DNA of 64,000 nt from NCBI GenBank assembly GCA_029881255.1, contig JAOUMY010000015.1, positions 1 to 64,000 of the forward strand, in the 5' to 3' direction. Origin of the DNA: Gammaproteobacteria bacterium (lineage in GTDB: Bacteria; Pseudomonadota; Gammaproteobacteria; S012-40). The notes beneath the pieces are model-generated. The model saw nothing but the letters and a program-made list of their open reading frames with translations, was not told the DNA's origin and did not search any database. Positions 1 to 64,000 of this stretch are shown piece by piece; within the stretch, counting starts at the first letter, position 1, and every line of letters begins with the position of its first letter. The position numbers and the translations under genes were made by a program.

Positions 1-2194
1 TCGCAAGAATGAACATGTTCTTGTCGTCAGCGCAGCTGCGGCTTGGCCATGCGGCACACTTGTCAGCACTGGTTACCTGGTTACGGTTGATGCGGTTCCA
101 GTCAGCGTCATAGTAGTACGATGCATAAGAAACCATCGGTGGCAAGCTGCCAACTGAACCGTCAGTGATCGCTTCACCCGTCTTCGGATTGACCAGTTTC
201 ACATTGGTAACACGTGAACGCAGACCTTTACCGTACTTGTTAAAGTTTGGCTTGTATACATCAAGATCGAAGTTCACACCACTGTAGTTGAAGAACCAAC
301 CACCGCTCCAGCCAGGAACATTCGACTGCTGTGTACCATTACCAGACAATTCCATTTCCTGTACCAGGCTGCGTGGCCATGCCATGTAATGACAGTCGTT
401 CTTCTTGTGGTTAACTTCAACAGAACCGATGAAACAACCTTTGCCGTCGCCATCGACATCGGCCGCTTCCGCTTCTGGAGAAGACGGAATTTCACCACTG
501 GCAACCATCGCACCGATAGTCAAGCTGTGGTAAACGTCATCGATAGTCACAGGACCAGGCATAATGGTGTTGTTGTAACGGAAACCACGCAGTGCACCAA
601 CATCTGCATTAGTCAACGCGCGGAATGCATCCGTGTATACATCATGCAAGGTACCTTCGATGTCTGCTGGCATCTTCAGGTTGTCCTTCTCATGCTCGTA
701 AGAGAAACGATTACGTTCCAACACGATCTGCGTAGAGGCCATCTGGAAATCCAGTGGCTTGGTCAGCGTATAACCGTTGAAAGGATTCACGAACTCATCG
801 CCTTCTGTCCAATCACCACCCGCAACCGCGCTCATGAACGGTGCTTTCGCATCTTCGATCAGATCCGCAATTTCGGCGTCTGGTGCAACAGTTTCATCGA
901 TGTCGTAACGTGTCCAATCCCAACCAGCCAGTTTGCCATTCGCGAACTCTAGCTCGATCAAGCCAACCTGCATTCCGTCCTCACCTTCTTCGACGACAAC
1001 CGTCTTGTTACCATCTTTGTTGGTAACAACCACAGGTTGACGTGTACGCTCGTGCGTATCGGAGGACAGTACCACTTCAGGAAAGCGAACACCTTCAGGC
1101 ATCACTGCGTGTTCAGCATTCCACACGCTTTCAGGGATACCGGCTTCTGACATCAATACCACCAGGTCGACGCCTTCACCCTTGTAAGGCGCGCCAGTTT
1201 GAGAGTTGATGTACTTGGTGTCGCTATCTTTTGCTGCACGCAGAATTTCCGTGAATTTCACGATTTCTGGAACGGTTTGATAGCCAACAGTACTTCCCCA
1301 CGGAGCAACTTCAGCGCCCGCTGGATTCGTAACGCTCACTTCTTTCGCTTTGTTGCGATTTGGGTGATCATCCGATGTCCACTGAATCGGCTTATTTTGT
1401 GGGAATTTCACATCACCCATACAGTTGGTGAATGTAACACCCTTGGTGACATTACTACTTACCACTTGTGGACCACGGTTCGTGGTACAACCGAGGAAGC
1501 CCACGCGAATGCCGTTAACATTTTGCACATAGTACGGATCGGTAAAATATTCACCAGCCGCTTTGGTATTTACACCTGGGCCTGGGTTTTCACCATTGTA
1601 GTAGGCATTAGCCGCAATGGTACGCCAGCGGCGTTTTTCACCATTTTGGTCGCTCATGATCGCATTTTTAGCGTTGAAACCCTGATATACCTGACCACTA
1701 GGATCCATCGGCTTCATGAACATTGAGCTGTATTCTGTTGGAGCGATAGGTCGAATATCGCCTTCTGCGCCAAACAACTGCTGATAACGGTACAGACCAT
1801 ACACGTATTCCCAGTTACCTGTTGCGAATACATCGGGAGCGAGCGCATCCCATACGTCGACAAGAGCCTTACCCTGAGTATAAGTGGCAATTGCACTACC
1901 CTGGATGGTATCACCGGTATGACCCCAGACAATCTTGCCTGCGTGGTCTTTTTTCAGTTTCTTAATGACTGTCGCCGCACGCGCCAATCCACCTTCCAAT
2001 ACGCCTGTCGCATCATCACGCGCGTTTGGATGTGTATCCAAATCACCGTGCAAATCACCGGTATGCATAATGTAGATCTTTTTTAGATCGCCATCATAGT
2101 TTTCATCCGCTGCGAATGCTGGAGTAACAGTTACTGCAGCTGTCGCTACTGCGGATGCTAATATCGATCTCCTGAACAGCTTTCCTACTTTCAT
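1..2194 (-). CDS. SoxB/5'-nucleotidase-family metallophosphatase-like protein, partial
   Basis: The frame is open from an ATG at 2194 to the window edge, 731 codons with the C-terminus missing. A purine-rich AAGGGGA lies before the ATG. Residues 1-29 form a Sec signal peptide ending AFA-AD, so the protein is exported. The N-terminal half carries the family blocks HTGDLHGD (44-51), GGLARA (68-73), GDTIQGS (94-100) and GNWEYVYG (126-133). The QGS and NWE forms resemble SoxB, the thiosulfohydrolase of the Sox pathway, more than plain 5'-nucleotidases. The later motifs are unusual: the usual SHxG reads SEAG (Glu350) and the usual GHTH reads SDTH (Asp379, His381), so two expected His ligands are replaced. 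No other sox gene is visible. A Sox role is therefore unproven, and a divergent nucleotidase or phosphatase is equally possible. Family confident, substrate unknown. Confidence 0.8.
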   Translation of the reverse strand, partial: MKVGKLFRRSILASAVATAAVTVTPAFAADENYDGDLKKIYIMHTGDLHGDLDTHPNARDDATGVLEGGLARAATVIKKLKKDHAGKIVWGHTGDTIQGSAIATYTQGKALVDVWDALAPDVFATGNWEYVYGLYRYQQLFGAEGDIRPIAPTEYSSMFMKPMDPSGQVYQGFNAKNAIMSDQNGEKRRWRTIAANAYYNGENPGPGVNTKAAGEYFTDPYYVQNVNGIRVGFLGCTTNRGPQVVSSNVTKGVTFTNCMGDVKFPQNKPIQWTSDDHPNRNKAKEVSVTNPAGAEVAPWGSTVGYQTVPEIVKFTEILRAAKDSDTKYINSQTGAPYKGEGVDLVVLMSEAGIPESVWNAEHAVMPEGVRFPEVVLSSDTHERTRQPVVVTNKDGNKTVVVEEGEDGMQVGLIELEFANGKLAGWDWTRYDIDETVAPDAEIADLIEDAKAPFMSAVAGGDWTEGDEFVNPFNGYTLTKPLDFQMASTQIVLERNRFSYEHEKDNLKMPADIEGTLHDVYTDAFRALTNADVGALRGFRYNNTIMPGPVTIDDVYHSLTIGAMVASGEIPSSPEAEAADVDGDGKGCFIGSVEVNHKKNDCHYMAWPRSLVQEMELSGNGTQQSNVPGWSGGWFFNYSGVNFDLDVYKPNFNKYGKGLRSRVTNVKLVNPKTGEAITDGSVGSLPPMVSYASYYYDADWNRINRNQVTSADKCAAWPSRSCADDKNMFILA

Positions 2195-2564
2195 ATAAAA
2201 AATCCCCTTTTTTTTAAAACAAAATAACGCGCAAAATTTTTCCTCTGCGAGTTGCAACACCAAACGCGGATACCGAAAACGTGAACTTTCGGAACTGACG
2301 TTAGTTTTGCGGTGGGGATTGGACCGCGGGACAGATTAAGATGTCAAGTTAATTCATTAATATTATTAGCTTTTCAGGCTTTTGATGCCTACAATACATC
2401 AATATAATTAGGTTTATTATTTAATTTACTGATTAAACTATGGTTTTTGCCGTTTCTTTCCGCTACTTTTTTATCAAACTCAAGAAGATATCGTCTATTT
2501 GTCGTTAGTTCGCGACAATTAATACCCTATTCAAGACGGATAGGGACAGACACATTTAAAAATA
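2195..2564. other. AT-rich intergenic region upstream of the SoxB-like gene
   Basis: About 370 bases separate the end of the CAP lipoprotein gene from the start of the SoxB-like gene, both on the minus strand. The part near the start codon is very T/A-rich. A TTGACA hexamer occurs on the minus strand around 2350, but I find no convincing -10 at 17 bases. Near 2498-2517 there is a short inverted repeat (TTGTCG and CGACAA, 8-base loop) without a T-run. No coding sequence, RNA gene or clear terminator was recognised. Confidence 0.5.
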
Positions 2565-3890
2565 TCACTGTAGTGTCACATTAATAGTTCGACTACCATT
2601 CAAGACCACCGTGATCTCGTCGCCTGCATTTCCAAGAACATCGATACTTAAGGTGTTGTAGTCGACATAATCTACGGTGACATCAATGTTGGAAAGATGT
2701 GCGGTATCGAATTGTGACATGATGTCTGTGCCGTCTTTCGGAACGAAGTAAATGAAGCTTTTACCACTTTTGGAAATCGTGACATCGTTTTGTTTACTCG
2801 TTAAACGATAAACTGGCCCATCGAGTACGCGTGTTGTGAATCTCCACATAACACTCTTCTCAACACCGTCCTGTTGGTATTCCAGCTCTACACGATAACG
2901 TCTTCCCCATTCCAGTCGTTCCAGTGGAAATAAGGCAAAATCCAACTCGCTAAAATTCCCGTTTGGATCGTTTGTCGCGTCCATAAGGTGAGTACTAAGC
3001 ACGTATGAATAAGTGGATTCGTCATATAGGTGAAAAGCGGTGATACTGGCGTTCTGCACTTTAGCAGGATTGAATTGCACAGAAATGGGATTGCCAGATA
3101 CAGAATGATTTGGCAAAGGATCAGGCGTTTCTTCGTAAAATGCTGGAGGAATGTCTACTGCGTTTTGCTGCGGCCAGACGATCATTTCTGGATTTAGTTG
3201 AGCGATTTCATTAACCGCACCATCAACAACCGTCGCCGAAATATTAAACTTAGGAGAACAGATATCAGGATAATAACTACCACTACTTATGGCTGACTCC
3301 GTTTGGCAAACCTGATTCACTCGGCTATTTCCCATGTTGTGAACCAAAATGTCCAGGGAGGTGGCTTGTGGCGAAACATAGTGGATGCCGATTTCGTCGT
3401 ACGTCACATTAAACAAAGTGAAGCGGTGATAAATCGCAGACATCAGATTGTCCATTGCGCCTGTTTGTGTGCGCGAATTGGCTATCCCCTCGCCCACGTT
3501 ATACGTGCTGTAGCCAACGCTCACTGCTCGATCTCCAGCATGAACCCCTGTATACCCAGGCATACCCAGCGTTTCCTCATGCTGGATAATGCCGTTGTTA
3601 AGACTGAGATATTCGGCATGATTAACCGCTGACGCGACGAGAAATGAATTTTGCGTCACTTCAATCATCCCGGCGTTAGTGCGTAATAGATTGATATAAT
3701 CATAGGGATCTTCGACGCCAACCGTACTCGTGTTTCCAAGATCCGGCAGTTCGTCTCCTGCCCATTCATTCGCTACGATGGGTGTAAATTTGCAGGCAGA
3801 TAAAGCCAAACACATCACAACAATCGTTAGACAGCCTCTTAATTTCGAACTGAGTCCTATTCGATATTCTGTGTTAAGCGCTTCAGTCAT
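2565..3890 (-). CDS. CAP/SCP-domain lipoprotein with an Ig-like C-terminal domain
   Basis: About 441 residues. I chose the ATG at 3890 because AGGGA lies upstream and it leaves a normal signal peptide; an in-frame start at 3965 would add 25 unlikely residues. A hydrophobic stretch ends in the lipobox LSAC, with the modified Cys about residue 33, so this is probably a membrane-anchored lipoprotein. The next 150 residues look like a CAP (SCP/PR-1) domain: an N-terminal YINLLRTNAGM helix, HAEYLSLN, PGYTGVHAGDRA, then VGEGIA and YHRFTLF. Residues around 280-370 resemble the Ig-like SbsA-type module found in bacterial surface proteins, followed by a short beta-rich tail. CAP proteins bind lipids or act as peptidases or toxins in various organisms. 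No function can be assigned here. It is monocistronic and divergent from the next gene. Confidence 0.75.
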   Translation of the reverse strand: MTEALNTEYRIGLSSKLRGCLTIVVMCLALSACKFTPIVANEWAGDELPDLGNTSTVGVEDPYDYINLLRTNAGMIEVTQNSFLVASAVNHAEYLSLNNGIIQHEETLGMPGYTGVHAGDRAVSVGYSTYNVGEGIANSRTQTGAMDNLMSAIYHRFTLFNVTYDEIGIHYVSPQATSLDILVHNMGNSRVNQVCQTESAISSGSYYPDICSPKFNISATVVDGAVNEIAQLNPEMIVWPQQNAVDIPPAFYEETPDPLPNHSVSGNPISVQFNPAKVQNASITAFHLYDESTYSYVLSTHLMDATNDPNGNFSELDFALFPLERLEWGRRYRVELEYQQDGVEKSVMWRFTTRVLDGPVYRLTSKQNDVTISKSGKSFIYFVPKDGTDIMSQFDTAHLSNIDVTVDYVDYNTLSIDVLGNAGDEITVVLNGSRTINVTLQ

Positions 3891-4146
3891 TGGCTTTCTT
3901 TCCCTGTCTATGTTCGTCGCAGCAATGCTGCAACCATCAAATTCAATGCCAGGATAGATCGCCAATTCTCAATATTCAGCCTCATCGAAAAACCAGATCA
4001 ATTCAGGTACTTCATTCATAACATATTCACTTGCCTCAACAATTTTGCATTTGTATAGTACGTGCCACAAGTTCGGTTAATCCGGCGCGAACCATGCTAA
4101 GGTTTTCTTGTCACAGGGCTGTAACAACAACGAAGAGGAATGAATT

Positions 4147-4629
4147 ATGAGTCTTGTCCCCGATTGTCAACGTATCAGTAATTCTTCACTGGGCCAGGAA
4201 CTGGAGCTGGATGAGTGCAAGGTGTTGGCAGGCGTGATGTCAGCTGTTTCGCTCAAAAAAGGAGAAACACTCGCATCCCGTGGCGACAAAAATACTGCTC
4301 TGTATCTATTGGTAGAAGGCAAGTTGGACGTCATTAGTGAAGTCGAGGGTGAGGATAAGACTGTCTACACCATGGTACCGGGAGAATGCTCAGGAACCCG
4401 CGCGTTCGTAGATAGAAATTCACGCAAGGCAACGTTGAAAGCGACGGTAGACAGCGTTGTCTACTCCATGGTGCCAGACAAATTCGAAACCTTACTCGAC
4501 TCGCATCCGAGAGTTGTCTACAAGGTGATGCGCGCCATCTTTCGTATTACGCATAAAAATCTGATGAAGATGAATATGGAAAGTCAGCAATTGGCCAATT
4601 ACATCAGCAAGAGTGGTGGTAGATATTAA
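4147..4629 (+). CDS. Stand-alone cyclic nucleotide-binding domain protein
   Basis: A 160-residue cytosolic protein with AGAGGA upstream of the ATG. It is essentially one cNMP-binding (Crp N-terminal type) beta-roll: GETLASRGD at about 38-46, LYLLVEGKLDVI, then PGECSGTRAF followed by RKATLKA where the phosphate-binding cassette lies. A helical tail follows. There is no helix-turn-helix, kinase or transporter domain, so it is not a transcription factor by itself. It could relay a nucleotide signal through a partner or may have lost ligand binding. Its end lies only 6 bases from the end of the convergent HDOD gene. HDOD and cNMP-binding proteins often occur near each other in signalling loci, but a functional link here is inference. 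Confidence 0.8.
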   Translation: MSLVPDCQRISNSSLGQELELDECKVLAGVMSAVSLKKGETLASRGDKNTALYLLVEGKLDVISEVEGEDKTVYTMVPGECSGTRAFVDRNSRKATLKATVDSVVYSMVPDKFETLLDSHPRVVYKVMRAIFRITHKNLMKMNMESQQLANYISKSGGRY

Positions 4630-4635
4630 GCGAGA

Positions 4636-5487
4636 TTAGTTCGCCAGCAGGTGCTGGAGTTCTTTCATCTCGTCTTTAGCTTCCGCCAGTAATTCCATGC
4701 TTGCGCCTGGGCCTAGCTTAAACACAGGAAATTTCCCCATCGCCGGCAACTCTTCCAATGACGGCAACTCCTCTGCCTCTGGTTTGCCAAAGGCCGCATG
4801 GATTTGCGATACAAGAACTACGTCACCGTAGTCTGGGGTTTCCACAGGATCTCGATACCAATCCTCTGCTGCCTCAATCACGTCGACAAATTCCGTATCA
4901 AAACGCCAGTTGGACAATACCAATTTACCCAAGGCGACTCTTAGCTCCCGCTCCATACGAAATATCGCCTCAGGATCTTTGAGAAGATCGGCACGGCGTT
5001 CAAGATACCCCAATAGCGGTAGGACACCTACATCATGGATTAATGCCGCCAGCATGGCGTGATCGGGATGTAGCTTAGGGGTAATACGGGCCAATATAAA
5101 CGCAATCGAAGCGACCTGGACGCTGTGCTTCCAAAGTTGCTCGACTCGCTTGCGCGTGGGCGCGCTTCGGGCCGTAAACGCGCGACGCAAGGCGAAGCTG
5201 GTTACCAGGTTTTTAGTAACATCTAAACCCAGGCGGGTAATTGCTTTGTGACAATCGTCGACAGGTTTAACCCCGCGATACATAGGACTATTGGCGATTT
5301 GAATCAACCTGGCAGTCAATGGGATATCACTCTGAATAATCTTACTAATCACCATGATATCCGCATTTTCCTTGGCAATAGCCTTGCGTACCCTCAGGGC
5401 AATATCCGGCAGCCCGGGGAGCATCTGTTCTCCGGACTTAAGCATCTCAGTGATTTCGATTAAAATTTCGCCTGGATTACTACTCAT
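4636..5487 (-). CDS. HDOD domain signalling protein
   Basis: 283 residues, cytosolic, with AGAGAAG before the ATG. The HDOD fold is recognisable from LPGLPDIALRVRKA near residue 20, DIPLTARLIQIANSP (an HDOD hallmark), the AITRLGLDVTKNLV helix and the later HAMLAALIHDVGVLPLL segment. HDOD domains resemble HD phosphohydrolases but usually lack the full metal site; they act in signalling, motility and stress circuits and are rarely characterised biochemically. There is no fused response regulator or GGDEF/EAL domain. The gene lies downstream of nuoN in the same direction with a 96-base gap, so read-through from the nuo operon is possible, but a functional tie to complex I is not implied. Confidence 0.85.
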   Translation of the reverse strand: MSSNPGEILIEITEMLKSGEQMLPGLPDIALRVRKAIAKENADIMVISKIIQSDIPLTARLIQIANSPMYRGVKPVDDCHKAITRLGLDVTKNLVTSFALRRAFTARSAPTRKRVEQLWKHSVQVASIAFILARITPKLHPDHAMLAALIHDVGVLPLLGYLERRADLLKDPEAIFRMERELRVALGKLVLSNWRFDTEFVDVIEAAEDWYRDPVETPDYGDVVLVSQIHAAFGKPEAEELPSLEELPAMGKFPVFKLGPGASMELLAEAKDEMKELQHLLAN

Positions 5488-5552
5488 ACACTTCTCTGTG
5501 TCGAATTACCTTTCTATCGACAGATAAGCTATGAAACTACAGGAATTGATCA

Positions 5553-5574
5553 GGGACACGACAGCGCGTGCCCC
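5553..5574 (-). other. Hairpin just downstream of nuoN
   Basis: An 8-bp stem with one G-U pair (GGGGCACG and CGTGTCCC, 6-base loop) begins about 9 bases after the nuoN stop codon, read on the minus strand. No run of T follows it, so it is not a classical intrinsic terminator. It may protect the 3' end or pause transcription. Confidence 0.3.
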
Positions 5575-5583
5575 AGTAACACA

Positions 5584-7020
5584 TCAGGAAAAAATATTGG
5601 TACATGCCGTAATCAATGCACCTGGGAATATTCCAAGTAGCAGTACTGCAAGACCATTTACACTAATTGCCGCCCGCATATCCACCCCAGCACGTATGGG
5701 CTCATGATCCGTGGCCTTATCAAAGTACATCAGTTTGATGACCCGTAGATAATAGAATGCGCCAACGATGGAAAATATCACTGCGACAATCGCTAACCAT
5801 ACATGCCCTGCATCAACAACTGCCTGTAACACAGCCAATTTGGCGTAAAAACCGAGAGTCGGCGGCACGCCAGCCATGGAAAACATCAAAATCAACATAA
5901 TCAGAGCAAACCAGGGGCTGCGCTCATTAAGACCCTTGAAGTCTTCCAGCTCTTCCGCCTCAAACCCCTTGCGGCTCAACAGCAATATCATTCCAAAACC
6001 GCCCAGGCCCATCAAACCATAGGCAATCGTGTAAAACATGGCGGCGCTATAACCGTCCTTACTGCTTGACAGCACGCCTAGAAATAAGAATCCCATATGC
6101 GCTATCGTCGAATACGCCAGCATGCGTTTGATATTGGTTTGCGCAATCGCGACCACATTACCAATGACGAGTGACAGCACTGCCAATATCATCAGTAAAT
6201 CATCCCACTGGCCGTGCAGACCGCCCATTCCTTCGACCAGCATACGCATCACCATCGCGAAACCAGCAAGCTTCGGCGCTGTACCGATATAGAGTGTTAC
6301 GGCGGTTGGTGCGCCATGATAGACATCGGGCACCCACATATGAAATGGCACAGCACCTAGCTTAAAGGCCAGACCTACAACAGTGAACACCAGTCCGAGC
6401 AGTAACACCATATCCTTTTCTGTGGAAGCAGCGACGTGCTGACCCAGCTTGCTAATGTCCAGAGTGCCTGACGCACCATATAGCATTGACATTCCGTACA
6501 GCAGCAAACCGGAGGCTAATGCTCCAAGTATGAAATATTTCATTGCTGCTTCAGTCGCTCGCGCCGAGTCACGCTGCAAGGCGACCATGGCATACAGAGA
6601 CAGTGATAAAAGCTCCAGGCCAAGATATAAAGAAATCATGTTGTGGGCAGAGACCATCACATTCATACCCAGTACACCGAACAATGCCAGTACCAGAAAT
6701 TCGCCTTTGAACAAATTTCGATCCATCAGGTATTGGCGTGAATAGATGAGCGTGCCTATCGTCAAAAGATAAATAAACATCTTGAGCATAACGCCCATCT
6801 GATCACTGATAAATGTCCCGGACAATACAATTTCGGGCGCATCTGGCATTAGCTGAAAACTAATTACTCCCGCCCCAATCAGGGACAAAATCGACAGCGC
6901 GTAAACAATAGCGCGCATATCCTCGCCAAGATAGACATCGAGCAGCAGGATGATACACGCCATGCTGAGCAAAAAGATCTCAGGCAATAGTGGTACAAAT
7001 TCGGTTAACGCAACACTCAT
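5584..7020 (-). CDS. nuoN: NADH-quinone oxidoreductase subunit N
   Basis: About 478 residues, the third antiporter-like membrane subunit of complex I and the last gene of the operon. It is a multi-TM protein with the proton-channel signature regions: the LELLSLSLYAM segment in TM5 with its Glu, the KLGAVPFHMWVPDVYHGAPT block and the KRMLAYSTIAHMG segment. I placed the start at the ATG at 7020, which has AAGAG seven bases upstream, rather than an in-frame TTG two codons earlier. It starts 11 bases after nuoM ends. Known role: proton pumping in the membrane arm during NADH oxidation. Length matches the family. Confidence 0.97.
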   Translation of the reverse strand: MSVALTEFVPLLPEIFLLSMACIILLLDVYLGEDMRAIVYALSILSLIGAGVISFQLMPDAPEIVLSGTFISDQMGVMLKMFIYLLTIGTLIYSRQYLMDRNLFKGEFLVLALFGVLGMNVMVSAHNMISLYLGLELLSLSLYAMVALQRDSARATEAAMKYFILGALASGLLLYGMSMLYGASGTLDISKLGQHVAASTEKDMVLLLGLVFTVVGLAFKLGAVPFHMWVPDVYHGAPTAVTLYIGTAPKLAGFAMVMRMLVEGMGGLHGQWDDLLMILAVLSLVIGNVVAIAQTNIKRMLAYSTIAHMGFLFLGVLSSSKDGYSAAMFYTIAYGLMGLGGFGMILLLSRKGFEAEELEDFKGLNERSPWFALIMLILMFSMAGVPPTLGFYAKLAVLQAVVDAGHVWLAIVAVIFSIVGAFYYLRVIKLMYFDKATDHEPIRAGVDMRAAISVNGLAVLLLGIFPGALITACTNIFS

Positions 7021-7031
7021 GTACAAATCTC

Positions 7032-8555
7032 TTACGGTAGTTTTGGATCAGTGATATGAACCAGTAAATTATCCACACTGGCGTGCATAACCTCCAGCAA
7101 TGGATTTGGCCACACACCAATCAACAAGGTAAATGCGGCGAGTGTTCCAAGGAATATCCACTCGCGTAAGTTAATATCTTTCAGTTTGGCGACATTGTCA
7201 TTGGCGACTTCACCAAAGAATACGCGCTTGACCATCCATAGCGTATAGGCCGCACCGATAATCAGGGTCGTTGCTGCCAGGAAGGCAATCCAGAAATTTG
7301 CTTTTACAGACGCCAAAATAACCATGAATTCGCCAACGAAGGCAGAAGTACCTGGAAGGCCTGCATTGGCCATGGCAAACAACACCGCGAAGGCGGCAAA
7401 GGCCGGCATCGTATTTGTTACACCGCCATAGGCAGAAATGTCACGGCTGTGCATTCGGTCATACAGTACGCCGACACACAGGAACAATGCGCCTGATACA
7501 AAACCATGAGAAATCATTTGTACCATCGCACCTTCGATACCCATGGCCGCACCCTGCATGGTGCCATTATTGGTTTCGTAAATCATGAATGGAATAAAGA
7601 AACCGAGCGTAACAAATCCCATATGCGAGATTGACGAGTAAGCGATAAGCTTCTTCATATCCTGCTGAACCAGGGCGACAAAACCGATATAAACGACTGC
7701 TATCAAAGACAGCGTAATCATGAGCCAGTCGAGTTCATTACTCGCCGCAGGCGTGATCGGCAAACTGAAACGCAGAAAACCGTAGGCACCCATTTTCAAC
7801 ATGATCGCCGCCAGTATCACCGAACCACCTGTTGGCGCTTCAACGTGTGCATCCGGCAACCAGGTATGTACTGGCCACATGGGCACCTTAACTGCGAAAG
7901 CAATCAGGAAGGCCAGGAAGATAAGTATCTGCTCGTTCATGCCCAGTTTGAGGTCATGAAAATCGAGTATGCCAAAGCTGCCAGACTGAACATACATATA
8001 GATCAGCGCCACTAACATGAACACCGATCCGAGAAAGGTATATAAAAAGAATTTAATAGTGGCGTAGACGCGACGTACTCCACCCCACATACCGATAACC
8101 AGGAACATCGGTATCAACATCGCTTCCCAGAATACATAGAAAAGCACCGAATCCAAGGCAGCAAAAACGCCAACCATCATACCTTCCATGATAAGAAAGG
8201 CTGCCATGTACTGAGCGGTTTTATACTGGATAACTTCCCAGGCTGAAATGATGACCAGAACAGTAGTGAACGTCGTGAGTACAATTAGCGGCATGGAAAT
8301 ACCATCCACGCCGAGGTGATAAAACACATTGAAACTGCTGATCCACGAAACTTTTTCAACAAACTGCATCTCTGCAGTCGTGATATTGAAACCCGTGAAC
8401 AGTGGGATAGACAAGACAAACGTTAATAACGAAACTAAAAGTGACAGGCCACGCGTGATACCTGCACTTTTGTCCGACCCCGTGGCCAGTACCAGCATAC
8501 CGCCAAATATCGGTAGCCAGATTACGATACTGAGTAATGGTAAATCAGAAAACAT
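7032..8555 (-). CDS. nuoM: NADH-quinone oxidoreductase subunit M
   Basis: 507 residues, an antiporter-like membrane subunit of complex I. Diagnostic stretches include FYVFWEAMLIPMFLVIG with the conserved TM5 Glu, AVKVPMWPVHTWLPDAHVEAP, KKLIAYSSISHMGFV and GLPGTSAFVGEF. These are the conserved charged and half-helix regions that form one proton channel. The gene sits between nuoL and nuoN, with a 26-base gap after nuoL. Nothing looks truncated or displaced. Confidence 0.97.
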   Translation of the reverse strand: MFSDLPLLSIVIWLPIFGGMLVLATGSDKSAGITRGLSLLVSLLTFVLSIPLFTGFNITTAEMQFVEKVSWISSFNVFYHLGVDGISMPLIVLTTFTTVLVIISAWEVIQYKTAQYMAAFLIMEGMMVGVFAALDSVLFYVFWEAMLIPMFLVIGMWGGVRRVYATIKFFLYTFLGSVFMLVALIYMYVQSGSFGILDFHDLKLGMNEQILIFLAFLIAFAVKVPMWPVHTWLPDAHVEAPTGGSVILAAIMLKMGAYGFLRFSLPITPAASNELDWLMITLSLIAVVYIGFVALVQQDMKKLIAYSSISHMGFVTLGFFIPFMIYETNNGTMQGAAMGIEGAMVQMISHGFVSGALFLCVGVLYDRMHSRDISAYGGVTNTMPAFAAFAVLFAMANAGLPGTSAFVGEFMVILASVKANFWIAFLAATTLIIGAAYTLWMVKRVFFGEVANDNVAKLKDINLREWIFLGTLAAFTLLIGVWPNPLLEVMHASVDNLLVHITDPKLP

Positions 8556-8581
8556 TCAGTCGTGTCCTTTCCTTGCGGGCC

Positions 8582-10528
8582 CTAGACCACGTAAACCCAC
8601 GTTAACAATGCTGCCAGGCCAAAAAACATGGCGAATGCGTAGTGATACAAATAACCGGATTGGATATTGCGTACTACGCTTGAAATCCAGCCAACACTTT
8701 TTGCCGTGCCATTAACCATCATGCCGTCAATCAGACGCGCGTCACCAACTTGCCATAGCAAACGACCAATACCGCGACTGCCGCCTGCAAAAACTTTTTC
8801 ATTGAATGAATCAAAACCGTAAGCGTTATCAAATATGCGATGCACAAAAGCAAATTTCTGTTTCGCTGTCGCGGCGATATCCGGACGCTTCATGTAAATG
8901 AACCATGCGGTAAATAAACCGAGCATTGCCAGAACAAAAGCAGGGCTCATCATGCCATGCAAAATAAATCCGACAGGACCGTTAAAGTCGATCTTAGCTA
9001 ATACATTACGCTGTTCAAACACCACCAGCGAAGAACCAAAATAATCACCAAACAACATCGGGCCAATCGCCACAAAACCTATCATCACTGATGGGATTGC
9101 CAACAGTATCAGCGGAATGGTGACAACCTTGGGACTCTCGTGTAGATGTGAACGTGTGTGCTCATCCATGCGTTCCTTCCCGTGGAAGACCAGGAAGAAC
9201 ATCCGAAAGCTATATAAAGCGGTAATGAACACACCTAGTAGTACCGCGACATAGGCGAATCCTGCGCCAGGTATCGTCGACGCGTGCACCGCTTCGATAA
9301 TCGCGTCTTTCGAAAAGAAACCTGCAAACCCTGGAAAACCAATCAAGGCCAAAGAACCTACGAGTGATGTCCAATAGGTAATCGGCATGTACTTCTTCAA
9401 GCCACCCATTTTGCGAATGTCTTGCTCGTGATGCATGGCGATAATGACAGAACCTGCAGCGAGGAAGAGCAAGGCCTTGAAGAAGGCGTGTGTCATTAAA
9501 TGGAACAAACCTGCCGCATAGGCCGATGCACCAAGCGCCACAACCATGTAACCCAACTGGGACAGGGTCGAATAGGCCACCACGCGTTTGATATCGTTTT
9601 GTACCAGCCCGAGGAAACCCATGAACAAGGCGGTGATCGCACCAATCACCAATACCACACTGAGTGCCATCTCGGACATCTCGTATAGCGGTGACATACG
9701 CGCCACCATAAACACGCCGGCGGTAACCATGGTGGCGGCGTGGATCAATGCGGAAATCGGTGTTGGACCTTCCATGGAATCGGGAAGCCACACATGTAGC
9801 GGCACCTGAGCCGATTTACCCATGGCGCCGATGAATAGCAAAATACAAATCACCGACATCAACGACCACTCAACACCAGGAAGTATCTGAACGGTAACTT
9901 CATTCATGCGTGGCGCAGCAGCGAAGACATCGTTGTAATCAAGGCTGTTGAAATACATCAACACCATGGCAATACCAAGAATAAATCCGAAGTCGCCAAC
10001 GCGGTTTACCAGGAAAGCCTTTAGATTGGCGTATATTGCCGTCTCTTTCTTGAACCAGAATCCGATCAACAGGTACGAAACCAAACCTACCGCTTCCCAG
10101 CCAAAGAACAACTGCATGAAGTTGTTGGCCATGACCAGCATGAGCATCGAAAAGGTGAACAGGGAAATATAACTAAAGAAACGTTGATAGCCAGGGTCGT
10201 CGTGCATATAACCAATGGTATAGATATGCACCATTAGTGAAACAAAGGTCACAACCACCATCATCATCGCTGTTAGACGATCGACAAGAAAACCGACTTC
10301 TATGGTGATACCGTCGGTGAATCCCCAGACGTACACAGCCTGATTAAAAATTGCGCCGCCGTCCCATACGATGTTTTTGAACACATACATGGACAAGACA
10401 CAAGATATTGCCACGCCAGCTATCGTTGCCCAATGTGCGCCGGCACGTCCGATTTGCTTGCCAAACAAACCAGCAATAATAGAACCTATTAAAGGGGCGA
10501 GAACGATCGCTATTAATATGCCTTCCAT
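8582..10528 (-). CDS. nuoL: NADH-quinone oxidoreductase subunit L
   Basis: 648 residues, the distal antiporter-like subunit of the membrane arm. It contains FFGWEAVGLVSYLLIGFW, the KSAQVPLHVWLPDSMEGPTP block, KRVVAYSTLSQLGYMV and FFKALLFLAAGSVI, all typical of NuoL. The C-terminal part includes the amphipathic region that forms the long lateral helix along the arm. It follows nuoK with a 10-base gap. A 193-codon antisense frame inside it (9210-9791) is a shadow of this gene. Confidence 0.97.
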   Translation of the reverse strand: MEGILIAIVLAPLIGSIIAGLFGKQIGRAGAHWATIAGVAISCVLSMYVFKNIVWDGGAIFNQAVYVWGFTDGITIEVGFLVDRLTAMMMVVVTFVSLMVHIYTIGYMHDDPGYQRFFSYISLFTFSMLMLVMANNFMQLFFGWEAVGLVSYLLIGFWFKKETAIYANLKAFLVNRVGDFGFILGIAMVLMYFNSLDYNDVFAAAPRMNEVTVQILPGVEWSLMSVICILLFIGAMGKSAQVPLHVWLPDSMEGPTPISALIHAATMVTAGVFMVARMSPLYEMSEMALSVVLVIGAITALFMGFLGLVQNDIKRVVAYSTLSQLGYMVVALGASAYAAGLFHLMTHAFFKALLFLAAGSVIIAMHHEQDIRKMGGLKKYMPITYWTSLVGSLALIGFPGFAGFFSKDAIIEAVHASTIPGAGFAYVAVLLGVFITALYSFRMFFLVFHGKERMDEHTRSHLHESPKVVTIPLILLAIPSVMIGFVAIGPMLFGDYFGSSLVVFEQRNVLAKIDFNGPVGFILHGMMSPAFVLAMLGLFTAWFIYMKRPDIAATAKQKFAFVHRIFDNAYGFDSFNEKVFAGGSRGIGRLLWQVGDARLIDGMMVNGTAKSVGWISSVVRNIQSGYLYHYAFAMFFGLAALLTWVYVV

Positions 10529-10538
10529 AGTCCGTCCC

Positions 10539-10844
10539 CTAGCCTTTCAATGAGCCAATATCGTCGACGTTGATACTTTGTCGGTTACGAAACAGCACCA
10601 CCAGTATCGCCAAACCAATTGCTGCTTCCGCCGCTGCAACAGTGAGTATAAAGAACACAAAAATCTGGCCAGCTGTGTCGCCAAGATAATGGGAAAACGC
10701 AACAAAATTGAGATTGACGGCGAGCAACATTAATTCAATAGCCATCAATAGGATAATGACGTTCTTTCTGTTCAGAAATATACCGGCCACGCTGATACAA
10801 AACAGTATCGCGCCCAATATCAAAAAATGTGACAGTGGAATCAT
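10539..10844 (-). CDS. nuoK: NADH-quinone oxidoreductase subunit K
   Basis: 101 residues with three membrane helices, the usual size. Typical features are [20 protein letters not shown] with the conserved Glu in TM2 and the [13 protein letters not shown] segment in TM3 with its second membrane Glu. Homologous to MrpC and ND4L; it forms part of the fourth putative proton path. Located between nuoJ and nuoL. Confidence 0.96.
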
Positions 10845-10864
10845 TTTTCCCTCAGCTCGACTTT

Positions 10865-11491
10865 TTATTTCTTGCTCTGGTCAGAACCGCGCTTCTTCTC
10901 CGAAGGCATTCTCACCATGCGTACACGATCATTACGCTTAACAGCTACCTGAACATCTGCGGATACGAATTTGGTCTGGCGAGATTTGCGCATAGTCAAT
11001 GCTATCGCCGCAATAATCGCTACTACCAGTATCACCGCCGCCAACTCAAACGGATAGACATATGTCGTATAAAGAACGCGCCCCAATTCTTTGGTGTTAC
11101 TGTATTCAGCACCTTTCGTCACCGGATCAGGCATGTTTTCCAAGCCAAATCGATCGCCGCCCAATACCATACCCAGTTCGATTACAACGACTATCGCGAC
11201 GAACGCGCCGATGGGCAAATAACGGGTAAACCCTTCACGTAGTGGTATAAGGTTGATGTCGAGCATCATGACCACGAACATAAACAACACCATGACCGCG
11301 CCCACATATACCAGCACCAGCGTGACAGCTAAAAACTCCGCTTCCAGTAGAATCCACAAACCTGCGCTTGCAACAAAAGACAGTACCAGAAACAACGCCG
11401 CCTTAACGGGGTTACGAATGGTTATAACCATCATGCCCGCAGCGATCAGAATGGCGCCGAACAAGTAAAATAGGGCTAACTCAATATTCAT
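10865..11491 (-). CDS. nuoJ: NADH-quinone oxidoreductase subunit J
   Basis: 208 residues. The first part holds five predicted membrane helices with the family block [18 protein letters not shown] and [18 protein letters not shown], corresponding to ND6, including the pi-bulge helix linked to coupling. The last 40 residues are charged and lysine/arginine-rich, as in many gammaproteobacterial NuoJ. GGAAAG precedes the ATG. It starts 14 bases after nuoI ends. Confidence 0.96.
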
Positions 11492-11505
11492 CTGGCTTTC
11501 CTGTT

Positions 11506-11994
11506 CTAACGGTAAGGTGCGTCGGCTGTACGATCTGCAGCGATCTGCGCCTCTAGTTTATCGCCTACCGCTAATAATTTTTCCTTAGTCATGATGTTCT
11601 CGCCACGCTTTTCGAAGTGGTACTCGAATATACGTGTCTCGACTATAGAATCAACGGGACAGGATTCCTCACAGAATCCGCAAAAAATACATTTGAACAA
11701 ATCAATATCGTAACGCGTCGTACGACGCGTCCCATCGGCGCGCTCTTCCGAGTCGATGGTTATCGCAAGTGCCGGGCAAACAGCTTCGCACAATTTACAC
11801 GCAATACAACGCTCTTCACCGTTGGGATAACGACGCAAGGCATGCAAACCGCGAAAACGTGGAGACAACGGCGTCTTTTCTTCGGGATAGCGGACAGTGA
11901 TCTTGCGGGAAAACATATAGCGCCCAGTCAGGCTCATGCCCTTGAGCAATTCCCACAAAAATAAACTTTTAATGTAGTTGACTACACCAGACAT
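11506..11994 (-). CDS. nuoI: NADH-quinone oxidoreductase subunit I (2x[4Fe-4S])
   Basis: 162 residues. Two classical CxxCxxCxxxCP motifs are visible, [12 protein letters not shown] and [12 protein letters not shown], which bind clusters N6a and N6b. The N-terminal helix anchors it to the membrane face. It passes electrons from NuoG to cluster N2 in NuoB. GGAGTAACTC precedes the ATG. Length and motif spacing are normal for the family. Confidence 0.97.
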
Positions 11995-12014
11995 GAGTTA
12001 CTCCAGTCCTTTTC

Positions 12015-13073
12015 CTAATCGAACCACGGTCCAACTTTACCAAGTATCATCACACCCACGACCAGTATCCAGACGATGGTGATGGGTATAAAAATCTTCC
12101 ATCCCAGACGCATGATCTGGTCGTAACGGAAGCGTGGAAACGTGGCACGCAGCCAGATATAAAGAAATAAAAATATCGACGTCTTAGCTAGCAACCAAAT
12201 AATACCCGGTACCCAGGCAAAGAGGTCTTCCAGCATGCCCATGCCCTGGAATGGTGACAACCATCCACCAAGAAACATCAACGATGTCAGCAGCGAGATC
12301 AGTATCATGGCTGCAATTTCTGCCAGCATAAACACGCCAAACATGATTCCCGAATATTCCACAAAGAATCCCGCGACGATTTCTGATTCACCTTCTGCCA
12401 TATCAAAAGGCGGACGATTCGTTTCGGCAACACCTGCGATGAAATAGATAACAAACATGGGAAACAATGGAATCCAGAACCAAGTCCAGAAACCACCGGA
12501 TTGCGCCTCGACGATATCGACCAGATTAAGACTGCCACCGGCCATCAACACAACCACCAGCGCGAATCCCATGGCAATTTCGTAGGAGACCACCTGTGCA
12601 GACGAACGTAGCGTGCCCAGGAATGCATACTTTGAATTTGAAGACCAACCGGAAAGAATAATGCCGTATACCGACATAGACGTGATCGCCAGAATATATA
12701 ACAGCCCCGCATCGATATCCGCGAGCAGCATATCCTTATCAAACGGTATGACGGCGAAGGCCGCAATAATCGGCGTGAAAGACAATACCGGCGCCACCAA
12801 AAACATAAAACGGTTTGCATTGGTGGGAACGATGGTTTCCTTGAGTATCAGCTTAATACCATCGGCTATCGGCTGTAACAGCCCCCATGGTCCAACACGG
12901 TTTGGACCAAGACGTACCTGCGCGTAACCCAGTATTTTTCTTTCTGCCAGTATGACGTATGCACATCCGATCATAATCGGCAACACGATGGCGACGATCT
13001 TGATAACCGTCCATACCAAGGTTGGCAGCGGATCAGGCAAACCTGAAAACAGACCTTGTATTAAGTCAACCAT
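12015..13073 (-). CDS. nuoH: NADH-quinone oxidoreductase subunit H
   Basis: 352 residues, the ND1-like membrane subunit that forms much of the quinone cavity. Recognisable blocks are [20 protein letters not shown] near the N-terminus, the Glu-rich loop [20 protein letters not shown], and [18 protein letters not shown] near the C-terminus. About eight helices are predicted. It follows nuoG after a 39-base gap, the largest in the operon's second half. Confidence 0.97.
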
Positions 13074-13112
13074 GCAACGTTCTCACAATTCTCTCAAAAG
13101 CGATTTTGTTTG

Positions 13113-15482
13113 TTATGACTTGATCAAGGTAACTGGATCAAGCGAACCACCTAGCGGCAGTGTTTTAGTTGTTGCTGTAGCAATACGTACACAGGACTGC
13201 GCAACACGATTATCGATGACGACCTTTAGACGTGCGCTTCGATCACCCTGTTGAACATCAACGTTCTTACCTTCTTCTACTGCCAGTTGTTGCGCAGTCT
13301 GTTCGTTCATGAATACGGCTGCAACAGATGCATCTTCTGTTTTCTGCAAGGCATCTGCGCGCCTAACAATAGAATCTACATTATAAATAGGCATTTCAAC
13401 AACTCGTTGTATGCCTTTCACCTCAGCACCAAGATCAGGTGGACAACGCCAGGTTAAATGGTTATCAACGCGTATGTCGCCAACACTTTTGCTGACGTCC
13501 CCGCGAACTTCTTCGATATCCATGTAATCAAATCCCTGGAGCTCGCACATATTGCCGAGTACACGTAAAACTTTCCAGGCGGGACGAGCCTCCATGTGTG
13601 GCGAAGTCATTCCCTCAAAAGATTGTACAGTACCTGCCGCGTTTACAAATGTTCCCGCTGTTTCAGCATAAGTTGAAATTGGCAATATAACATCCGCATA
13701 TTGTTCAATCGTCGCCGTCTTATACGGCGTCAGACTGATAACGAAACCCGCCTTGCTCATCGCCTGCATAGCCTTTTGCCCGTCGATGCAGTCGTATTCC
13801 GGTTCAATATTGAGTAGCACATAGGCGTCTAGTTTGCTTTCGAGCATCGTCGAAGCATTCAATCCTGTTTTCGCTGCGGATTTATTTCCCGCTTCGCGAT
13901 GCGGTAACACGCCAGCGGCTGATGCACCCACACTATTAGCTGAATGATTGAGAAAACCCAGCTTGCTCTCGCTCATTTGCGCAATGGCAAACGCAAGCAT
14001 GCGCAGCTTGTTGTATTCGGGATGTTGCATAGCCTGCATTCCCAACAATACTGTCGCATTATTGTTTTGGACCAGATCCTTCGCCATCGCCTGATGTGTG
14101 GCATTGGATTCAACACCTTTTAACAAACCATCAAGCCCTTCCATAGCAGGCATTTTCGTTTGCGCTTGAACCGCTTTGGCTACGGCAGCTAATTCACGAA
14201 CAAATTCCGATGGTGGTACAAGCGCGCTCTCGGCGACAGGAAAGCGAACTTCATAGTCTACGGCATTGATAAAACTAACTCGGGCTTGATTGTTAAGCGC
14301 CGCTTTGCGAATTCGGTGCGAAAGCAAAGGCTGGTCTTTGCGTATATTAGCGCCGACGATGAGCGCAGCACCGATATTTTCCAGATTCTCGATTGACTGT
14401 CCCAGACTTGTTGTCATGGGATCGCAGTCCTGGTCAGCAAAGTCACGCTGTTGCAGACGATGATCGATATTACTGACGCCCAAACCCCTCGCCAGCTTTT
14501 GGAATAAATAATGTTCTTCGAGCGTGGCATTGGCCGCAGCAAGAAAGCCCATTTTATCCGCACCCTGACTTACCACCGACTTCAAGCCTTCCACCGCATA
14601 ATTCAAGGCAGTTTCCCAGCTAACTGTCTTCCAACCGCCGTTGTCCTTAATCATCGGCGAACCGACTCGGTCATCGTGATACAGACCTTCGTAAGCAAAG
14701 CGATCTCGGTCAGATATCCAGGTTTCGTTTATCTGTTCGTTGTCTAGTGGCACGACACGCATGATCTCGCCACGACGCACATGCGCGTTGATATTAGAGC
14801 CCAAACAGTCATGTGGCGCGATTGAACGATTCTGCTGCATTTCCCAGGAACGGGCGGTGTAACGAAATGGTCTCGAGGTCAAAGCACCGACCGGGCACAG
14901 ATCTATCATATTGCCCGATAACTCTGAATCGACAGTCGCTTCAACATAGGTACCGATCTGCATGTGTTCACCACGACCGGTTGCGCCAAGCTCTTTAATG
15001 CCGGCAATTTCGCTACCAAAACGCACACATCGCGTACAGTGAATACAGCGCGTCATATCGGTTGCGATGAGTGGACCGATATATTTTTCCGCGACGACAC
15101 GCTTGCGTTCAGAGAATCTTGATACATCGCCACCATAACCCATGGCAACGTCTTGCAATTCACACTCACCGCCCTGGTCACAGATCGGGCAATCCAGTGG
15201 GTGATTGATTAATAAAAACTCCATCACGCCTTTTTGCGCCATCAAGGCAATGCGTGAACGGGTAAATACTTTCATACCATCAGTCACCGGCGTCGCACAT
15301 GCCGGTAATGGCTTACGCGCCTTGTCCACTTCCACGAGACACATGCGACAATTGGCCGCTACTGAAAGCTTTTTGTGATAACAAAAGCGTGGAATATAGA
15401 CACCGGCATCATCGGCGGCCTCGATGACCATCGCGCCGTCTCTTGCCTGAATTTCCTTACCGTCTACTTCTATCTTGACCAT
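13113..15482 (-). CDS. nuoG: NADH-quinone oxidoreductase subunit G
   Basis: About 789 residues. I start it at the ATG at 15482, which yields MVKIEVDGKE like other NuoG proteins and lies 11 bases after the nuoF stop; an ATG at 15506 would overlap nuoF. The N-terminal ferredoxin domain has Cys for N1b (CYHKKLSVAANCRMC), then HPLDCPICDQGGEC and CIHCTRC...CPVGAL for the N5/N4 clusters. The molybdopterin-oxidoreductase-like domain follows. The extra cluster N7 known from enteric NuoG seems absent: only one Cys is seen in the corresponding PHDCLGSN stretch. This matches most non-enteric complex I. Confidence 0.96.
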   Translation of the reverse strand: MVKIEVDGKEIQARDGAMVIEAADDAGVYIPRFCYHKKLSVAANCRMCLVEVDKARKPLPACATPVTDGMKVFTRSRIALMAQKGVMEFLLINHPLDCPICDQGGECELQDVAMGYGGDVSRFSERKRVVAEKYIGPLIATDMTRCIHCTRCVRFGSEIAGIKELGATGRGEHMQIGTYVEATVDSELSGNMIDLCPVGALTSRPFRYTARSWEMQQNRSIAPHDCLGSNINAHVRRGEIMRVVPLDNEQINETWISDRDRFAYEGLYHDDRVGSPMIKDNGGWKTVSWETALNYAVEGLKSVVSQGADKMGFLAAANATLEEHYLFQKLARGLGVSNIDHRLQQRDFADQDCDPMTTSLGQSIENLENIGAALIVGANIRKDQPLLSHRIRKAALNNQARVSFINAVDYEVRFPVAESALVPPSEFVRELAAVAKAVQAQTKMPAMEGLDGLLKGVESNATHQAMAKDLVQNNNATVLLGMQAMQHPEYNKLRMLAFAIAQMSESKLGFLNHSANSVGASAAGVLPHREAGNKSAAKTGLNASTMLESKLDAYVLLNIEPEYDCIDGQKAMQAMSKAGFVISLTPYKTATIEQYADVILPISTYAETAGTFVNAAGTVQSFEGMTSPHMEARPAWKVLRVLGNMCELQGFDYMDIEEVRGDVSKSVGDIRVDNHLTWRCPPDLGAEVKGIQRVVEMPIYNVDSIVRRADALQKTEDASVAAVFMNEQTAQQLAVEEGKNVDVQQGDRSARLKVVIDNRVAQSCVRIATATTKTLPLGGSLDPVTLIKS

Positions 15483-15493
15483 ATCGCTTTTCT

Positions 15494-16759
15494 CTACACC
15501 ATGCACTTCTTGTGATCGATGTGATATTGGAATTCATCGCGGAAGTGTTTGATAAAACTTGCCACAGGCATTGCCGCTGCGTCGCCTAGAGCACAAATCG
15601 TATGTCCTTCAATTTTGGCCGCCACATCATCGAGAAGATCGAGATCTTCCGGACGCCCGTGACCGTGTTCAATGCGATGTACTACGCGCGAAAGCCAACC
15701 GGTTCCTTCGCGACACGGCGTACATTGGCCACAAGATTCTTCGAAATAGAAATGTGAAATACGCGCCAGTGTCTTCACCATGCAGGTCGAGTCATCCATG
15801 ATAATGACTGAACCAGCACCAAGCATCGAACCGGCTTTGCCAATCGAATCGTAATCCATGGTTACGTCCATCATCTTACTTCCCGGAAGCACCGGTGTAG
15901 ATGATCCGCCTGGAATGACAGCCTTGAGCTTACGGCCCTTCCACACGCCACCCGCCATTTCCAGTAACTCAGCGAACGGCGTGCCCATGGAAATTTCGTA
16001 ATTACCCGGTTTGTTCACATGGCCAGAAACAGAAAATAATTTGGTACCGCCGTTGTTCGGTTTGCCGAGATCAAGAAACCACTTTCCGCCATTGCGTAAA
16101 ATCGACGGAATGGAAGACAATGTTTCCGTATTATTAATAGTCGTCGGTCGGCCGTATAGACCAAAACTTGCTGGAAAAGGTGGCTTGAAACGCGGCTGCC
16201 CTTTTTTACCTTCGATAGATTCGAGTAATGCGGTTTCTTCACCACAAATATACGCACCCGCACCGAGATGTACTTCAAGGTCGAAATCGATACCCGAACC
16301 CATGATGTTCTTGCCCAACAAACCTGCAGCGCGAGCATCTTCAATCGCGGCCTGAAACCGTTCATACGGTTCCCAGAATTCGCCACGGATATAGTTGTAA
16401 CCTTTCGTCGCGCCTATGGTGTAGCCAGCGATCGCCATGCCTTCAACTAATGCATGCGGGTTATATCGCAAAATGTCGCGGTCTTTGAATGTTCCTGGCT
16501 CACCTTCATCCGAGTTGCAGACAATATACTTTTGCCCAGGGGTGTTGCGCGGCATGAAACTCCACTTCAAACCCGTAGGAAAACCCGCACCGCCACGACC
16601 ACGCAGAGCAGATGCCTTCACCTCGGCTATAATATCCTCAGGCGAAGTCTTTTCCTGCAGAATCTTCTTCCATGCCTCATAACCCCGGTGCTTTTGATAG
16701 GTTTCTATCGTCCAGGGCTTTTCTTCATGTAAGGTGCTAAAACAAACCTCGTTAACCAT
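15494..16759 (-). CDS. nuoF: NADH-quinone oxidoreductase subunit F (NADH/FMN)
   Basis: 421 residues. The NADH and FMN site is marked by [15 protein letters not shown] near residue 52 and [17 protein letters not shown]. The [12 protein letters not shown] motif plus a downstream Cys (HTICALGD) binds cluster N3. It oxidises NADH and hands electrons into the iron-sulfur chain. Starts 18 bases after nuoE ends. Confidence 0.97.
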
Positions 16760-16777
16760 TCCTGACCTCTGCGTCTA

Positions 16778-17284
16778 TTAGGATGCGGACTGCTCAAGCG
16801 CGTCCAGAATCTCATCAACCTTTTCAGGAGTGAGATTTTCATAATAGGTTTTATCAATCTGAAACATCGGCGCGCCACCACAGGCACCCAGACATTCCAC
16901 TTCCTTTATTGAATACCTTCCGTCGTTACGCATTTCGCCGAGGCCTATACCTAAACGACTTTTCAGCTTGGCTACTATCTCGTCCGAGCCCCGCAGCATG
17001 CACGACACATTGGTGCACACGCAGATCTTGGTCTTGCCGACAGGCTTCAATTCATACATGGAATAGAACGTCGCTACTTCATAAACAGAAATCGCCGGCT
17101 GTACCAGATACTCGGCAATCGCGTCCATTAAATCATTGGTGAGATAACCTTCATTATTCTCTTGCGCAATACGTAAAGCCGCCATCGTCGCTGATTGTTT
17201 TTGTTCCGCAGGATATTTCGCAATCCACACATCAATCTCAGCGCGAACCGAATCACTTAACAAATGTAATTTGGAACTACTCAT
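16778..17284 (-). CDS. nuoE: NADH-quinone oxidoreductase subunit E ([2Fe-2S])
   Basis: 168 residues, thioredoxin-like fold. Cluster N1a ligands are visible as CVCTNVSC and ECLGACGGAP. The upstream part has the helical domain with YEVATFYSMY. Its ATG shares one base with the nuoD stop codon (TAATG), indicating translational coupling. Together with NuoF and NuoG it forms the NADH-input module. Confidence 0.96.
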   Translation of the reverse strand: MSSSKLHLLSDSVRAEIDVWIAKYPAEQKQSATMAALRIAQENNEGYLTNDLMDAIAEYLVQPAISVYEVATFYSMYELKPVGKTKICVCTNVSCMLRGSDEIVAKLKSRLGIGLGEMRNDGRYSIKEVECLGACGGAPMFQIDKTYYENLTPEKVDEILDALEQSAS

Positions 17285-18537
17285 TAGCGGTCGACCTCAC
17301 CAAATACGATATCCTGTGTACCAAGGATGGCGACGAGGTCCGCAAGCATGTGACCGCGGGACATTTCATCTACCGACGCCAGATGCGCGAAACCTGGTGC
17401 GCGTATCTTCATACGATACGGCTTGTTCGCTCCATCAGAGACCATATAGATGCCGAATTCACCTTTTGGATGTTCCACTGCAGAGTAAACTTCGCCTGCA
17501 GGCACACAATAGCCTTCAGAAAATAATTTGAAGTGGTGAATCAAGGCTTCCATGTCACCCTTCATTTGTTCGCGCGTCGGTGGCGTGACTTTATGATCAT
17601 CTAACATCACTGGGCCCGGATTGCGACGCAACCACTCGATGCATTGATTAATAATGCGAATCGATTGACGCATCTCTTCCACGCGCACCAGATAGCGATC
17701 ATAGGTATCGCCTTCTACGCCAACAGGAATATCAAAATCCACTTTGTCATAGGCCGCATAAGGTTGTTTCTTACGCAAATCCCATTCGATACCGGAACCG
17801 CGCAACATCGGGCCGGTAAAACCCAGTTGTAAGGCACGCTCAGGCGTGACTACACCGATACCAACCGTTCTCTGTTTCCAGATACGATTGTCGGTCAATA
17901 AAGTCTCATATTCGTCAATGTGTTTTGGGAAACGGCGAGTGAAATCATCGATAAAATCCAGCAAACCACCCTGACGATTGGCGTTCTTGTGCACCAGGTC
18001 ACGAGAAGTTGTCCACTTGGACTGCTGATATTGGGGCATGCTATCGGGAAGATCGCGATAGACACCGCCTGGACGATAATAGCTCGCATGCATACGTGCG
18101 CCAGACACGGCTTCGTAGGCGTCGAACAAGTCTTCACGATCGCGGAAACACAAGAAGAACACGGTCATCGCACCGATATCCAGCGCCTGTGCACCTAGCT
18201 GCATCAGATGATTCAGTATTCGTGTGATCTCATCGAACATGACACGGATGTATTGAGCGCGAACTGGCGCTTCAATACCGAGCATCTTCTCAACCGCTAA
18301 TACGTAGGCATGTTCGTTACACATCATGGATACGTAGTCGAGTCGATCCATGTAACCGATGCTTTGGTTAAACGGCTTTGTTTCTGCCAGCTTCTCTGTG
18401 CCACGATGCAAAAGACCGATATGCGGATCAGCACGCTCGATAACCTCACCGTCCAGCTCTAATACCAGACGCAAAACACCGTGCGCAGACGGATGCTGAG
18501 GACCAAAATTAATGGTGTAATTTTTGATTTCACTCAT
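17284..18537 (-). CDS. nuoD: NADH-quinone oxidoreductase subunit D
   Basis: 417 residues, the 49-kDa subunit, related to [NiFe]-hydrogenase large subunits. Seen are [15 protein letters not shown] near the N-terminus, [23 protein letters not shown], and the C-terminal [17 protein letters not shown] and DIVFGEVDR end. It forms the quinone site with NuoB. NuoC and NuoD are separate genes here, unlike the fused NuoCD of E. coli. Only two bases separate it from nuoC. Confidence 0.97.
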
Positions 18538-18539
18538 GA

Positions 18540-19211
18540 TTAGGCCTCTGCGCTTTCTTTTTCGATGTAGCGAAAATCATCACGAATGACACGTGGAACA
18601 AGAACACGCGGTTCGATATCAACCGGTTCATATACCACGCGTTTCTTTTCTTCGTCATAGCGCATTTCAACATGACCGAAAACCGGAAAATCTTTGCGCA
18701 AGGGATGCCCGATAAATCCATAGTCTGTCAGCAGGCGTCGCAAATCTGGATGCCCGACAAAAACTATTCCGAACATATCAAAGGCCTCGCGCTCAAACCA
18801 GTTGGCGCAATTCCAGATACCGATGACTGAATCAATAAACAAATTTGCTTCGTCGACAAACACTCGAACACGAAGGCGCTGATTGTTTTTATATGAGATC
18901 AGGTGATAAACCACGCCAAAACGCGGTTTAGACCAGAGATGCTGGGCATTTTTATCTTTGATACGACCACGGCTAAAACCTTTTTCAGTCGCCTTTTCCG
19001 TACTCCATTCAGTATCGCCATAACCCAGATAGTCGATGCCACATAAATCGATTAATTGTTCAAATCGAAACGCATCATCATCACGCAAGGTTTTACAGAC
19101 TTCGAGCAACCTGTTCTTCTGAACTTCAATCGTAATTTCATCAAGCGCTACCGTGCATGACGTTATCGCTGAACCTAATCGTTTATTGAGATTTTGTATT
19201 AGTTTATCCAT
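18540..19211 (-). CDS. nuoC: NADH-quinone oxidoreductase subunit C
   Basis: 223 residues, the 30-kDa peripheral subunit. The family signature [20 protein letters not shown] and [19 protein letters not shown] is clear. It stabilises the Q module with NuoD. An N-terminal 60-residue region before the core is somewhat variable, as usual. It begins 16 bases after nuoB. Confidence 0.96.
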
Positions 19212-19227
19212 AACAAGAACTCTGGAT

Positions 19228-19713
19228 CTATGCTTGGCGAGCGATGGTGTTAGTACGAATGATCTTATTTTTCAGTGCCAGCATGCCGTAAAGCAATGCC
19301 TCGGCGGTAGGTGGACAACCTGGGATATATATGTCAACTGGAACAATTCGATCACAACCGCGTACAACAGAATAGGAATAGTGATAATAACCGCCACCGT
19401 TAGCGCAGGAACCCATGGATATTACCCAACGTGGTTCAGCCATCTGATCGTAAACTTTGCGTAGTGCTGGCGCCATCTTGTTACACAGCGTACCCGCAAC
19501 AATCATCACGTCCGCCTGGCGAGGACTGGGACGAAAAGCCTCCCAGCCAAAACGGGCAACGTCATAACGCGGCGCAACAATGTGCATCATTTCGACCGCA
19601 CAACAAGCAAGACCAAACGTCATTGGCCACAATGCGCCTGTGCGTCCCCAGTTGATCAATGCATCAGCGGAAGTCGTGATCACGCCTTCTTTAAGAACGC
19701 CTTCTATTCCCAC
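19228..19713 (-). CDS. nuoB: NADH-quinone oxidoreductase subunit B (cluster N2)
   Basis: About 161 residues. I place the start at a GTG at 19713 giving [10 protein letters not shown], the usual family N-terminus; AAGGGGG lies seven bases upstream. An ATG 21 bases earlier would add GGPG-type residues not seen in the family. The tandem Cys in [10 protein letters not shown] plus Cys in MGSCANGGG and [10 protein letters not shown] bind cluster N2, the last donor to quinone. The start overlaps the end of nuoA by 10 bases. Confidence 0.95.
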
Positions 19714-20060
19714 TCCAGGGCCCCCTTCTTCCACTCATATATAAACCCTATGACGAGTATCCCAAGGAATACCACCATGCCGATAAAACCAAACCAGCCT
19801 ATTTCTTCAAGCACGACGGCCCACGGGAAGAGAAACGCGATCTCGAGATCGAAGATGATGAATAGAATGGCAACCAGGTAATAGCGTACGTCGAATTTCA
19901 TACGAGAGTCTTCGAATGCTTCGAAGCCACACTCGTACTGCGACAGCTTGGCCGGGTCCGGTTTTTGAGTAGCCGCGACAACGCTAAGCACCAACGGTGC
20001 ACCGCCGAAGACAGCACCCAACAGGATGAACAGTAATATAGGAAAATAGTTTTCTAGCAC
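19704..20060 (-). CDS. nuoA: NADH-quinone oxidoreductase subunit A
   Basis: About 118 residues with three membrane helices. The GTG at 20060 gives [10 protein letters not shown], like other NuoA proteins; AGGGGG stands just upstream with a short spacer. A TTG at 20087 is an alternative. The ND3 signature [21 protein letters not shown] is split here as YECGFEAF and [18 protein letters not shown], with the mobile-loop Cys. This is the first gene of the operon. Confidence 0.93.
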
Positions 20061-20106
20061 ACTCCCCCCTACAAAAGTGTGTTTCAAAAATCTGATTTAC
20101 GAAAGC

Positions 20107-20121
20107 TGATTTAATTAATCA
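20107..20121. promoter_or_regulatory. Palindrome in the nuo leader
   Basis: The sequence TGATTTAATTAATCA contains 5-base arms TGATT and AATCA around a 5-base centre. It lies between the candidate nuo promoter and nuoA. The spacing does not fit an FNR site (TTGAT-N4-ATCAA). It could be a regulator site, but none can be named. Confidence 0.3.
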
Positions 20122-20169
20122 AACGACTTAGTTACTTGTTTGATTTTGACGCTATTTTAGAACGAAGCC

Positions 20170-20199
20170 AGTCTAGGCTAGAGACCATCTCCATGTCAA
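20170..20199 (-). promoter_or_regulatory. Candidate sigma-70 promoter of the nuo operon
   Basis: On the minus strand a perfect TTGACA (20199-20194) is followed 18 bases later by TAGACT (20175-20170), four of six matches to the -10 consensus. Transcription would start near 20163, leaving a leader of about 100 bases before nuoA. It is inferred by eye only. Confidence 0.5.
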
Positions 20200-20258
20200 G
20201 CGGGCACCACGCTGATATTCACTTACAAAACAACTAGTTACAAACTCATTGAAATTTT

Positions 20259-20275
20259 CTTAATGCCACATTAAG
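20259..20275. other. Hairpin between tRNA-Leu and the nuo operon
   Basis: A perfect 7-bp stem (CTTAATG and CATTAAG) with a three-base loop lies 18 bases downstream of the tRNA 3' end. On the minus strand it is followed by AAAATTTC, not a T-run, so it is not a good intrinsic terminator. It could help 3'-end formation of the tRNA transcript. Confidence 0.35.
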
Positions 20276-20292
20276 CCTAAGGTCGAGAAGAT

Positions 20293-20377
20293 TGGTGCGG
20301 ATGGCCGGACTCGAACCGGCATGGCTTGCGCCACTACCCCCTCAAGATAGCGTGTCTACCAATTTCACCACATCCGC
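20293..20377 (-). tRNA. leuU: tRNA-Leu (anticodon GAG)
   Basis: An 85-base class II tRNA with encoded CCA. The acceptor pairs GCGGATG with CATCCGC. The D-loop reads AATTGGTAGA, the anticodon stem is CTATC/GGTAG, and the loop TTGAGGG has GAG at its centre. A long variable arm (GTGGCGCAAGCCAT) and GGTTCGAGTCC T-arm complete it. It lies 5 bases after secG, the same place as leuU in E. coli, so it is probably co-transcribed with secG and cut out by processing. It reads CUC/CUU leucine codons. Confidence 0.97.
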
Positions 20378-20382
20378 AATTT

Positions 20383-20754
20383 TTACTGCGCCGGCTCCTC
20401 AGGAACTGGCGACTCTACCGGTACCGCCGGTACATCTTCACTCATTGGCGCCGCGGGTATTTCACTTGAGGATTGAACTGGAACATTCCCATCCAGCTTA
20501 TCCACAATACTGACACCTTCACGCGCCTGTCCGGCAAAATATGCCAGAGTCAAACTGGTGATGAAGAAAACTGCCGCTAATATGGCCGTGGTTCGAGAAA
20601 GAAAATTGGCTGATCCACGAGCTCCGAATACGGTTTGTGACGCGCCCGCGCCAAACGCCGCACCCATGTCTGCACCTTTGCCCTGTTGTAACATTACCAG
20701 GCCAATGAGTCCCAAAGAGGCAAACAGATGAATCAAGATAAGCGCTGTATCCAA
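20383..20754 (-). CDS. secG: Protein-export membrane protein SecG
   Basis: 123 residues, two membrane helices: residues about 3-22 (ALILIHLFASLGLIGLVML) and 52-72. Between them is the family segment QQGKGADMGAAFGAGAS followed by VFGARGSANFLSR. It belongs to the SecYEG translocon and stimulates SecA-driven export. The C-terminal 45 residues are Pro/Glu/Val-rich and of low complexity, a common variable tail. Only 6 bases separate it from tpiA. Confidence 0.95.
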   Translation of the reverse strand: MDTALILIHLFASLGLIGLVMLQQGKGADMGAAFGAGASQTVFGARGSANFLSRTTAILAAVFFITSLTLAYFAGQAREGVSIVDKLDGNVPVQSSSEIPAAPMSEDVPAVPVESPVPEEPAQ

Positions 20755-20760
20755 GGATAA

Positions 20761-21513
20761 CTACCCCGCTGCCTTACAAATAGTCAAAAACTCGTCCGCA
20801 TCCAAAGATGCGCCACCTATCAAGCCGCCATCGATATCGGCCTGAGAAAATAATTCGGCTGCATTGTCGCCTTTAACGCTACCGCCATAAAGAATGCGAA
20901 TAGTATCGGCAACCTTAGCACTTTGTCCACGTATCCAATTACGGATAAAGGCGTGCACCTCTTGGGCCTGCTCTGGTGAAGCAGTTTTACCCGTACCTAT
21001 CGCCCAAACGGGTTCGTAGGCCACAACACACTGCCCCAGTGTGTCTATTCCACAATGGTCAACAACAGCCTTTAACTGACGTTCAACAACTGCTTCTGTT
21101 TGTCCGCCTTCACGCTCTTCAAGCAATTCTCCAACGCACAAAATCGGCGTAACGCCACCTTTGATTGCGGTGTCAACCTTTTGAGCCACCATCTCATCGG
21201 TGTCTCCATACAAACTGCGTCGTTCGGAATGTCCAATAATGGCGTATCTGCAACCAACATCTTTGAGCATATCGACGGAAACTTCTCCGGTAAACGCACC
21301 TGAAGTTTCTTTGGCCACATCTTGCGCACCAACAGCAACGGCGCTACTACCCAGCTGTCTAGCCACGTCAGAGATAAAGACATATGGAGGACATACAACG
21401 ATGTCAGCCTTGGTAACGGCTTTACTGCCTGACAGTATTCCTTCAACGAGAGCCTGGACGCTGACCCGTGAGCCATTCAATTTCCAGTTCCCGGCAACCA
21501 TTGGTTTGCGCAT
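20761..21513 (-). CDS. tpiA: Triosephosphate isomerase
   Basis: About 250 residues. The ATG at 21513 gives MRKPMVAGNWK and is preceded by GGGGA at nine bases; the longer frame to 21546 is not supported. Catalytic residues are present: Lys11 in GNWKLNGS, His95 in IIGHSERR and Glu167 in VVAYEPVWAIGTG, with the YGGSVKGDN phosphate-binding motif near the end. It interconverts dihydroxyacetone phosphate and glyceraldehyde 3-phosphate. The glmM-tpiA-secG order is common in non-enteric gammaproteobacteria. A 141-base gap separates it from glmM. Confidence 0.97.
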   Translation of the reverse strand: MRKPMVAGNWKLNGSRVSVQALVEGILSGSKAVTKADIVVCPPYVFISDVARQLGSSAVAVGAQDVAKETSGAFTGEVSVDMLKDVGCRYAIIGHSERRSLYGDTDEMVAQKVDTAIKGGVTPILCVGELLEEREGGQTEAVVERQLKAVVDHCGIDTLGQCVVAYEPVWAIGTGKTASPEQAQEVHAFIRNWIRGQSAKVADTIRILYGGSVKGDNAAELFSQADIDGGLIGGASLDADEFLTICKAAG

Positions 21514-21654
21514 TATTGTCATTCCCCGAACTTCAAAAGCAGGCAAGCTTACCGACAGACCATGGAAAAATCAACCAGTTGTCGTTAAACAGGCACAATC
21601 CCCGCCCATCAGGACGGGATTCGAACACAACTTGAAGCCATGGAGAACAAGCGC

Positions 21655-23010
21655 TTAGCTGACAGCCTTTAGACCTTTTAGCGCAGACTCAACTTTTTCC
21701 GCCAATTCACGGGCCAATTGATCGACTTCCATAGCGTCATTGCCCTCTATCATCACCCGGACCAGAGGCTCTGTACCGGACGCACGTAGTAATACACGTC
21801 CATTGTCTCCAAGTTTGGCTTCCGTTGCTGCAACAGCCTCCTGAATGGATTTCTGGTTTAGATCTGGCTTACCTGCCACGCGTACATTAATCATCGACTG
21901 CGGATATTTACGCATACCAGACTTCAGTTCACTCAGGCTACGACCACTTTCGATCATTGCCGCTAATACCTGCAAGGACGAGGCAATACCATCGCCCGTG
22001 GTGGTGCGATCGAGACATATTATGTGCCCAGATGATTCACCGCCAAGCATCCAGCCATTTTCCTTCATCAACTCCATAACGTAGCGATCACCGACTTTTG
22101 CGCGCAGGAATGGAATCTTGTGCGACTTGAGCGCCTTTTCCATGCCGAAGTTACTCATCAAAGTACCGACAACGCCACCATTCAACTGTCCTTGCTGTTG
22201 ACGAGAACGGGCAATCACGTAGAGCAACTCGTCGCCGTCAACTACCGAGCCTTTTTCATCCACCATGATCAGACGATCACCGTCACCATCGAGGGCGATA
22301 CCTACATGAGCAGAATGCTCGAGTACTTTTTCCTGCAAGAACTTAGGCGCTGTCGAGCCAACACCACTATTGATGTTGATACCATCAGGTTGATTACCGA
22401 CAGCAATAACCTCGGCGCCGAGCTCTTTATAAACTCGAGGGCCGACAAAATAACCCGCGCCATGGGCACAATCGACAACGATTTTTAATCCCTGAAGTTC
22501 CATGCTGAGCGGGATAGTACTCTTACAGAATTCGATGTAACGACCTGCCGCATCCTCAACGCGGGCCGCTTTGCCCAGTGTAGCGGAATCTACTATCGTC
22601 ATCGGCTTTTCCATCTCAGCCTCAATCGCCAATTCAACCTGGTCGGGTAATTTCGTTCCATCTCCCGAGAAAAACTTGATGCCATTGTCATAATGCGGAT
22701 TGTGTGAGGCGCTGATAACGATACCGGCACGCGCGTGCAGTGTGCGCGTAAGGTAAGCAATTCCAGGAGTAGGCATCGGCCCGAGCAAACGCACATCAAC
22801 CCCTGCAGCAATCAAACCCGCTTGCAAGGCAGACTCAAACATATATCCGGATATACGCGTATCCTTTCCGATGACCACTTTACGCCGACCTTCTTTGGCC
22901 AATATGCGCCCAGCAGCCCAACCCAGCTTGAGTATGAATTCCGGATTGATCAGGGACCCGCCTACTTTTCCTCTGACGCCATCTGTTCCAAAATATTTGC
23001 GATCTGCCAC
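21655..23010 (-). CDS. glmM: Phosphoglucosamine mutase
   Basis: 451 residues starting with GTG at 23010, preceded by GAGGAG inside the folP end. The start FGTDGVRG, active-site ISASHNP (Ser102, phosphoserine), metal loop DGDGDR and GEXSGH-type GGESSGHII, then [12 protein letters not shown] near the C-terminus are all present. It converts glucosamine-6-phosphate to glucosamine-1-phosphate for peptidoglycan and LPS precursors. It is immediately downstream of folP by 6 bases, as in E. coli. Confidence 0.97.
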
Positions 23011-23016
23011 TATGGG

Positions 23017-23850
23017 TTACTCCTCATCTGAGTTCGCTGATTTCATCGCGGTGTACATTCGTATTACATCCATTGTTGCACCGACGTCGTGAGTTCGGAT
23101 GATGTCAGCACCACGCTCAAGCGCAAAAGCTGTTAGCGCTAAACTTCCGTACAACCTGCCATCAACCGTTCTATCTCCTAATAGTTTACCAATCGTACTC
23201 TTGCGAGACACTCCTACTAACAGGCTATAGCCCGATCCTTGATATAAATCCAGATGTTGGATTAACTGCAAATTGTGTGTAACTGTTTTGCCAAAGCCAA
23301 ATCCGGGATCAAGGAGAATATTCTCGGCTGGAATTCCGGCAATCTCACACTCTTTTGCTCGGTTAATCAAAAACGCTTTCACTTCATCGACGACATCTTC
23401 ATATATTGGATTTGACTGCATAGTACGAGGCTGACCTTGCATGTGCATTAGGCAAACGGGCACATTCAAAGCAACGGCCGCTTCTAGAGCGCCAGGCTCC
23501 CGAAGTGCGCGCACGTCATTAATCAAATTCGCGCCGGCAGAGACTGCCTCACGCATCACCACAGCCTTGCTGGTATCAATAGAAATGGGAATGTTGGATA
23601 CGGCGCGTATCGCCTCTATTATCGGGATAACACGCGTGAGCTCTTCGTCTATAGTGACTGCGGCAGCGCCTGGGCGGGTCGACTCTCCACCAATATCAAT
23701 GATACTGGCTCCCTCTTCGACCATGTGCATCGCCTGCTTCAAAGCAGCATCCCTGGAAACGAAATTACCCCCGTCCGAAAAGGAGTCGGGGGTAACATTC
23801 AGTATGCCCATAATCCTGGGCGAGGATAAATCCAGACGTCCGTCTAACAC
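23017..23850 (-). CDS. folP: Dihydropteroate synthase
   Basis: 277 residues, GTG start at 23850, 13 bases after ftsH. Signatures are IMGILNVTPDSFSDGG, DIGGESTRPGA, INDVRAL, DPGFGFGKT, and SRKSTIG. It condenses para-aminobenzoate with the pterin diphosphate in folate synthesis and is the sulfonamide target. Length and motifs are normal. The ftsH-folP-glmM order is conserved widely in gammaproteobacteria. Confidence 0.96.
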   Translation of the reverse strand: MLDGRLDLSSPRIMGILNVTPDSFSDGGNFVSRDAALKQAMHMVEEGASIIDIGGESTRPGAAAVTIDEELTRVIPIIEAIRAVSNIPISIDTSKAVVMREAVSAGANLINDVRALREPGALEAAVALNVPVCLMHMQGQPRTMQSNPIYEDVVDEVKAFLINRAKECEIAGIPAENILLDPGFGFGKTVTHNLQLIQHLDLYQGSGYSLLVGVSRKSTIGKLLGDRTVDGRLYGSLALTAFALERGADIIRTHDVGATMDVIRMYTAMKSANSDEE

Positions 23851-23863
23851 GTTGAACTCAGGA

Positions 23864-25795
23864 TCAAGACTGGCCTACCGGCCCACCCAGTTCGCCTTTG
23901 CCTGATTTCTTGTCGTCCTTGGATTCGTCCGACACACCGGCGTCTGGTTTGTTTGCATCCAGATCAGACTCTTCCCAATCACTCGGTTCACCCGGTGGTT
24001 TACCGTCCATGATGTTATCAATCTGACCACGATCAATGGTTTCAAACTTGATCAAGGCATCGGCCATGGCATGCAACTTATCCATGTGATCAATCAGGAT
24101 CTGCCTGGCACGCTCATAGTTGGTATCGACAAAACGACGCACTTCCTCATCAATCAGGTGTGTTGTCTCATCAGAGACCGCCTTGTGTTGAGTGACAGAT
24201 CGACCAAGGAAAACCTCACCCTCGTCTTCGCTGTATACCATCGGCCCGAGTTTTTCCGACAGACCCCACTTGGTCACCATATTGCGTGCGATATCCGTGA
24301 CGCGCTGGATGTCGTTCGAGGCACCAGTAGTCACAAAGTCAGCACCAAAGATCAGTTCTTCCGCAATGCGACCACCGAAGAGACTACAAATATTACTCTC
24401 CAGCTTTTGCTTGGAATAACTGTAACGATCTTCTTCCGGCAGGAACATGGTCACGCCGAGCGCACGTCCGCGCGGAATGATCGATACCTTATATACCGGG
24501 TCGTGAGACGGCACTTTGAGACCCACAATCGCATGACCGGCCTCGTGATAAGCGGTGAGTTTCTTCTCTTCGTCATTCATGACCATGGAGCGGCGTTCCG
24601 CACCCATGAGGATCTTGTCTTTGGCCTTTTCGAATTCCTGCATGCCTACCAGCTTTAGGTTGGCGCGCGCGGCAAATAAGGCCGCTTCGTTTACCAGATT
24701 AGCTAGATCGGCACCGGAGAATCCGGGCGTACCGCGAGCAATAACGCGTGGTTTTACATCGTCTGCTATGGGCACCTTGCGCATATGTACACGCAGAATC
24801 TGTTCACGACCACGCACATCGGGCAGCGGCACAGTCACCTGACGGTCGAAACGTCCGGGACGCAATAGCGCTGGGTCGAGTACATCAGGACGGTTGGTGG
24901 CGGCGATGATGATGACGCCTTCATTACCCTCAAAACCGTCCATCTCAACGAGTAATTGGTTGAGCGTTTGTTCACGTTCGTCGTGACCACCACCCAAACC
25001 AGCGCCACGATGGCGACCTACGGCATCGATCTCATCGATGAAGATAATACAAGGCGCATGTTTCTTGGCCTGATCGAACATGTCACGAACGCGGGACGCG
25101 CCTACGCCGACAAACATCTCAACGAAATCAGAACCGGAGATAGTAAAGAAAGGTACCTTTGCCTCGCCGGCAATGGCCTTGGCCAGGAGCGTCTTACCAG
25201 TACCTGGAGGACCAACCATCAACACGCCACGGGGAATCTTGCCGCCCAACTTCTGAAATTTACCGGGATCGCGCAGGAACTCGACCAATTCGCCAACTTC
25301 CTCTTTTGCTTCCTCTACACCAGCCACATCAGCAAAAGTGACCTTTACCTGGTCTTCGCTAAGCATGCGCGCCTTACTCTTGCCGAAGGACATGGCACCT
25401 CTGCCGCCACCACCGCCCTGCATCTGGCGCATGAAGAATATCCATACGGCGATCAACAGCAACATCGGGAACCAGGAAATAAAGATCTGCATCAACAGCC
25501 CCTGCTGCTCAGGTGGCTTGACGTCAATAATAACGTCATTGTCCAGCAAATCGCCGATCAACCCAGGGTCACCGGGGCTATAGGTCACAAAGCGCTCTCC
25601 AGACTGCTTGGCGCCTCGTATCATACGTCCTTCAATCAGAACGCGGGAAACCTGCCCGGATTTAATATCCTGAATAAATTGAGAGTACTCCGTGTGACGC
25701 GACGACGTCTGGCGTGGTGCGAAATTGTTGAAGATAGACATCAACACTATCGCGATGACGACCCACAGAATGATGTTTTTTACCATTTCGTTCAA
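23864..25795 (-). CDS. ftsH: ATP-dependent zinc metalloprotease FtsH
   Basis: 643 residues. A GAGGGA lies six bases before a TTG at 25795, so the TTG is likelier than the ATG three codons later. Two membrane helices (about 7-22 and 103-120) flank a short periplasmic domain. The AAA module has Walker A GPPGTGKT, Walker [11 protein letters not shown] and the second-region-of-homology arginines (RPGRFDRQV); the protease domain has the zinc motif HEAGH. It degrades membrane and cytosolic regulators such as LpxC and SecY. The C-terminus is acidic and Lys/Gly-rich, as usual for this family. Several antisense frames here are shadows. Confidence 0.97.
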
Positions 25796-25937
25796 AGTAA
25801 TTCCCTCATCACTTATAACTTCGGGATATTCAATATCTTCCCACGTTTAAGCTGTTGAAATGCACCCTTTTTGTGCACAGAAACTGGGTATATATATTAA
25901 TCGGACACCTGCCGGGATTCTACACGCCCCAACTGAC

Positions 25938-26558
25938 CTAAACAATCCGCTCTCGCCCCAATAGATACACCTCACGGCTCTCAGCACGCGAGGCTTTTGG
26001 TTTGCGAGTCAATAACTTGGAGAAGGATTTCTGTATTTCACGGCGCATATCCTCAATTCCCTCGCCCTGAAAAACTTTGACCAGAAAATCTCCCCCGGGT
26101 TTTAAAACCTGTCTAGCCAGCTCAAGTCCAAGCTCCGATAAATACATCGCTCGCGGTATGTCTACCGACTTCAAACCGCTAATATTTGGGGCAATATCGC
26201 AAATTACAAGGTCGACTTTTGTATCGGCTATGGCATCAATGAGCTGTTGATAGACTTCGTCTTCACGAAAGTCACCTTGGATGAATTCCACGTTGGGGAA
26301 GGGATCCATAGGCAGGATATCGAGCGCAATCAATTTGCCATGATCTCCGATCAGATTTGCAGCGACCTGTGTCCAGCCGCCGGGTGCCGCGCCGATATCG
26401 ATTACCATCATACCTGGTTTGATTAGTTTATCTTTTTCCTGAATTTCCAGCAGCTTATATGCCGCACGCGAACGATATCCATCACGCTGTGCGCGTTTTA
26501 CATAGTCATCGTCCAGGTGTCGCTGCATCCAACGACTGCGCGGTTTACTTTTGGCCAT
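25938..26558 (-). CDS. rlmE: 23S rRNA (uridine-2'-O-)-methyltransferase RlmE
   Basis: About 206 residues from ATG 26558 (MAKSK, the usual family start); a TTG and an ATG slightly upstream are weaker. The SAM motif [15 protein letters not shown] and motif [10 protein letters not shown] are clear, and Lys/Asp/Lys/Glu catalytic positions ([31 protein letters not shown] region) are present. It methylates U2552 of 23S rRNA in the 50S subunit. Its first 14 bases overlap the end of the upstream small membrane gene. Confidence 0.95.
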
Positions 26559-26832
26559 TACTGCTATTATCGGACACATCAACGGCTTTCTGCGGTGCCT
26601 GTTTTAGAATGGAACGAGTGCGTAATAATACCCAAGTCATTCCTGCACCACCGATCCCAATAAGCGACACAAGTTGACCAACGGGGTCTGAGACATGAAA
26701 TTCCACCAGAAGGCCCAACGCCACCAATACCAGTACAATTAGCCCCAGCTCCAGTTTTACCACATTCAGTGGGCTCGGGTTTACTATCAATCTACGCCGC
26801 GTTTGCGCTACACTATGCTCTCTTTCAGTCAC
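26545..26832 (-). CDS. Small two-helix membrane protein, function unknown
   Basis: 95 residues, apparently starting with GTG at 26832 behind AGAGG. Two hydrophobic segments are predicted, about residues 26-44 and 50-70, with a charged N-terminus and a polar C-terminal tail. I do not recognise a named family. It ends inside the start of rlmE (14-base overlap), so the two may be translationally coupled. Its start codon is only 17 bases from the yhbY start on the opposite strand. The reading is plausible because of the length, hydrophobic pattern and operon position, but no homolog is known to me. Confidence 0.6.
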
Positions 26833-26849
26833 CGGATTAAAACCTCTTT

Positions 26850-27143
26850 ATGTCGATTACTTCGAAACAGAAGCAACACCTCAAAGCGCTCGCACATGCC
26901 CTCAAACCCGTCGTAATTATTGGTGCCAATGGCCTCAGTGAAGCCGTCAGCGTTGAAATCGAAAATGCCCTCGCACACCACGAATTGTTAAAAGTCAAAA
27001 TTAACATTGGCGACAAAGACGATCGCATGGAAGTCGCCAATACCATCGCTACCAATCTCAATGCGGAGTTGGTCCAAAATATCGGACGCATTTCTATTTT
27101 CTACCGACCTTCACAAAATCACAAAATTCAACTGCCGTATTAG
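26850..27143 (+). CDS. yhbY: Ribosome assembly RNA-binding protein YhbY
   Basis: 97 residues, one CRM domain. Visible are LKALAHALKPVVIIGANGLSE with the GxxG loop (GANG), the ELLKVKI strand and the NIGRISIFYRP end. Known family role: binding the pre-50S subunit. The gene lies divergent from rlmE, a common arrangement. It has no clear Shine-Dalgarno before the ATG and the upstream gap is only 17 bases. Its last four bases overlap the convergent DUF4149 gene. Confidence 0.95.
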   Translation: MSITSKQKQHLKALAHALKPVVIIGANGLSEAVSVEIENALAHHELLKVKINIGDKDDRMEVANTIATNLNAELVQNIGRISIFYRPSQNHKIQLPY

Positions 27144-27598
27144 AGGAAGTGTTTTTTCTTATGAATACCGGCAAACAGCAACACCACGCCGGACAAAGTC
27201 GTGACCAAATACAGAACCGACGAAACGCCATGCAGAATACCAAAACGTTTCGCGTTTTCGCTGCCAGGTTCAATCCCCAGTGCTTTGATATCGGCAATTA
27301 TTGGTTGCAACACAAAAAAACCCATTGCTACGCATAACACCATTAGTCCCAGGACCCAAAAACGCCATTCACGAAATGCTGTTTTTTTTGTCCGAAACTG
27401 GTAACTGAGAAATAGCGATATACCGATCACCAAGCCAACTACGGCTACGATGTAAAACATCTGTCCAGCCAGATTCCCAGCAAGACTGCGATCGTCCAGA
27501 GTCTTAAATAGAACCGGTGCAGCGATATAGCCGACTCCTACAAGACAGCCAACCCACAGAGACAAAAAAAGATTTTCGATGCGTTCGTGTAAATTCAC
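27140..27598 (-). CDS. DUF4149 (TMEM205-like) membrane protein
   Basis: 152 residues with four membrane helices near 10-28, 44-66, 80-100 and 122-145. The N-terminal pattern SLWVGCLVGVGYIAAPVLF followed by LAGNLAGQMFYIV, and the ALGIEPGSE...FGILHGVS segment, match the DUF4149 family. The function is unknown. It is often found next to yhbY and rlmE in gammaproteobacteria, which is conserved context without a known reason. Confidence 0.85.
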   Translation of the reverse strand: MNLHERIENLFLSLWVGCLVGVGYIAAPVLFKTLDDRSLAGNLAGQMFYIVAVVGLVIGISLFLSYQFRTKKTAFREWRFWVLGLMVLCVAMGFFVLQPIIADIKALGIEPGSENAKRFGILHGVSSVLYLVTTLSGVVLLFAGIHKKKHFL

Positions 27599-27634
27599 TG
27601 GCAGATAACCTATTGTATTGGGACGGAGAGTATA

Positions 27635-28804
27635 TCAAAGCCCTCGCGATAGATCCTCTTTGATATCTTCAATATCTTCCAGCCCGACCGCCACCCTCAA
27701 CAATCCATCAGAGATTCCGGCGCTGGCTCGTTGCTCATCACTCAATCGTCCATGCGTCGTTGTGGCCGGATGGGTAATCGTCGTTTTCGCGTCACCCAGG
27801 TTGGCAGTTATGGAAACCATTTGCGTCCCGTCGACGAGCTTCCACGCCTGCGTTTTATCCGCAAGTTCAAAAGAAAGAATACCACCAAACCCAGATTGCT
27901 GTCTGGCTGCCAGTTGATGTTGCGGATGGCTTTCGAGGCCCGGGTAGAACACACGTTTTACCTGAGGCAAGGATTCCAGCCACTGAGCGAGTTTAAGCGC
28001 CGATTCACTATGCGCTTTCATGCGCAACCGCAGCGTCTCCAGGCCCTTTAGGAAAACCCATGCATTGAAGGGACTCATGCTTGGACCTCCTGTGCGTACA
28101 AAGCCGAAAACGTCCTGCCCGACGACTTCTTCGGTACCAATAATTGCGCCCCCCAGACATCGCCCTTGCCCATCAATGTACTTTGTCGCGGAATGAATAA
28201 TGATATCGGCGCCAAGCTTCAGAGGTTGCTGTAACGCAGGAGTACAAAAACAGTTGTCCACTACCAAAAGACAACCATGTTTGTGCGCAATGCCTGCCAA
28301 TGACTCAATGTCAGCAATCTCGGTCAATGGATTGGACGGTGTTTCCAGAAACAGGAAACGGGTATTAGGCTTGATCGCCGCTTCCCATTCGTCAAGATTG
28401 GTCTGAGATACATAAGTGATTTCGACGCCAAACTTGGCAATGAAATTATTGAACAATACCGTCGTCGATCCAAAAATCGCACGCGAGGAAATTATGTGAT
28501 CACCTGCCTTCAACAGACCGTAGCAAGTCGTCATGATAGCCGCCATACCCGAGGCCGTCGCGACGCAACGTTCTCCGCCTTCAAGTGTTGCGAGACGCTG
28601 CTCGAATGTGCGCACGGTTGGATTGGTAAATCGTGAATAGATATTTCCCGGCTCCTCACCAGAAAATCGTGCCGCCGCCTGCGCGGCCGAATCATAGACA
28701 TAGCTGGAGGTAAAAAATACCGGTTCTGAGTGCTCTTGCTCAGCTGTTCGCTGTATGCCCGCACGCACCGCCGCCGTATCGAATCGCAAATCTTTGTCTT
28801 TCAT
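27635..28804 (-). CDS. metZ: O-succinylhomoserine sulfhydrylase
   Basis: 389 residues, a PLP enzyme of the Cys/Met metabolism family. Present are YSRFTNPTVRTFEQRLA, the TASGMAAI block, VVDNCFCTPALQQPL, and the PLP lysine in SATKYIDGQGR, which is more typical of MetZ than of MetB or MetY. It makes homocysteine directly from O-succinylhomoserine and sulfide. AAGGA precedes the ATG. The gene follows a leader containing a SAM-II-like riboswitch and a terminator, so it should be shut off when SAM is abundant. Confidence 0.93.
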   Translation of the reverse strand: MKDKDLRFDTAAVRAGIQRTAEQEHSEPVFFTSSYVYDSAAQAAARFSGEEPGNIYSRFTNPTVRTFEQRLATLEGGERCVATASGMAAIMTTCYGLLKAGDHIISSRAIFGSTTVLFNNFIAKFGVEITYVSQTNLDEWEAAIKPNTRFLFLETPSNPLTEIADIESLAGIAHKHGCLLVVDNCFCTPALQQPLKLGADIIIHSATKYIDGQGRCLGGAIIGTEEVVGQDVFGFVRTGGPSMSPFNAWVFLKGLETLRLRMKAHSESALKLAQWLESLPQVKRVFYPGLESHPQHQLAARQQSGFGGILSFELADKTQAWKLVDGTQMVSITANLGDAKTTITHPATTTHGRLSDEQRASAGISDGLLRVAVGLEDIEDIKEDLSRGL

Positions 28805-28834
28805 GGCTGTTTCCTTAAGTCGTTCGACGGGCGC

Positions 28835-28868
28835 AAAAAAACCCGCTTAGCACATGCTAAAGCAGGTT
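28835..28868 (-). terminator. Intrinsic terminator of the metZ leader
   Basis: Read on the minus strand, ACCTGCTTTAGCA pairs with TGCTAAGCGGGT across a tiny loop, with one bulged T and one mismatched pair, followed by seven Ts (28841-28835). It lies between the riboswitch aptamer and the metZ start, so it is the likely expression platform. Confidence 0.85.
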
Positions 28869-28871
28869 CGC

Positions 28872-28928
28872 TCCGCTTTAGCCGTATTTATTACGCGCCC
28901 GCAAGCTGTTAGATCAAATCGGCGCGAA
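28872..28928 (-). promoter_or_regulatory. SAM-II (SAM-alpha) riboswitch upstream of metZ
   Basis: On the minus strand, CGCGCC (28926-28921) pairs with GGCGCG (28899-28894) to give P1, with GATTTGATC as the start of the loop. After P1 comes TAATAAATACGGCTAAAG, matching the conserved 3' side (UGAUAAAU-GCUAAA) of the SAM-II class; the loop and this 3' part would form the H-type pseudoknot that binds SAM. It is directly followed by a terminator and then metZ, a methionine gene, as expected for this class. Its 5' end is only about 10 bases after the mnmC stop. SAM-II is best known from alphaproteobacteria. Based on pattern matching, not a covariance model. Confidence 0.85.
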
Positions 28929-28937
28929 GACGAAACA

Positions 28938-30893
28938 TTAGCCTGAGGGACCTCTCTTGTCAACCTCGCCGGGACGCTTTCTTTTTAGACGTCGGATAAG
29001 AAATCTGGCGCTGTGTAATTGCGTAAGATGAGTGCGGGATAAACACCGAGGCGTGTCCTCAATCGTATCGGCGATTAATTCCGCCGATGCAACCGCGTTG
29101 GTCAGACCATGGGAACCGTGCCCGACATTGAGATAGAGGCCTGGGAGATATTGTGCGCTTAGATATAGTCTTGCAGGTCGTCCGTGATATAGATCATCGT
29201 AGCTGCGCCTATAGAAGGCGGGGTCATATACTGCCGAGACGATAGGCAAATGGTCGCGCGTCGCTGCACGAAATGCTGTTCGCCCGCCAGTAATATTGGC
29301 ATCAATTTCATGCCCGACTAGCTCGGAAACGCTGTCGAGATTGTGCTGATGATCACTTTCGCGCACGCTTTTGTCGCTATCTCCAGGTTGGAATGTGGCA
29401 CCTAGTATGTTCGCGCCATTGTGAATCGGAAGAATATAGGCATTTGCATTCAAGGGGCGTTTCAGCCCGATTAATTCCGATGACTCAACATAACTGAGTT
29501 GCCCGCGAACCGTATGCAGACTTAGTTCGTGGTGTGGTAATAATCGGTTTGCATCGACAGCGTTAGTCAATATTACATGTGATGAGGTCCAACTGTGCGT
29601 TGCTGAGCGCAACAGCCACGCATCCTCTTGAAACGCCAGGGATTCAATTTGTTGCATAGGTTCAACGCAAATGTGTTCGGAATACAAATCCAGTAGTTCG
29701 CGACAAAGCTTTTGAGGATTCAACATACCGGCTTGCGGAAAAAACACAGCGCTTGCCAAAAGTTGCAAACCGCTCATTTCCGCAATCTCGTGCTTATCTA
29801 TAGCCTGCATAAACAAACGATTGATAACGCTCCAGTCAAAACGTTGCAGTTCGGCGATCTGTAATACACCACTGGCTTGCCATGCATCATATGCTTGGTA
29901 AAAGGCGCTGGCTTGCAGAAAAGCGGCTGTATTAAACGTCGACCAGGAATGCACACCACTGCCCAAATGTGGCGCCACCAAGCCAAGCGGATTTCCAGAC
30001 CCTTCTTGTGCCACCGCCGCATTGCGTTCGATCAAAGTCACTTTCCAACCGCGACTCGCCAGGCTAAAAGCATTTAACACCCCAGCAATCCCTGCTCCTA
30101 CAACAATTGCTTGTTTGTCACCTGAAAACGCGTCTGGAGGACAAAACCATGGTTGCTCATCCGGTGTCTTTTGTTCTCCAGTAAAACTCCCCCTCAACAT
30201 CTCACGCTTGGCACCATAGCCAGAAAACTTTTCGACCGCAAAGCCGACGTTTTGTAAGCCTCTGCGAACGAACCCGGCGGCGGTAAACGTGGCGAACGTC
30301 GTTCCTGTTTTACTGTGACGAGCAATTTCACTAAACAAGTCATCATTCCACATACCCGGATTCTTTGAGGGTGCAAATCCATCCAGATACCAGGCATCTG
30401 CCTTTCCCTGCATTTCCGGTAACAAATCCTTTACATCACCTAGACACAGCGTAAGAACCACTCTATTGCCATATAGATAGAGCCTGTGCATACCCGCCAG
30501 CAAGGGCGGATAACGATCGAGCAATTCTTCACTGAGCTCGCCCAGATCAGCCCAATGTGCGTGTATTTTTTGGAGGTCCTCGCGACGAAAGAGGTGTTTT
30601 TCGAAACTGACATAGTGCAGGCGTTGATCAGGGCGGCTCTCCCTCAACCACAGTTGCGCCGTGGCGAGAAAATTCAATCCGGTTCCAAACCCGGTCTCAG
30701 CAATGACGAAACGCTCTCTGCCTTGCCAACGCTGCGGTAATCCATTCTGCCGAATGAATACATAGTGGCTCTCCTCAAACCCGCCTTCACGCGCAAAGTA
30801 ATGATCGCCATAGCGATCAGAGTATGGATGCGCATCCTGAAAAGTTAATTCAGCTGGTTCTAAGTTCAGGTCAAGTTCATTGTTTTTTCTCAT
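28938..30893 (-). CDS. mnmC: Bifunctional tRNA 5-methylaminomethyl-2-thiouridine biosynthesis protein MnmC
   Basis: 651 residues, the fused two-domain form. Residues 1-240 are the SAM-dependent methyltransferase, with AETGFGTGLNFLA and DAWYLDGFAPSKNPGMW. From about 262 the FAD oxidoreductase begins at AIVVGAGIAGVLNAFSLA. It converts carboxymethylaminomethyl-U34 of certain tRNAs to the methylaminomethyl form: the C-terminal domain removes the carboxymethyl group and the N-terminal domain then methylates. The stop lies 10 bases from the metZ riboswitch, so the metZ promoter must lie inside the 3' part of this gene unless the two are co-transcribed. Confidence 0.95.
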   Translation of the reverse strand: MRKNNELDLNLEPAELTFQDAHPYSDRYGDHYFAREGGFEESHYVFIRQNGLPQRWQGRERFVIAETGFGTGLNFLATAQLWLRESRPDQRLHYVSFEKHLFRREDLQKIHAHWADLGELSEELLDRYPPLLAGMHRLYLYGNRVVLTLCLGDVKDLLPEMQGKADAWYLDGFAPSKNPGMWNDDLFSEIARHSKTGTTFATFTAAGFVRRGLQNVGFAVEKFSGYGAKREMLRGSFTGEQKTPDEQPWFCPPDAFSGDKQAIVVGAGIAGVLNAFSLASRGWKVTLIERNAAVAQEGSGNPLGLVAPHLGSGVHSWSTFNTAAFLQASAFYQAYDAWQASGVLQIAELQRFDWSVINRLFMQAIDKHEIAEMSGLQLLASAVFFPQAGMLNPQKLCRELLDLYSEHICVEPMQQIESLAFQEDAWLLRSATHSWTSSHVILTNAVDANRLLPHHELSLHTVRGQLSYVESSELIGLKRPLNANAYILPIHNGANILGATFQPGDSDKSVRESDHQHNLDSVSELVGHEIDANITGGRTAFRAATRDHLPIVSAVYDPAFYRRSYDDLYHGRPARLYLSAQYLPGLYLNVGHGSHGLTNAVASAELIADTIEDTPRCLSRTHLTQLHSARFLIRRLKRKRPGEVDKRGPSG

Positions 30894-31050
30894 GATTCAG
30901 TATGACTTAAGTCTGATGCTCGATAGTTCAGCGTTGACAAGTACCAATTTAATGGCCCGGCACGAAAATAAGAAACCGAATGATACGGTTTATAACGCGT
31001 CGGGCAATGACTAATTTGCGCAAGTTGCGCTTTTGGAGGGGGTTTCCAAT

Positions 31051-34000
31051 ATGTCCAAGCTTCGTCATTCTGTCCTGATTCCTGTAATCGGGGCGATCTC
31101 GATATCTATGCTCAGTGGCTGTCTGGAATCACCCAAACCGTTTTCGGAGACCCATCCAGGTGCGGCAGATGCCGGAATGGACCACAGCGCTCACAATCAG
31201 AACAATCAAAATCAAAACCAGACACAGACGCAGAACACGACTATAGACTATGTACCGAGCCAATGGGGTGCGAAACAGGAACTTGCCACCGACAATGTCA
31301 CTGATAGTGGCGTAATGTTACATAGCCTTAAATTTACGCCGACCGCCCAAGGAAGCGGTTACGCGAATTGGGAGATCATGGGCCCAACAGGTAAAAGCGG
31401 TTTTGCATACTATGATGCTTCTGCATCTGCTCCAACCTTGACAGCATCCTCGCCATTACCAACAGATCACACCGCATCTCATATCAGTTTTGCATACGAT
31501 ACATCCGCTGGCGATACGCTGGCTGCGTGGAGCAACAATAACACTATACACACCAATCTGTTTATGCCTGGTATGGGAGCGTCCTGGATGACTGCGCAGG
31601 CTCGCGGCGCAGGTAAAAACCCACACGCCTTTATCAATAGCACGGGAGACCAGTTTGTCCTGGCTGAAGTAGCACTGACAGACGGCTTCGCGCTAGGAAT
31701 GTATTCAAAATTATCCAGCAGCAGCAATTGGTCAACAACCGCAGCTCAGCTTGACCGGATTGGAAAAACGTTAAAGCAATATACTGTCGCGGTAGATAAG
31801 GACGGTGCTCCTGTCGTTGCCTGGTTAGAACAAACGCCAAATGCGGCAACAACAGATGAGCAATTTAGCGTCAACGTTGCACGCTATTCCACCACTGGTG
31901 GCTGGACACAAACTGGAACCGATATTTTCCCGTCTGGCAGTATCGTCACCGACGGCAATATTGTGTCTATGGCCCTGGCGATTGATAACGCCAATAACAC
32001 ATATATGATTGTTAGTACAAGCAACAATGGGCGTCACATTTATTCTGCCAAGCAAAGCAGCACAGCTTGGAACACTACGCAATTGAACAACCCTAACAAA
32101 ACCAATACACATGTTGAAAACACGCCCGTTGTTGCTGGCTTTAAAAACAACAAAATGCTAATCGCCTGGCTTGAACATGATTTGAATACAACTACGAACT
32201 CAGCAAAACCTGCGCTCTATTCGGGTGCCTCACTCAAAATCTACGCCCGTGAGGGTACCGGGGGAACAACGCGAATTATTGAACGTAGCATAAGCGCCGA
32301 TACTCTCGCCGCTGAACGTGTTGTTGCTTCATCAACCACCGGTATGACTATCGGAGCGCTTAGCGCTAATCTTGTCAATTCCGGCGAGGCCATACTATCC
32401 TGGGCTGAGAAAGGGGCATCAACGACCAATATAATGTCCAGCAACTACACCATCAATACATCAGGCGCTGGCACCTGGTCTCAAAAAGAATTGATATTCT
32501 CGACGAACAGCACATCAATTCAGGTCGAAGCAACGTCGACTATGATAGACGCTAATAAAAAAGGCGTTACCTTCTGGAGTGAAAAACCACCGGCGACAAC
32601 GACGGGAACAAGTATCAAGATCTCACGTTCAACCAGAACCAACAGTTTGAACATACAAAGTTCCAACAATAACGATACGACTAACAACAATAACGATAAC
32701 AATCAGAATGATAATAACAACCAAAATTCCACGTTGAGCCCAAACTGGCTTTCTGGAAACACCGCAGACATCACATTCCAAAGTTTTGATGGTGAGCAGA
32801 TCGAAGGGCCTAAGATGCTTATCGACAACCTGGGAAATCGGATTGTTTACTTTTCGCGTAGTCCGCAAAGTTACGATTTTAATCAAGCCATGGAAGTAAC
32901 GAATTACTTTGTTCGCTATAGCAATGGCGTATGGACACGGTTGCTACAAAACAGCACCATTCTTGACGGCTTAGTTCAGCCTATTCGATTCAGCCAACTG
33001 CATATGGCAAAGAACACTGGAACGTTGGTGGGATTGGTTTCTGATCAGACACGTTATTTCGTTATATTCTATTCACCTGTCTCGGGGTGGAATAAATCGG
33101 TTGTTGAAGGAATTTCTGCGGGAAATACCCCGCCACGCCTTCATGTCGACGACGAAGGCATGGTGACGCTGATATACACAAAGTTTACACAAAATGTAAC
33201 GACGCTAAACGCGGTCCACTATATGACTGCCACCAGCTTCAGCAATGTATTTGAACTCAGCATCCCGAATGGCTCATACGAACTTGGGCACAATCATAAT
33301 GTCACGCCTGGTGGAATTGTGCATATTGGCTGGATCGATACCGTTTTACATCAGACCCAGGGAGTTATTCGCGAGCTACATACTGCGACTTTTACTCCTC
33401 AATCTGGATGGACGGAAACTACACAAGTATTATCTAGCAATCAATTGGATAATTATCTACATACCCACTATATTGTAACGCCTACTGGTAAACAGGTTTT
33501 TCTTCAAAACGATGTACTCAATCACCGGCTACGGTACTCAATAAGAAGCACTGACGGAAGCTGGGGCGCGATAACCACATTGATCGAAAACTTTGTACCG
33601 GTGTCTGACCAATATGACAATCTGCTATCGTCTAAATCTCTACATGTGGCCACAGGTCGAGATGACAATGTTTTAGTCGTCTGGAAAGAGCCAATGGAAA
33701 ATACATCCGCCGTCCCCATGTTTATGTATAAGTCAGTGATGCTTAACGGAACGGACAATACATGGAGTTCTCCAAGCTCTATCTCTGGCGAATTACACGA
33801 AAGTCAGAAGCAATTGAATGTAACGCTTGTAGACAATACAACGGCTGTCGCTACCTGGGTTACAGGAGATTGGAAGAAGATTTATGCAAATACCTTTTCT
33901 CTCACTAGTGGTTGGGCGGTTACACCGAGTTTAATCGCAAATGAAGCTGGTGCTTCTAACTTATTGAAGCCGACTATTGTAAGCAACCTGACCGATACGA

Positions 34001-34074
34001 TAATCGCTTGGAAAAAACAAACTCAGACAACAACCGGCTATGACAATAGCATTTGGAGTTCAGTAAACCAATAA
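31051..34074 (+). CDS. Large Asn/Gln-rich surface lipoprotein, propeller-like repeats, unknown function
   Basis: 1007 residues from ATG 31051, which has GGAGGGGG about ten bases upstream; the longer TTG frame is less likely. A signal peptide ends in the lipobox LSGC (Cys at about residue 24). Shortly after come GMDHSAHN and a Gln/Asn-rich run. The remainder contains many repeats ending in VAW, LSW or VVW after a D-x-D/N-G turn (DKDGAPVVAW, GRDDNVLVVW), suggesting one or two beta-propellers (sialidase-like or BNR-like), in two halves of about 500 residues joined by an Asn-rich linker. I do not recognise a named family. An intrinsic terminator follows. The partner gene downstream carries similar His/Met-rich features. 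Confidence 0.8.
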   Translation: MSKLRHSVLIPVIGAISISMLSGCLESPKPFSETHPGAADAGMDHSAHNQNNQNQNQTQTQNTTIDYVPSQWGAKQELATDNVTDSGVMLHSLKFTPTAQGSGYANWEIMGPTGKSGFAYYDASASAPTLTASSPLPTDHTASHISFAYDTSAGDTLAAWSNNNTIHTNLFMPGMGASWMTAQARGAGKNPHAFINSTGDQFVLAEVALTDGFALGMYSKLSSSSNWSTTAAQLDRIGKTLKQYTVAVDKDGAPVVAWLEQTPNAATTDEQFSVNVARYSTTGGWTQTGTDIFPSGSIVTDGNIVSMALAIDNANNTYMIVSTSNNGRHIYSAKQSSTAWNTTQLNNPNKTNTHVENTPVVAGFKNNKMLIAWLEHDLNTTTNSAKPALYSGASLKIYAREGTGGTTRIIERSISADTLAAERVVASSTTGMTIGALSANLVNSGEAILSWAEKGASTTNIMSSNYTINTSGAGTWSQKELIFSTNSTSIQVEATSTMIDANKKGVTFWSEKPPATTTGTSIKISRSTRTNSLNIQSSNNNDTTNNNNDNNQNDNNNQNSTLSPNWLSGNTADITFQSFDGEQIEGPKMLIDNLGNRIVYFSRSPQSYDFNQAMEVTNYFVRYSNGVWTRLLQNSTILDGLVQPIRFSQLHMAKNTGTLVGLVSDQTRYFVIFYSPVSGWNKSVVEGISAGNTPPRLHVDDEGMVTLIYTKFTQNVTTLNAVHYMTATSFSNVFELSIPNGSYELGHNHNVTPGGIVHIGWIDTVLHQTQGVIRELHTATFTPQSGWTETTQVLSSNQLDNYLHTHYIVTPTGKQVFLQNDVLNHRLRYSIRSTDGSWGAITTLIENFVPVSDQYDNLLSSKSLHVATGRDDNVLVVWKEPMENTSAVPMFMYKSVMLNGTDNTWSSPSSISGELHESQKQLNVTLVDNTTAVATWVTGDWKKIYANTFSLTSGWAVTPSLIANEAGASNLLKPTIVSNLTDTIIAWKKQTQTTTGYDNSIWSSVNQ
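32665..32730 (+). repeat. Low-complexity AAY (Asn) codon tract
   Basis: A run of AAC/AAT-type codons, broken by Asp, Thr and Gln, encodes the Asn-rich linker between the two halves of the lipoprotein. A second, shorter Asn/Gln tract lies at about 31191-31240. Such runs can vary in copy number by slippage; they are not clean unit repeats here. Confidence 0.7.
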
Positions 34075-34096
34075 AGTTGATCTATATTAACTTCAT

Positions 34097-34128
34097 AGCC
34101 CTCAGGATCTAGATCCTGGGGGCTTTTT
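34097..34128 (+). terminator. Intrinsic terminator after the lipoprotein gene
   Basis: The arms AGCCCTCAGGATC and GATCCTGGGGGCT form a stem of about 13 bp with one mismatch and a two-base loop, followed by TTTTT. It lies 23 bases after the stop codon of the lipoprotein gene. Confidence 0.9.
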
Positions 34129-34463
34129 CATATAACGATTTCAACACTCAGCCATTGCTTCTCGTTTTGCACGGTCAGCCGATATTCCATCTGTCCCGAT
34201 AAACCTTCGTCATCTAGTACGCAGCTGTTGAGCTAAAGAGTATCACCATTAAGAACCAGAGGAGTTTATTCTGATTATACGGAGTAGGCATTTGACTGAT
34301 TTTACATCGCGATCGTGCAGACAGAATAGAACACATAGACAGCAAGAAACTAGTAATGCTTGCGACCCAAAACAAGAGCTCGCTCAGCAGAGTGAAGTCA
34401 AATCACGAATATTCCTTAGCCTAATATCACTCGCAATTTATTCCTACGTTTGGAGGTCAAAAC
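34129..34463. other. Intergenic stretch with no convincing gene
   Basis: Between the lipoprotein terminator and the small ORF lie about 330 bases. A TTG-started frame at 34292-34480 (62 codons) has CGGAGTAGG upstream and a hydrophobic C-terminal part, but its composition is not convincing and it overlaps the small ORF in another frame. I see no other gene or RNA. Confidence 0.4.
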
Positions 34464-34562
34464 ATGGCAGGTCGGTTTGAACAGCTCAGGGTATTGGTAT
34501 GCAATGGGAAACGCTGCAATCTATTCACGCGAAACCAACAGGGTTCTGTCTTGCATAAATAA
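34464..34562 (+). CDS. Possible 32-residue small protein
   Basis: An ATG at 34464 has a strong GGAGG seven bases upstream and opens a 32-codon frame rich in Arg, Cys, Asn and Gln. It stops at 34562 directly before a terminator hairpin. No signal peptide or membrane helix is present and the family is unknown. The good ribosome site and the terminator favour a real transcript or small gene, but the peptide may be spurious. The overlapping longer frames on both strands look worse. Confidence 0.35.
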   Translation: MAGRFEQLRVLVCNGKRCNLFTRNQQGSVLHK

Positions 34563-34592
34563 AAAAAGCCTGCGGTATTCACCGCAGGCTTT
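34561..34592 (-). terminator. Intrinsic terminator shared by convergent transcripts
   Basis: A perfect 12-bp stem, AAAGCCTGCGGT and ACCGCAGGCTTT with a 4-base loop. On the minus strand it is followed by a run of Ts and ends the repeat-barrel gene, which stops at 34648. On the plus strand it follows the small ORF with fewer Ts. Confidence 0.88.
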
Positions 34593-34647
34593 AATTCAGG
34601 CCCCGTTCTTATTACTGTTGAGGACCCGGCCTGAACTGAAAAAACGT

Positions 34648-36156
34648 CTAGAACATCGCCTCAAGGGCAAATGTTGCTATCCAGGTAGTACGCATTTGCG
34701 GACCCCACAAGTTTTGATATACCGGCAAAGTCAGCTCTGCTCTTGCGCCCCACATGCGATCTGCCGTGTTAACCTTGAAACCTAAGGTTCCATCTAAGCG
34801 CATGCCGCCGTAAAGAGAAGGATCAGCAGCGGGAGAACCCGGCATATCCATCATGTTATGAGACATAGTAGTATTGATGTATATATGTTTGCCTTTGATT
34901 TTCTCTATGTCACTGAATGTGCCGCGCGCAAGTAGTGAAAAATAGCGAGAGACATGCCACTCAGTAAAAGCATTCAACTCACCCTTGTTTCCTAATCGGT
35001 ACCCTGCGTTATTGTCATGAACTCTATAGATGTATTCGAATCCAGTACCCAGTGTGAAATCTCCGAAACGGCGCGAGTACTTGAGTGAAGGCCTAACATC
35101 GAAAGAACCAGAACCTAGCTGCATACCGTAAGGCAAATAGGTATCTTGTATATTTGTCGCGTCCATCACCATTTTGCCAGACTCATAAATTGAACCGCTA
35201 GGAATTCCAACCCCCATTCCAATCACAACATCAAATGGCGTGCTATACAATAAACTGACTACAGAATCTCCGAATCCAGCGCTGGTCATAGTAGAGTCGA
35301 CGCCGGTACTGGTTGCACTGCCATTATTCGTCGTCATACCCATTTCGTTGGCCATGAAATGCACCATCGCCATCACTGTCAGATTATTGGTAATGCCATA
35401 CATACCCATCAGCATGTGCATCTGCATACTCATATCAGTGGGCGACATCATATAACCATAGGAATTGAGCACATCTTTAGCTGTAACGATTTTGGTCGTG
35501 TCGAGCATGTCCGCCATATTCATATAGGAATAGCGATACTCAAACATCCACATTCCCTTACCATGAGACCCGTGATGATGTTGATGAGCACCGGAGTCAC
35601 CTCCACCGCCACCTACGCTCGACATCAATGTGCCGTCAGGCATTAGGTGGTATCCAGCAGGTGCGACAGCAGTAGCAGGGTTATTGGCCATGATGCGTCC
35701 GTCTGGCATGCGATGAAAACCTGCAGGGACATCTTGCGCGATAACCCTTGCAGGTGGTGGCGGTTCCGCACCTTGCTCAAGTTTTACCAGGACACCATTT
35801 GCTCGCATGTAATATCCCGGAGGAGCGATGGCTGATGCAGGATTATTCGCCATTAGTCGTCCATCGGGCATTCGATGAAAGCCCGGTGGCGTTTCGAATT
35901 CGTCTACCAATACTGTCGCGGGCTGAGAAACTGCCGGTGCAGATTCTTCCAGCTTGACCAGGACGCCGTTAGAGCGCAGGAAATAGCCAGGAGGAGCAAT
36001 TGCGGTGGCAGGGTTATTTGCCATGATGCGGCCATCAGGCATTCGGTGGTAACCGGGAGGGAGCTCCTCAGCACCAGCAGGCGATGCAGATGTTACGGAT
36101 GCCGCGAGTAGCAACGAATAAAATATGCGCTGCTTAAAACCAGAACAAAACTGCAT
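34648..36156 (-). CDS. Outer-membrane beta-barrel protein with PPGYH repeats and a His-rich linker
   Basis: About 502 residues from ATG 36156 with GGGAAAG six bases upstream; a GTG at 36171 is in frame. A signal peptide ends near ASPAGA. Residues about 33-178 are a tandem-repeat region, three copies of about 54-57 residues, each holding PPGYHRMPDGR, MANNPATAI and a second half ending NGVLVKLE. A His-rich linker (GAHQHHHGSHGKG) follows. The last 290 residues start WMFEYRYSYMNM and are Met-rich with alternating polar and hydrophobic strands, resembling the Phenol_MetA_deg-type barrels often placed near copper or metal genes. It probably sits in the outer membrane. The exact role is unknown. Confidence 0.75.
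   Translation of the reverse strand: MQFCSGFKQRIFYSLLLAASVTSASPAGAEELPPGYHRMPDGRIMANNPATAIAPPGYFLRSNGVLVKLEESAPAVSQPATVLVDEFETPPGFHRMPDGRLMANNPASAIAPPGYYMRANGVLVKLEQGAEPPPPARVIAQDVPAGFHRMPDGRIMANNPATAVAPAGYHLMPDGTLMSSVGGGGGDSGAHQHHHGSHGKGMWMFEYRYSYMNMADMLDTTKIVTAKDVLNSYGYMMSPTDMSMQMHMLMGMYGITNNLTVMAMVHFMANEMGMTTNNGSATSTGVDSTMTSAGFGDSVVSLLYSTPFDVVIGMGVGIPSGSIYESGKMVMDATNIQDTYLPYGMQLGSGSFDVRPSLKYSRRFGDFTLGTGFEYIYRVHDNNAGYRLGNKGELNAFTEWHVSRYFSLLARGTFSDIEKIKGKHIYINTTMSHNMMDMPGSPAADPSLYGGMRLDGTLGFKVNTADRMWGARAELTLPVYQNLWGPQMRTTWIATFALEAMF
35623..36060 (-). repeat. Tandem PPGYH repeat region
   Basis: Three direct copies at roughly 35947-36060, 35776-35889 and 35623-35727, encoding the 38-residue core of each unit. 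Each unit itself splits in two similar halves, PGYH-x-MPDG-x and PGY-x-x-x-NG-x-L, so six half-repeats exist in total. The last half reads PAGYHLMPDGT. Confidence 0.85.
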
Positions 36157-36252
36157 AATCGACTTTCCCACACATTTATAGTAATGCGTTGAATTTTCAC
36201 ATCAAAACCTGAAGTCAAAATTACGAATTACGCTATTATTTTTAATCTATAT

Positions 36253-36285
36253 TTGGCTTGATTTTAACCAGGGAATTAAAGCCAA
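36253..36285. other. Inverted repeat upstream of the repeat-barrel gene
   Basis: TTGGCTT and AAGCCAA form 7-base arms around a 19-base AT-rich centre, lying between the end of modC and the start of the repeat-barrel gene. It may be a regulator site or weak terminator. Read by eye only. Confidence 0.3.
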
Positions 36286-36414
36286 ATCCTTGACGCCTTT
36301 GTGTTTTTTTCCGCTTGTTATAATCCTTTTGGGTGATACCCAGCTTAGTTTATTTCCTTTAGTATGGCCACCAGATAGAAAGACCTCAGCAAGGAGAATG
36401 GACAGGGACGTCAC

Positions 36415-37452
36415 CTATTCCATGCTGTTAGGGAAAAAGAGAATGGATTCACCTTCAGGAACGATTCTAACGATATCGCCTACGCTGCAACTCTCGACAA
36501 ACTCTCGATTCACTGCCTCAATCACTGTTCCATCGCTTAACGCTATCTCTACTTCACATTCATCGATTGATGTCACCACATGAATAATCTTTCCGGTCAA
36601 GGCCACTTCGTCTTTATGCGCTAGTCGCAAATCTGATCGCTTAAAATACAAGCGACCGCTTTCACCTTTAAACCCTGACTTGTATCTACAACTTCCCCAG
36701 GATCCAAACAAAGTATCGTTTTGGACTCTTTCAACCTCAAGACAGTTCGTCCATCCGAGCATTTTGGCTGCAACGGAATTTATCGGTTGTTCAAATAAAG
36801 TGTTCTGTTTTCCTGACTGGACAACAGAACCTTCATGCATCAAAACAAGCTCATCGGCGAAATACCGCGCTTCATCCAAATCGTGGGTAACTAAAATGAC
36901 AGTTTGGTTCCACTCACGCAACACTTGCTTAATTTCACGACGTAACTGACGCCGCAAAGAAAAATCAATAGCGGATAGCGGCTCATCAAGAAGTAAGAGC
37001 GCCGGTTCGGTGGCTAGCGCTCTGGCCAATGCAACACGCTGTCGTTGCCCACCCGATAATTGCGCTGGTATTGAGGAAAGCTGATTTTCAAGATGTAGGC
37101 GTTTAGACCAATTAGTTGTTTGTTCTCGACGTCTATCCCGATTCACACCGAAACCTATGTTCTTTTCGACAGATAAATGTTCAAACAATGCGTAATCCTG
37201 AAACACCATACCGATGTGTCTATGTCGCGGTGGTAAGTAACGCTTATGTTGACTGTCAAACCAGCATTCATCGTTAAAATCAATTCTGCCCTCGTCGGGT
37301 TTTTCCAGCCCAGCAATGAGCCTCAATAATGTCGTTTTACCACTGCCCGATGGGCCGAGTAAGACAACAATTTTTCCACCTTCAAATTCGAGATCTACGG
37401 ACAAGGCGAATTCACGGTATTGCTTGCTGCAAGTTATGCTCAGACGACTCAT
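36415..37452 (-). CDS. modC: Molybdate ABC transporter ATP-binding protein
   Basis: About 345 residues from ATG 37452, overlapping the modB stop by four bases (ATGA). Walker A GPSGSGKT, signature LSGGQRQRVALARAL, Walker B LLLLDEP and the H-loop VTHDLDEA are present, so it should hydrolyse ATP. The C-terminal hundred residues form a TOBE-like domain that binds oxyanion or regulatory ligands. With ModA and ModB it imports molybdate (or tungstate) for molybdoenzymes. An antisense frame of 89 codons is a shadow. Confidence 0.93.
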   Translation of the reverse strand: MSRLSITCSKQYREFALSVDLEFEGGKIVVLLGPSGSGKTTLLRLIAGLEKPDEGRIDFNDECWFDSQHKRYLPPRHRHIGMVFQDYALFEHLSVEKNIGFGVNRDRRREQTTNWSKRLHLENQLSSIPAQLSGGQRQRVALARALATEPALLLLDEPLSAIDFSLRRQLRREIKQVLREWNQTVILVTHDLDEARYFADELVLMHEGSVVQSGKQNTLFEQPINSVAAKMLGWTNCLEVERVQNDTLFGSWGSCRYKSGFKGESGRLYFKRSDLRLAHKDEVALTGKIIHVVTSIDECEVEIALSDGTVIEAVNREFVESCSVGDIVRIVPEGESILFFPNSME

Positions 37453-38126
37453 ACCCGCACTCCGCGATACCATCGTCGATTTGAGGTATACACTGCCAAC
37501 AGGACTATAAATGAGAACAGCAACAAGATCGCCGAACTGATATGCGCAGAGGCGAAATCTATGGTTTCGACTTGCTCATAGATGGCAATAGAAATAACTT
37601 TAGTCTCACCTGGAATGTTACCGCCTACCATTAAAACCACACCGAATTCACCAACAGTATGGGCGAAACCCAAAACCAGCGCTGTAATGAAACCGCGTCG
37701 TGCAAGTGGCATCACTATCAGAAAAAACGTTTGTACTTTGCTTTTTCCTAAGGTCCAGGAAGCTTCAATTACTCGTTTATCGATTAACTCGAAAGCGGTT
37801 TGCAAAGGCTGTACGACGAACGGCAACGAATAGAAACAGGACGCGATAACTAATCCACTAAAGCTAAATGTCAGTGAGACACCAAACATTGACTGCCACA
37901 CTTCGCCAATGGTGCCATTGGGACCAAGTAGGATAAGCATGTAGAACCCAAGCACCGTGGGCGGTAAAACCAGCGGCAACGCTGTTATCGATTCGATTAC
38001 CGTTTTCGTGGCGCTTCGTGTTGTCGCCAGCCACCACGCCAATGGCGTGCCCAATATCAACAGAACGAAAACCGTCAGTGCCGCCAGTTTAAAAGTCAAT
38101 ATGAATGGTGTAACGTCTATAGCCAT
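37449..38126 (-). CDS. modB: Molybdate ABC transporter permease
   Basis: 225 residues, about five to six membrane helices, with TPLAWWLAT, PLVLPPTVLGFYML and the EAA-loop-like EASWTLGKSKVQTFF, followed by GFAHTVGEFGVVLMVGGNIPG. These are typical of ModB. It is separated by three bases from modA and overlaps modC. It forms the inner-membrane channel of the importer. Confidence 0.94.
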   Translation of the reverse strand: MAIDVTPFILTFKLAALTVFVLLILGTPLAWWLATTRSATKTVIESITALPLVLPPTVLGFYMLILLGPNGTIGEVWQSMFGVSLTFSFSGLVIASCFYSLPFVVQPLQTAFELIDKRVIEASWTLGKSKVQTFFLIVMPLARRGFITALVLGFAHTVGEFGVVLMVGGNIPGETKVISIAIYEQVETIDFASAHISSAILLLFSFIVLLAVYTSNRRWYRGVRV

Positions 38127-38129
38127 AAA

Positions 38130-38915
38130 CTACTCGGCGTAGCCCATTTTGTGGATGAGTGCTTGCGTCTTAACGGATTGCAAAAAGTCATAGAAAGCAT
38201 GAGCTGCCGCATTGTCTTTCGCCCTTTTCAGGAGTACCGCTTGTTGCTCGATCGGTGTGTAATATTTCTGATTGGGAATCCAAACCTTGCCTACAGGTAT
38301 TTTATCGTACGCCTCTATAATCTGCGAAAGCGCCACAAAGCCCATATCGACATTCTGCGAAACTGTATAAAGAAACACTTGTCCTACGTTTTCGGCGCGT
38401 ATGAGATTGCGTGGCTCAACCGCCTTTGAATATTGCCTTAGCACCTGATCGGCAGCGACGCCATAAGGTGCGAGGAGAGGATTGGCAATCGCAATTCGAG
38501 CCGATGAGTTTACCTGTTCAATAGTTAACGACTTTTCTGCTTGTATTGAAAATAAGGCGAGAATTCCACGAGCGTAGGTAAAACGACTACCCGCCAGCAC
38601 CCTACCTTCTTCCTCCAAACGCTGTGGCTCTGATTTATTTGCCGCGAGAAAAATATCGTATGGCGCGCCATTGAGTATCTGCGCATACAATTTTCCGGTC
38701 GATGCGCTGCTCATTTGTACTTTATGACCAGTCGTTGCTTCAAATTGTGACGCGATTTTTTTTGCGCTACTCAAAAAATTACTGGAAACCGCAATCGAGA
38801 CTTGCCCGGCATCAACCCTCCCTGAACTGCAGAGCACACCGAATAGTAGGAGAATAACTCCCCCCTGAGTCGACTTTTGTCTGGAAAATAACGCCAAATT
38901 AATCACAGAAATCAA
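38130..38915 (-). CDS. modA: Molybdate-binding periplasmic protein
   Basis: 261 residues. A signal peptide runs to about residue 36 (LLFGVLCSSGRVDA). The mature part begins VSIAVSSNFLSSAKKIA, then SSASTGKLYAQI and APYDIFLAANK, the standard ModA pattern with the Ser residues that coordinate molybdate. The C-terminal VALSQI and PVGKVWIP fit. It is the first gene of modABC. No ModE gene is present here. Confidence 0.93.
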   Translation of the reverse strand: MISVINLALFSRQKSTQGGVILLLFGVLCSSGRVDAGQVSIAVSSNFLSSAKKIASQFEATTGHKVQMSSASTGKLYAQILNGAPYDIFLAANKSEPQRLEEEGRVLAGSRFTYARGILALFSIQAEKSLTIEQVNSSARIAIANPLLAPYGVAADQVLRQYSKAVEPRNLIRAENVGQVFLYTVSQNVDMGFVALSQIIEAYDKIPVGKVWIPNQKYYTPIEQQAVLLKRAKDNAAAHAFYDFLQSVKTQALIHKMGYAE

Positions 38916-39083
38916 GGTATTGAAAGCCTAATTCAATGCATCAGCAAGCAATAATATACTGTTATTCTCAACTATACACAATCAATAACTCTATGTTTTC
39001 TTGGAATAAACCCACTAAGTCTGCAAATGAACAAATATGACTTATGGACGCTCATAGACCGAAAAAGATGTAATCCAGATACA

Positions 39084-39111
39084 TAAACTTATTCTGAGAC
39101 ATGTCCGATAT
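39084..39111 (+). promoter_or_regulatory. Candidate sigma-28 (flagellar) promoter of the chemoreceptor gene
   Basis: TAAA at 39084 is followed 16 bases later by TCCGATAT (39104-39111), against the FliA consensus TAAA-N15-GCCGATAA. It lies about 60 bases before the MCP start, so control with flagella is plausible. One spacing base and two positions deviate. Confidence 0.45.
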
Positions 39112-39170
39112 GCAATGAAATTTAACAATTCGTTTCAAATCGTTATCAGCGGTAAAGTGGCGAAGGCAGT

Positions 39171-40778
39171 ATGAAACAGATCAAATTCAAACAATTACTA
39201 TTCTTTATGGCTTTGGGTACCGGAACCCTGCTCAGTATATTTGGTATAGGCACATACCAGACCAGTAGTGATCTTACTGAAGCCATACGCAAACAAGAAT
39301 CGCTTACCGACACCATGCTGTTACTGAAAGAGACACGTTTCAATATTGTGCAAATTCAGCAATTCCTGACTGATGTCGGCGCTACAGGTGACTACGGAGC
39401 GCAATCTGAAGCACAGGAACATCTCGCCGCTGCAAACTCCTTATTGGATAAACTTTCAAATGATCATCCCATACTCAAGGTGGCTCTGCTTGAGGCTAAG
39501 CAATCGCTACATGCGCTTTATGATACGGGTGTGCGGATGGCAGAGGCCTATGTAGAGATAGGCCGTGATGAGGGTAACGCGATAATGAAGGCCTCCGGCT
39601 CCGGATTTGATGATGCCTCAGCCCTACTCGCTTCACAGATTGAAGCCATGGTAAAAACGGTAGATGAAGAATATCGGGAATCTGTGCGCGTGCTTGACGA
39701 GGTAACTGCGCTAAAAACAAAATTTGGATACGCCAATGTTGCAACCACATTAATGTTATTCATGATTATTTTCAGTACGATTTATCGAAAAATTTTACCT
39801 CCATTGAATAATCTGATGCGCTCGCTTAACGATTTGAACAGTGGCCGCTCAGATCTGTCCCGCCGCTTGCCGGTAGACAGCTCAGACGAACTAGGACTCG
39901 TAGTAAATCAATTCAATCTATTCATTGACAAATTGCAGCGCATGGTCGACCAGCTTCGCAATTCGGTTACGCCTGTTGCAGACGCTGCACATAAAGTGGA
40001 AGAAGCCAGTAGCAAAACCCATGAAAGTTCACAGACCCAGGCTGAAGAGACTGAAAAAGTTGCTGCTGCGATCACTGAAATGGCTGCAACCGTGCAGGAA
40101 GTCGCAAGAAATGCGTCTACAACTATGGATGCCACTGACAGCGCAATGGATCAAGCCAAACACGGAAACGCTGTTGTTAAACAAACCATAGAAAATATCA
40201 ATGCCTTGGCAAATGAAGTAGAAAACGCATCCAAGGTCATTAACCAAATGGATAGCTTTAGTATTGAGGTTGGTAACGTCCTCGAAGTCATCAAAGAAAT
40301 TGCGGAACAAACTAATTTGCTGGCATTAAACGCCGCGATTGAAGCCGCACGAGCAGGAGAACAGGGTCGAGGATTTGCGGTTGTCGCGGACGAAGTGCGA
40401 ACGCTTGCCGGACGCACCCAATCCTCAACAGCCGAAATTGAGGACATGGTGGACAAACTACAACGCACGGCGCGTACTGCGGTTAGCGCCATGCAGTCCG
40501 GCCATGAAAAGGCCAAACTAAGTGTTCATAGCGCCTCAATTGCGGGCGAGTCGCTCGACACCATCACCGCAGCGGTAACCACCATTCATAACATGACAGC
40601 GCAGATTGCAACTGCCGCAGAGGAACAAAATGCAGTCGCGGAGGAAATCAATCGAAACGTACTTGTTATCAGAGATATTGCCTCTAACAATTTTGTCTCG
40701 GCAAACGATGCGAAACGGGAACTCTCCGTGTTGGTCGAATTGGCCGACCATCTTAAAGAGGTATCGCAGCAGTTCTAA
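39171..40778 (+). CDS. Methyl-accepting chemotaxis protein
   Basis: 535 residues. TM1 is about residues 8-28, followed by a helical periplasmic domain of about 155 residues with no recognised small-molecule fold (a four-helix-bundle type is likely), TM2 about 187-206, a HAMP domain to about 260, and the signalling domain. The hairpin tip is [24 protein letters not shown] broken here as [18 protein letters not shown] and [17 protein letters not shown]. It would signal to CheA/CheW. Orphan: no che genes lie nearby. An 83-codon frame on the other strand is a shadow. Confidence 0.93.
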
Positions 40779-40895
40779 ACTCGCCACTATGTATAAACTG
40801 ATTGCGTTTCGAGAATACGCGACCTACCTAGGGTGATTTTCCTGTCCGATGATATCGAAACACCTCCAAGATAATGAAAATATAGAACTAGCGTC

Positions 40896-43193
40896 TCAAT
40901 CGTCAGACGAGACAGTCCATTTTTTCAACACTCGTATCAACTGCTCTGGGTCTATCGGTTTTGCAACATAGTCGTTCATTCCAGCCTTAATACATCTGTC
41001 TCTATCACCTTCCATCGCATTCGCTGTCATAGCAATAACAGGAACACGATTCTTTTCGGACGCGAGTTTCCGTATTCGTCTTGTCGCCTCAAATCCATCT
41101 ATCACCGGCATTTGACAATCCATAAAAACGAGATCAACTACGTAATCATTGAGCAAAGTCAAGGCCTCGTGTCCATTTTCTGCCACGAGAATATTTTGCA
41201 GCCCCATGCGTTCGAGCATCGCAATGGCAACGCGTCGGTTAATATGGTGGTCCTCTACGAGAAGTATTGTACATGTAGACAAACGAAAGTCGACTTTCGG
41301 AACGTTACAATATTCGTTCATATCATGTTTTAAACTGACGGTATCCGCTAGTTCTTGTTCAACGCTAAACCAGAGCGTGCTTCCACTCACACCGTCAGAT
41401 ACGACGCCTATTTCGCCCCCCATCTTCTTAACCAGCTGATAGCATATACTCAGCCCCAACCCTGTGCCTCCGTATTGTCGCGTGGTTGAACTATCTGCCT
41501 GGACAAATGCATTAAATATTTTTTTCTGTACGTTTACCGGTATTCCGATTCCAGTATCACTGACTTCGCACCGCAGAACGATGGATGAAGCTAATCTTGA
41601 TTCTTCAAAGAGTGAGACTTTAACTTGCCCCTTTGAAGTGAATTTAATCGCATTATTGACCAGGTTCATGATGATTTGCCGAATCCTTGCAGGATCACCC
41701 AGATAATTCACATCAATTTTCGGGGAGAATTCTAATAATAGATCAAGATGTTTTTCACGAGCGGTAACCATCAAGACGGAAATAACGTCTTCTACTTCCG
41801 TCCGCAAAGTATACTCAACGTGTTCTAATTCCAGCTTCCCTGCTTCTAGTTTTGAAAAATCCAGGGTATCGTTAATCTGCTCCATGAGCATATCCCCAGA
41901 ACGACAGGCGATATTGATATACTCTTTTTGTTCCTCGTTAAGTGGTGTATATTTCATGATATCTAACATGCCTAAAACGCCATTTAACGGTGTTCGGATT
42001 TCATGACTCATGTTTGCCAGAAATTCGGCTTTCACTCGCGTTGCTTCGTTTGCAGCTCTCAACGCGGTATCGAGTTGCTGATTCTTTTCTTCTAAACCTT
42101 TCCTGGAAAGTTCGAGCCGTGTATGCATAATTTGACGCTCCTGAATTTCCTCTGTCAGGTTAGCGATTAAATGTGACACTTTTTCGGCCATCTTATTAAA
42201 CGAATCGACCAAGTCCTCGGTTTCTGCGAATGGTGCGTCTATGACGGGGTGATACTTCCCTTCGGCCAGAGATCTTGCAGAGTCTCGTACGGAATTTAGT
42301 GACAGGCGCATTTTACATGCCGCGATCCGTGACAACACGAGTATTGGACCTACAATTAAGATAGTAATGATGACGACGGCAATCGTCATGAAATCCATTC
42401 GCGCCTGAAATACACTGTTATCTGAACTTACCTGTATGCGCAAACCGGAATTTTCTTCTGTTGAATCCAACCAATGCTCAACAAAGAGATAATTTTTTTC
42501 TTCGGCAGGCTCTGGCCAGTCATCCGATTGCCAATGTATTTCACCCGCACCGTTACTCAAACGGATGGGCATTCCTAGCCTATCAACAAGCTCTCTGGAT
42601 TTGAATGCCATATCTGCAATCAATTGTATATAATATGGCGGCCTCTCCTCGCCTAAAGGTCCAACGATATAGTAGTTGGTACTACTTCGATCCTTACAAA
42701 TAGACCCAACAACATCTGTCTGTATGTTTTCCGAGAGAGAGGAAAACTCCTCGTGGACCAGTCCACACTGCGTCCTTTCCATCTCTTGCGCTTGTGTTTC
42801 ATGAGCATTCGATACTTGATTTAAAAGTTGAAATTTTTCGTCGTAGATCCGTATGGTTTTTACATTGATGGCGTCTGCTGCGTTGCGGTGTATATTGAGT
42901 CGCTCCCCCAAAACACTAGCTATCTTCAATTTGTTTTTTGAGAACACGATTTCCTGAAGCTTCTCGTCGCTAGCCAGTTCACCGAGCAGATCAACCATAT
43001 CCTTGGCCAATCCCATCTCTAGATTGCGCATTTCTCTTTTGACTATACGAGAAATTGCAGAACTCTCGTTGTCATAGGCGAGATCGACGAAAAGATTAAT
43101 GCTGATCGTAAGCACCAACATAGACGCAATGCTGACTAGCAACACCACAATGATAAACACAGCGTTTATCGATGTTTTGTTTTCCTTTTTCAT
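40896..43193 (-). CDS. Hybrid sensor histidine kinase
   Basis: 765 residues. TM1 about 11-38, a periplasmic region to about 265 with two Cys (143 and 166, a possible disulfide), TM2 about 268-293, then HAMP, a HisKA domain with phospho-acceptor His397 (SHEIRTPLNG), HATPase with NNAIKF, DTGIGIP and GTGLGLSI, and a C-terminal receiver with Asp692 (MDCQMPVIDGFEATR) and Lys742-type KPI. All catalytic motifs are intact. The periplasmic fold is not recognised. The partner regulator is not visible. The divergent small exported protein upstream could be its sensor partner or target, which is inference. Confidence 0.93.
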   Translation of the reverse strand: MKKENKTSINAVFIIVVLLVSIASMLVLTISINLFVDLAYDNESSAISRIVKREMRNLEMGLAKDMVDLLGELASDEKLQEIVFSKNKLKIASVLGERLNIHRNAADAINVKTIRIYDEKFQLLNQVSNAHETQAQEMERTQCGLVHEEFSSLSENIQTDVVGSICKDRSSTNYYIVGPLGEERPPYYIQLIADMAFKSRELVDRLGMPIRLSNGAGEIHWQSDDWPEPAEEKNYLFVEHWLDSTEENSGLRIQVSSDNSVFQARMDFMTIAVVIITILIVGPILVLSRIAACKMRLSLNSVRDSARSLAEGKYHPVIDAPFAETEDLVDSFNKMAEKVSHLIANLTEEIQERQIMHTRLELSRKGLEEKNQQLDTALRAANEATRVKAEFLANMSHEIRTPLNGVLGMLDIMKYTPLNEEQKEYINIACRSGDMLMEQINDTLDFSKLEAGKLELEHVEYTLRTEVEDVISVLMVTAREKHLDLLLEFSPKIDVNYLGDPARIRQIIMNLVNNAIKFTSKGQVKVSLFEESRLASSIVLRCEVSDTGIGIPVNVQKKIFNAFVQADSSTTRQYGGTGLGLSICYQLVKKMGGEIGVVSDGVSGSTLWFSVEQELADTVSLKHDMNEYCNVPKVDFRLSTCTILLVEDHHINRRVAIAMLERMGLQNILVAENGHEALTLLNDYVVDLVFMDCQMPVIDGFEATRRIRKLASEKNRVPVIAMTANAMEGDRDRCIKAGMNDYVAKPIDPEQLIRVLKKWTVSSDD

Positions 43194-43237
43194 CGAACAC
43201 TATCTATATGAGCACGTACAAATACTATCGGCGAACG

Positions 43238-43253
43238 ATCAAATTAGTTTGAT
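43238..43253. promoter_or_regulatory. Inverted repeat in the divergent region upstream of the hybrid kinase
   Basis: A perfect ATCAAA-N4-TTTGAT repeat sits 45 bases before the kinase start (minus strand) and 133 bases before the exported protein start (plus strand). It is a candidate operator, with no regulator assigned. Confidence 0.35.
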
Positions 43254-43385
43254 ATTTCTATAGTTTTTATTTTGTCAGGTTATTCTCTGAACTTAACCTC
43301 CTTTAAAACATTCATGAAATTGAGATTCAATTTAAATCCAAGACTGACGATAACGAACTGAGATTGTGAATGACCGAGAAACATC

Positions 43386-44165
43386 ATGAATTTCAATGTA
43401 AAACATCACGCGACAAAGATTTTTTTTGGCATTCTAATTCTTTTTGTGTTCGCCCCTACAAATGCAGCTGAACGTGATAACGTGCGATTGTATGGAAGCA
43501 AACCATTCTTCGGTTCAGAAACTATCCGCAATTATGTGTCCTGGAATAACACGTACAAACTTAACTATGATTTGGATAGCCTTAGACAAAGCGATGGAAA
43601 ATGCAACGACGGTGACAAAACAAGCGCATTAGCATACGCCGGGCGTGGCTCTATATTTCACACGAATACCCGTGACAACAAAGATGAATTACTTTTTATC
43701 GAGTTTGAATATGTCGCGCCGGCAGAAAATCCACCAAAAAATGTCGCTAAAGCGGAAATAAATAAACCCTATTTTCTATGTCGCGATCGAAATATTACCA
43801 GCCCTAACTACTACCGCCAGGTGGGGGGCTTGAATACCGGTGTGCTCATTATTCCTCTTAAAATTCGTACCGATTTGACGATGACAGGTGCGGCGAGTAT
43901 TGGTCCCTATTTTGGTCTGAGTAATGAAAAATTCACACTACTGGCCGCGGTGGGATTGTCACAACTACCCATTTTGCAAAACAGTGTTATTGAGAATAGA
44001 ACCGGGCTTACCGCAGCCGTCGGCATAAACTGGCGCGTACAGGGCTACTTCAATCTTGGCGTAGTCGCGGGAATTGATCACTTACCGGGGGGAGACCAGA
44101 GCACGTATGCGTATCAGGACAAACCTTGGCTTTCATTTGCCGTGGGTTATACATTTTCCCGGTAA
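43386..44165 (+). CDS. Exported outer-membrane-like protein, unknown
   Basis: 259 residues with a cleavable signal peptide ending about residue 28 (PTNAAER). The mature part starts with an NVRLYGSKPFFG stretch, has two Cys (73 and 132) that may pair, and a later part with strongly alternating, aromatic-rich strands (ASIGPYFGLS, VGINWRVQGYFNLGVVAG), ending YTFSR, consistent with a small beta-barrel or beta-rich periplasmic protein. I do not recognise a family. It ends 6 bases from the convergent DUF1302 gene. Confidence 0.65.
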   Translation: MNFNVKHHATKIFFGILILFVFAPTNAAERDNVRLYGSKPFFGSETIRNYVSWNNTYKLNYDLDSLRQSDGKCNDGDKTSALAYAGRGSIFHTNTRDNKDELLFIEFEYVAPAENPPKNVAKAEINKPYFLCRDRNITSPNYYRQVGGLNTGVLIIPLKIRTDLTMTGAASIGPYFGLSNEKFTLLAAVGLSQLPILQNSVIENRTGLTAAVGINWRVQGYFNLGVVAGIDHLPGGDQSTYAYQDKPWLSFAVGYTFSR

Positions 44166-44171
44166 TTGCAC

Positions 44172-45614
44172 TCAGAAATCATAGCGTATTTCTCCAAACA
44201 CGCGATCATTGCGCGCAACTGCATCGAGAAACAATCTGTCACCTGATTGATAGGCAATAACACCTGCCGAAACAGACAATGCATCCATCGGAATATACTT
44301 AGCCGATACCCGATAGAATCCGCCCCCCTCCGCCTTAAGACCAAATACGGAACCGAGAGCAACAATCTGCAATGTCTCGCGCAGGAAATTTCCGGTATAG
44401 CGAAACACAATCTGTGCAGCTTCTTCTTCCCTGTCATCTGGCGCCTGAATCAAGGCTGGCTGATAATCAAACAAATGCGACCACAGTGCTTCGACAGAAA
44501 ATATATGATTATTGATGCCTGAGTAGTCAACACCTGCCATTAAATCACCACGGGAAAACTTGTTGTCCCCGGTGTTGAAAAACTGTATTCCATCGAACAC
44601 CGCCAATTCTGATTTAATCAGCCAACTACCCACTACCAGATTGGTGGCAACTCCGCCCATACTGACGCGTGAATACGCTCGCTGGAGACTTGCATTACTA
44701 AGCTTGAAATGTGCTTGATCTTCGTAGACGCTAGCAAAATGTACGGATAAATCCCAAGCACTAAACTCGCCCGATATTGCCAACGCAAATTCGCTATCGC
44801 GCCAGTGTTCAGGGCGTTTCTCAGGCGGAAGGGGAAACGGTACCGGGAAGAAGTCGCTACCTTCCCCGGGAAACTTATTGCTACGGATTTCCGGTATCAC
44901 CAGCGCTGTCACACTCCACGGAGCCTGAAAGTAATCCCCTCTCAGCATCGCTACAGGCAAACGTAAATCCTCGATATCCACCATACCGGGTTCACGCATA
45001 TCGAGCGGATTGATGACATCAACCACGCGCAGGCTATCGGATTTTCCCCATACCACGATCTGCCTACCAAGCTTAATATCGACAACTTTGGCTATCGCAC
45101 CGCGTACCCACAGCTCGCGCAGCTCCAATTCAGTTTCCGATACATCTAGATAAGTTGACGCATATTGATCACGACCGTTATAGCGAAAGGCACCGTCATA
45201 AAAACCACTTCCGCTGGTAAATACATCCCACTTTCGTGGTAAATCGATTTTTACCTCAGGTAATATTTTTAGACGAGCGCGAGACAGGCCGCGGAAATCT
45301 GTCTTCCCGCTCGCCGGTTTATCGTGCTGGTAGTTTATGCTCGCACTGAAGCTGCTATAGCCGCCAAAGGAAAGCCACGACGGCATACGTGAAGGTGTTT
45401 CTGGCGTGACGGCTACGCTTTCTTCGTTGCCGAATCCATCCATCAACGCGTCAATATCAGTCTTTTCCGGACCAGGTTTTTCACTGACTTCTTCTTGCGC
45501 AGCCTCTTCTGCCTGCTCTTCAAAGCCTCTCAGCAACTCGTCGATATTGTTCAACGCCCACGCCTGGGTGAAGGATAAAAACAAACACAATAGTCCCAGC
45601 CCCCATCTCTGCAT
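44172..45614 (-). CDS. DUF1302 family outer-membrane protein
   Basis: 480 residues with a signal peptide cleaved near ALN at residue 21. Residues about 25-70 are an acidic helical segment with two INELLRGFEE-like repeats (NNIDELLRGFEEQ and DIDALMDGFGNEE). The rest is beta-rich; the diagnostic block is LGRQIVVWGKSDSLRVVDV followed by NPLDMREPG, typical of DUF1302. It is the last gene of a three-gene unit with a LolA-like protein and an RND-type transporter. By analogy with related DUF1302 operons, an envelope lipid or hydrophobic-compound exit role is possible, not shown. Confidence 0.82.
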   Translation of the reverse strand: MQRWGLGLLCLFLSFTQAWALNNIDELLRGFEEQAEEAAQEEVSEKPGPEKTDIDALMDGFGNEESVAVTPETPSRMPSWLSFGGYSSFSASINYQHDKPASGKTDFRGLSRARLKILPEVKIDLPRKWDVFTSGSGFYDGAFRYNGRDQYASTYLDVSETELELRELWVRGAIAKVVDIKLGRQIVVWGKSDSLRVVDVINPLDMREPGMVDIEDLRLPVAMLRGDYFQAPWSVTALVIPEIRSNKFPGEGSDFFPVPFPLPPEKRPEHWRDSEFALAISGEFSAWDLSVHFASVYEDQAHFKLSNASLQRAYSRVSMGGVATNLVVGSWLIKSELAVFDGIQFFNTGDNKFSRGDLMAGVDYSGINNHIFSVEALWSHLFDYQPALIQAPDDREEEAAQIVFRYTGNFLRETLQIVALGSVFGLKAEGGGFYRVSAKYIPMDALSVSAGVIAYQSGDRLFLDAVARNDRVFGEIRYDF

Positions 45615-45619
45615 AAAAT

Positions 45620-46429
45620 TTAGAGACCTTTTTCCAAACGACGCGTAGAAAACATGCTGTCATCCATATTTTGATTGTATTTGACCTCGTCGAACTTCAA
45701 TATGGTCTTGTGTAAGGTCTGCTTGCCTTGTTTTGTTGTCATATGCATTTCAAGTGGCGTCCAAATCCCGTCTATTTTTTTGAGTTCCTTGACATCCAGA
45801 TACTTCATCCGACCACCATCTTTTTCCCAGCTTATGGCGCGTATTACGACGTAATTATCCTGGCGAACCAAAATAAGGGACTTCTTATAGCCAGTTTCAT
45901 CTATCGTCTTTTGACTGCGCGGGACCGCCTCTATCGCCCACACTTTATCCCCATTGACTTCCATTTCTTTGCTGAGAGTAAAATCGTATTCATTCAAAGC
46001 GCGTGAGGTCATATCGGAATAATTAAAGTCCGAACCCATGAAGGAGCCACTCTTGTCACTGGCGGCGATGCGCTTGGTCTTCTTCAATGCCGGTAGATAA
46101 AGCCACTGGTCATCGTCCTTGGTCTCATCGTCGTAGTCGTAGGTCAGGAAACCGGTTCCCTCGACATCCGCTGGCGACTCGAAGAATATAATGCTTTGCG
46201 TATCCTTGCCCTGATCCCGCGAGTACGATACGGTACTGCGGACGCGCTCTTTGCCGCGTTTATCGATCAGTATCATCTGCATGCTTGAACGACGCTTGTC
46301 ACCATCGTCCCTGTCTTCAACTTTCTGCATAATCTCCCTGGCCTTGGCATCATCTGCCAATACGACACCGGGGAAGAAAATCAAAAACAAAACACAGCTA
46401 CCCAACACGGCCTTATATTTCATCTGCAT
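45620..46429 (-). CDS. LolA-like periplasmic protein (outer-membrane lipoprotein-sorting family)
   Basis: 269 residues with a signal peptide ending near residue 25 (VVLADDAKA). The mature part begins AREIMQKVEDRDDGD, then has the YLPALKKTKRIA and SGSFMGSDFNYSDMTSR blocks typical of the family annotated outer membrane lipoprotein-sorting protein, a LolA-like half-barrel that could carry a lipid. It is not LolA itself. It lies 5 bases upstream of the DUF1302 gene and 27 bases downstream of the RND gene. Confidence 0.85.
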   Translation of the reverse strand: MQMKYKAVLGSCVLFLIFFPGVVLADDAKAREIMQKVEDRDDGDKRRSSMQMILIDKRGKERVRSTVSYSRDQGKDTQSIIFFESPADVEGTGFLTYDYDDETKDDDQWLYLPALKKTKRIAASDKSGSFMGSDFNYSDMTSRALNEYDFTLSKEMEVNGDKVWAIEAVPRSQKTIDETGYKKSLILVRQDNYVVIRAISWEKDGGRMKYLDVKELKKIDGIWTPLEMHMTTKQGKQTLHKTILKFDEVKYNQNMDDSMFSTRRLEKGL

Positions 46430-46456
46430 CCTGACTCTCCAAATTCCTGTATTTGC

Positions 46457-48904
46457 TTAACCCTGGCCTGGTGACTTCTGATTTTTCTGCTTTCCATACA
46501 TGATTTGCATCAGCGCTGGCGCTAGCATCAAATCCGCCAGCAATGCCAACAACACGGTTGCACCCACCAACGCACCGAAGCGAAAAACATTGTGCATATC
46601 ACTTGCCATGAAAACGAAAAATCCCAGACATAATACAATTGTGGTGACAACAATTGCACGTCCTGTCGTCATCAAGGTATGCTCAACGGCCACTTTTACA
46701 TCACCATAACGCTGATGATATCGCCGAAAATTATGCATAAAGTGTATGGTGTCATCCACAGCAAGTCCAATGGCGATCGAACCGACCAACATTGTGAACA
46801 TATCCAGCGGTATTTTCATTAGCGACAAAGCGGCCAAGGCGATCACAATGGGTAAGAGGTTTGGAATCATGCTCACCAATCCCAACTTCAGGTCGGACAA
46901 CAGCATAATCATCATCAGCGTAATTACCGCGACTGCAATCAGATAGCTGTCACGTGTACTTTTTATCGCCGCATCAAGCGTTCTGACAAACAGCGAACTC
47001 ATCCCGGTAACATAGCTGCTTACCTCGTCGCCAAAGATCTCCTGCAATATCTGAGTTTCCTTCCTCACTGCCTCAGCGGAAGTTCCTGCGTCAGTCCACG
47101 GCCCCTTGAGCGTAATTCTCGCCTGCTGAAACTGGCTGTCGACAAAATTCTCCAAATCATCCGAACCTGAATTTTCAAATAAAAACAATTCCTGCGCGAT
47201 CAGATCTCGCTGCTGAGGTACGCGATAAAAGGCTTCGTTATTTTCATGCAAGGCACGATTACTCTCCTTTAAAATATCGACGACGGAAACAGCCTTGCTT
47301 ACCTGGTGCTCACCATATTGCAATCCGACTAAGCGCGCATGGCTCTGCTCTAGTCGGTTCATAATCGATGGCTCATATAACCCGTTTTCCTTACCCGTGT
47401 CGATTACCACTTCGACCGTGGTACTGCCTCCCATACGGGTGTCCACCAGTTCCGTCGCCTGACGAATCTCCCACTCTTCCGGAAGCCAGCTTAACGGGTC
47501 GTGTTTGAAGCGAATATCCATCACCACTACAACAGCGATTGCCATTAATACCAGCCCGAAGGCGACGATCGGCTTAGCGTGACGAATGGAAAAATGCCCC
47601 AGGGCCTGGAGAAAATTATCCATTAATGGATGATTGGCCGTCTCACGTTTACCACCGCGATGCTTAATCGGAAAAACCGCGATCATTACCGGCACCAGAA
47701 TCAGCGTGTAGATCAGTGACAACATTACCCCTGCCCCCGCGAAACGGCCCAGATCAGAAATCGGCGATACCTCCGACGCAGCAAATGAAAGCAAGCCTGC
47801 TGCTGTGGTACTACTCGTCATGATGATCGCCAGACCAGAATGTCCCATGGCGTAACCTATCGCCGTACGTTTATTCGCCGTTTCATGATAGTTGCGATAG
47901 AACACTGCCAATAAGTGCACCGAGGCCGCGACGCTAACCGCCAATATTAAGGACGGCAATATCTGCGTCGGCAATTTTATTGCCGTACCGCTGGCCGCCA
48001 TCAGGGCAATCGTCGACAGCAGAGACAAAATCACTACAACAAGCGGCAGCAATACCCCGGACAAGCGACGGAACAAAAAAAACAAGACGACGATGATCAT
48101 GAGTAAAGCGAGCTTGGTAAAGCCTTGCATATCTTTTTGCATCGAACGCTTCAATTTATCGATGACGGCAGGTACGCCGGCAATATAAACGACGAAGTCA
48201 TCTGCGCGATATTTTTCGACAATTTCGCGAACGGCTGCTACTGCCTCGCTGTTTTCCTTGTCTGTTAAAAAAACTGGCTTAGAATTTCCTTCTTCGTTTC
48301 TGCCCGGTTTACCGGTCGCGGCATCACTATCGTCAAACCCTTCCATCACGTTCTCACTCTGGCCAATGCTGGAATAGGCCTGAGTCTGGATAACAATCGT
48401 GGTTACCTTACCATCCCGTGATAAGACGAAATCCTGATAAGTGGTATTCGCCAACGCCCGTTGTCTTATCACGTTTAACGACTGTGGGTCTTTGGGCCAG
48501 TCCTCGAACAAATCTTCGACGATTAGTCGATCTCCTTCGCCGCGTGTATTACGGGCGTTGATCAAGCTGTTTACCTCATCCAGATGTGGCACTGTCTGTT
48601 CCAGTTCTCGATGTAAATCACGCAGTCGTTCGAGAAAGACCATATCGAAAATGTCTGGCGCTGTTATCGCCAGGAGTATCATTTCCTCCCGACCATATTG
48701 CGCGCGGTAATTATTGTATTGAATAAGGATAGGATCGTCTTCGTGGAGAAAACCTTCATTCGAGGTATCGATGGTAATCTTGGGTACCTGAGACAACAAG
48801 CCACCAACCAGAACCAACATAATCGGCAAGACAACGTATCGCTTGTCGAAAATGACGTGCCCAAGTGCCTCGAGTTTAGATTCTATAGCCGCGCGAATGC
48901 TCAT
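46457..48904 (-). CDS. RND superfamily (MMPL-type) exporter
   Basis: 815 residues with about twelve membrane helices in two duplicated halves and two large periplasmic loops. Signs of the MMPL/RND type are the SSD-like block SLPSLILAVSVAASVHLLAVF region, MTSSTTAAGLLSFAAS, and in the second half VGSIAIGLAVDDTIHFMHN and VVTTIVLCLGFFVF. It lacks a fusion protein or TolC partner, so it probably moves a hydrophobic substrate to a periplasmic carrier rather than forming a full tripartite pump. It is the first gene of the operon and the likely engine for the LolA-like and DUF1302 proteins. Confidence 0.88.
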   Translation of the reverse strand: MSIRAAIESKLEALGHVIFDKRYVVLPIMLVLVGGLLSQVPKITIDTSNEGFLHEDDPILIQYNNYRAQYGREEMILLAITAPDIFDMVFLERLRDLHRELEQTVPHLDEVNSLINARNTRGEGDRLIVEDLFEDWPKDPQSLNVIRQRALANTTYQDFVLSRDGKVTTIVIQTQAYSSIGQSENVMEGFDDSDAATGKPGRNEEGNSKPVFLTDKENSEAVAAVREIVEKYRADDFVVYIAGVPAVIDKLKRSMQKDMQGFTKLALLMIIVVLFFLFRRLSGVLLPLVVVILSLLSTIALMAASGTAIKLPTQILPSLILAVSVAASVHLLAVFYRNYHETANKRTAIGYAMGHSGLAIIMTSSTTAAGLLSFAASEVSPISDLGRFAGAGVMLSLIYTLILVPVMIAVFPIKHRGGKRETANHPLMDNFLQALGHFSIRHAKPIVAFGLVLMAIAVVVVMDIRFKHDPLSWLPEEWEIRQATELVDTRMGGSTTVEVVIDTGKENGLYEPSIMNRLEQSHARLVGLQYGEHQVSKAVSVVDILKESNRALHENNEAFYRVPQQRDLIAQELFLFENSGSDDLENFVDSQFQQARITLKGPWTDAGTSAEAVRKETQILQEIFGDEVSSYVTGMSSLFVRTLDAAIKSTRDSYLIAVAVITLMMIMLLSDLKLGLVSMIPNLLPIVIALAALSLMKIPLDMFTMLVGSIAIGLAVDDTIHFMHNFRRYHQRYGDVKVAVEHTLMTTGRAIVVTTIVLCLGFFVFMASDMHNVFRFGALVGATVLLALLADLMLAPALMQIMYGKQKNQKSPGQG

Positions 48905-49454
48905 GTTGCATATCCTTTTGCTAATTCGGGTCGCGGCACAGGAAAACCTACGTTCCGCGAGTTGCTATGTTATAACACCTAAACGGCTGGGTGCGATATA
49001 CGGCTTCTAGCTGTAAGCTCTATATTGTTGCCCATTGGCGAGCGTCTATTTCAGTTTGCGCGACATTTAGCGCGTGTAAGTTTCCCTGCTAAGCTTCCAC
49101 ATTCGGCATATGACATCTATGCGAATTCAATTTCTGCATGCACTCAATCTTTGTTCATCAGTTCTGACCAACGCGCACCCAAATGCCTGATAGTTAGCAT
49201 GTCATCTTTCAAAGGCGAAATGTTTCCCATTGTATTTTGTAGCGCGGCGCTTTTGCACCATAGTAGTTTAACATCTCTCAAGCCCCGCCTATTTCTGCAA
49301 TCGTCCACTATCACTTTCTGGTGCTTTGTTTCCCTTTGTAAAACCTGGGTTGTACGCTGTTGACTAAAGTCACACATATGCCGATACTCACTTTACCCCA
49401 GTACAGCTGTCGGTTATTTATCTAGTCCCCGGTTTGCAAACCAGGAGAAAAACG
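48905..49454. other. Divergent intergenic region
   Basis: About 550 bases between the exporter start (minus strand) and the PAS kinase start (plus strand). It holds the kinase promoter candidate at 49360-49388 and a perfect 10-base palindrome TGTTATAACA at about 48968. Short frames of 112 codons on the plus strand and 77 on the minus strand overlap each other, lack good ribosome sites and have unlikely composition, so I do not call them genes. Confidence 0.5.
49360..49388 (+). promoter_or_regulatory. Candidate sigma-70 promoter of the kinase operon
   Basis: TTGACT (49360-49365) and GATACT (49383-49388) with a 17-base spacer. The expected start near 49395 gives a 60-base leader before the GTG start. 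Confidence 0.5.
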
Positions 49455-50915
49455 GTGAGTGTTGCGATCGAACACGTACATCAGTTCGCCGAAGATATCG
49501 ACGAATTCCTACTTAACGCATTCCCTACCGGGGTCATCATTTGCGACTCTGACGGCCTTATCATTCAGGTCAATAACGATTTGTGCGGCGCCTTTGGCTA
49601 TAAGAAAGAAGAGCTCATTGGAAAACCGTTAGAGACACTGCTTCCCACGCCGCTACAACAAGGTCATCAATCGCACGTAAGAAATTTTCTTCAAAACCCG
49701 GAGAAACGCTCCATGGGTTCAGGCAGAAGTCTTTTTGGCATGCGCAAAGACGGAACGACTTTTCCCGTGGAAATCGGCCTGAACCCGATTCAAACCGCCG
49801 ACGGTACGAGAGTGCTCGCTACCGTCTCTGATATATCACCACGGACACGCATCGAAGCCAATTTCCGTAAAATTATCGCGGCTGCTCCCATTGGAATTCT
49901 AATTATCGACAAGCAAGGAAAGATACTGGTCGCCAATCAGCAGATCACGTCTATTTTCGGATATGAGTTGGCGGAACTGGACAATGAACACCTGGAAATC
50001 TTGATACCGGAACGCTATCGCGAAAATCACCCCAGCTTGCGTCAACACTATCAGCGCAAACCTGTGACACGTACAATGGGATCGGATCGCGACCTGACCG
50101 GACGGCATAAAAATGGTTCTGAAGTTCCGGTCGAGGTCGGTTTGAGTCCCATCGAAACCGAAGACGGTCTGGCGATTGTAGCGACGATTATTGACGTTAC
50201 TGCACGCAAAAAGGCCGAACTCGCTCTGAAACAGGCCAATGCCGACCTGGATGAATTCACTTATGTTGCCTCGCATGATTTGCGCTCACCGCTGCGCGGA
50301 ATCAGCAGCCTGATCGAGTGGATAACGGAAGACCTCGGAGAAGTGCCCGAGGAAGTACAGAAAAATATCGATCGCATGGGCGTGCGTATTGAGCGCATGG
50401 AAAAACTCATCGACGACTTGCTTGCCTACGCCCGGGCAGGCAGAGTGCGCACCACGCCTGAAAGCATCGATGTGGAAAAAATGATTCATGACACCATCGA
50501 ATTCATCGCGCCCCCCCAAAACTTCCACTTCGACGTAGACTGTAAGCTTGCGCGTATTTCTGCACATCGAACACCGTTAGAAACCGTGATACGAAACCTG
50601 CTGAGTAATGCCGTCAAACACCACGACAAAGACGCTGGACAAATTTCTGTCCGGGTTAGAGAAGACGATTCCTACGCGGTGTTTGAGATCGAAGACGACG
50701 GCCCAGGGATACCTGAGGCGGCACATCAACGTATATTTAAACTATTTCAATCGCTTTCCGCTGAGACCAATAATCGTTCCGGCGTTGGGCTGGCAGTCAG
50801 CAAACGCTTTGTCGAATCCCACGGCGGAACGATAGAAATCGTATCCGATAAAACGCGCAAAGGTAGCCTCTTTCGCTTCTTTTGGCCAAGATTTCAAAGG
50901 AGAGAACTTGAATGA
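49455..50915 (+). CDS. PAS-PAS sensor histidine kinase (soluble)
   Basis: About 486 residues. I start it at GTG 49455 because AGGAGA stands seven bases upstream; a TTG at 49434 would put that site inside the gene. Two very similar PAS domains lie at about 17-128 and 138-250; both contain the same HKxGxxxPVExGLxPI-type core, so they look like an internal duplication. The HisKA phospho-acceptor is His274 (ASHDLRSPLRG), followed by a HATPase with NLLSNAVKHH, DDGPGIP and GVGLAVSK. No membrane segment is seen, so it senses an internal cue, possibly via a bound cofactor. It overlaps the next gene by four bases. Confidence 0.92.
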   Translation: MSVAIEHVHQFAEDIDEFLLNAFPTGVIICDSDGLIIQVNNDLCGAFGYKKEELIGKPLETLLPTPLQQGHQSHVRNFLQNPEKRSMGSGRSLFGMRKDGTTFPVEIGLNPIQTADGTRVLATVSDISPRTRIEANFRKIIAAAPIGILIIDKQGKILVANQQITSIFGYELAELDNEHLEILIPERYRENHPSLRQHYQRKPVTRTMGSDRDLTGRHKNGSEVPVEVGLSPIETEDGLAIVATIIDVTARKKAELALKQANADLDEFTYVASHDLRSPLRGISSLIEWITEDLGEVPEEVQKNIDRMGVRIERMEKLIDDLLAYARAGRVRTTPESIDVEKMIHDTIEFIAPPQNFHFDVDCKLARISAHRTPLETVIRNLLSNAVKHHDKDAGQISVRVREDDSYAVFEIEDDGPGIPEAAHQRIFKLFQSLSAETNNRSGVGLAVSKRFVESHGGTIEIVSDKTRKGSLFRFFWPRFQRRELE

Positions 50916-51364
50916 ATCCACAAAACGAATTCACCGTTTTGCTCGTCGATGACGACGATGTCGCATGTGAATCTGTGACTCGAAGCTTTCGCAAGCACAA
51001 CATTCCGTTTCCCATTGTTGCCGCGCATGACGGACTCGAAGCCCTCGATATATTGCGTGGCAAACATGCGGAGAAATCTGTCACTGCGCCCTTGATTGTG
51101 TTGCTGGATTTGAACATGCCTCGCATGAACGGTTTTGAATTTCTGCAGGAAGTTCGCGCGGACCGGAACCTTAGCTCACTTGTCATTTTTGTGTTGACCA
51201 CTTCCAATGATGACAGCGATCGCACCAGGGCTTATTCGGAAAACATCGCCGGATATATGGTGAAATCAATGGTAGGTCCACAGTTCAGCAAACTGGCGTC
51301 TTTGCTAATGGATTACCGACTTGCGGTTACCTTACCAACACACAGGATGGCCTCAAATGGCTAG
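50912..51364 (+). CDS. Single-domain response regulator (Rcp1-like)
   Basis: 150 residues, one receiver domain. Conserved positions are the acidic triad DDDD near 13-16, phospho-acceptor Asp66 (LLDLNMPRMNGF), Thr96 (VLTTS) and Lys118 (VKSM). The form matches receivers that pair with phytochrome-type PAS kinases. It starts inside the kinase stop (ATGA) and its end overlaps the next gene by eight bases, so all three are translationally coupled. It has no output domain and probably signals by protein contact. Confidence 0.92.
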   Translation: MNPQNEFTVLLVDDDDVACESVTRSFRKHNIPFPIVAAHDGLEALDILRGKHAEKSVTAPLIVLLDLNMPRMNGFEFLQEVRADRNLSSLVIFVLTTSNDDSDRTRAYSENIAGYMVKSMVGPQFSKLASLLMDYRLAVTLPTHRMASNG

Positions 51365-53219
51365 TCAAAACGCAAAGCGGCTCCTCGACGAAGACCCTAT
51401 CGTCCTGGACCACTGCTCTGCCAAACAACGAATCAATGAAGCATTCTTTGGACACAGTCGATTCGCATTTCTCGACGAGTCGAAAGATGACGCATTGAAT
51501 GCCACTCGAAAAAGAAAACACCTTTTGGTCGTCGATGACGACGATGTTGACAGAGAGCGCATACACCGATACGTCAAAAAGTTTAAATTACCCCTGGCAA
51601 TTATCGATGCCAGTAGTGGCTCAGCGGCACTTGAACAAATCCTGCAAAACGATATTGACATTATCTTAATCGACTACCAGCTCGGCGATATGACCGGTGT
51701 CGATGTGTTAAACAAGCTTCGAGACTCAAAAAATGCCGACATCCCGACCATTATGATAACCGGGCGTGGTGACGAATCGGCCGCATCCGAAGCTTTGAAG
51801 CTTGGCGTCGTTGATTATTTACCGAAACGAAATCTCTCGGCGGAAACGCTTTATTCATCGATAGAAGCAGTACTAGATGCCTCGCGCCTGCGCCAGGAAA
51901 TAATCGAACACCAACGTAAACTCAAGCATATGAGTTTGTATGACGCGCTCACGGATCTTCCCAATCGAAATCTGTTTTTTGATCGATTGGAACAGGCCAT
52001 CGAAATGGCGAATCGGGACAAGACCTGTTTTTCGGTGGTGATGATAGACCTGAATCTGTTCAAGGAAATCAATGACAGCATGGGTCATCCGGCTGGCGAT
52101 AGGGCCTTGCAGTGTATTGCCGAGCATTTACAATCGGTGATGCGTAAGAGCGACACCGTAGCCAGGCTCGGCGGTGACGAATTCGTATGCATATTACGCG
52201 ACACCAGGAACCTGGCCAACGCGACGCATTGCACCGAGAAAATACTGGATGCCATTTCCCAACCATTTCTTGTCAATAATCGACTTGTACAGATCGGCGC
52301 CTCTTTGGGTATCGCCAAATACCCCGAACACGGAAAAGACGCCAGCAGCCTGCTCTCCAATGCGGACAAAGCCATGTATAAGGCGAAGAAATCATCACGC
52401 AATTATGTGGTGTATAACGAAATCGATGACGGCCAACATACCGACTCGGTTCCACTAAGTCAGCTATTGTTCGATGCGCTCAAGGCCACAGACGAGGTAT
52501 ATTTGGAATACCAGCCCAAGATAAACCTCGACGACAACCGTGTTATCGGCGTCGAAGCGCTTGCTCGCTGGAATAGTCCAACATTAGGAATCGTCCCGCC
52601 CGATACGTTTATACAAGCCGCAGAACGCAGTACGCTTATACAGGACGTGACCAGCTATATCACCTGCATGGCGCTTAAACAGCTTCAAAAATGGAAGGCC
52701 GCAGGATTAAACATTCCCGTCTCACTCAATATCTCCGCGCGCAATCTCGATGATGAGTTATTTCCAGACTGGATGAATGCGCAATGTGCCAAGCATCGGA
52801 TTTCACCCTCGGAAATCTCGCTCGAAATAACCGAGACCACGCTGTCTTCTAGCGGCGCTACCGCACGTAAAGTGTTGCGAGCCTTGAGCAACAGCGGATA
52901 TCGCATCAGCGTCGATGACTTTGGTAAAGGCTATACCTCGTTTCAATTTATTCGTGATATTGATATCGATGAAATCAAGATCGACCGTATGTTTATAAAC
53001 AACATTATTGACGGTGAGCGCGACAGCGCTATCGTGCGTTCATTGATTTTGCTTGCCAATAGTCTCGGATTAACTCCGGTCGCCGAAGGGGTTGAAACCA
53101 GGGAGCAGTGGGAGACACTCAAGTCTCTGGGTTGCCCTTGTGCCCAGGGTTACCACATCAGTAAGCCGATGAAACCCGAGCGCCTGATCGACTGGATAAA
53201 ACAGCGTAAGGCCGGATAA
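51357..53219 (+). CDS. REC-GGDEF-EAL response regulator
   Basis: About 620 residues from ATG 51357, which overlaps the response-regulator stop by eight bases and has AGGA upstream. Residues about 55-175 form a receiver with Asp106 (LIDYQLGDMTG). The GGDEF domain spans 190-355 with the intact GGDEF at 272-276 and an inhibitory RxxD at 263-266. The EAL domain from about 375 has E400-A-L, NISARNL, EITETT, VDDFGKGYTSF, KIDRMF, VAEGVET and QGYHISKP, so both domains look catalytically complete. It could both make and break c-di-GMP under control of the kinase. The native N-terminal 50 residues are of unknown fold. Confidence 0.93.
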   Translation: MASQNAKRLLDEDPIVLDHCSAKQRINEAFFGHSRFAFLDESKDDALNATRKRKHLLVVDDDDVDRERIHRYVKKFKLPLAIIDASSGSAALEQILQNDIDIILIDYQLGDMTGVDVLNKLRDSKNADIPTIMITGRGDESAASEALKLGVVDYLPKRNLSAETLYSSIEAVLDASRLRQEIIEHQRKLKHMSLYDALTDLPNRNLFFDRLEQAIEMANRDKTCFSVVMIDLNLFKEINDSMGHPAGDRALQCIAEHLQSVMRKSDTVARLGGDEFVCILRDTRNLANATHCTEKILDAISQPFLVNNRLVQIGASLGIAKYPEHGKDASSLLSNADKAMYKAKKSSRNYVVYNEIDDGQHTDSVPLSQLLFDALKATDEVYLEYQPKINLDDNRVIGVEALARWNSPTLGIVPPDTFIQAAERSTLIQDVTSYITCMALKQLQKWKAAGLNIPVSLNISARNLDDELFPDWMNAQCAKHRISPSEISLEITETTLSSSGATARKVLRALSNSGYRISVDDFGKGYTSFQFIRDIDIDEIKIDRMFINNIIDGERDSAIVRSLILLANSLGLTPVAEGVETREQWETLKSLGCPCAQGYHISKPMKPERLIDWIKQRKAG

Positions 53220-53325
53220 TTCCTTCCTATTGCCTGCTTACGCCTCCTATGCAATTTATTGCAACCCCTCCTCTATTCGGCAGATCTCATCCGTCTTTCT
53301 TTGATATACCTGACAAAATAACGGC

Positions 53326-53373
53326 TTGACCGATCACACCCATAGTTCTATAGTTCGAAACATGTCGAACTAT
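53326..53373 (+). promoter_or_regulatory. Leaderless promoter and ArsR operator
   Basis: TTGACC (53326-53331) and TATAGT (53349-53354) with exactly 17 bases between form a good sigma-70 promoter whose transcription would start at about 53361-53362, on the ATG itself. A perfect 9-base inverted repeat, ATAGTTCGA and TCGAACTAT with a 6-base spacer (53350-53373), covers the -10 and start codon. This position allows the encoded ArsR protein to block its own promoter. Confidence 0.75.
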
Positions 53374-53679
53374 GAAACTAATCCTCAGCAAACAGCCGAG
53401 ATGTTCAAGGCCTTGAGCAATCCTCATAGACTCCAGCTGTTCAGACGACTGATGAGTTGCTGCGAGCCTGGCACCCGCTGTAGTACAGAGGAGGCAGTTC
53501 GCTACTGTGTCTCAGAACTCGGCCAGGGAGTTGATATCTCGCCATCTACTCTCTCCCACCATCTGAAAGAGCTTAATCGCGCTGGACTGGTGCATATGGA
53601 GAGAAAAGGCAAGTTTGTCGAATGCTGGGTCGAACCGGCGGTATTACAACATCTAAGTACATTTTTTGTAGTCAAATAA
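53362..53679 (+). CDS. ArsR-family repressor
   Basis: About 105 residues from ATG 53362, which has no Shine-Dalgarno upstream, in line with a leaderless message. The winged-helix is visible as FKALSNPHRLQLFRRL and SPSTLSHHLKELNRAGLV. Cys residues occur in SCCEPGTRC, near but not exactly the ELCVCDL arsenite site of classic ArsR, and another follows later in RYCVSEL; some arrangement of these could bind arsenite. It is followed 13 bases later by arsM, so the operon is arsR-arsM. No ars transporter lies nearby. A TTG at 53326 would add 12 residues but sits on the promoter. Confidence 0.85.
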   Translation: MSNYETNPQQTAEMFKALSNPHRLQLFRRLMSCCEPGTRCSTEEAVRYCVSELGQGVDISPSTLSHHLKELNRAGLVHMERKGKFVECWVEPAVLQHLSTFFVVK

Positions 53680-53692
53680 GGAGAAATTCCAG

Positions 53693-54553
53693 ATGAATGA
53701 CTGTTGCTCACCCAAGAACTCGCCCTCATCCCAAATTGAACACGACGGCCATCGCCAGCAAGTACGCGAGGCCTATAGCAAAGTCGCTAACGCCAGCAAT
53801 GACACCAGGTCTTTTGGAATAGAAGGCAGTTGCTGTGGCGTGTCCGACGACAGTGCCCTCAATACGTTGATTTCGACGCGACTGGGTTATAGCGAATCTG
53901 ATCTGGCCAGCGTTCCACAAGGTGCCGATATGGGCCTGGGGTGTGGCAATCCGCGCGCCATTGCGTCCTTACAACAAGGAGAGACTGTTGTTGACCTGGG
54001 TTCAGGCGGCGGCTTCGACTGTTTTCTTGCTTCGGCGGAGGTCGGTGAAACTGGCCGTATCATCGGTGTTGATATGACACCAGACATGATTAGCAAGGCA
54101 AGAGCGAATGCGCTTAAGGGCCAATTTTCGAATGTGGAATTCCGTCTTGGCGAGATTGAAAACCTGCCCGTCGCCAACGACAGTGCCGATGTCATTATTT
54201 CAAACTGCGTCATTAATCTTTCGCCCAACAAACAACGTGTATTCGATGAAGCCTATAGAATTCTAAAACCTGGCGGTCGACTGGCCATCTCAGACGTAGT
54301 TGCAACCGCGGATTTGCCAGAAGATATGCGAAATGACCCATTGTTGATCGCCGGATGCATGGGAAATGCGTCACTGATAGACGAATTGCACCAGATGATA
54401 GTAGACGCCGGGTTCAAGAATGTTCGCATCGCGCCGAAAGATGAATCAAAGGAATTCATTAAAGACTGGGCGCCGCAACACAATGTAACCGATTATGTGG
54501 TATCGGCAAGCATAGAAGCAGTAAAACCCGTCGCTAAACCCGGCTGTTGCTAG
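53693..54553 (+). CDS. arsM: Arsenite S-adenosylmethionine methyltransferase
   Basis: 286 residues with AAGGAGA eight bases upstream. The SAM-binding block is VVDLGSGGGFDCFLAS (99-114). The Cys expected to hold arsenite are at 84 (GLGCGNP), 172 (ISNCVINL) and 222 (AGCMGNA), in the order known for ArsM; further Cys pairs lie at 4-5, 47-48 and at the C-terminus (285-286). It methylates As(III) to volatile or less retained forms. It follows arsR in an operon, and a terminator follows it. Frames on the other strand are shadows. Confidence 0.93.
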   Translation: MNDCCSPKNSPSSQIEHDGHRQQVREAYSKVANASNDTRSFGIEGSCCGVSDDSALNTLISTRLGYSESDLASVPQGADMGLGCGNPRAIASLQQGETVVDLGSGGGFDCFLASAEVGETGRIIGVDMTPDMISKARANALKGQFSNVEFRLGEIENLPVANDSADVIISNCVINLSPNKQRVFDEAYRILKPGGRLAISDVVATADLPEDMRNDPLLIAGCMGNASLIDELHQMIVDAGFKNVRIAPKDESKEFIKDWAPQHNVTDYVVSASIEAVKPVAKPGCC

Positions 54554-54565
54554 TTTCTTTATGGC

Positions 54566-54597
54566 AAATACCCGGCTTTGATTTAGCCGGGTATTTT
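54566..54597 (+). terminator. Intrinsic terminator after arsM
   Basis: AAATACCCGGCT and AGCCGGGTATTT form a perfect 12-bp stem with a 7-base loop and a short TTTT run at its 3' edge, 13 bases after the arsM stop. Confidence 0.85.
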
Positions 54598-54683
54598 AAC
54601 CAGGCGTATTGATTTGACGACATGTTCAATTACAAATTTGTGGGGTAGTATCTGCTTATAATTAAAATGTATGCAGTAATATC

Positions 54684-55190
54684 ATGAAAATTTTCATTTC
54701 GATTCTTATCATCGCGGGCTATCTATTGAGTACGCGCCTGGTTTCTACAGCGATCGAGCGCGTTGGCGCCGTGAAACAAGTGAATACCTATCGGATTAAA
54801 TATGTTGTCCGTACAATTAATCTCGCACTGGGTGTTCTGTTTATATTCTTCTTACTCTTATTCTGGGGAATTCAATATTCCCAATTAGCCGTCTTTCTGT
54901 CCTCTGTTTTTGCCGTTGCCGGCGTAGCGCTTTTTGCGCAATGGTCTATTCTCAGCAATATTACCGCCAGCCTGATCATCTTTTTTTCCTTCCCTTATCG
55001 TGTAGGAGACCGAATTACCGTCGTCGACAAGGACGACGACATCAGCGGCATCGTCGAAGAGATTACCTTGTTTCACGTCATCATCCGCAATGGCGACCGG
55101 ATAATTACCTATCCGAATACCATGATTTTGCAAAAGGCGGTAATTAAGGAAACCGGAATCCCCCCATCAGACTCGTCAACTGATTCCTAA
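54684..55190 (+). CDS. Truncated MscS-like mechanosensitive channel
   Basis: 168 residues. Membrane helices lie near 2-18, 46-66 and 70-105; the third (FAQWSILSNITASLIIFF) resembles the pore helix TM3 of MscS, followed by the beta-domain start FPYRVGDRITVVD. The chain stops after about 168 residues, without the C-terminal alpha/beta cage domain of full-length MscS. Such minimal MscS-type proteins exist in other bacteria. No clear ribosome site is seen; the ATG at 54684 follows an AT-rich leader. The gene could still make a functional pore. Confidence 0.8.
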   Translation: MKIFISILIIAGYLLSTRLVSTAIERVGAVKQVNTYRIKYVVRTINLALGVLFIFFLLLFWGIQYSQLAVFLSSVFAVAGVALFAQWSILSNITASLIIFFSFPYRVGDRITVVDKDDDISGIVEEITLFHVIIRNGDRIITYPNTMILQKAVIKETGIPPSDSSTDS

Positions 55191-55272
55191 ATATTCCTGG
55201 CGACGCCAGTTCAAACATAAAATCTCTAAAGAGCGAAAAACGACTAAAAACGGGGGCTTTTACAAATTTCTG

Positions 55273-55302
55273 TTGACCGCAACACCCGAACACCTATATA
55301 TA
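55273..55302 (+). promoter_or_regulatory. Candidate promoter of the LysR-RimBK operon
   Basis: TTGACC (55273-55278) and a TATATATA stretch (from 55295) with 16 to 18 bases between. It lies about 75 bases before the LysR start. Confidence 0.5.
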
Positions 55303-55372
55303 GCTCGAGGCTATTAAAAAAAATAATGAATTGTAAAGATAAACAAAATTTCTAGTAGAGTGGACTTACGCG

Positions 55373-56230
55373 GTGGATATCACTTTCATTCGTACTTATC
55401 TTGAGCTGTGTCGCAGTCGGCATTTCGGCAAGACCGCACAATCCCTGTTCATTACCCAATCTGCTGTTAGCGCCCGCATTCGACATCTGGAAGAACAACT
55501 AGGAGTCAAACTCCTGACCCGCGACCGAAACAACATTCAGTTGACCCCTGCTGGAGTGCGTTTTCAACGTCATGCCGAGGGCATCGTCTCTCTTTGGAAT
55601 ATTGCCCGACAGGAAACTGCGCTAGAGGACGAAAGTAAAACGCTTATGAGTATAGGCGGCGTCTATAGCTTGTGGGACACAGTTTTAATCTCCTGGCTTG
55701 GAAAGCTACGAGAAAGTCGCCCGGATCTGGCTGTACGCGCCGAGGCTCTGGACAGTAATTCAATCATTACCAGGATTAGAGAAGGCTCGGTTGATATGGG
55801 ATTCTTCTTCGATGCCCCGCGAGTCAATCAGATCAAACTTTTTGAATGCGGCAAAGTTGAATTTGTGATGGTGGCCACCGAAGCAAATCTGACCGCCAAG
55901 CAAGCTGTCGAAAAAGACAATTATATTCTTGTCGATTGGGGAACAGAATTTACCACTTCCCATGCCAATTTGTTCCCGAATATGGCGACCGTTTCCCTAC
56001 GCGTCAATCTGGGCCGACTGGCTCTGGACCAAATTGTCCGATACGGCGGTAGCGCCTATCTCGCGCGCGAAATGATACAACCCTATATCGATACCAAAGA
56101 AATTTTTCCAGTACTCGATGCGCCCACCATAGAGCGGAAGTTTTACATCGGATTCAGCATCAATAACCCGCGTCAGGACATGATAGAAGATATTTTAAAC
56201 ACGAGTTTCGCTTCATGCTCGGTGGTTTAA
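55373..56230 (+). CDS. HdfR-like LysR family regulator
   Basis: 285 residues, GTG start supported by alignment in mind with HdfR (MDITFIRTYLELCRSRHFG against the enteric form). The helix-turn-helix is QSLFITQSAVSARIRHLEEQ near 22-40, the linker follows, and the effector domain has YSLWDTVLISWL and ILVDWGTEF, typical of HdfR. HdfR represses flhDC and other genes in enterics. Here it sits 12 bases before the RimB-RimK gene, so it may control that gene or be expressed with it. Confidence 0.85.
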   Translation: MDITFIRTYLELCRSRHFGKTAQSLFITQSAVSARIRHLEEQLGVKLLTRDRNNIQLTPAGVRFQRHAEGIVSLWNIARQETALEDESKTLMSIGGVYSLWDTVLISWLGKLRESRPDLAVRAEALDSNSIITRIREGSVDMGFFFDAPRVNQIKLFECGKVEFVMVATEANLTAKQAVEKDNYILVDWGTEFTTSHANLFPNMATVSLRVNLGRLALDQIVRYGGSAYLAREMIQPYIDTKEIFPVLDAPTIERKFYIGFSINNPRQDMIEDILNTSFASCSVV

Positions 56231-56242
56231 AGAGACGCAATT

Positions 56243-57694
56243 ATGCTCAATGACAAAATCGTTGTTGGCAGTGAGGAATGGTGTAGCTTTCCAGGGCTGG
56301 GGGTTCCGGCCATAAAAGTCCGCGTGGATTCCGGCGCAAAAACGTCATCCATCCATGCATTCAATATTCATAGTTTTAAGCGTGACGGCAGAAACTGGGT
56401 TAGTTTTGACATACACCCGTTGCAACACAATCGCAAAGTCACCGTGCGTACAGAAGCACCTGTCATCGATCGACGCATCATCAAAAGTTCCAGCGGCCAG
56501 ACTGACAAACGCTATGTAATCAATACCACTATGGGTATTGGCGGTCAAAGCTGGGTGATAGAGCTGACGCTGGCCAACCGCGATACCATGGGCTATCGCA
56601 TGTTGCTTGGCCGCGAAGCGATGGAAAATCGCGTTCTTGTCGATCCATCGGAAAGCTTTCTGCTGGGTGATAAGACAGAAGAAGAAGTCGACGTTTTATA
56701 TGGCAAACCTCAAAAACCTAAGCAGGGTTTGAAAATCGCCTTGCTTGCGAGCAATCCTGAACTTTACAGCAATCAACGCATACTGGAAGCCGGCACACAG
56801 CGCGGCCATGAAATGATTTTTCTGAATATCGCCCAGTGTTATATGAAACTCGACGCCAACGCGCCTGAAGTACACACCCGTGGCGGCGTTGTGCTTGACG
56901 ATCTTGATGCGGTGATAACTCGGATACGCCCAAGCATGACGTTTTATGGCTGTGCATTGACACGGCACTTTGAAAGTATGGGCGTTTACACTGTGAATTC
57001 TTCTGCGCCGATTTCCCAGTCTCGGGACAAATTGTATGCGCTACAACTTTTGTTAAAAAATGGTTTGAGAATTCCTACTACGGGATTTGCCAATTCGCCG
57101 ATCGACACGGGTGATTTGATCGAAATGGTCGACGGCGCTCCGCTAATCGTCAAACTGCTCGAAGGTACGCAAGGACGTGGCGTGGTCTTGGCCGAAACAA
57201 AAAAGGCGGCAGAGAGCGTGATTAATGCCTTTAAAGCTATCAAAGCGAATTTACTGGTACAAGAGTTTATACAAGAGGCAAAAGGCAAAGACTTGCGCTG
57301 TTTTGTTATCGACGGAAAAGTTGTCGCTGCAATCCAGAGAGAGGCCGCGCCGGGTGAATTCCGCGCCAACCTTCATCAAGGGGGTTCGGCTTCCGTGGTA
57401 AAGGTCACGCAGGAAGAGAAAAAAATGGCGGTCAAGGCTGCAAAAATACTTGGACTGCAGGTGGCAGGTGTTGATCTCATTCGTTCGGAAAAAGGTCCGT
57501 TATTATTGGAAGTCAACTCTTCTCCTGGACTGGAAGGTATTGAAACCGCCACGGGTAAAGATATCGCCGGGATGATGTTTGGACCGATAGAGAAGGCTTT
57601 GAGCTGGAAGGTAACCAATAGTACTCGCCGTCTGGACGAAGACGACACAGATGGATTTGATCCCGAATACACAATGCCAGACTCTGACGGTTGA
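56243..57694 (+). CDS. RimB-RimK fusion: retropepsin-like protease plus ATP-grasp glutamate ligase
   Basis: 483 residues. The N-terminal ~150 residues match the RimB (PF05618 type) aspartic-protease-like domain, with the retropepsin triplet DSGA (29-32) and LLGREAMEN near 127. From about 165 a RimK domain begins: SAPISQSRDKLYALQLL, PLIVKLLEGTQGRGVVLAE, then LLLEVNSSPGLEGIE near the end, typical of S6-modifying RimK. RimK adds Glu residues to ribosomal protein S6, and RimB is its separate partner protease in other bacteria. Here both are one chain. It follows the HdfR-like gene by 12 bases. Confidence 0.88.
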   Translation: MLNDKIVVGSEEWCSFPGLGVPAIKVRVDSGAKTSSIHAFNIHSFKRDGRNWVSFDIHPLQHNRKVTVRTEAPVIDRRIIKSSSGQTDKRYVINTTMGIGGQSWVIELTLANRDTMGYRMLLGREAMENRVLVDPSESFLLGDKTEEEVDVLYGKPQKPKQGLKIALLASNPELYSNQRILEAGTQRGHEMIFLNIAQCYMKLDANAPEVHTRGGVVLDDLDAVITRIRPSMTFYGCALTRHFESMGVYTVNSSAPISQSRDKLYALQLLLKNGLRIPTTGFANSPIDTGDLIEMVDGAPLIVKLLEGTQGRGVVLAETKKAAESVINAFKAIKANLLVQEFIQEAKGKDLRCFVIDGKVVAAIQREAAPGEFRANLHQGGSASVVKVTQEEKKMAVKAAKILGLQVAGVDLIRSEKGPLLLEVNSSPGLEGIETATGKDIAGMMFGPIEKALSWKVTNSTRRLDEDDTDGFDPEYTMPDSDG

Positions 57695-57758
57695 TTTCGT
57701 GGTTCATGCCATAACAACAAGACTCAATACATCTCAAGCTCTTGAGAAAAAAACAAGC

Positions 57759-58361
57759 TTAATCTTCGACGAGTAAATCCTCGATAGTCGCGCCATTGAG
57801 CATATTAATCGCCTCTTGCTTGCATGCTTCCAGCAATTCTTCAGCGAGTCGTTTGTCGTTCAAGGCACGGGCGACTGCGAGTCCCCCAATCATCATGGCG
57901 GTTGTCGCCATAACTCCCTGTCTTTCGCAATCGGAATACGTATCGACATATTTTTGAATAATCGCATTCATACCTTTAAACGTCTCTGTATAGGCCTTGC
58001 GAATTTGTGGGTCTCTAACTGCTACATCGGTCGCCAGTGACGCGAGTGGGCACTGACATTCACCATCCAGATTTTGTTTATGCAAATAGCCTTCGAGCAG
58101 AGTATGTATCCAGGATTCACCATCGACACTTTCCGGCTTATTTTGCTTAAGCCCACTCACACTCGCGGCATAGCGTATGGATTCCTGGTATAGAGCCGAC
58201 TTGTTTTCAAAGTGGGCGTAAAACCCCCCGCGTGTCATACTGGCTTCGTTCATAATCTCATTGATAGAAACATTATCGTATCCTCTGGACGAGAATAAAC
58301 GATAAGCACTCTCCAATATACGTTGTCGACTCTGCTGCTTGTGCTCTCCTGTGTATGGCAT
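57759..58361 (-). CDS. TetR-family transcriptional regulator
   Basis: About 200 residues from ATG 58361, preceded by GAGGGTGGGG; an ATG at 58394 is a weaker start. The HTH is SRGYDNVSINEIMNEASMTRGGFYAHF (split as SRGYDNVSINEIMN, MTRGGFYAHFENK), followed by an effector domain with ECQCPLASLATDV and VMATTAMMIGGLAVARAL. It is not FabR by these motifs but belongs to the broad AcrR-like group. It is divergent from fabB with a candidate operator in its leader, so it may control fatty-acid synthesis or its own gene. Confidence 0.88.
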   Translation of the reverse strand: MPYTGEHKQQSRQRILESAYRLFSSRGYDNVSINEIMNEASMTRGGFYAHFENKSALYQESIRYAASVSGLKQNKPESVDGESWIHTLLEGYLHKQNLDGECQCPLASLATDVAVRDPQIRKAYTETFKGMNAIIQKYVDTYSDCERQGVMATTAMMIGGLAVARALNDKRLAEELLEACKQEAINMLNGATIEDLLVED

Positions 58362-58378
58362 TTTACCCCACCCTCTAA

Positions 58379-58396
58379 ATATGACCTTGATCATAT
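58379..58396. promoter_or_regulatory. Candidate TetR operator in the tetR-fabB region
   Basis: The perfect repeat ATATGA-N6-TCATAT lies 18 bases before the tetR start and about 50 bases before fabB. Its size and position suit a TetR-family operator. No promoter elements were confirmed. Confidence 0.5.
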
Positions 58397-58446
58397 ATTA
58401 TTTTGAACTAGCATGACTTGCCAGACTTTTTTTCAGAGGATGACCT

Positions 58447-59664
58447 ATGAGGCGTGTGGTGGTAACCGGTATGGGTATCGTTTCAAGCATCGGAAACAAC
58501 AAACACGAGGTGGAAGAGAGCTTAAAGACTGGACGATCCGGCGTCGTAAGGTCTGAAGAATATGCGGAGCGCGGGTTTCGCTCGCAAGTGCTAGGCTCGA
58601 TTAAGCTCGATATCGAAGAGGTACTGGATAGGCGGACACGACGCTTTATGGGTGGCGCGGCGGCGTATTCCTATCTGGCCATGCTTGAAGCCATAGACGA
58701 TGCGGGTTTGACACCAGCGGAGATTAGCAATGATATGACTGGGCTAATCGTCGGCTCAGGCGGACCGTCGACCAGCGCAATAGTGAGTGCCGCAGACATT
58801 GCCCGACAGCGGGGAGCCAGGCGCGTAGGTGTAACTCAAGTCCCCAAGGCCATGTCGAGTACGAGTTCAGCTAATTTGGCAACACTGTTTCCAATAAAAG
58901 GCGTGAGCTATTCCATCAGTTCTGCCTGCGCGACTTCCGCACACTGCATTGGCAATGCTGTTGAACTCATCCAATTAGGCAAACAAAATATGATGTTTGC
59001 TGGAGGTGGTGATGAAATCGATTGGACGTTTACCGTTTTGTTTGATGCCATGGGCGCACTCTCGTCGAACTATAACGACTCTCCTACTCTCGCTTCACGT
59101 CCGTTTGATGCACAGCGAGATGGATTTGTTATTTCGGGTGGTGGTGGAATACTTGTATTGGAAGAGCTCGAACACGCGAAGGCGCGCAGTGCGAAAATCT
59201 ATGGTGAAGTCGTCGGTTATGGAGCAACGTCTGACGGTGTTGATATGGTTGCACCCTCTGGCGAAGGCGCGCAGCGCTGCCTGAAGATGGCGCTTAGAAA
59301 ACTTGATTGTCCGGTGAACTATGTAAACGCTCATGCCACTTCAACAATAATTGGAGATGCGCAAGAACTACGTGCGCTAAAACAAATCTTCAATGAAAAT
59401 CTACCCTATATCAGCTCGACCAAGTCACTCACTGGTCATTCACAAGGTGCGGCAGGTGTACATGAGGCGATTTACAGCTTACTTATGATGCAGCACAATT
59501 TTATTTGCGCTTCCTCCAATCTCGATACGATTGATCCGGAAACTCAAAGCACAAAGATCGTCACACAGACTCTCTTTGATATTGAATTGGATTGCGTGCT
59601 TTCGAACAGTTTCGGATTTGGTGGAACAAACGCCTGTCTAGTTTTTCGTAGGCTTGATATTTAA
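58447..59664 (+). CDS. fabB: Beta-ketoacyl-ACP synthase I
   Basis: 405 residues with AGAGGA upstream of the ATG. The start [15 protein letters not shown], catalytic Cys161 ([12 protein letters not shown]), His296 (NAHATST) and His331 ([11 protein letters not shown]) and the end [11 protein letters not shown] match FabB rather than FabF. It elongates acyl-ACP and is needed for unsaturated fatty acids. Usually fabB is paired with fabA; no fabA is seen here. It is divergent from a TetR regulator and overlaps mshN by four bases at its 3' end. Confidence 0.94.
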
Positions 59665-60812
59665 TTGGCCGCGGTGAGAAACATCCTGACCGTGTGTAGC
59701 CTATCCTGAATATATTTTCTCACGTCAGGACTGAACTTTCCGATCTCGGCAGCACGTGTATATGCCTTTTCGGCTTCGGCGTATTGTTCTTCAAATTCAT
59801 GGGACAGGCCAATACCTAGCCACCATCGCCCCTCATTTGGCTGAAATTCGATCGCGAGTGTGTAAGACTTAATCGCCTTTCGATATTCACCTATGCTCTG
59901 CTGCACCGCCGCCAAGGTACTGTGATACTCTGCGCTATCACGGTATTTACGAGGCGTATCCTCGATCAAGTCCAAGGCATCATCCTGATTGTCTATCGTC
60001 AAATACAACTGCGCCAGCAGTTCCCGAAAACGAAAATAGTCTGGCATCGCTTGTATACCGTCAGACAATAGTGTAATCGCGACATCGTTACGTTGCTGGC
60101 TGATTAACATACCTGCGAGTGTTTCTCTGGCGTCCTTGTGTCTGGCGTCAAATTTAAGTGCCGAATTCAGGTACTCTTCTGCCTTACGATAATCTTTATC
60201 TCGTATCAAGCGCAACGCAGCCGCATAGGTTTGTTGAGCCAGTTGTGGATTGGATAGCTCGTGTACTCGTTTTTCGACCACGCCATCGGTTTCCGACTGA
60301 TTACTAGTCACAACTACATCTTCAGCACTTGTTTTTGCAGAAACTTTCTTTGCGAGCGCTTTTTTAACTTTCTCTGTTTTTGGCCTAGGCATTCCCTTTA
60401 TTGGTCTTGCTTGTACTACCTTAGGCGTCGCATGAATCTCAGGCTTTGTTGTCGGGTGTGCCGATACTATAACGGGCTCAATCTGTTTGACCGGTTCAGG
60501 CTGTTTGACTGGACCAGGCAACTTTTCCGCAATCACCTCCGGCGTCGGTGTCGCAGCTTTCGGAATAACATGATTCTCGGCGTTATTTGCCTTATCGGGA
60601 ACCTCTATACGACTAACAAATGGCTCTGAATACGAATGACTCTTGCTAGAGTCTCCCAGTATCTGCAATATTCCAAAGGTGACTATCGCTGTTAGCAGTA
60701 TGCTAAGCAAAACATAGCTAATTGTGTTTCCTCCACTACGTTGCGGCACAGAATATCCTCCGCCAGAGTGACGGTGATTGTAGTCATTCATCATGCGACT
60801 AACGACGTTCAC
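59661..60812 (-). CDS. mshN: MSHA biogenesis protein MshN
   Basis: 383 residues from GTG 60812 with AAGG eight bases upstream, giving [12 protein letters not shown], the form of other MshN. One membrane helix lies near residues 31-52, a long Pro/Lys/Thr/Val-rich periplasmic linker follows, and from about 185 TPR-like repeats occur ([22 protein letters not shown]-type). It is an inner-membrane component of the MSHA-type pilus machine. It is the last visible msh gene and overlaps fabB end-to-end by four bases. Confidence 0.9.
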
Positions 60813-60822
60813 ATGCGATACC

Positions 60823-61791
60823 TTATGTCATATAGTGCCATATCCCCAGTACACCCAAGCAGGTAAGCACAAAAGACGTCGCGATTACAGCCAACGCGCT
60901 CGCGAACCCAGAGCTATTCGCGTCTGCGCTGGCTTCGCGAATATGCTTCTTGTTAACTATCCTGTCACCCGTACCAAAGGCCAACATCATCCCCTTATGC
61001 GCTAGCGTATTTACTCGTCTCGGATTACCGCCGCTGGCTCGGTATATAGCATTGAGTGCCGCGCTAGAAAATACATCGCTGTTTCGATTACCACTGGATT
61101 TGATTCGTTGTGTGACATACTCTCGAGTCTGTGACTTGTTCATCGCCTTGAGTTCAACTGCAAACCCGATTCTTTGTACTAGACTATTGAGTCTGGGTTG
61201 TTTTAATTTTTGATCCAATAGTGGGTTCCCTAGCAGCACTAATTGCATAAGCTGCTGCGACTGCGATTCGAAAGCACTAAGTGTTGTCATGACCGCCAGC
61301 ACACCGGTACTTAGCTGTTCCGCGTTATCAGCAACGAGTATGACCGGTATATTGAAGCGCTCATGGAAGGCGCGCAGACAGGAATAGAGTTGCTTCAACA
61401 TGAATTGCGTACTGTAGTCACCGCGGTGTTCTATTCCCATTTCGTCGAGTATGCCCATGACGAAGGATTTCGGCGTGGCGGCAGTGCTCAACATATTCAC
61501 GATAAAATGAGACTTGGCTAGTGTTTCCATCAATCTATTTGTCAGATATGTTTTGCCACTTCCGCTTTCACCACTTATCTTGACGATACCTTCACCGGAC
61601 TGAATCGCATACTCTAACGTACTCAATAACTCGTACGCGGACGGATATACATAAAAAGTCTGACTATCCAGATTTGAAACAAAAGGCTTTTGAACAAGTG
61701 AAAAATGCGACAGGAACTCTTTATCCAAGGCCGGAGGAGTCGCTAGACTGTGGTGCTGTAGTTGATGATTTTCGCTTTGCAAGGCTAACAT
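60823..61791 (-). CDS. mshM: MSHA biogenesis ATPase MshM
   Basis: 322 residues. The AAA/ExeA-like ATPase has Walker A SGESGSGKT near residue 74 and Walker B ILVADNAEQL. The C-terminal residues about 297-318 form a membrane helix (SALAVIATSFVLTCLGVLGI), so this form is membrane-tethered. It lies 10 bases upstream of mshN. It acts at the secretin or pilus base in the MSHA system. Confidence 0.9.
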   Translation of the reverse strand: MLALQSENHQLQHHSLATPPALDKEFLSHFSLVQKPFVSNLDSQTFYVYPSAYELLSTLEYAIQSGEGIVKISGESGSGKTYLTNRLMETLAKSHFIVNMLSTAATPKSFVMGILDEMGIEHRGDYSTQFMLKQLYSCLRAFHERFNIPVILVADNAEQLSTGVLAVMTTLSAFESQSQQLMQLVLLGNPLLDQKLKQPRLNSLVQRIGFAVELKAMNKSQTREYVTQRIKSSGNRNSDVFSSAALNAIYRASGGNPRRVNTLAHKGMMLAFGTGDRIVNKKHIREASADANSSGFASALAVIATSFVLTCLGVLGIWHYMT

Positions 61792-61799
61792 GTTCTCTC

Positions 61800-63434
61800 C
61801 TATTCAAGCTCGGAAAAACGTTCAATACCCAACTTGGCCTCGATATTCCAATCCGTTGGTTTCGAAATGACAGTAGGCTTCACCAATATAATGAGTTCTT
61901 TCTTTACTCTGCTGATACGCTGCTGCTTAAACAAATTTCCCAGGAGAGGAATACTTCCCAGCAAGGGGACTTTAAATCGATTTTCAATTGTGGATTCTCG
62001 CATCAGGCCGCCGACAACAATAATTTGTCCACTTTCGGCCTTGACGATATTATCAGTCTCACGGACGGTGCTGGCCGCCAAGGGCAAATCGAACGATCTC
62101 CCGTTGACAACAAAGTTCTTCGTTTTTTGTGCCACTTCACTGACCGTCGGATGCAGATGTAAGGTAATATCGCCGTTGTTTTCAATTTGTGGTGTAACAT
62201 CCAATGCGATACCAGAGAAAAATGCTTCCAACTCGACAGAGGAATTAGGTTCTTGCGTTGTGCCCGCCTGATTATTTGTATAGTTGGTTTTGATTCCGGT
62301 AATAAAGAATTCGTCGCCACCCACCTTGATTACGGCCTTTTGATTATTCACAGTAGCAACACGCGGACTGGACAGCACACGCACATCGCCCTGCGACTGC
62401 ATCAGCTCGATAAACGCACCAAAATTCGCACCTGTAACTGCCGCTGTAAACATTCCACCAAAGGCAGAAGTTGCCGTTCCGACGATGTTCTGAGTAACCA
62501 GATCCGGTGTACTTGCCCCGGAAAACGCCGCGTTAGTCCCCGGATCACTGAGATCGCCACTCCCAACCTGTCCTAAGGTAAGCGCGTTACCGGCAACGTT
62601 TAGTAGTTGTCCCCAATTCACGCCCGACTGAAAGGCATTGTTCAATTCAACTTCTAATATCTTGGCCTCAAGTATGACCTGGCGACTAATCGCGTTGTGT
62701 GTACTTTCAATAAATCGTTCAACCAATCTCAATTCACTATTCGATGCGGTGACAACCACGAGTCCACTTTGCGGGTTAACGATGACTTTGCGTCCTGTTT
62801 TTTTACCCACAATAGACTCCATACTCGCGGTGAAGCCTTTCCAGAAGTCTGTCTCCGTATCTGTCGTGACACCTACATTGGTTTTCTTGTCGGTAATTCC
62901 ACCAGAGGATACATTCGTCGCCGAAGTCCCTTTGCGATTCACGTTAATATAGTTCACAGAAAAAATTCGCGTGCGTATGCCCTTGCCATAGACAAAGTAG
63001 CGATTTCCTTTTTTCTCGTAGTCGTAGCCATAGGTGTCACTCAAAGTAGCAAACACTTCATCCAGAGTGACGTTTTTGAGATTCAGCGTCACGCGCGCAG
63101 CAACGCCTTTATCCACAACCACGCTGAAGGATGTGTCTTTTACTAAACCAACGTAGACATCTCGGGCGATGGCGTTCTTTACCGAAAGATCAAATCGCTC
63201 ATCGATCTCCGAATCCCCATCCTGATGCAGCCCAACAACTATCGGTGGCAGCAAGGCACGGCTCACGGCATGAGGAACGCCGACATTCTTTAACGACTGA
63301 GTATCCCTCGCCTCTTCCAGAGCTTCAGTAATGCGCACGTGGGTGGCGCCACTCCACATCGCAGGAAAAGACTGACATGCTGACATCATCAACAATAGGC
63401 CTGTTATGGTTAATCCGTACAAAAGCTGCCGCAT
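61800..63434 (-). CDS. mshL: MSHA-type secretin MshL
   Basis: 544 residues, an outer-membrane secretin. The lipobox LMMSAC makes it a lipoprotein. An N1-like segment (VTLNLKNVTLDEVFATL) is followed by N-domain repeats (RKVIVNPQSGLVVVTAS) and the secretin core with the conserved VLSSPRVATVNNQKAVIKVG, then SGQIIVVGGLM and VPLLGSIPLLGNLF. It forms the pilus channel. It is immediately upstream of mshM by nine bases. Antisense frames here are shadows. Confidence 0.93.
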   Translation of the reverse strand: MRQLLYGLTITGLLLMMSACQSFPAMWSGATHVRITEALEEARDTQSLKNVGVPHAVSRALLPPIVVGLHQDGDSEIDERFDLSVKNAIARDVYVGLVKDTSFSVVVDKGVAARVTLNLKNVTLDEVFATLSDTYGYDYEKKGNRYFVYGKGIRTRIFSVNYINVNRKGTSATNVSSGGITDKKTNVGVTTDTETDFWKGFTASMESIVGKKTGRKVIVNPQSGLVVVTASNSELRLVERFIESTHNAISRQVILEAKILEVELNNAFQSGVNWGQLLNVAGNALTLGQVGSGDLSDPGTNAAFSGASTPDLVTQNIVGTATSAFGGMFTAAVTGANFGAFIELMQSQGDVRVLSSPRVATVNNQKAVIKVGGDEFFITGIKTNYTNNQAGTTQEPNSSVELEAFFSGIALDVTPQIENNGDITLHLHPTVSEVAQKTKNFVVNGRSFDLPLAASTVRETDNIVKAESGQIIVVGGLMRESTIENRFKVPLLGSIPLLGNLFKQQRISRVKKELIILVKPTVISKPTDWNIEAKLGIERFSELE

Positions 63435-63457
63435 GTTTGCCGTTTACCGGTGAATGT

Positions 63458-63808
63458 TTACCGGTTTGCCTCCATTGATCCTGTGTGCGTTATCAATTGT
63501 AATTCCATCTTTTTTTGTCCTTTTTGTAATACCACACTGTTATGTGAAATCGATATCACTGTTGCGCCCGTAATCTTGTCGCCGATGGACAGGGCCTTGC
63601 CGTTGATCACGGCAGTTTTTCTGTTTTGTGACAGCAGTATTTGCTGTAGTACTAACAAAGAGTTATCAAGCTTTTTTTGCGTAGGCGTATGGACTTTCGG
63701 CGCGCCATCCGGGTCAGGAGCGGTTGGATCTCGTAAACCCGAAAGTGAATCGGCTCTTGGCAGAGACACCCATAGGCTCAGCAACACAAAGATAATCAAC
63801 GCTTTCAT
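63458..63808 (-). CDS. mshK: MSHA biogenesis protein MshK
   Basis: 116 residues with a signal peptide ending near RA-DSL. The mature part starts LRDPTAPD, then a GspC-like small domain (LQQILLSQNRKTAVINGKALSIGDKI and TVISISHNSVVLQ split as ISHNSVVLQKGQK). It is 23 bases upstream of mshL. No Shine-Dalgarno is seen; instead a hairpin sits directly before the ATG. Confidence 0.85.
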   Translation of the reverse strand: MKALIIFVLLSLWVSLPRADSLSGLRDPTAPDPDGAPKVHTPTQKKLDNSLLVLQQILLSQNRKTAVINGKALSIGDKITGATVISISHNSVVLQKGQKKMELQLITHTGSMEANR

Positions 63809-63810
63809 AG

Positions 63811-63829
63811 ACGGGTATCAGCAACCCGT
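63811..63829 (-). promoter_or_regulatory. Hairpin immediately before the mshK start codon
   Basis: ACGGGT and ACCCGT form a perfect 6-bp stem with a 7-base loop, ending two bases before the ATG, exactly where a ribosome-binding site would be. It could limit mshK translation or require coupling. Confidence 0.45.
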
Positions 63830-63891
63830 ATGCCAAGCGTGTTTAGATAGAAATTGGGGAGATAGAGAGAGTTAGGCCGTGAGCAGAGAAA

Positions 63892-64000
63892 CTAGATTCT
63901 TAGCCACTCGGCATCCATGCTTAGCGTATAAATCACTAATTGCAGCTGTGCATCCTTTTTCGCCTGGGTACGCAAGGTCGCACTGTTCCAGCTGATTTGC
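63892..64000 (-). CDS. mshJ: Probable MshJ, C-terminal end only
   Basis: Only the last 35 codons are in the window, ending at the stop near 63892. The tail reads ISWNSATLRTQ, then LQLVIYTLSMDAEWLRI, matching the end of MshJ-type (GspM/PilO-like) proteins of the MSHA cluster. It lies just upstream of mshK, as in other msh loci. An 83-base gap separates them. Confidence 0.65.
   Translation of the reverse strand, partial: QISWNSATLRTQAKKDAQLQLVIYTLSMDAEWLRI

Follow-up and report, generated by a model that had tools for sequence, protein, structure and literature searches.

A SAM-II riboswitch leader predicted to attenuate transcription of metZ in a gammaproteobacterium

The narrow gap between mnmC and metZ in a 64,000-nucleotide stretch of gammaproteobacterial DNA (the window) raises the question of whether it encodes an RNA that ties methionine synthesis to the level of SAM and, if so, how such an RNA would act on metZ. 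An earlier note on this DNA had read a SAM-II aptamer there, beginning about 10 bases past the mnmC stop codon. The two flanking gene products were identified with NCBIfam (MnmC, 649 bits; MetZ, NF006003, 701 bits against a cut-off of 522), and 11 bases separate the mnmC stop codon from helix P1, in keeping with that spacing. The features of the locus, in the order in which they are read along the minus strand, are as follows.

28938–30893, minus strand: mnmC, identified with NCBIfam, with its stop codon at 28940–28938
28958–28963, minus strand: −35 hexamer TTGACA of the predicted metZ promoter, within the 3′ end of mnmC, from the comparative footprint
28935–28940, minus strand: −10 hexamer TAATGT, after a 17-nt spacer, overlapping the mnmC stop codon
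28857–28935, minus strand: match to the Rfam SAM-II family (SAM_alpha, RF00521), 37.6 bits by cmscan
28926–28921 and 28899–28894, minus strand: the two sides of helix P1, CGCGCC/GGCGCG, which with its loop spans 28894–28926
28920–28915, minus strand: GAUUUG, the start of the P1 loop, from the sequence
28908 and 28905–28901, minus strand: 5′ side of pseudoknot P2, C plus CUUGC, pairing with 28882–28874
28874–28882, minus strand: 3′ side of pseudoknot P2, GCUAAAGCG, from the alignment of 83 leaders
28882–28876, minus strand: GCUAAAG, from the sequence
28882–28873, minus strand: 5′ strand of the putative antiterminator, GCUAAAGCGG, overlapping the 3′ side of P2
28856–28866, minus strand: 5′ arm of the terminator, CCUGCUUUAGC, also the 3′ strand of the putative antiterminator (10-bp pairing with 28882–28873)
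28842–28851, minus strand: 3′ arm of the terminator, GCUAAGCGGG, from the hairpin energy and the z-score of the region
28866–28842, minus strand: terminator hairpin CCUGCUUUAGC/GCUAAGCGGG, with a one-base bulge
28841–28835, minus strand: U7 tract of the intrinsic terminator, from the sequence
28810–28816, minus strand: Shine–Dalgarno-like AAGGAAA of metZ, 3′ of the terminator and outside the pseudoknot, from the sequence
27635–28804, minus strand: metZ, encoding O-succinylhomoserine sulfhydrylase (NF006003), the putatively regulated gene, with its ATG at 28804

The RF00521 match is complete (model positions 1–79) and is the sole SAM-II match in its genome. Its score lies just 1.6 bits above the gathering threshold of 36, with an E value of 6.8e-5 over the whole 64-kb window and 4.2e-7 over a 401-base region, and this full-length match bears out the identification of the aptamer as SAM-II. 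The match ends 53 bases before the metZ start on the same strand, and its first bases lie 5′ of the predicted transcription start. A covariance model trained on gammaproteobacterial leaders (R1), this one among them, scores the window leader at 73.1 bits (E = 5.7e-19); R1 also detects SAM-II loci from other classes of the same phylum, absent from its training set, at 19.6 to 51 bits. The leader shares with RF00521 the P1 helix, the GAUUU loop start, the CUUGC/GC(U)AA(A)G pseudoknot core, an A-rich 3′ loop, a terminator and a methionine synthesis gene downstream; on the minus strand, an AAAU loop can be read between CUUGC and GCUAAAG. The SAM-V class resembles SAM-II in its core but lacks the last 3′ pairing element (PMC2704228), and the SAM-V model gave no match in 28700–29100 even at E values of up to 1.

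An alignment of 83 distinct gammaproteobacterial leaders revealed an almost fixed core, GCGCCGAUUUGA...CAGCUUGCGGGCGC...AAAU.C.GCUAAAGCG. Helix P1 is paired in 97% of cells, with two-sided changes in four of its six pairs, and its covariation score was reached by none of 500 shuffles. In P2, the four core pairs, the C–G pair 28908/28874 and the unpaired U of GCUAA are invariant; because this core never varies, covariation cannot test P2, and the P1 loop of the window leader is complementary to its 3′ GCUAA segment, consistent with an H-type pseudoknot. Outward of this core, P2a in the window consists of the single pair C28908–G28874, compared with one to three pairs in gammaproteobacterial relatives and about 3–6 bp in other classes. 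Judged as simple complementarity, P2a of the gammaproteobacterial leaders is no better than in shuffles. However, when the register of the other classes is applied, the next pair is U–A or U–G in 60 of the 83 leaders and C–G in four more, and the notion that P2a is absent was dropped, given that the C–G pair is invariant and its U–A or U–G neighbour forms in most leaders; the alignment indicates that P2a is shortened in this form. For the whole leader, the minimum-energy fold does not surpass those of shuffles (z = −0.96); a pseudoknotted RNA with two states would be expected to behave in this way, and the fold was given no weight as evidence.

The earlier note had also argued that the metZ promoter must sit inside mnmC, and a conserved promoter footprint does overlap the end of that gene, covering its last codons and stop. 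TTGAC is present at −42 to −34 from the GCGCC of P1 in 57 of 83 distinct leaders; a wider range of positions raises this to 61 of 83, whereas shuffles give 2.0 on average. TANNNT follows at a spacing of 16–18 in 52 of the 57 leaders that have the −35, against a background of about 3%. The −10 of the window is weak, matching TATAAT at three of six positions, which is why a generic promoter scan is blind to it and called no promoter at the window leader. Since the distance between promoter and P1 is constant in relatives whatever the upstream gene, the aptamer would begin almost at +1, and the transcription start is predicted near 28928, two bases 5′ of P1.

The match to the MnmC profile stops at residue 638 of the 651 in the protein, and the 13 codons beyond it hold the metZ −35. 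Among all loci examined, sequence encoding MnmC lies directly upstream on the same strand only in the window and in one member of its family (G002). In that relative (L097), about 150 bases lie between the mnmC stop and P1, and the protein ends near the equivalent of ...RLKRK, close to where the extra tail of the window's MnmC begins. The mnmC gene of the window is best read as extended by 10–13 codons beyond the usual end of the gene, so that it reaches into the metZ promoter, and this extension would account for the tight gap between mnmC and P1. The C-terminal tail, KRPGEVDKRGPSG (10–13 residues; 28941–28979), lies beyond the profile, is absent from the closest relative and is encoded by the metZ promoter region.

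Past the aptamer, the strong terminator with its U7 tract and the metZ gene are both found as had been proposed. Folding of the terminator region yields −21.8 kcal/mol (z = −2.7), a value matched by 1 of 200 shuffles; the hairpin was not called by a simple terminator scan of the window, probably because of its one-base bulge. Ten pairs are possible between GCUAAAGCGG (28882–28873) and CCUGCUUUAGC (28866–28856), and the resulting antiterminator, at −13.1 kcal/mol, compares with −14.8 kcal/mol for the terminator hairpin. In simulated folds of the growing chain, in which the pseudoknot is ignored, the antiterminator is the best structure while the RNA is about 72 to 84 nt long and gives way to the terminator after the 3′ arm of the latter emerges, an order that fits a kinetic choice set by SAM.

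Conservation of this alternative pairing was assessed in the 72 leaders with a T-run, the other 11 of the 83 having no recognisable one. Of these, 54 retain the octamer GCUUUAGC with no more than one mismatch, compared with 3.3 mismatches on average in shuffles. The longest stretch over which the aptamer strand is complementary to the terminator segment has a mean of 7.7 nt (4.3 in shuffles); the antiterminator arm was found by similarity to the exact complement, and the arm-by-arm comparison is therefore partly circular. In five leaders (L041, L087, L096, L106 and L119), much of the conserved octamer lies within the terminator loop, where the terminator needs none of it. This placement is the best evidence for an antiterminator, because the aptamer strand itself cannot vary. 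These observations suggest that GCUAAAGCGG and CCUGCUUUAGC can pair as a conserved antiterminator.

The sequence thus holds an aptamer match, a conserved P1 and P2 core, a terminator, complementarity for an antiterminator and a conserved promoter. From it we infer SAM binding, the direction of the switch and termination in the cell, and the SAM-II riboswitch very probably acts on metZ as a transcriptional OFF switch. RNA polymerase would start at the conserved promoter overlapping the end of mnmC, giving an RNA whose 5′ end lies a few bases 5′ of P1. When SAM is bound, pseudoknot P2 (CUUGC with GCUAAAG) would be held and the antiterminator could not form; the 5′ arm of the terminator would then be free for its 3′ arm, and transcription would end at the U-tract near 28835. 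Without SAM, GCUAAAGCGG would pair with CCUGCUUUAGC once the latter is transcribed, and the 10-bp antiterminator would let polymerase enter metZ, such that low SAM is proposed to raise homocysteine and methionine synthesis. The SAM feedback on methionine synthesis that the earlier note had envisaged is supported as a reading, along with the identities of aptamer, terminator and metZ. A close parallel is metZ of Sinorhizobium meliloti, at which a SAM-II riboswitch is predicted to terminate transcription and the terminated sRNA RZ is up under high-SAM conditions (PMC9373788). The two cases are alike in aptamer class, gene and predicted SAM-induced terminator; S. meliloti, where the experiments were made, is an alphaproteobacterium.

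Three other readings of the locus were weighed against this one. The aptamer could be real and yet act mainly on translation, in the style of the compact Sargasso Sea SAM-II riboswitches, with the SAM-bound pseudoknot blocking the ribosome site and the hairpin being incidental. Riboswitches of that design have been described (PMC9373788), and the 11 leaders without a T-run would suit it, but in the window the Shine–Dalgarno sequence at 28816–28810 lies about 60 bases past the pseudoknot, after a strong terminator, and the terminator arm is matched to the aptamer strand across the class; we regard mainly translational control as improbable. It is also quite improbable that the hairpin is a constitutive terminator insulating mnmC from metZ and that the aptamer-like sequence is a degenerate remnant. 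Although a score near the Rfam threshold and the tight gap to mnmC speak for this reading, the window retains the conserved core bases in a form typical of the 83 leaders, the leader is found with metZ behind other upstream sequences, and a constitutive terminator would silence metZ, given that the promoter lies 5′ of the hairpin.

That there is no riboswitch at all, and that the model was matched by chance, has a negligible probability. The small excess of the score over the threshold is what would favour it; the E value over the window, the correct strand and position before metZ, and the dozens of divergent genomes that combine this leader with metZ speak against it, and the comparative data already refute it. 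The SAM-II attenuator remains the preferred reading: judged by its sequence, the window leader is a genuine, well-formed SAM-II element that very probably attenuates metZ transcription, of a known kind and common in its lineage.

The earlier note had considered SAM-II worth recording in a gammaproteobacterium, an expectation that the distribution does not sustain. RF00521 matches (E ≤ 0.001 per genome) occur in about a third of the genomes sampled across the class (118 of 369) and in 42 of 114 relatives, the window's own genome included. A motif search of the 80 nearest metZ loci with named records located the leader in 38, a count that excludes one false pattern match (L056) and includes a locus whose aptamer lies further upstream (L055). 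Within the window's family, G001–G005 and G008 each combine a SAM-II match with a metZ match of nearly full length, and R1 places the leader beside metZ in G001, G003 and G008; G006 has neither match, and G007 has a metZ match from residue 52 and no SAM-II match. SAM-II was reported in 2009 to be most common in Alpha-, Beta- and Gammaproteobacteria (PMC2704228), whereas a 2014 survey saw SAM_alpha only in Rhizobiales and Rhodobacterales (PMC4239095). This discrepancy arises at least partly because gammaproteobacterial leaders score low: they reach 26–48 bits with RF00521, compared with mostly about 46–88 for same-phylum loci of other classes, the high-scoring ones presumably alphaproteobacterial, and only 11 of the 38 named, pattern-positive leaders attain the RF00521 threshold. 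The low scores follow from a nearly fixed GCGCC/GGCGC core in P1 and a P2a of 1–3 bp at most, the two respects in which the gammaproteobacterial form departs from RF00521. One further metZ leader (L048, 2859–2892) has a partial aptamer match, 27.3 bits to the gammaproteobacterial model over model positions 4–37, and is possibly a diverged SAM-II.

A metZ-family gene lies downstream of 72 of the 83 leaders. Others, named by eye from their N-terminal sequences, are metK (L093, L098, L116 and L128), a MetN-like ABC ATPase gene (L095) and metF-like genes (L099 and L125).

Tandem SAM-II aptamers were observed in some gammaproteobacterial genomes (L183/L203, L184/L202, L186, L197/L201 and L204–L208), one of which, G257, has five such pairs. 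A terminator-like hairpin follows the first aptamer, and the second lies closer to the start codon. The genes behind these pairs are not recognisable as methionine genes; defence-system and Pfam scans identified only a MoxR-type AAA ATPase and an HD domain, several of the proteins having no Pfam match. A tandem SAM-II/SAM-V arrangement is known. Unlike the first aptamer, the second in L201, L205, L206 and L208 apparently has scope for a longer P2a, for example, CAAC/GUUG flanking CUUGC/GCUAAAGC, and a GAUUUAA loop start; the two aptamers of these pairs may differ in SAM affinity.

The leader also bears on two RNA families described separately. On the plus strand, opposite the leader, window positions 28836–28960 give a sub-threshold match to RF02424 (Bp2_287, also Bp2_Cand287_SIPHT). 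Of the 42 RF02424 matches across the class, 29 coincide with a SAM-II match on the complementary strand. The SAM-II motif is present opposite 19 of the 20 RF02424 loci that were fetched (L181–L198 and L200), in some cases at places unreported by the SAM-II search; none of the gammaproteobacterial matches reaches RF02424's own threshold. On this class-wide pattern, a chance overlap was rejected. In Burkholderia and relatives the family sits 5′ of metX or metZ, its authors having remarked on the methionine genes downstream (PMC3521395), and its gammaproteobacterial matches are the SAM-II leader read on the opposite strand. Its annotation is that of an sRNA encoded on the other strand, and the available part of PMC3521395 draws no link to SAM-II. 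These data, strong but indirect, are most simply explained if the 'Burkholderia sRNA' RF02424 is a SAM-II riboswitch modelled on the wrong strand, which is what it looks like. By its description, the leader also resembles the metXZ RNA element of betaproteobacteria, a pseudoknot (regions 1–4 and 2–6) followed by a terminator 5′ of metX or metZ (Leyn et al. 2014, PMC4239095), although that element was presented as new and distinct from SAM_alpha. On balance, we lean towards a coherent gamma- and betaproteobacterial SAM-II subtype, with a shortened P2a and an antiterminator drawn from the aptamer's own ligand-binding strand, which is largely missed at the SAM_alpha threshold, has been modelled on the wrong strand as RF02424 and probably corresponds to the betaproteobacterial metXZ element.

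Elsewhere in the window's genome, no MetX match was found, and a MetA-family protein scores below its family cut-off. An SAH riboswitch (RF01057, 50.4 bits) was observed between genes read as metK and ahcY (L129, about 1501–1617; G000:C11:13332–13448). This genome, in which no MetJ match was found, very likely controls homocysteine synthesis through an RNA sensor of SAM. More widely, SAM-II attenuators appear to be a common means of metZ control in Gammaproteobacteria, most of which annotation at the Rfam threshold overlooks.
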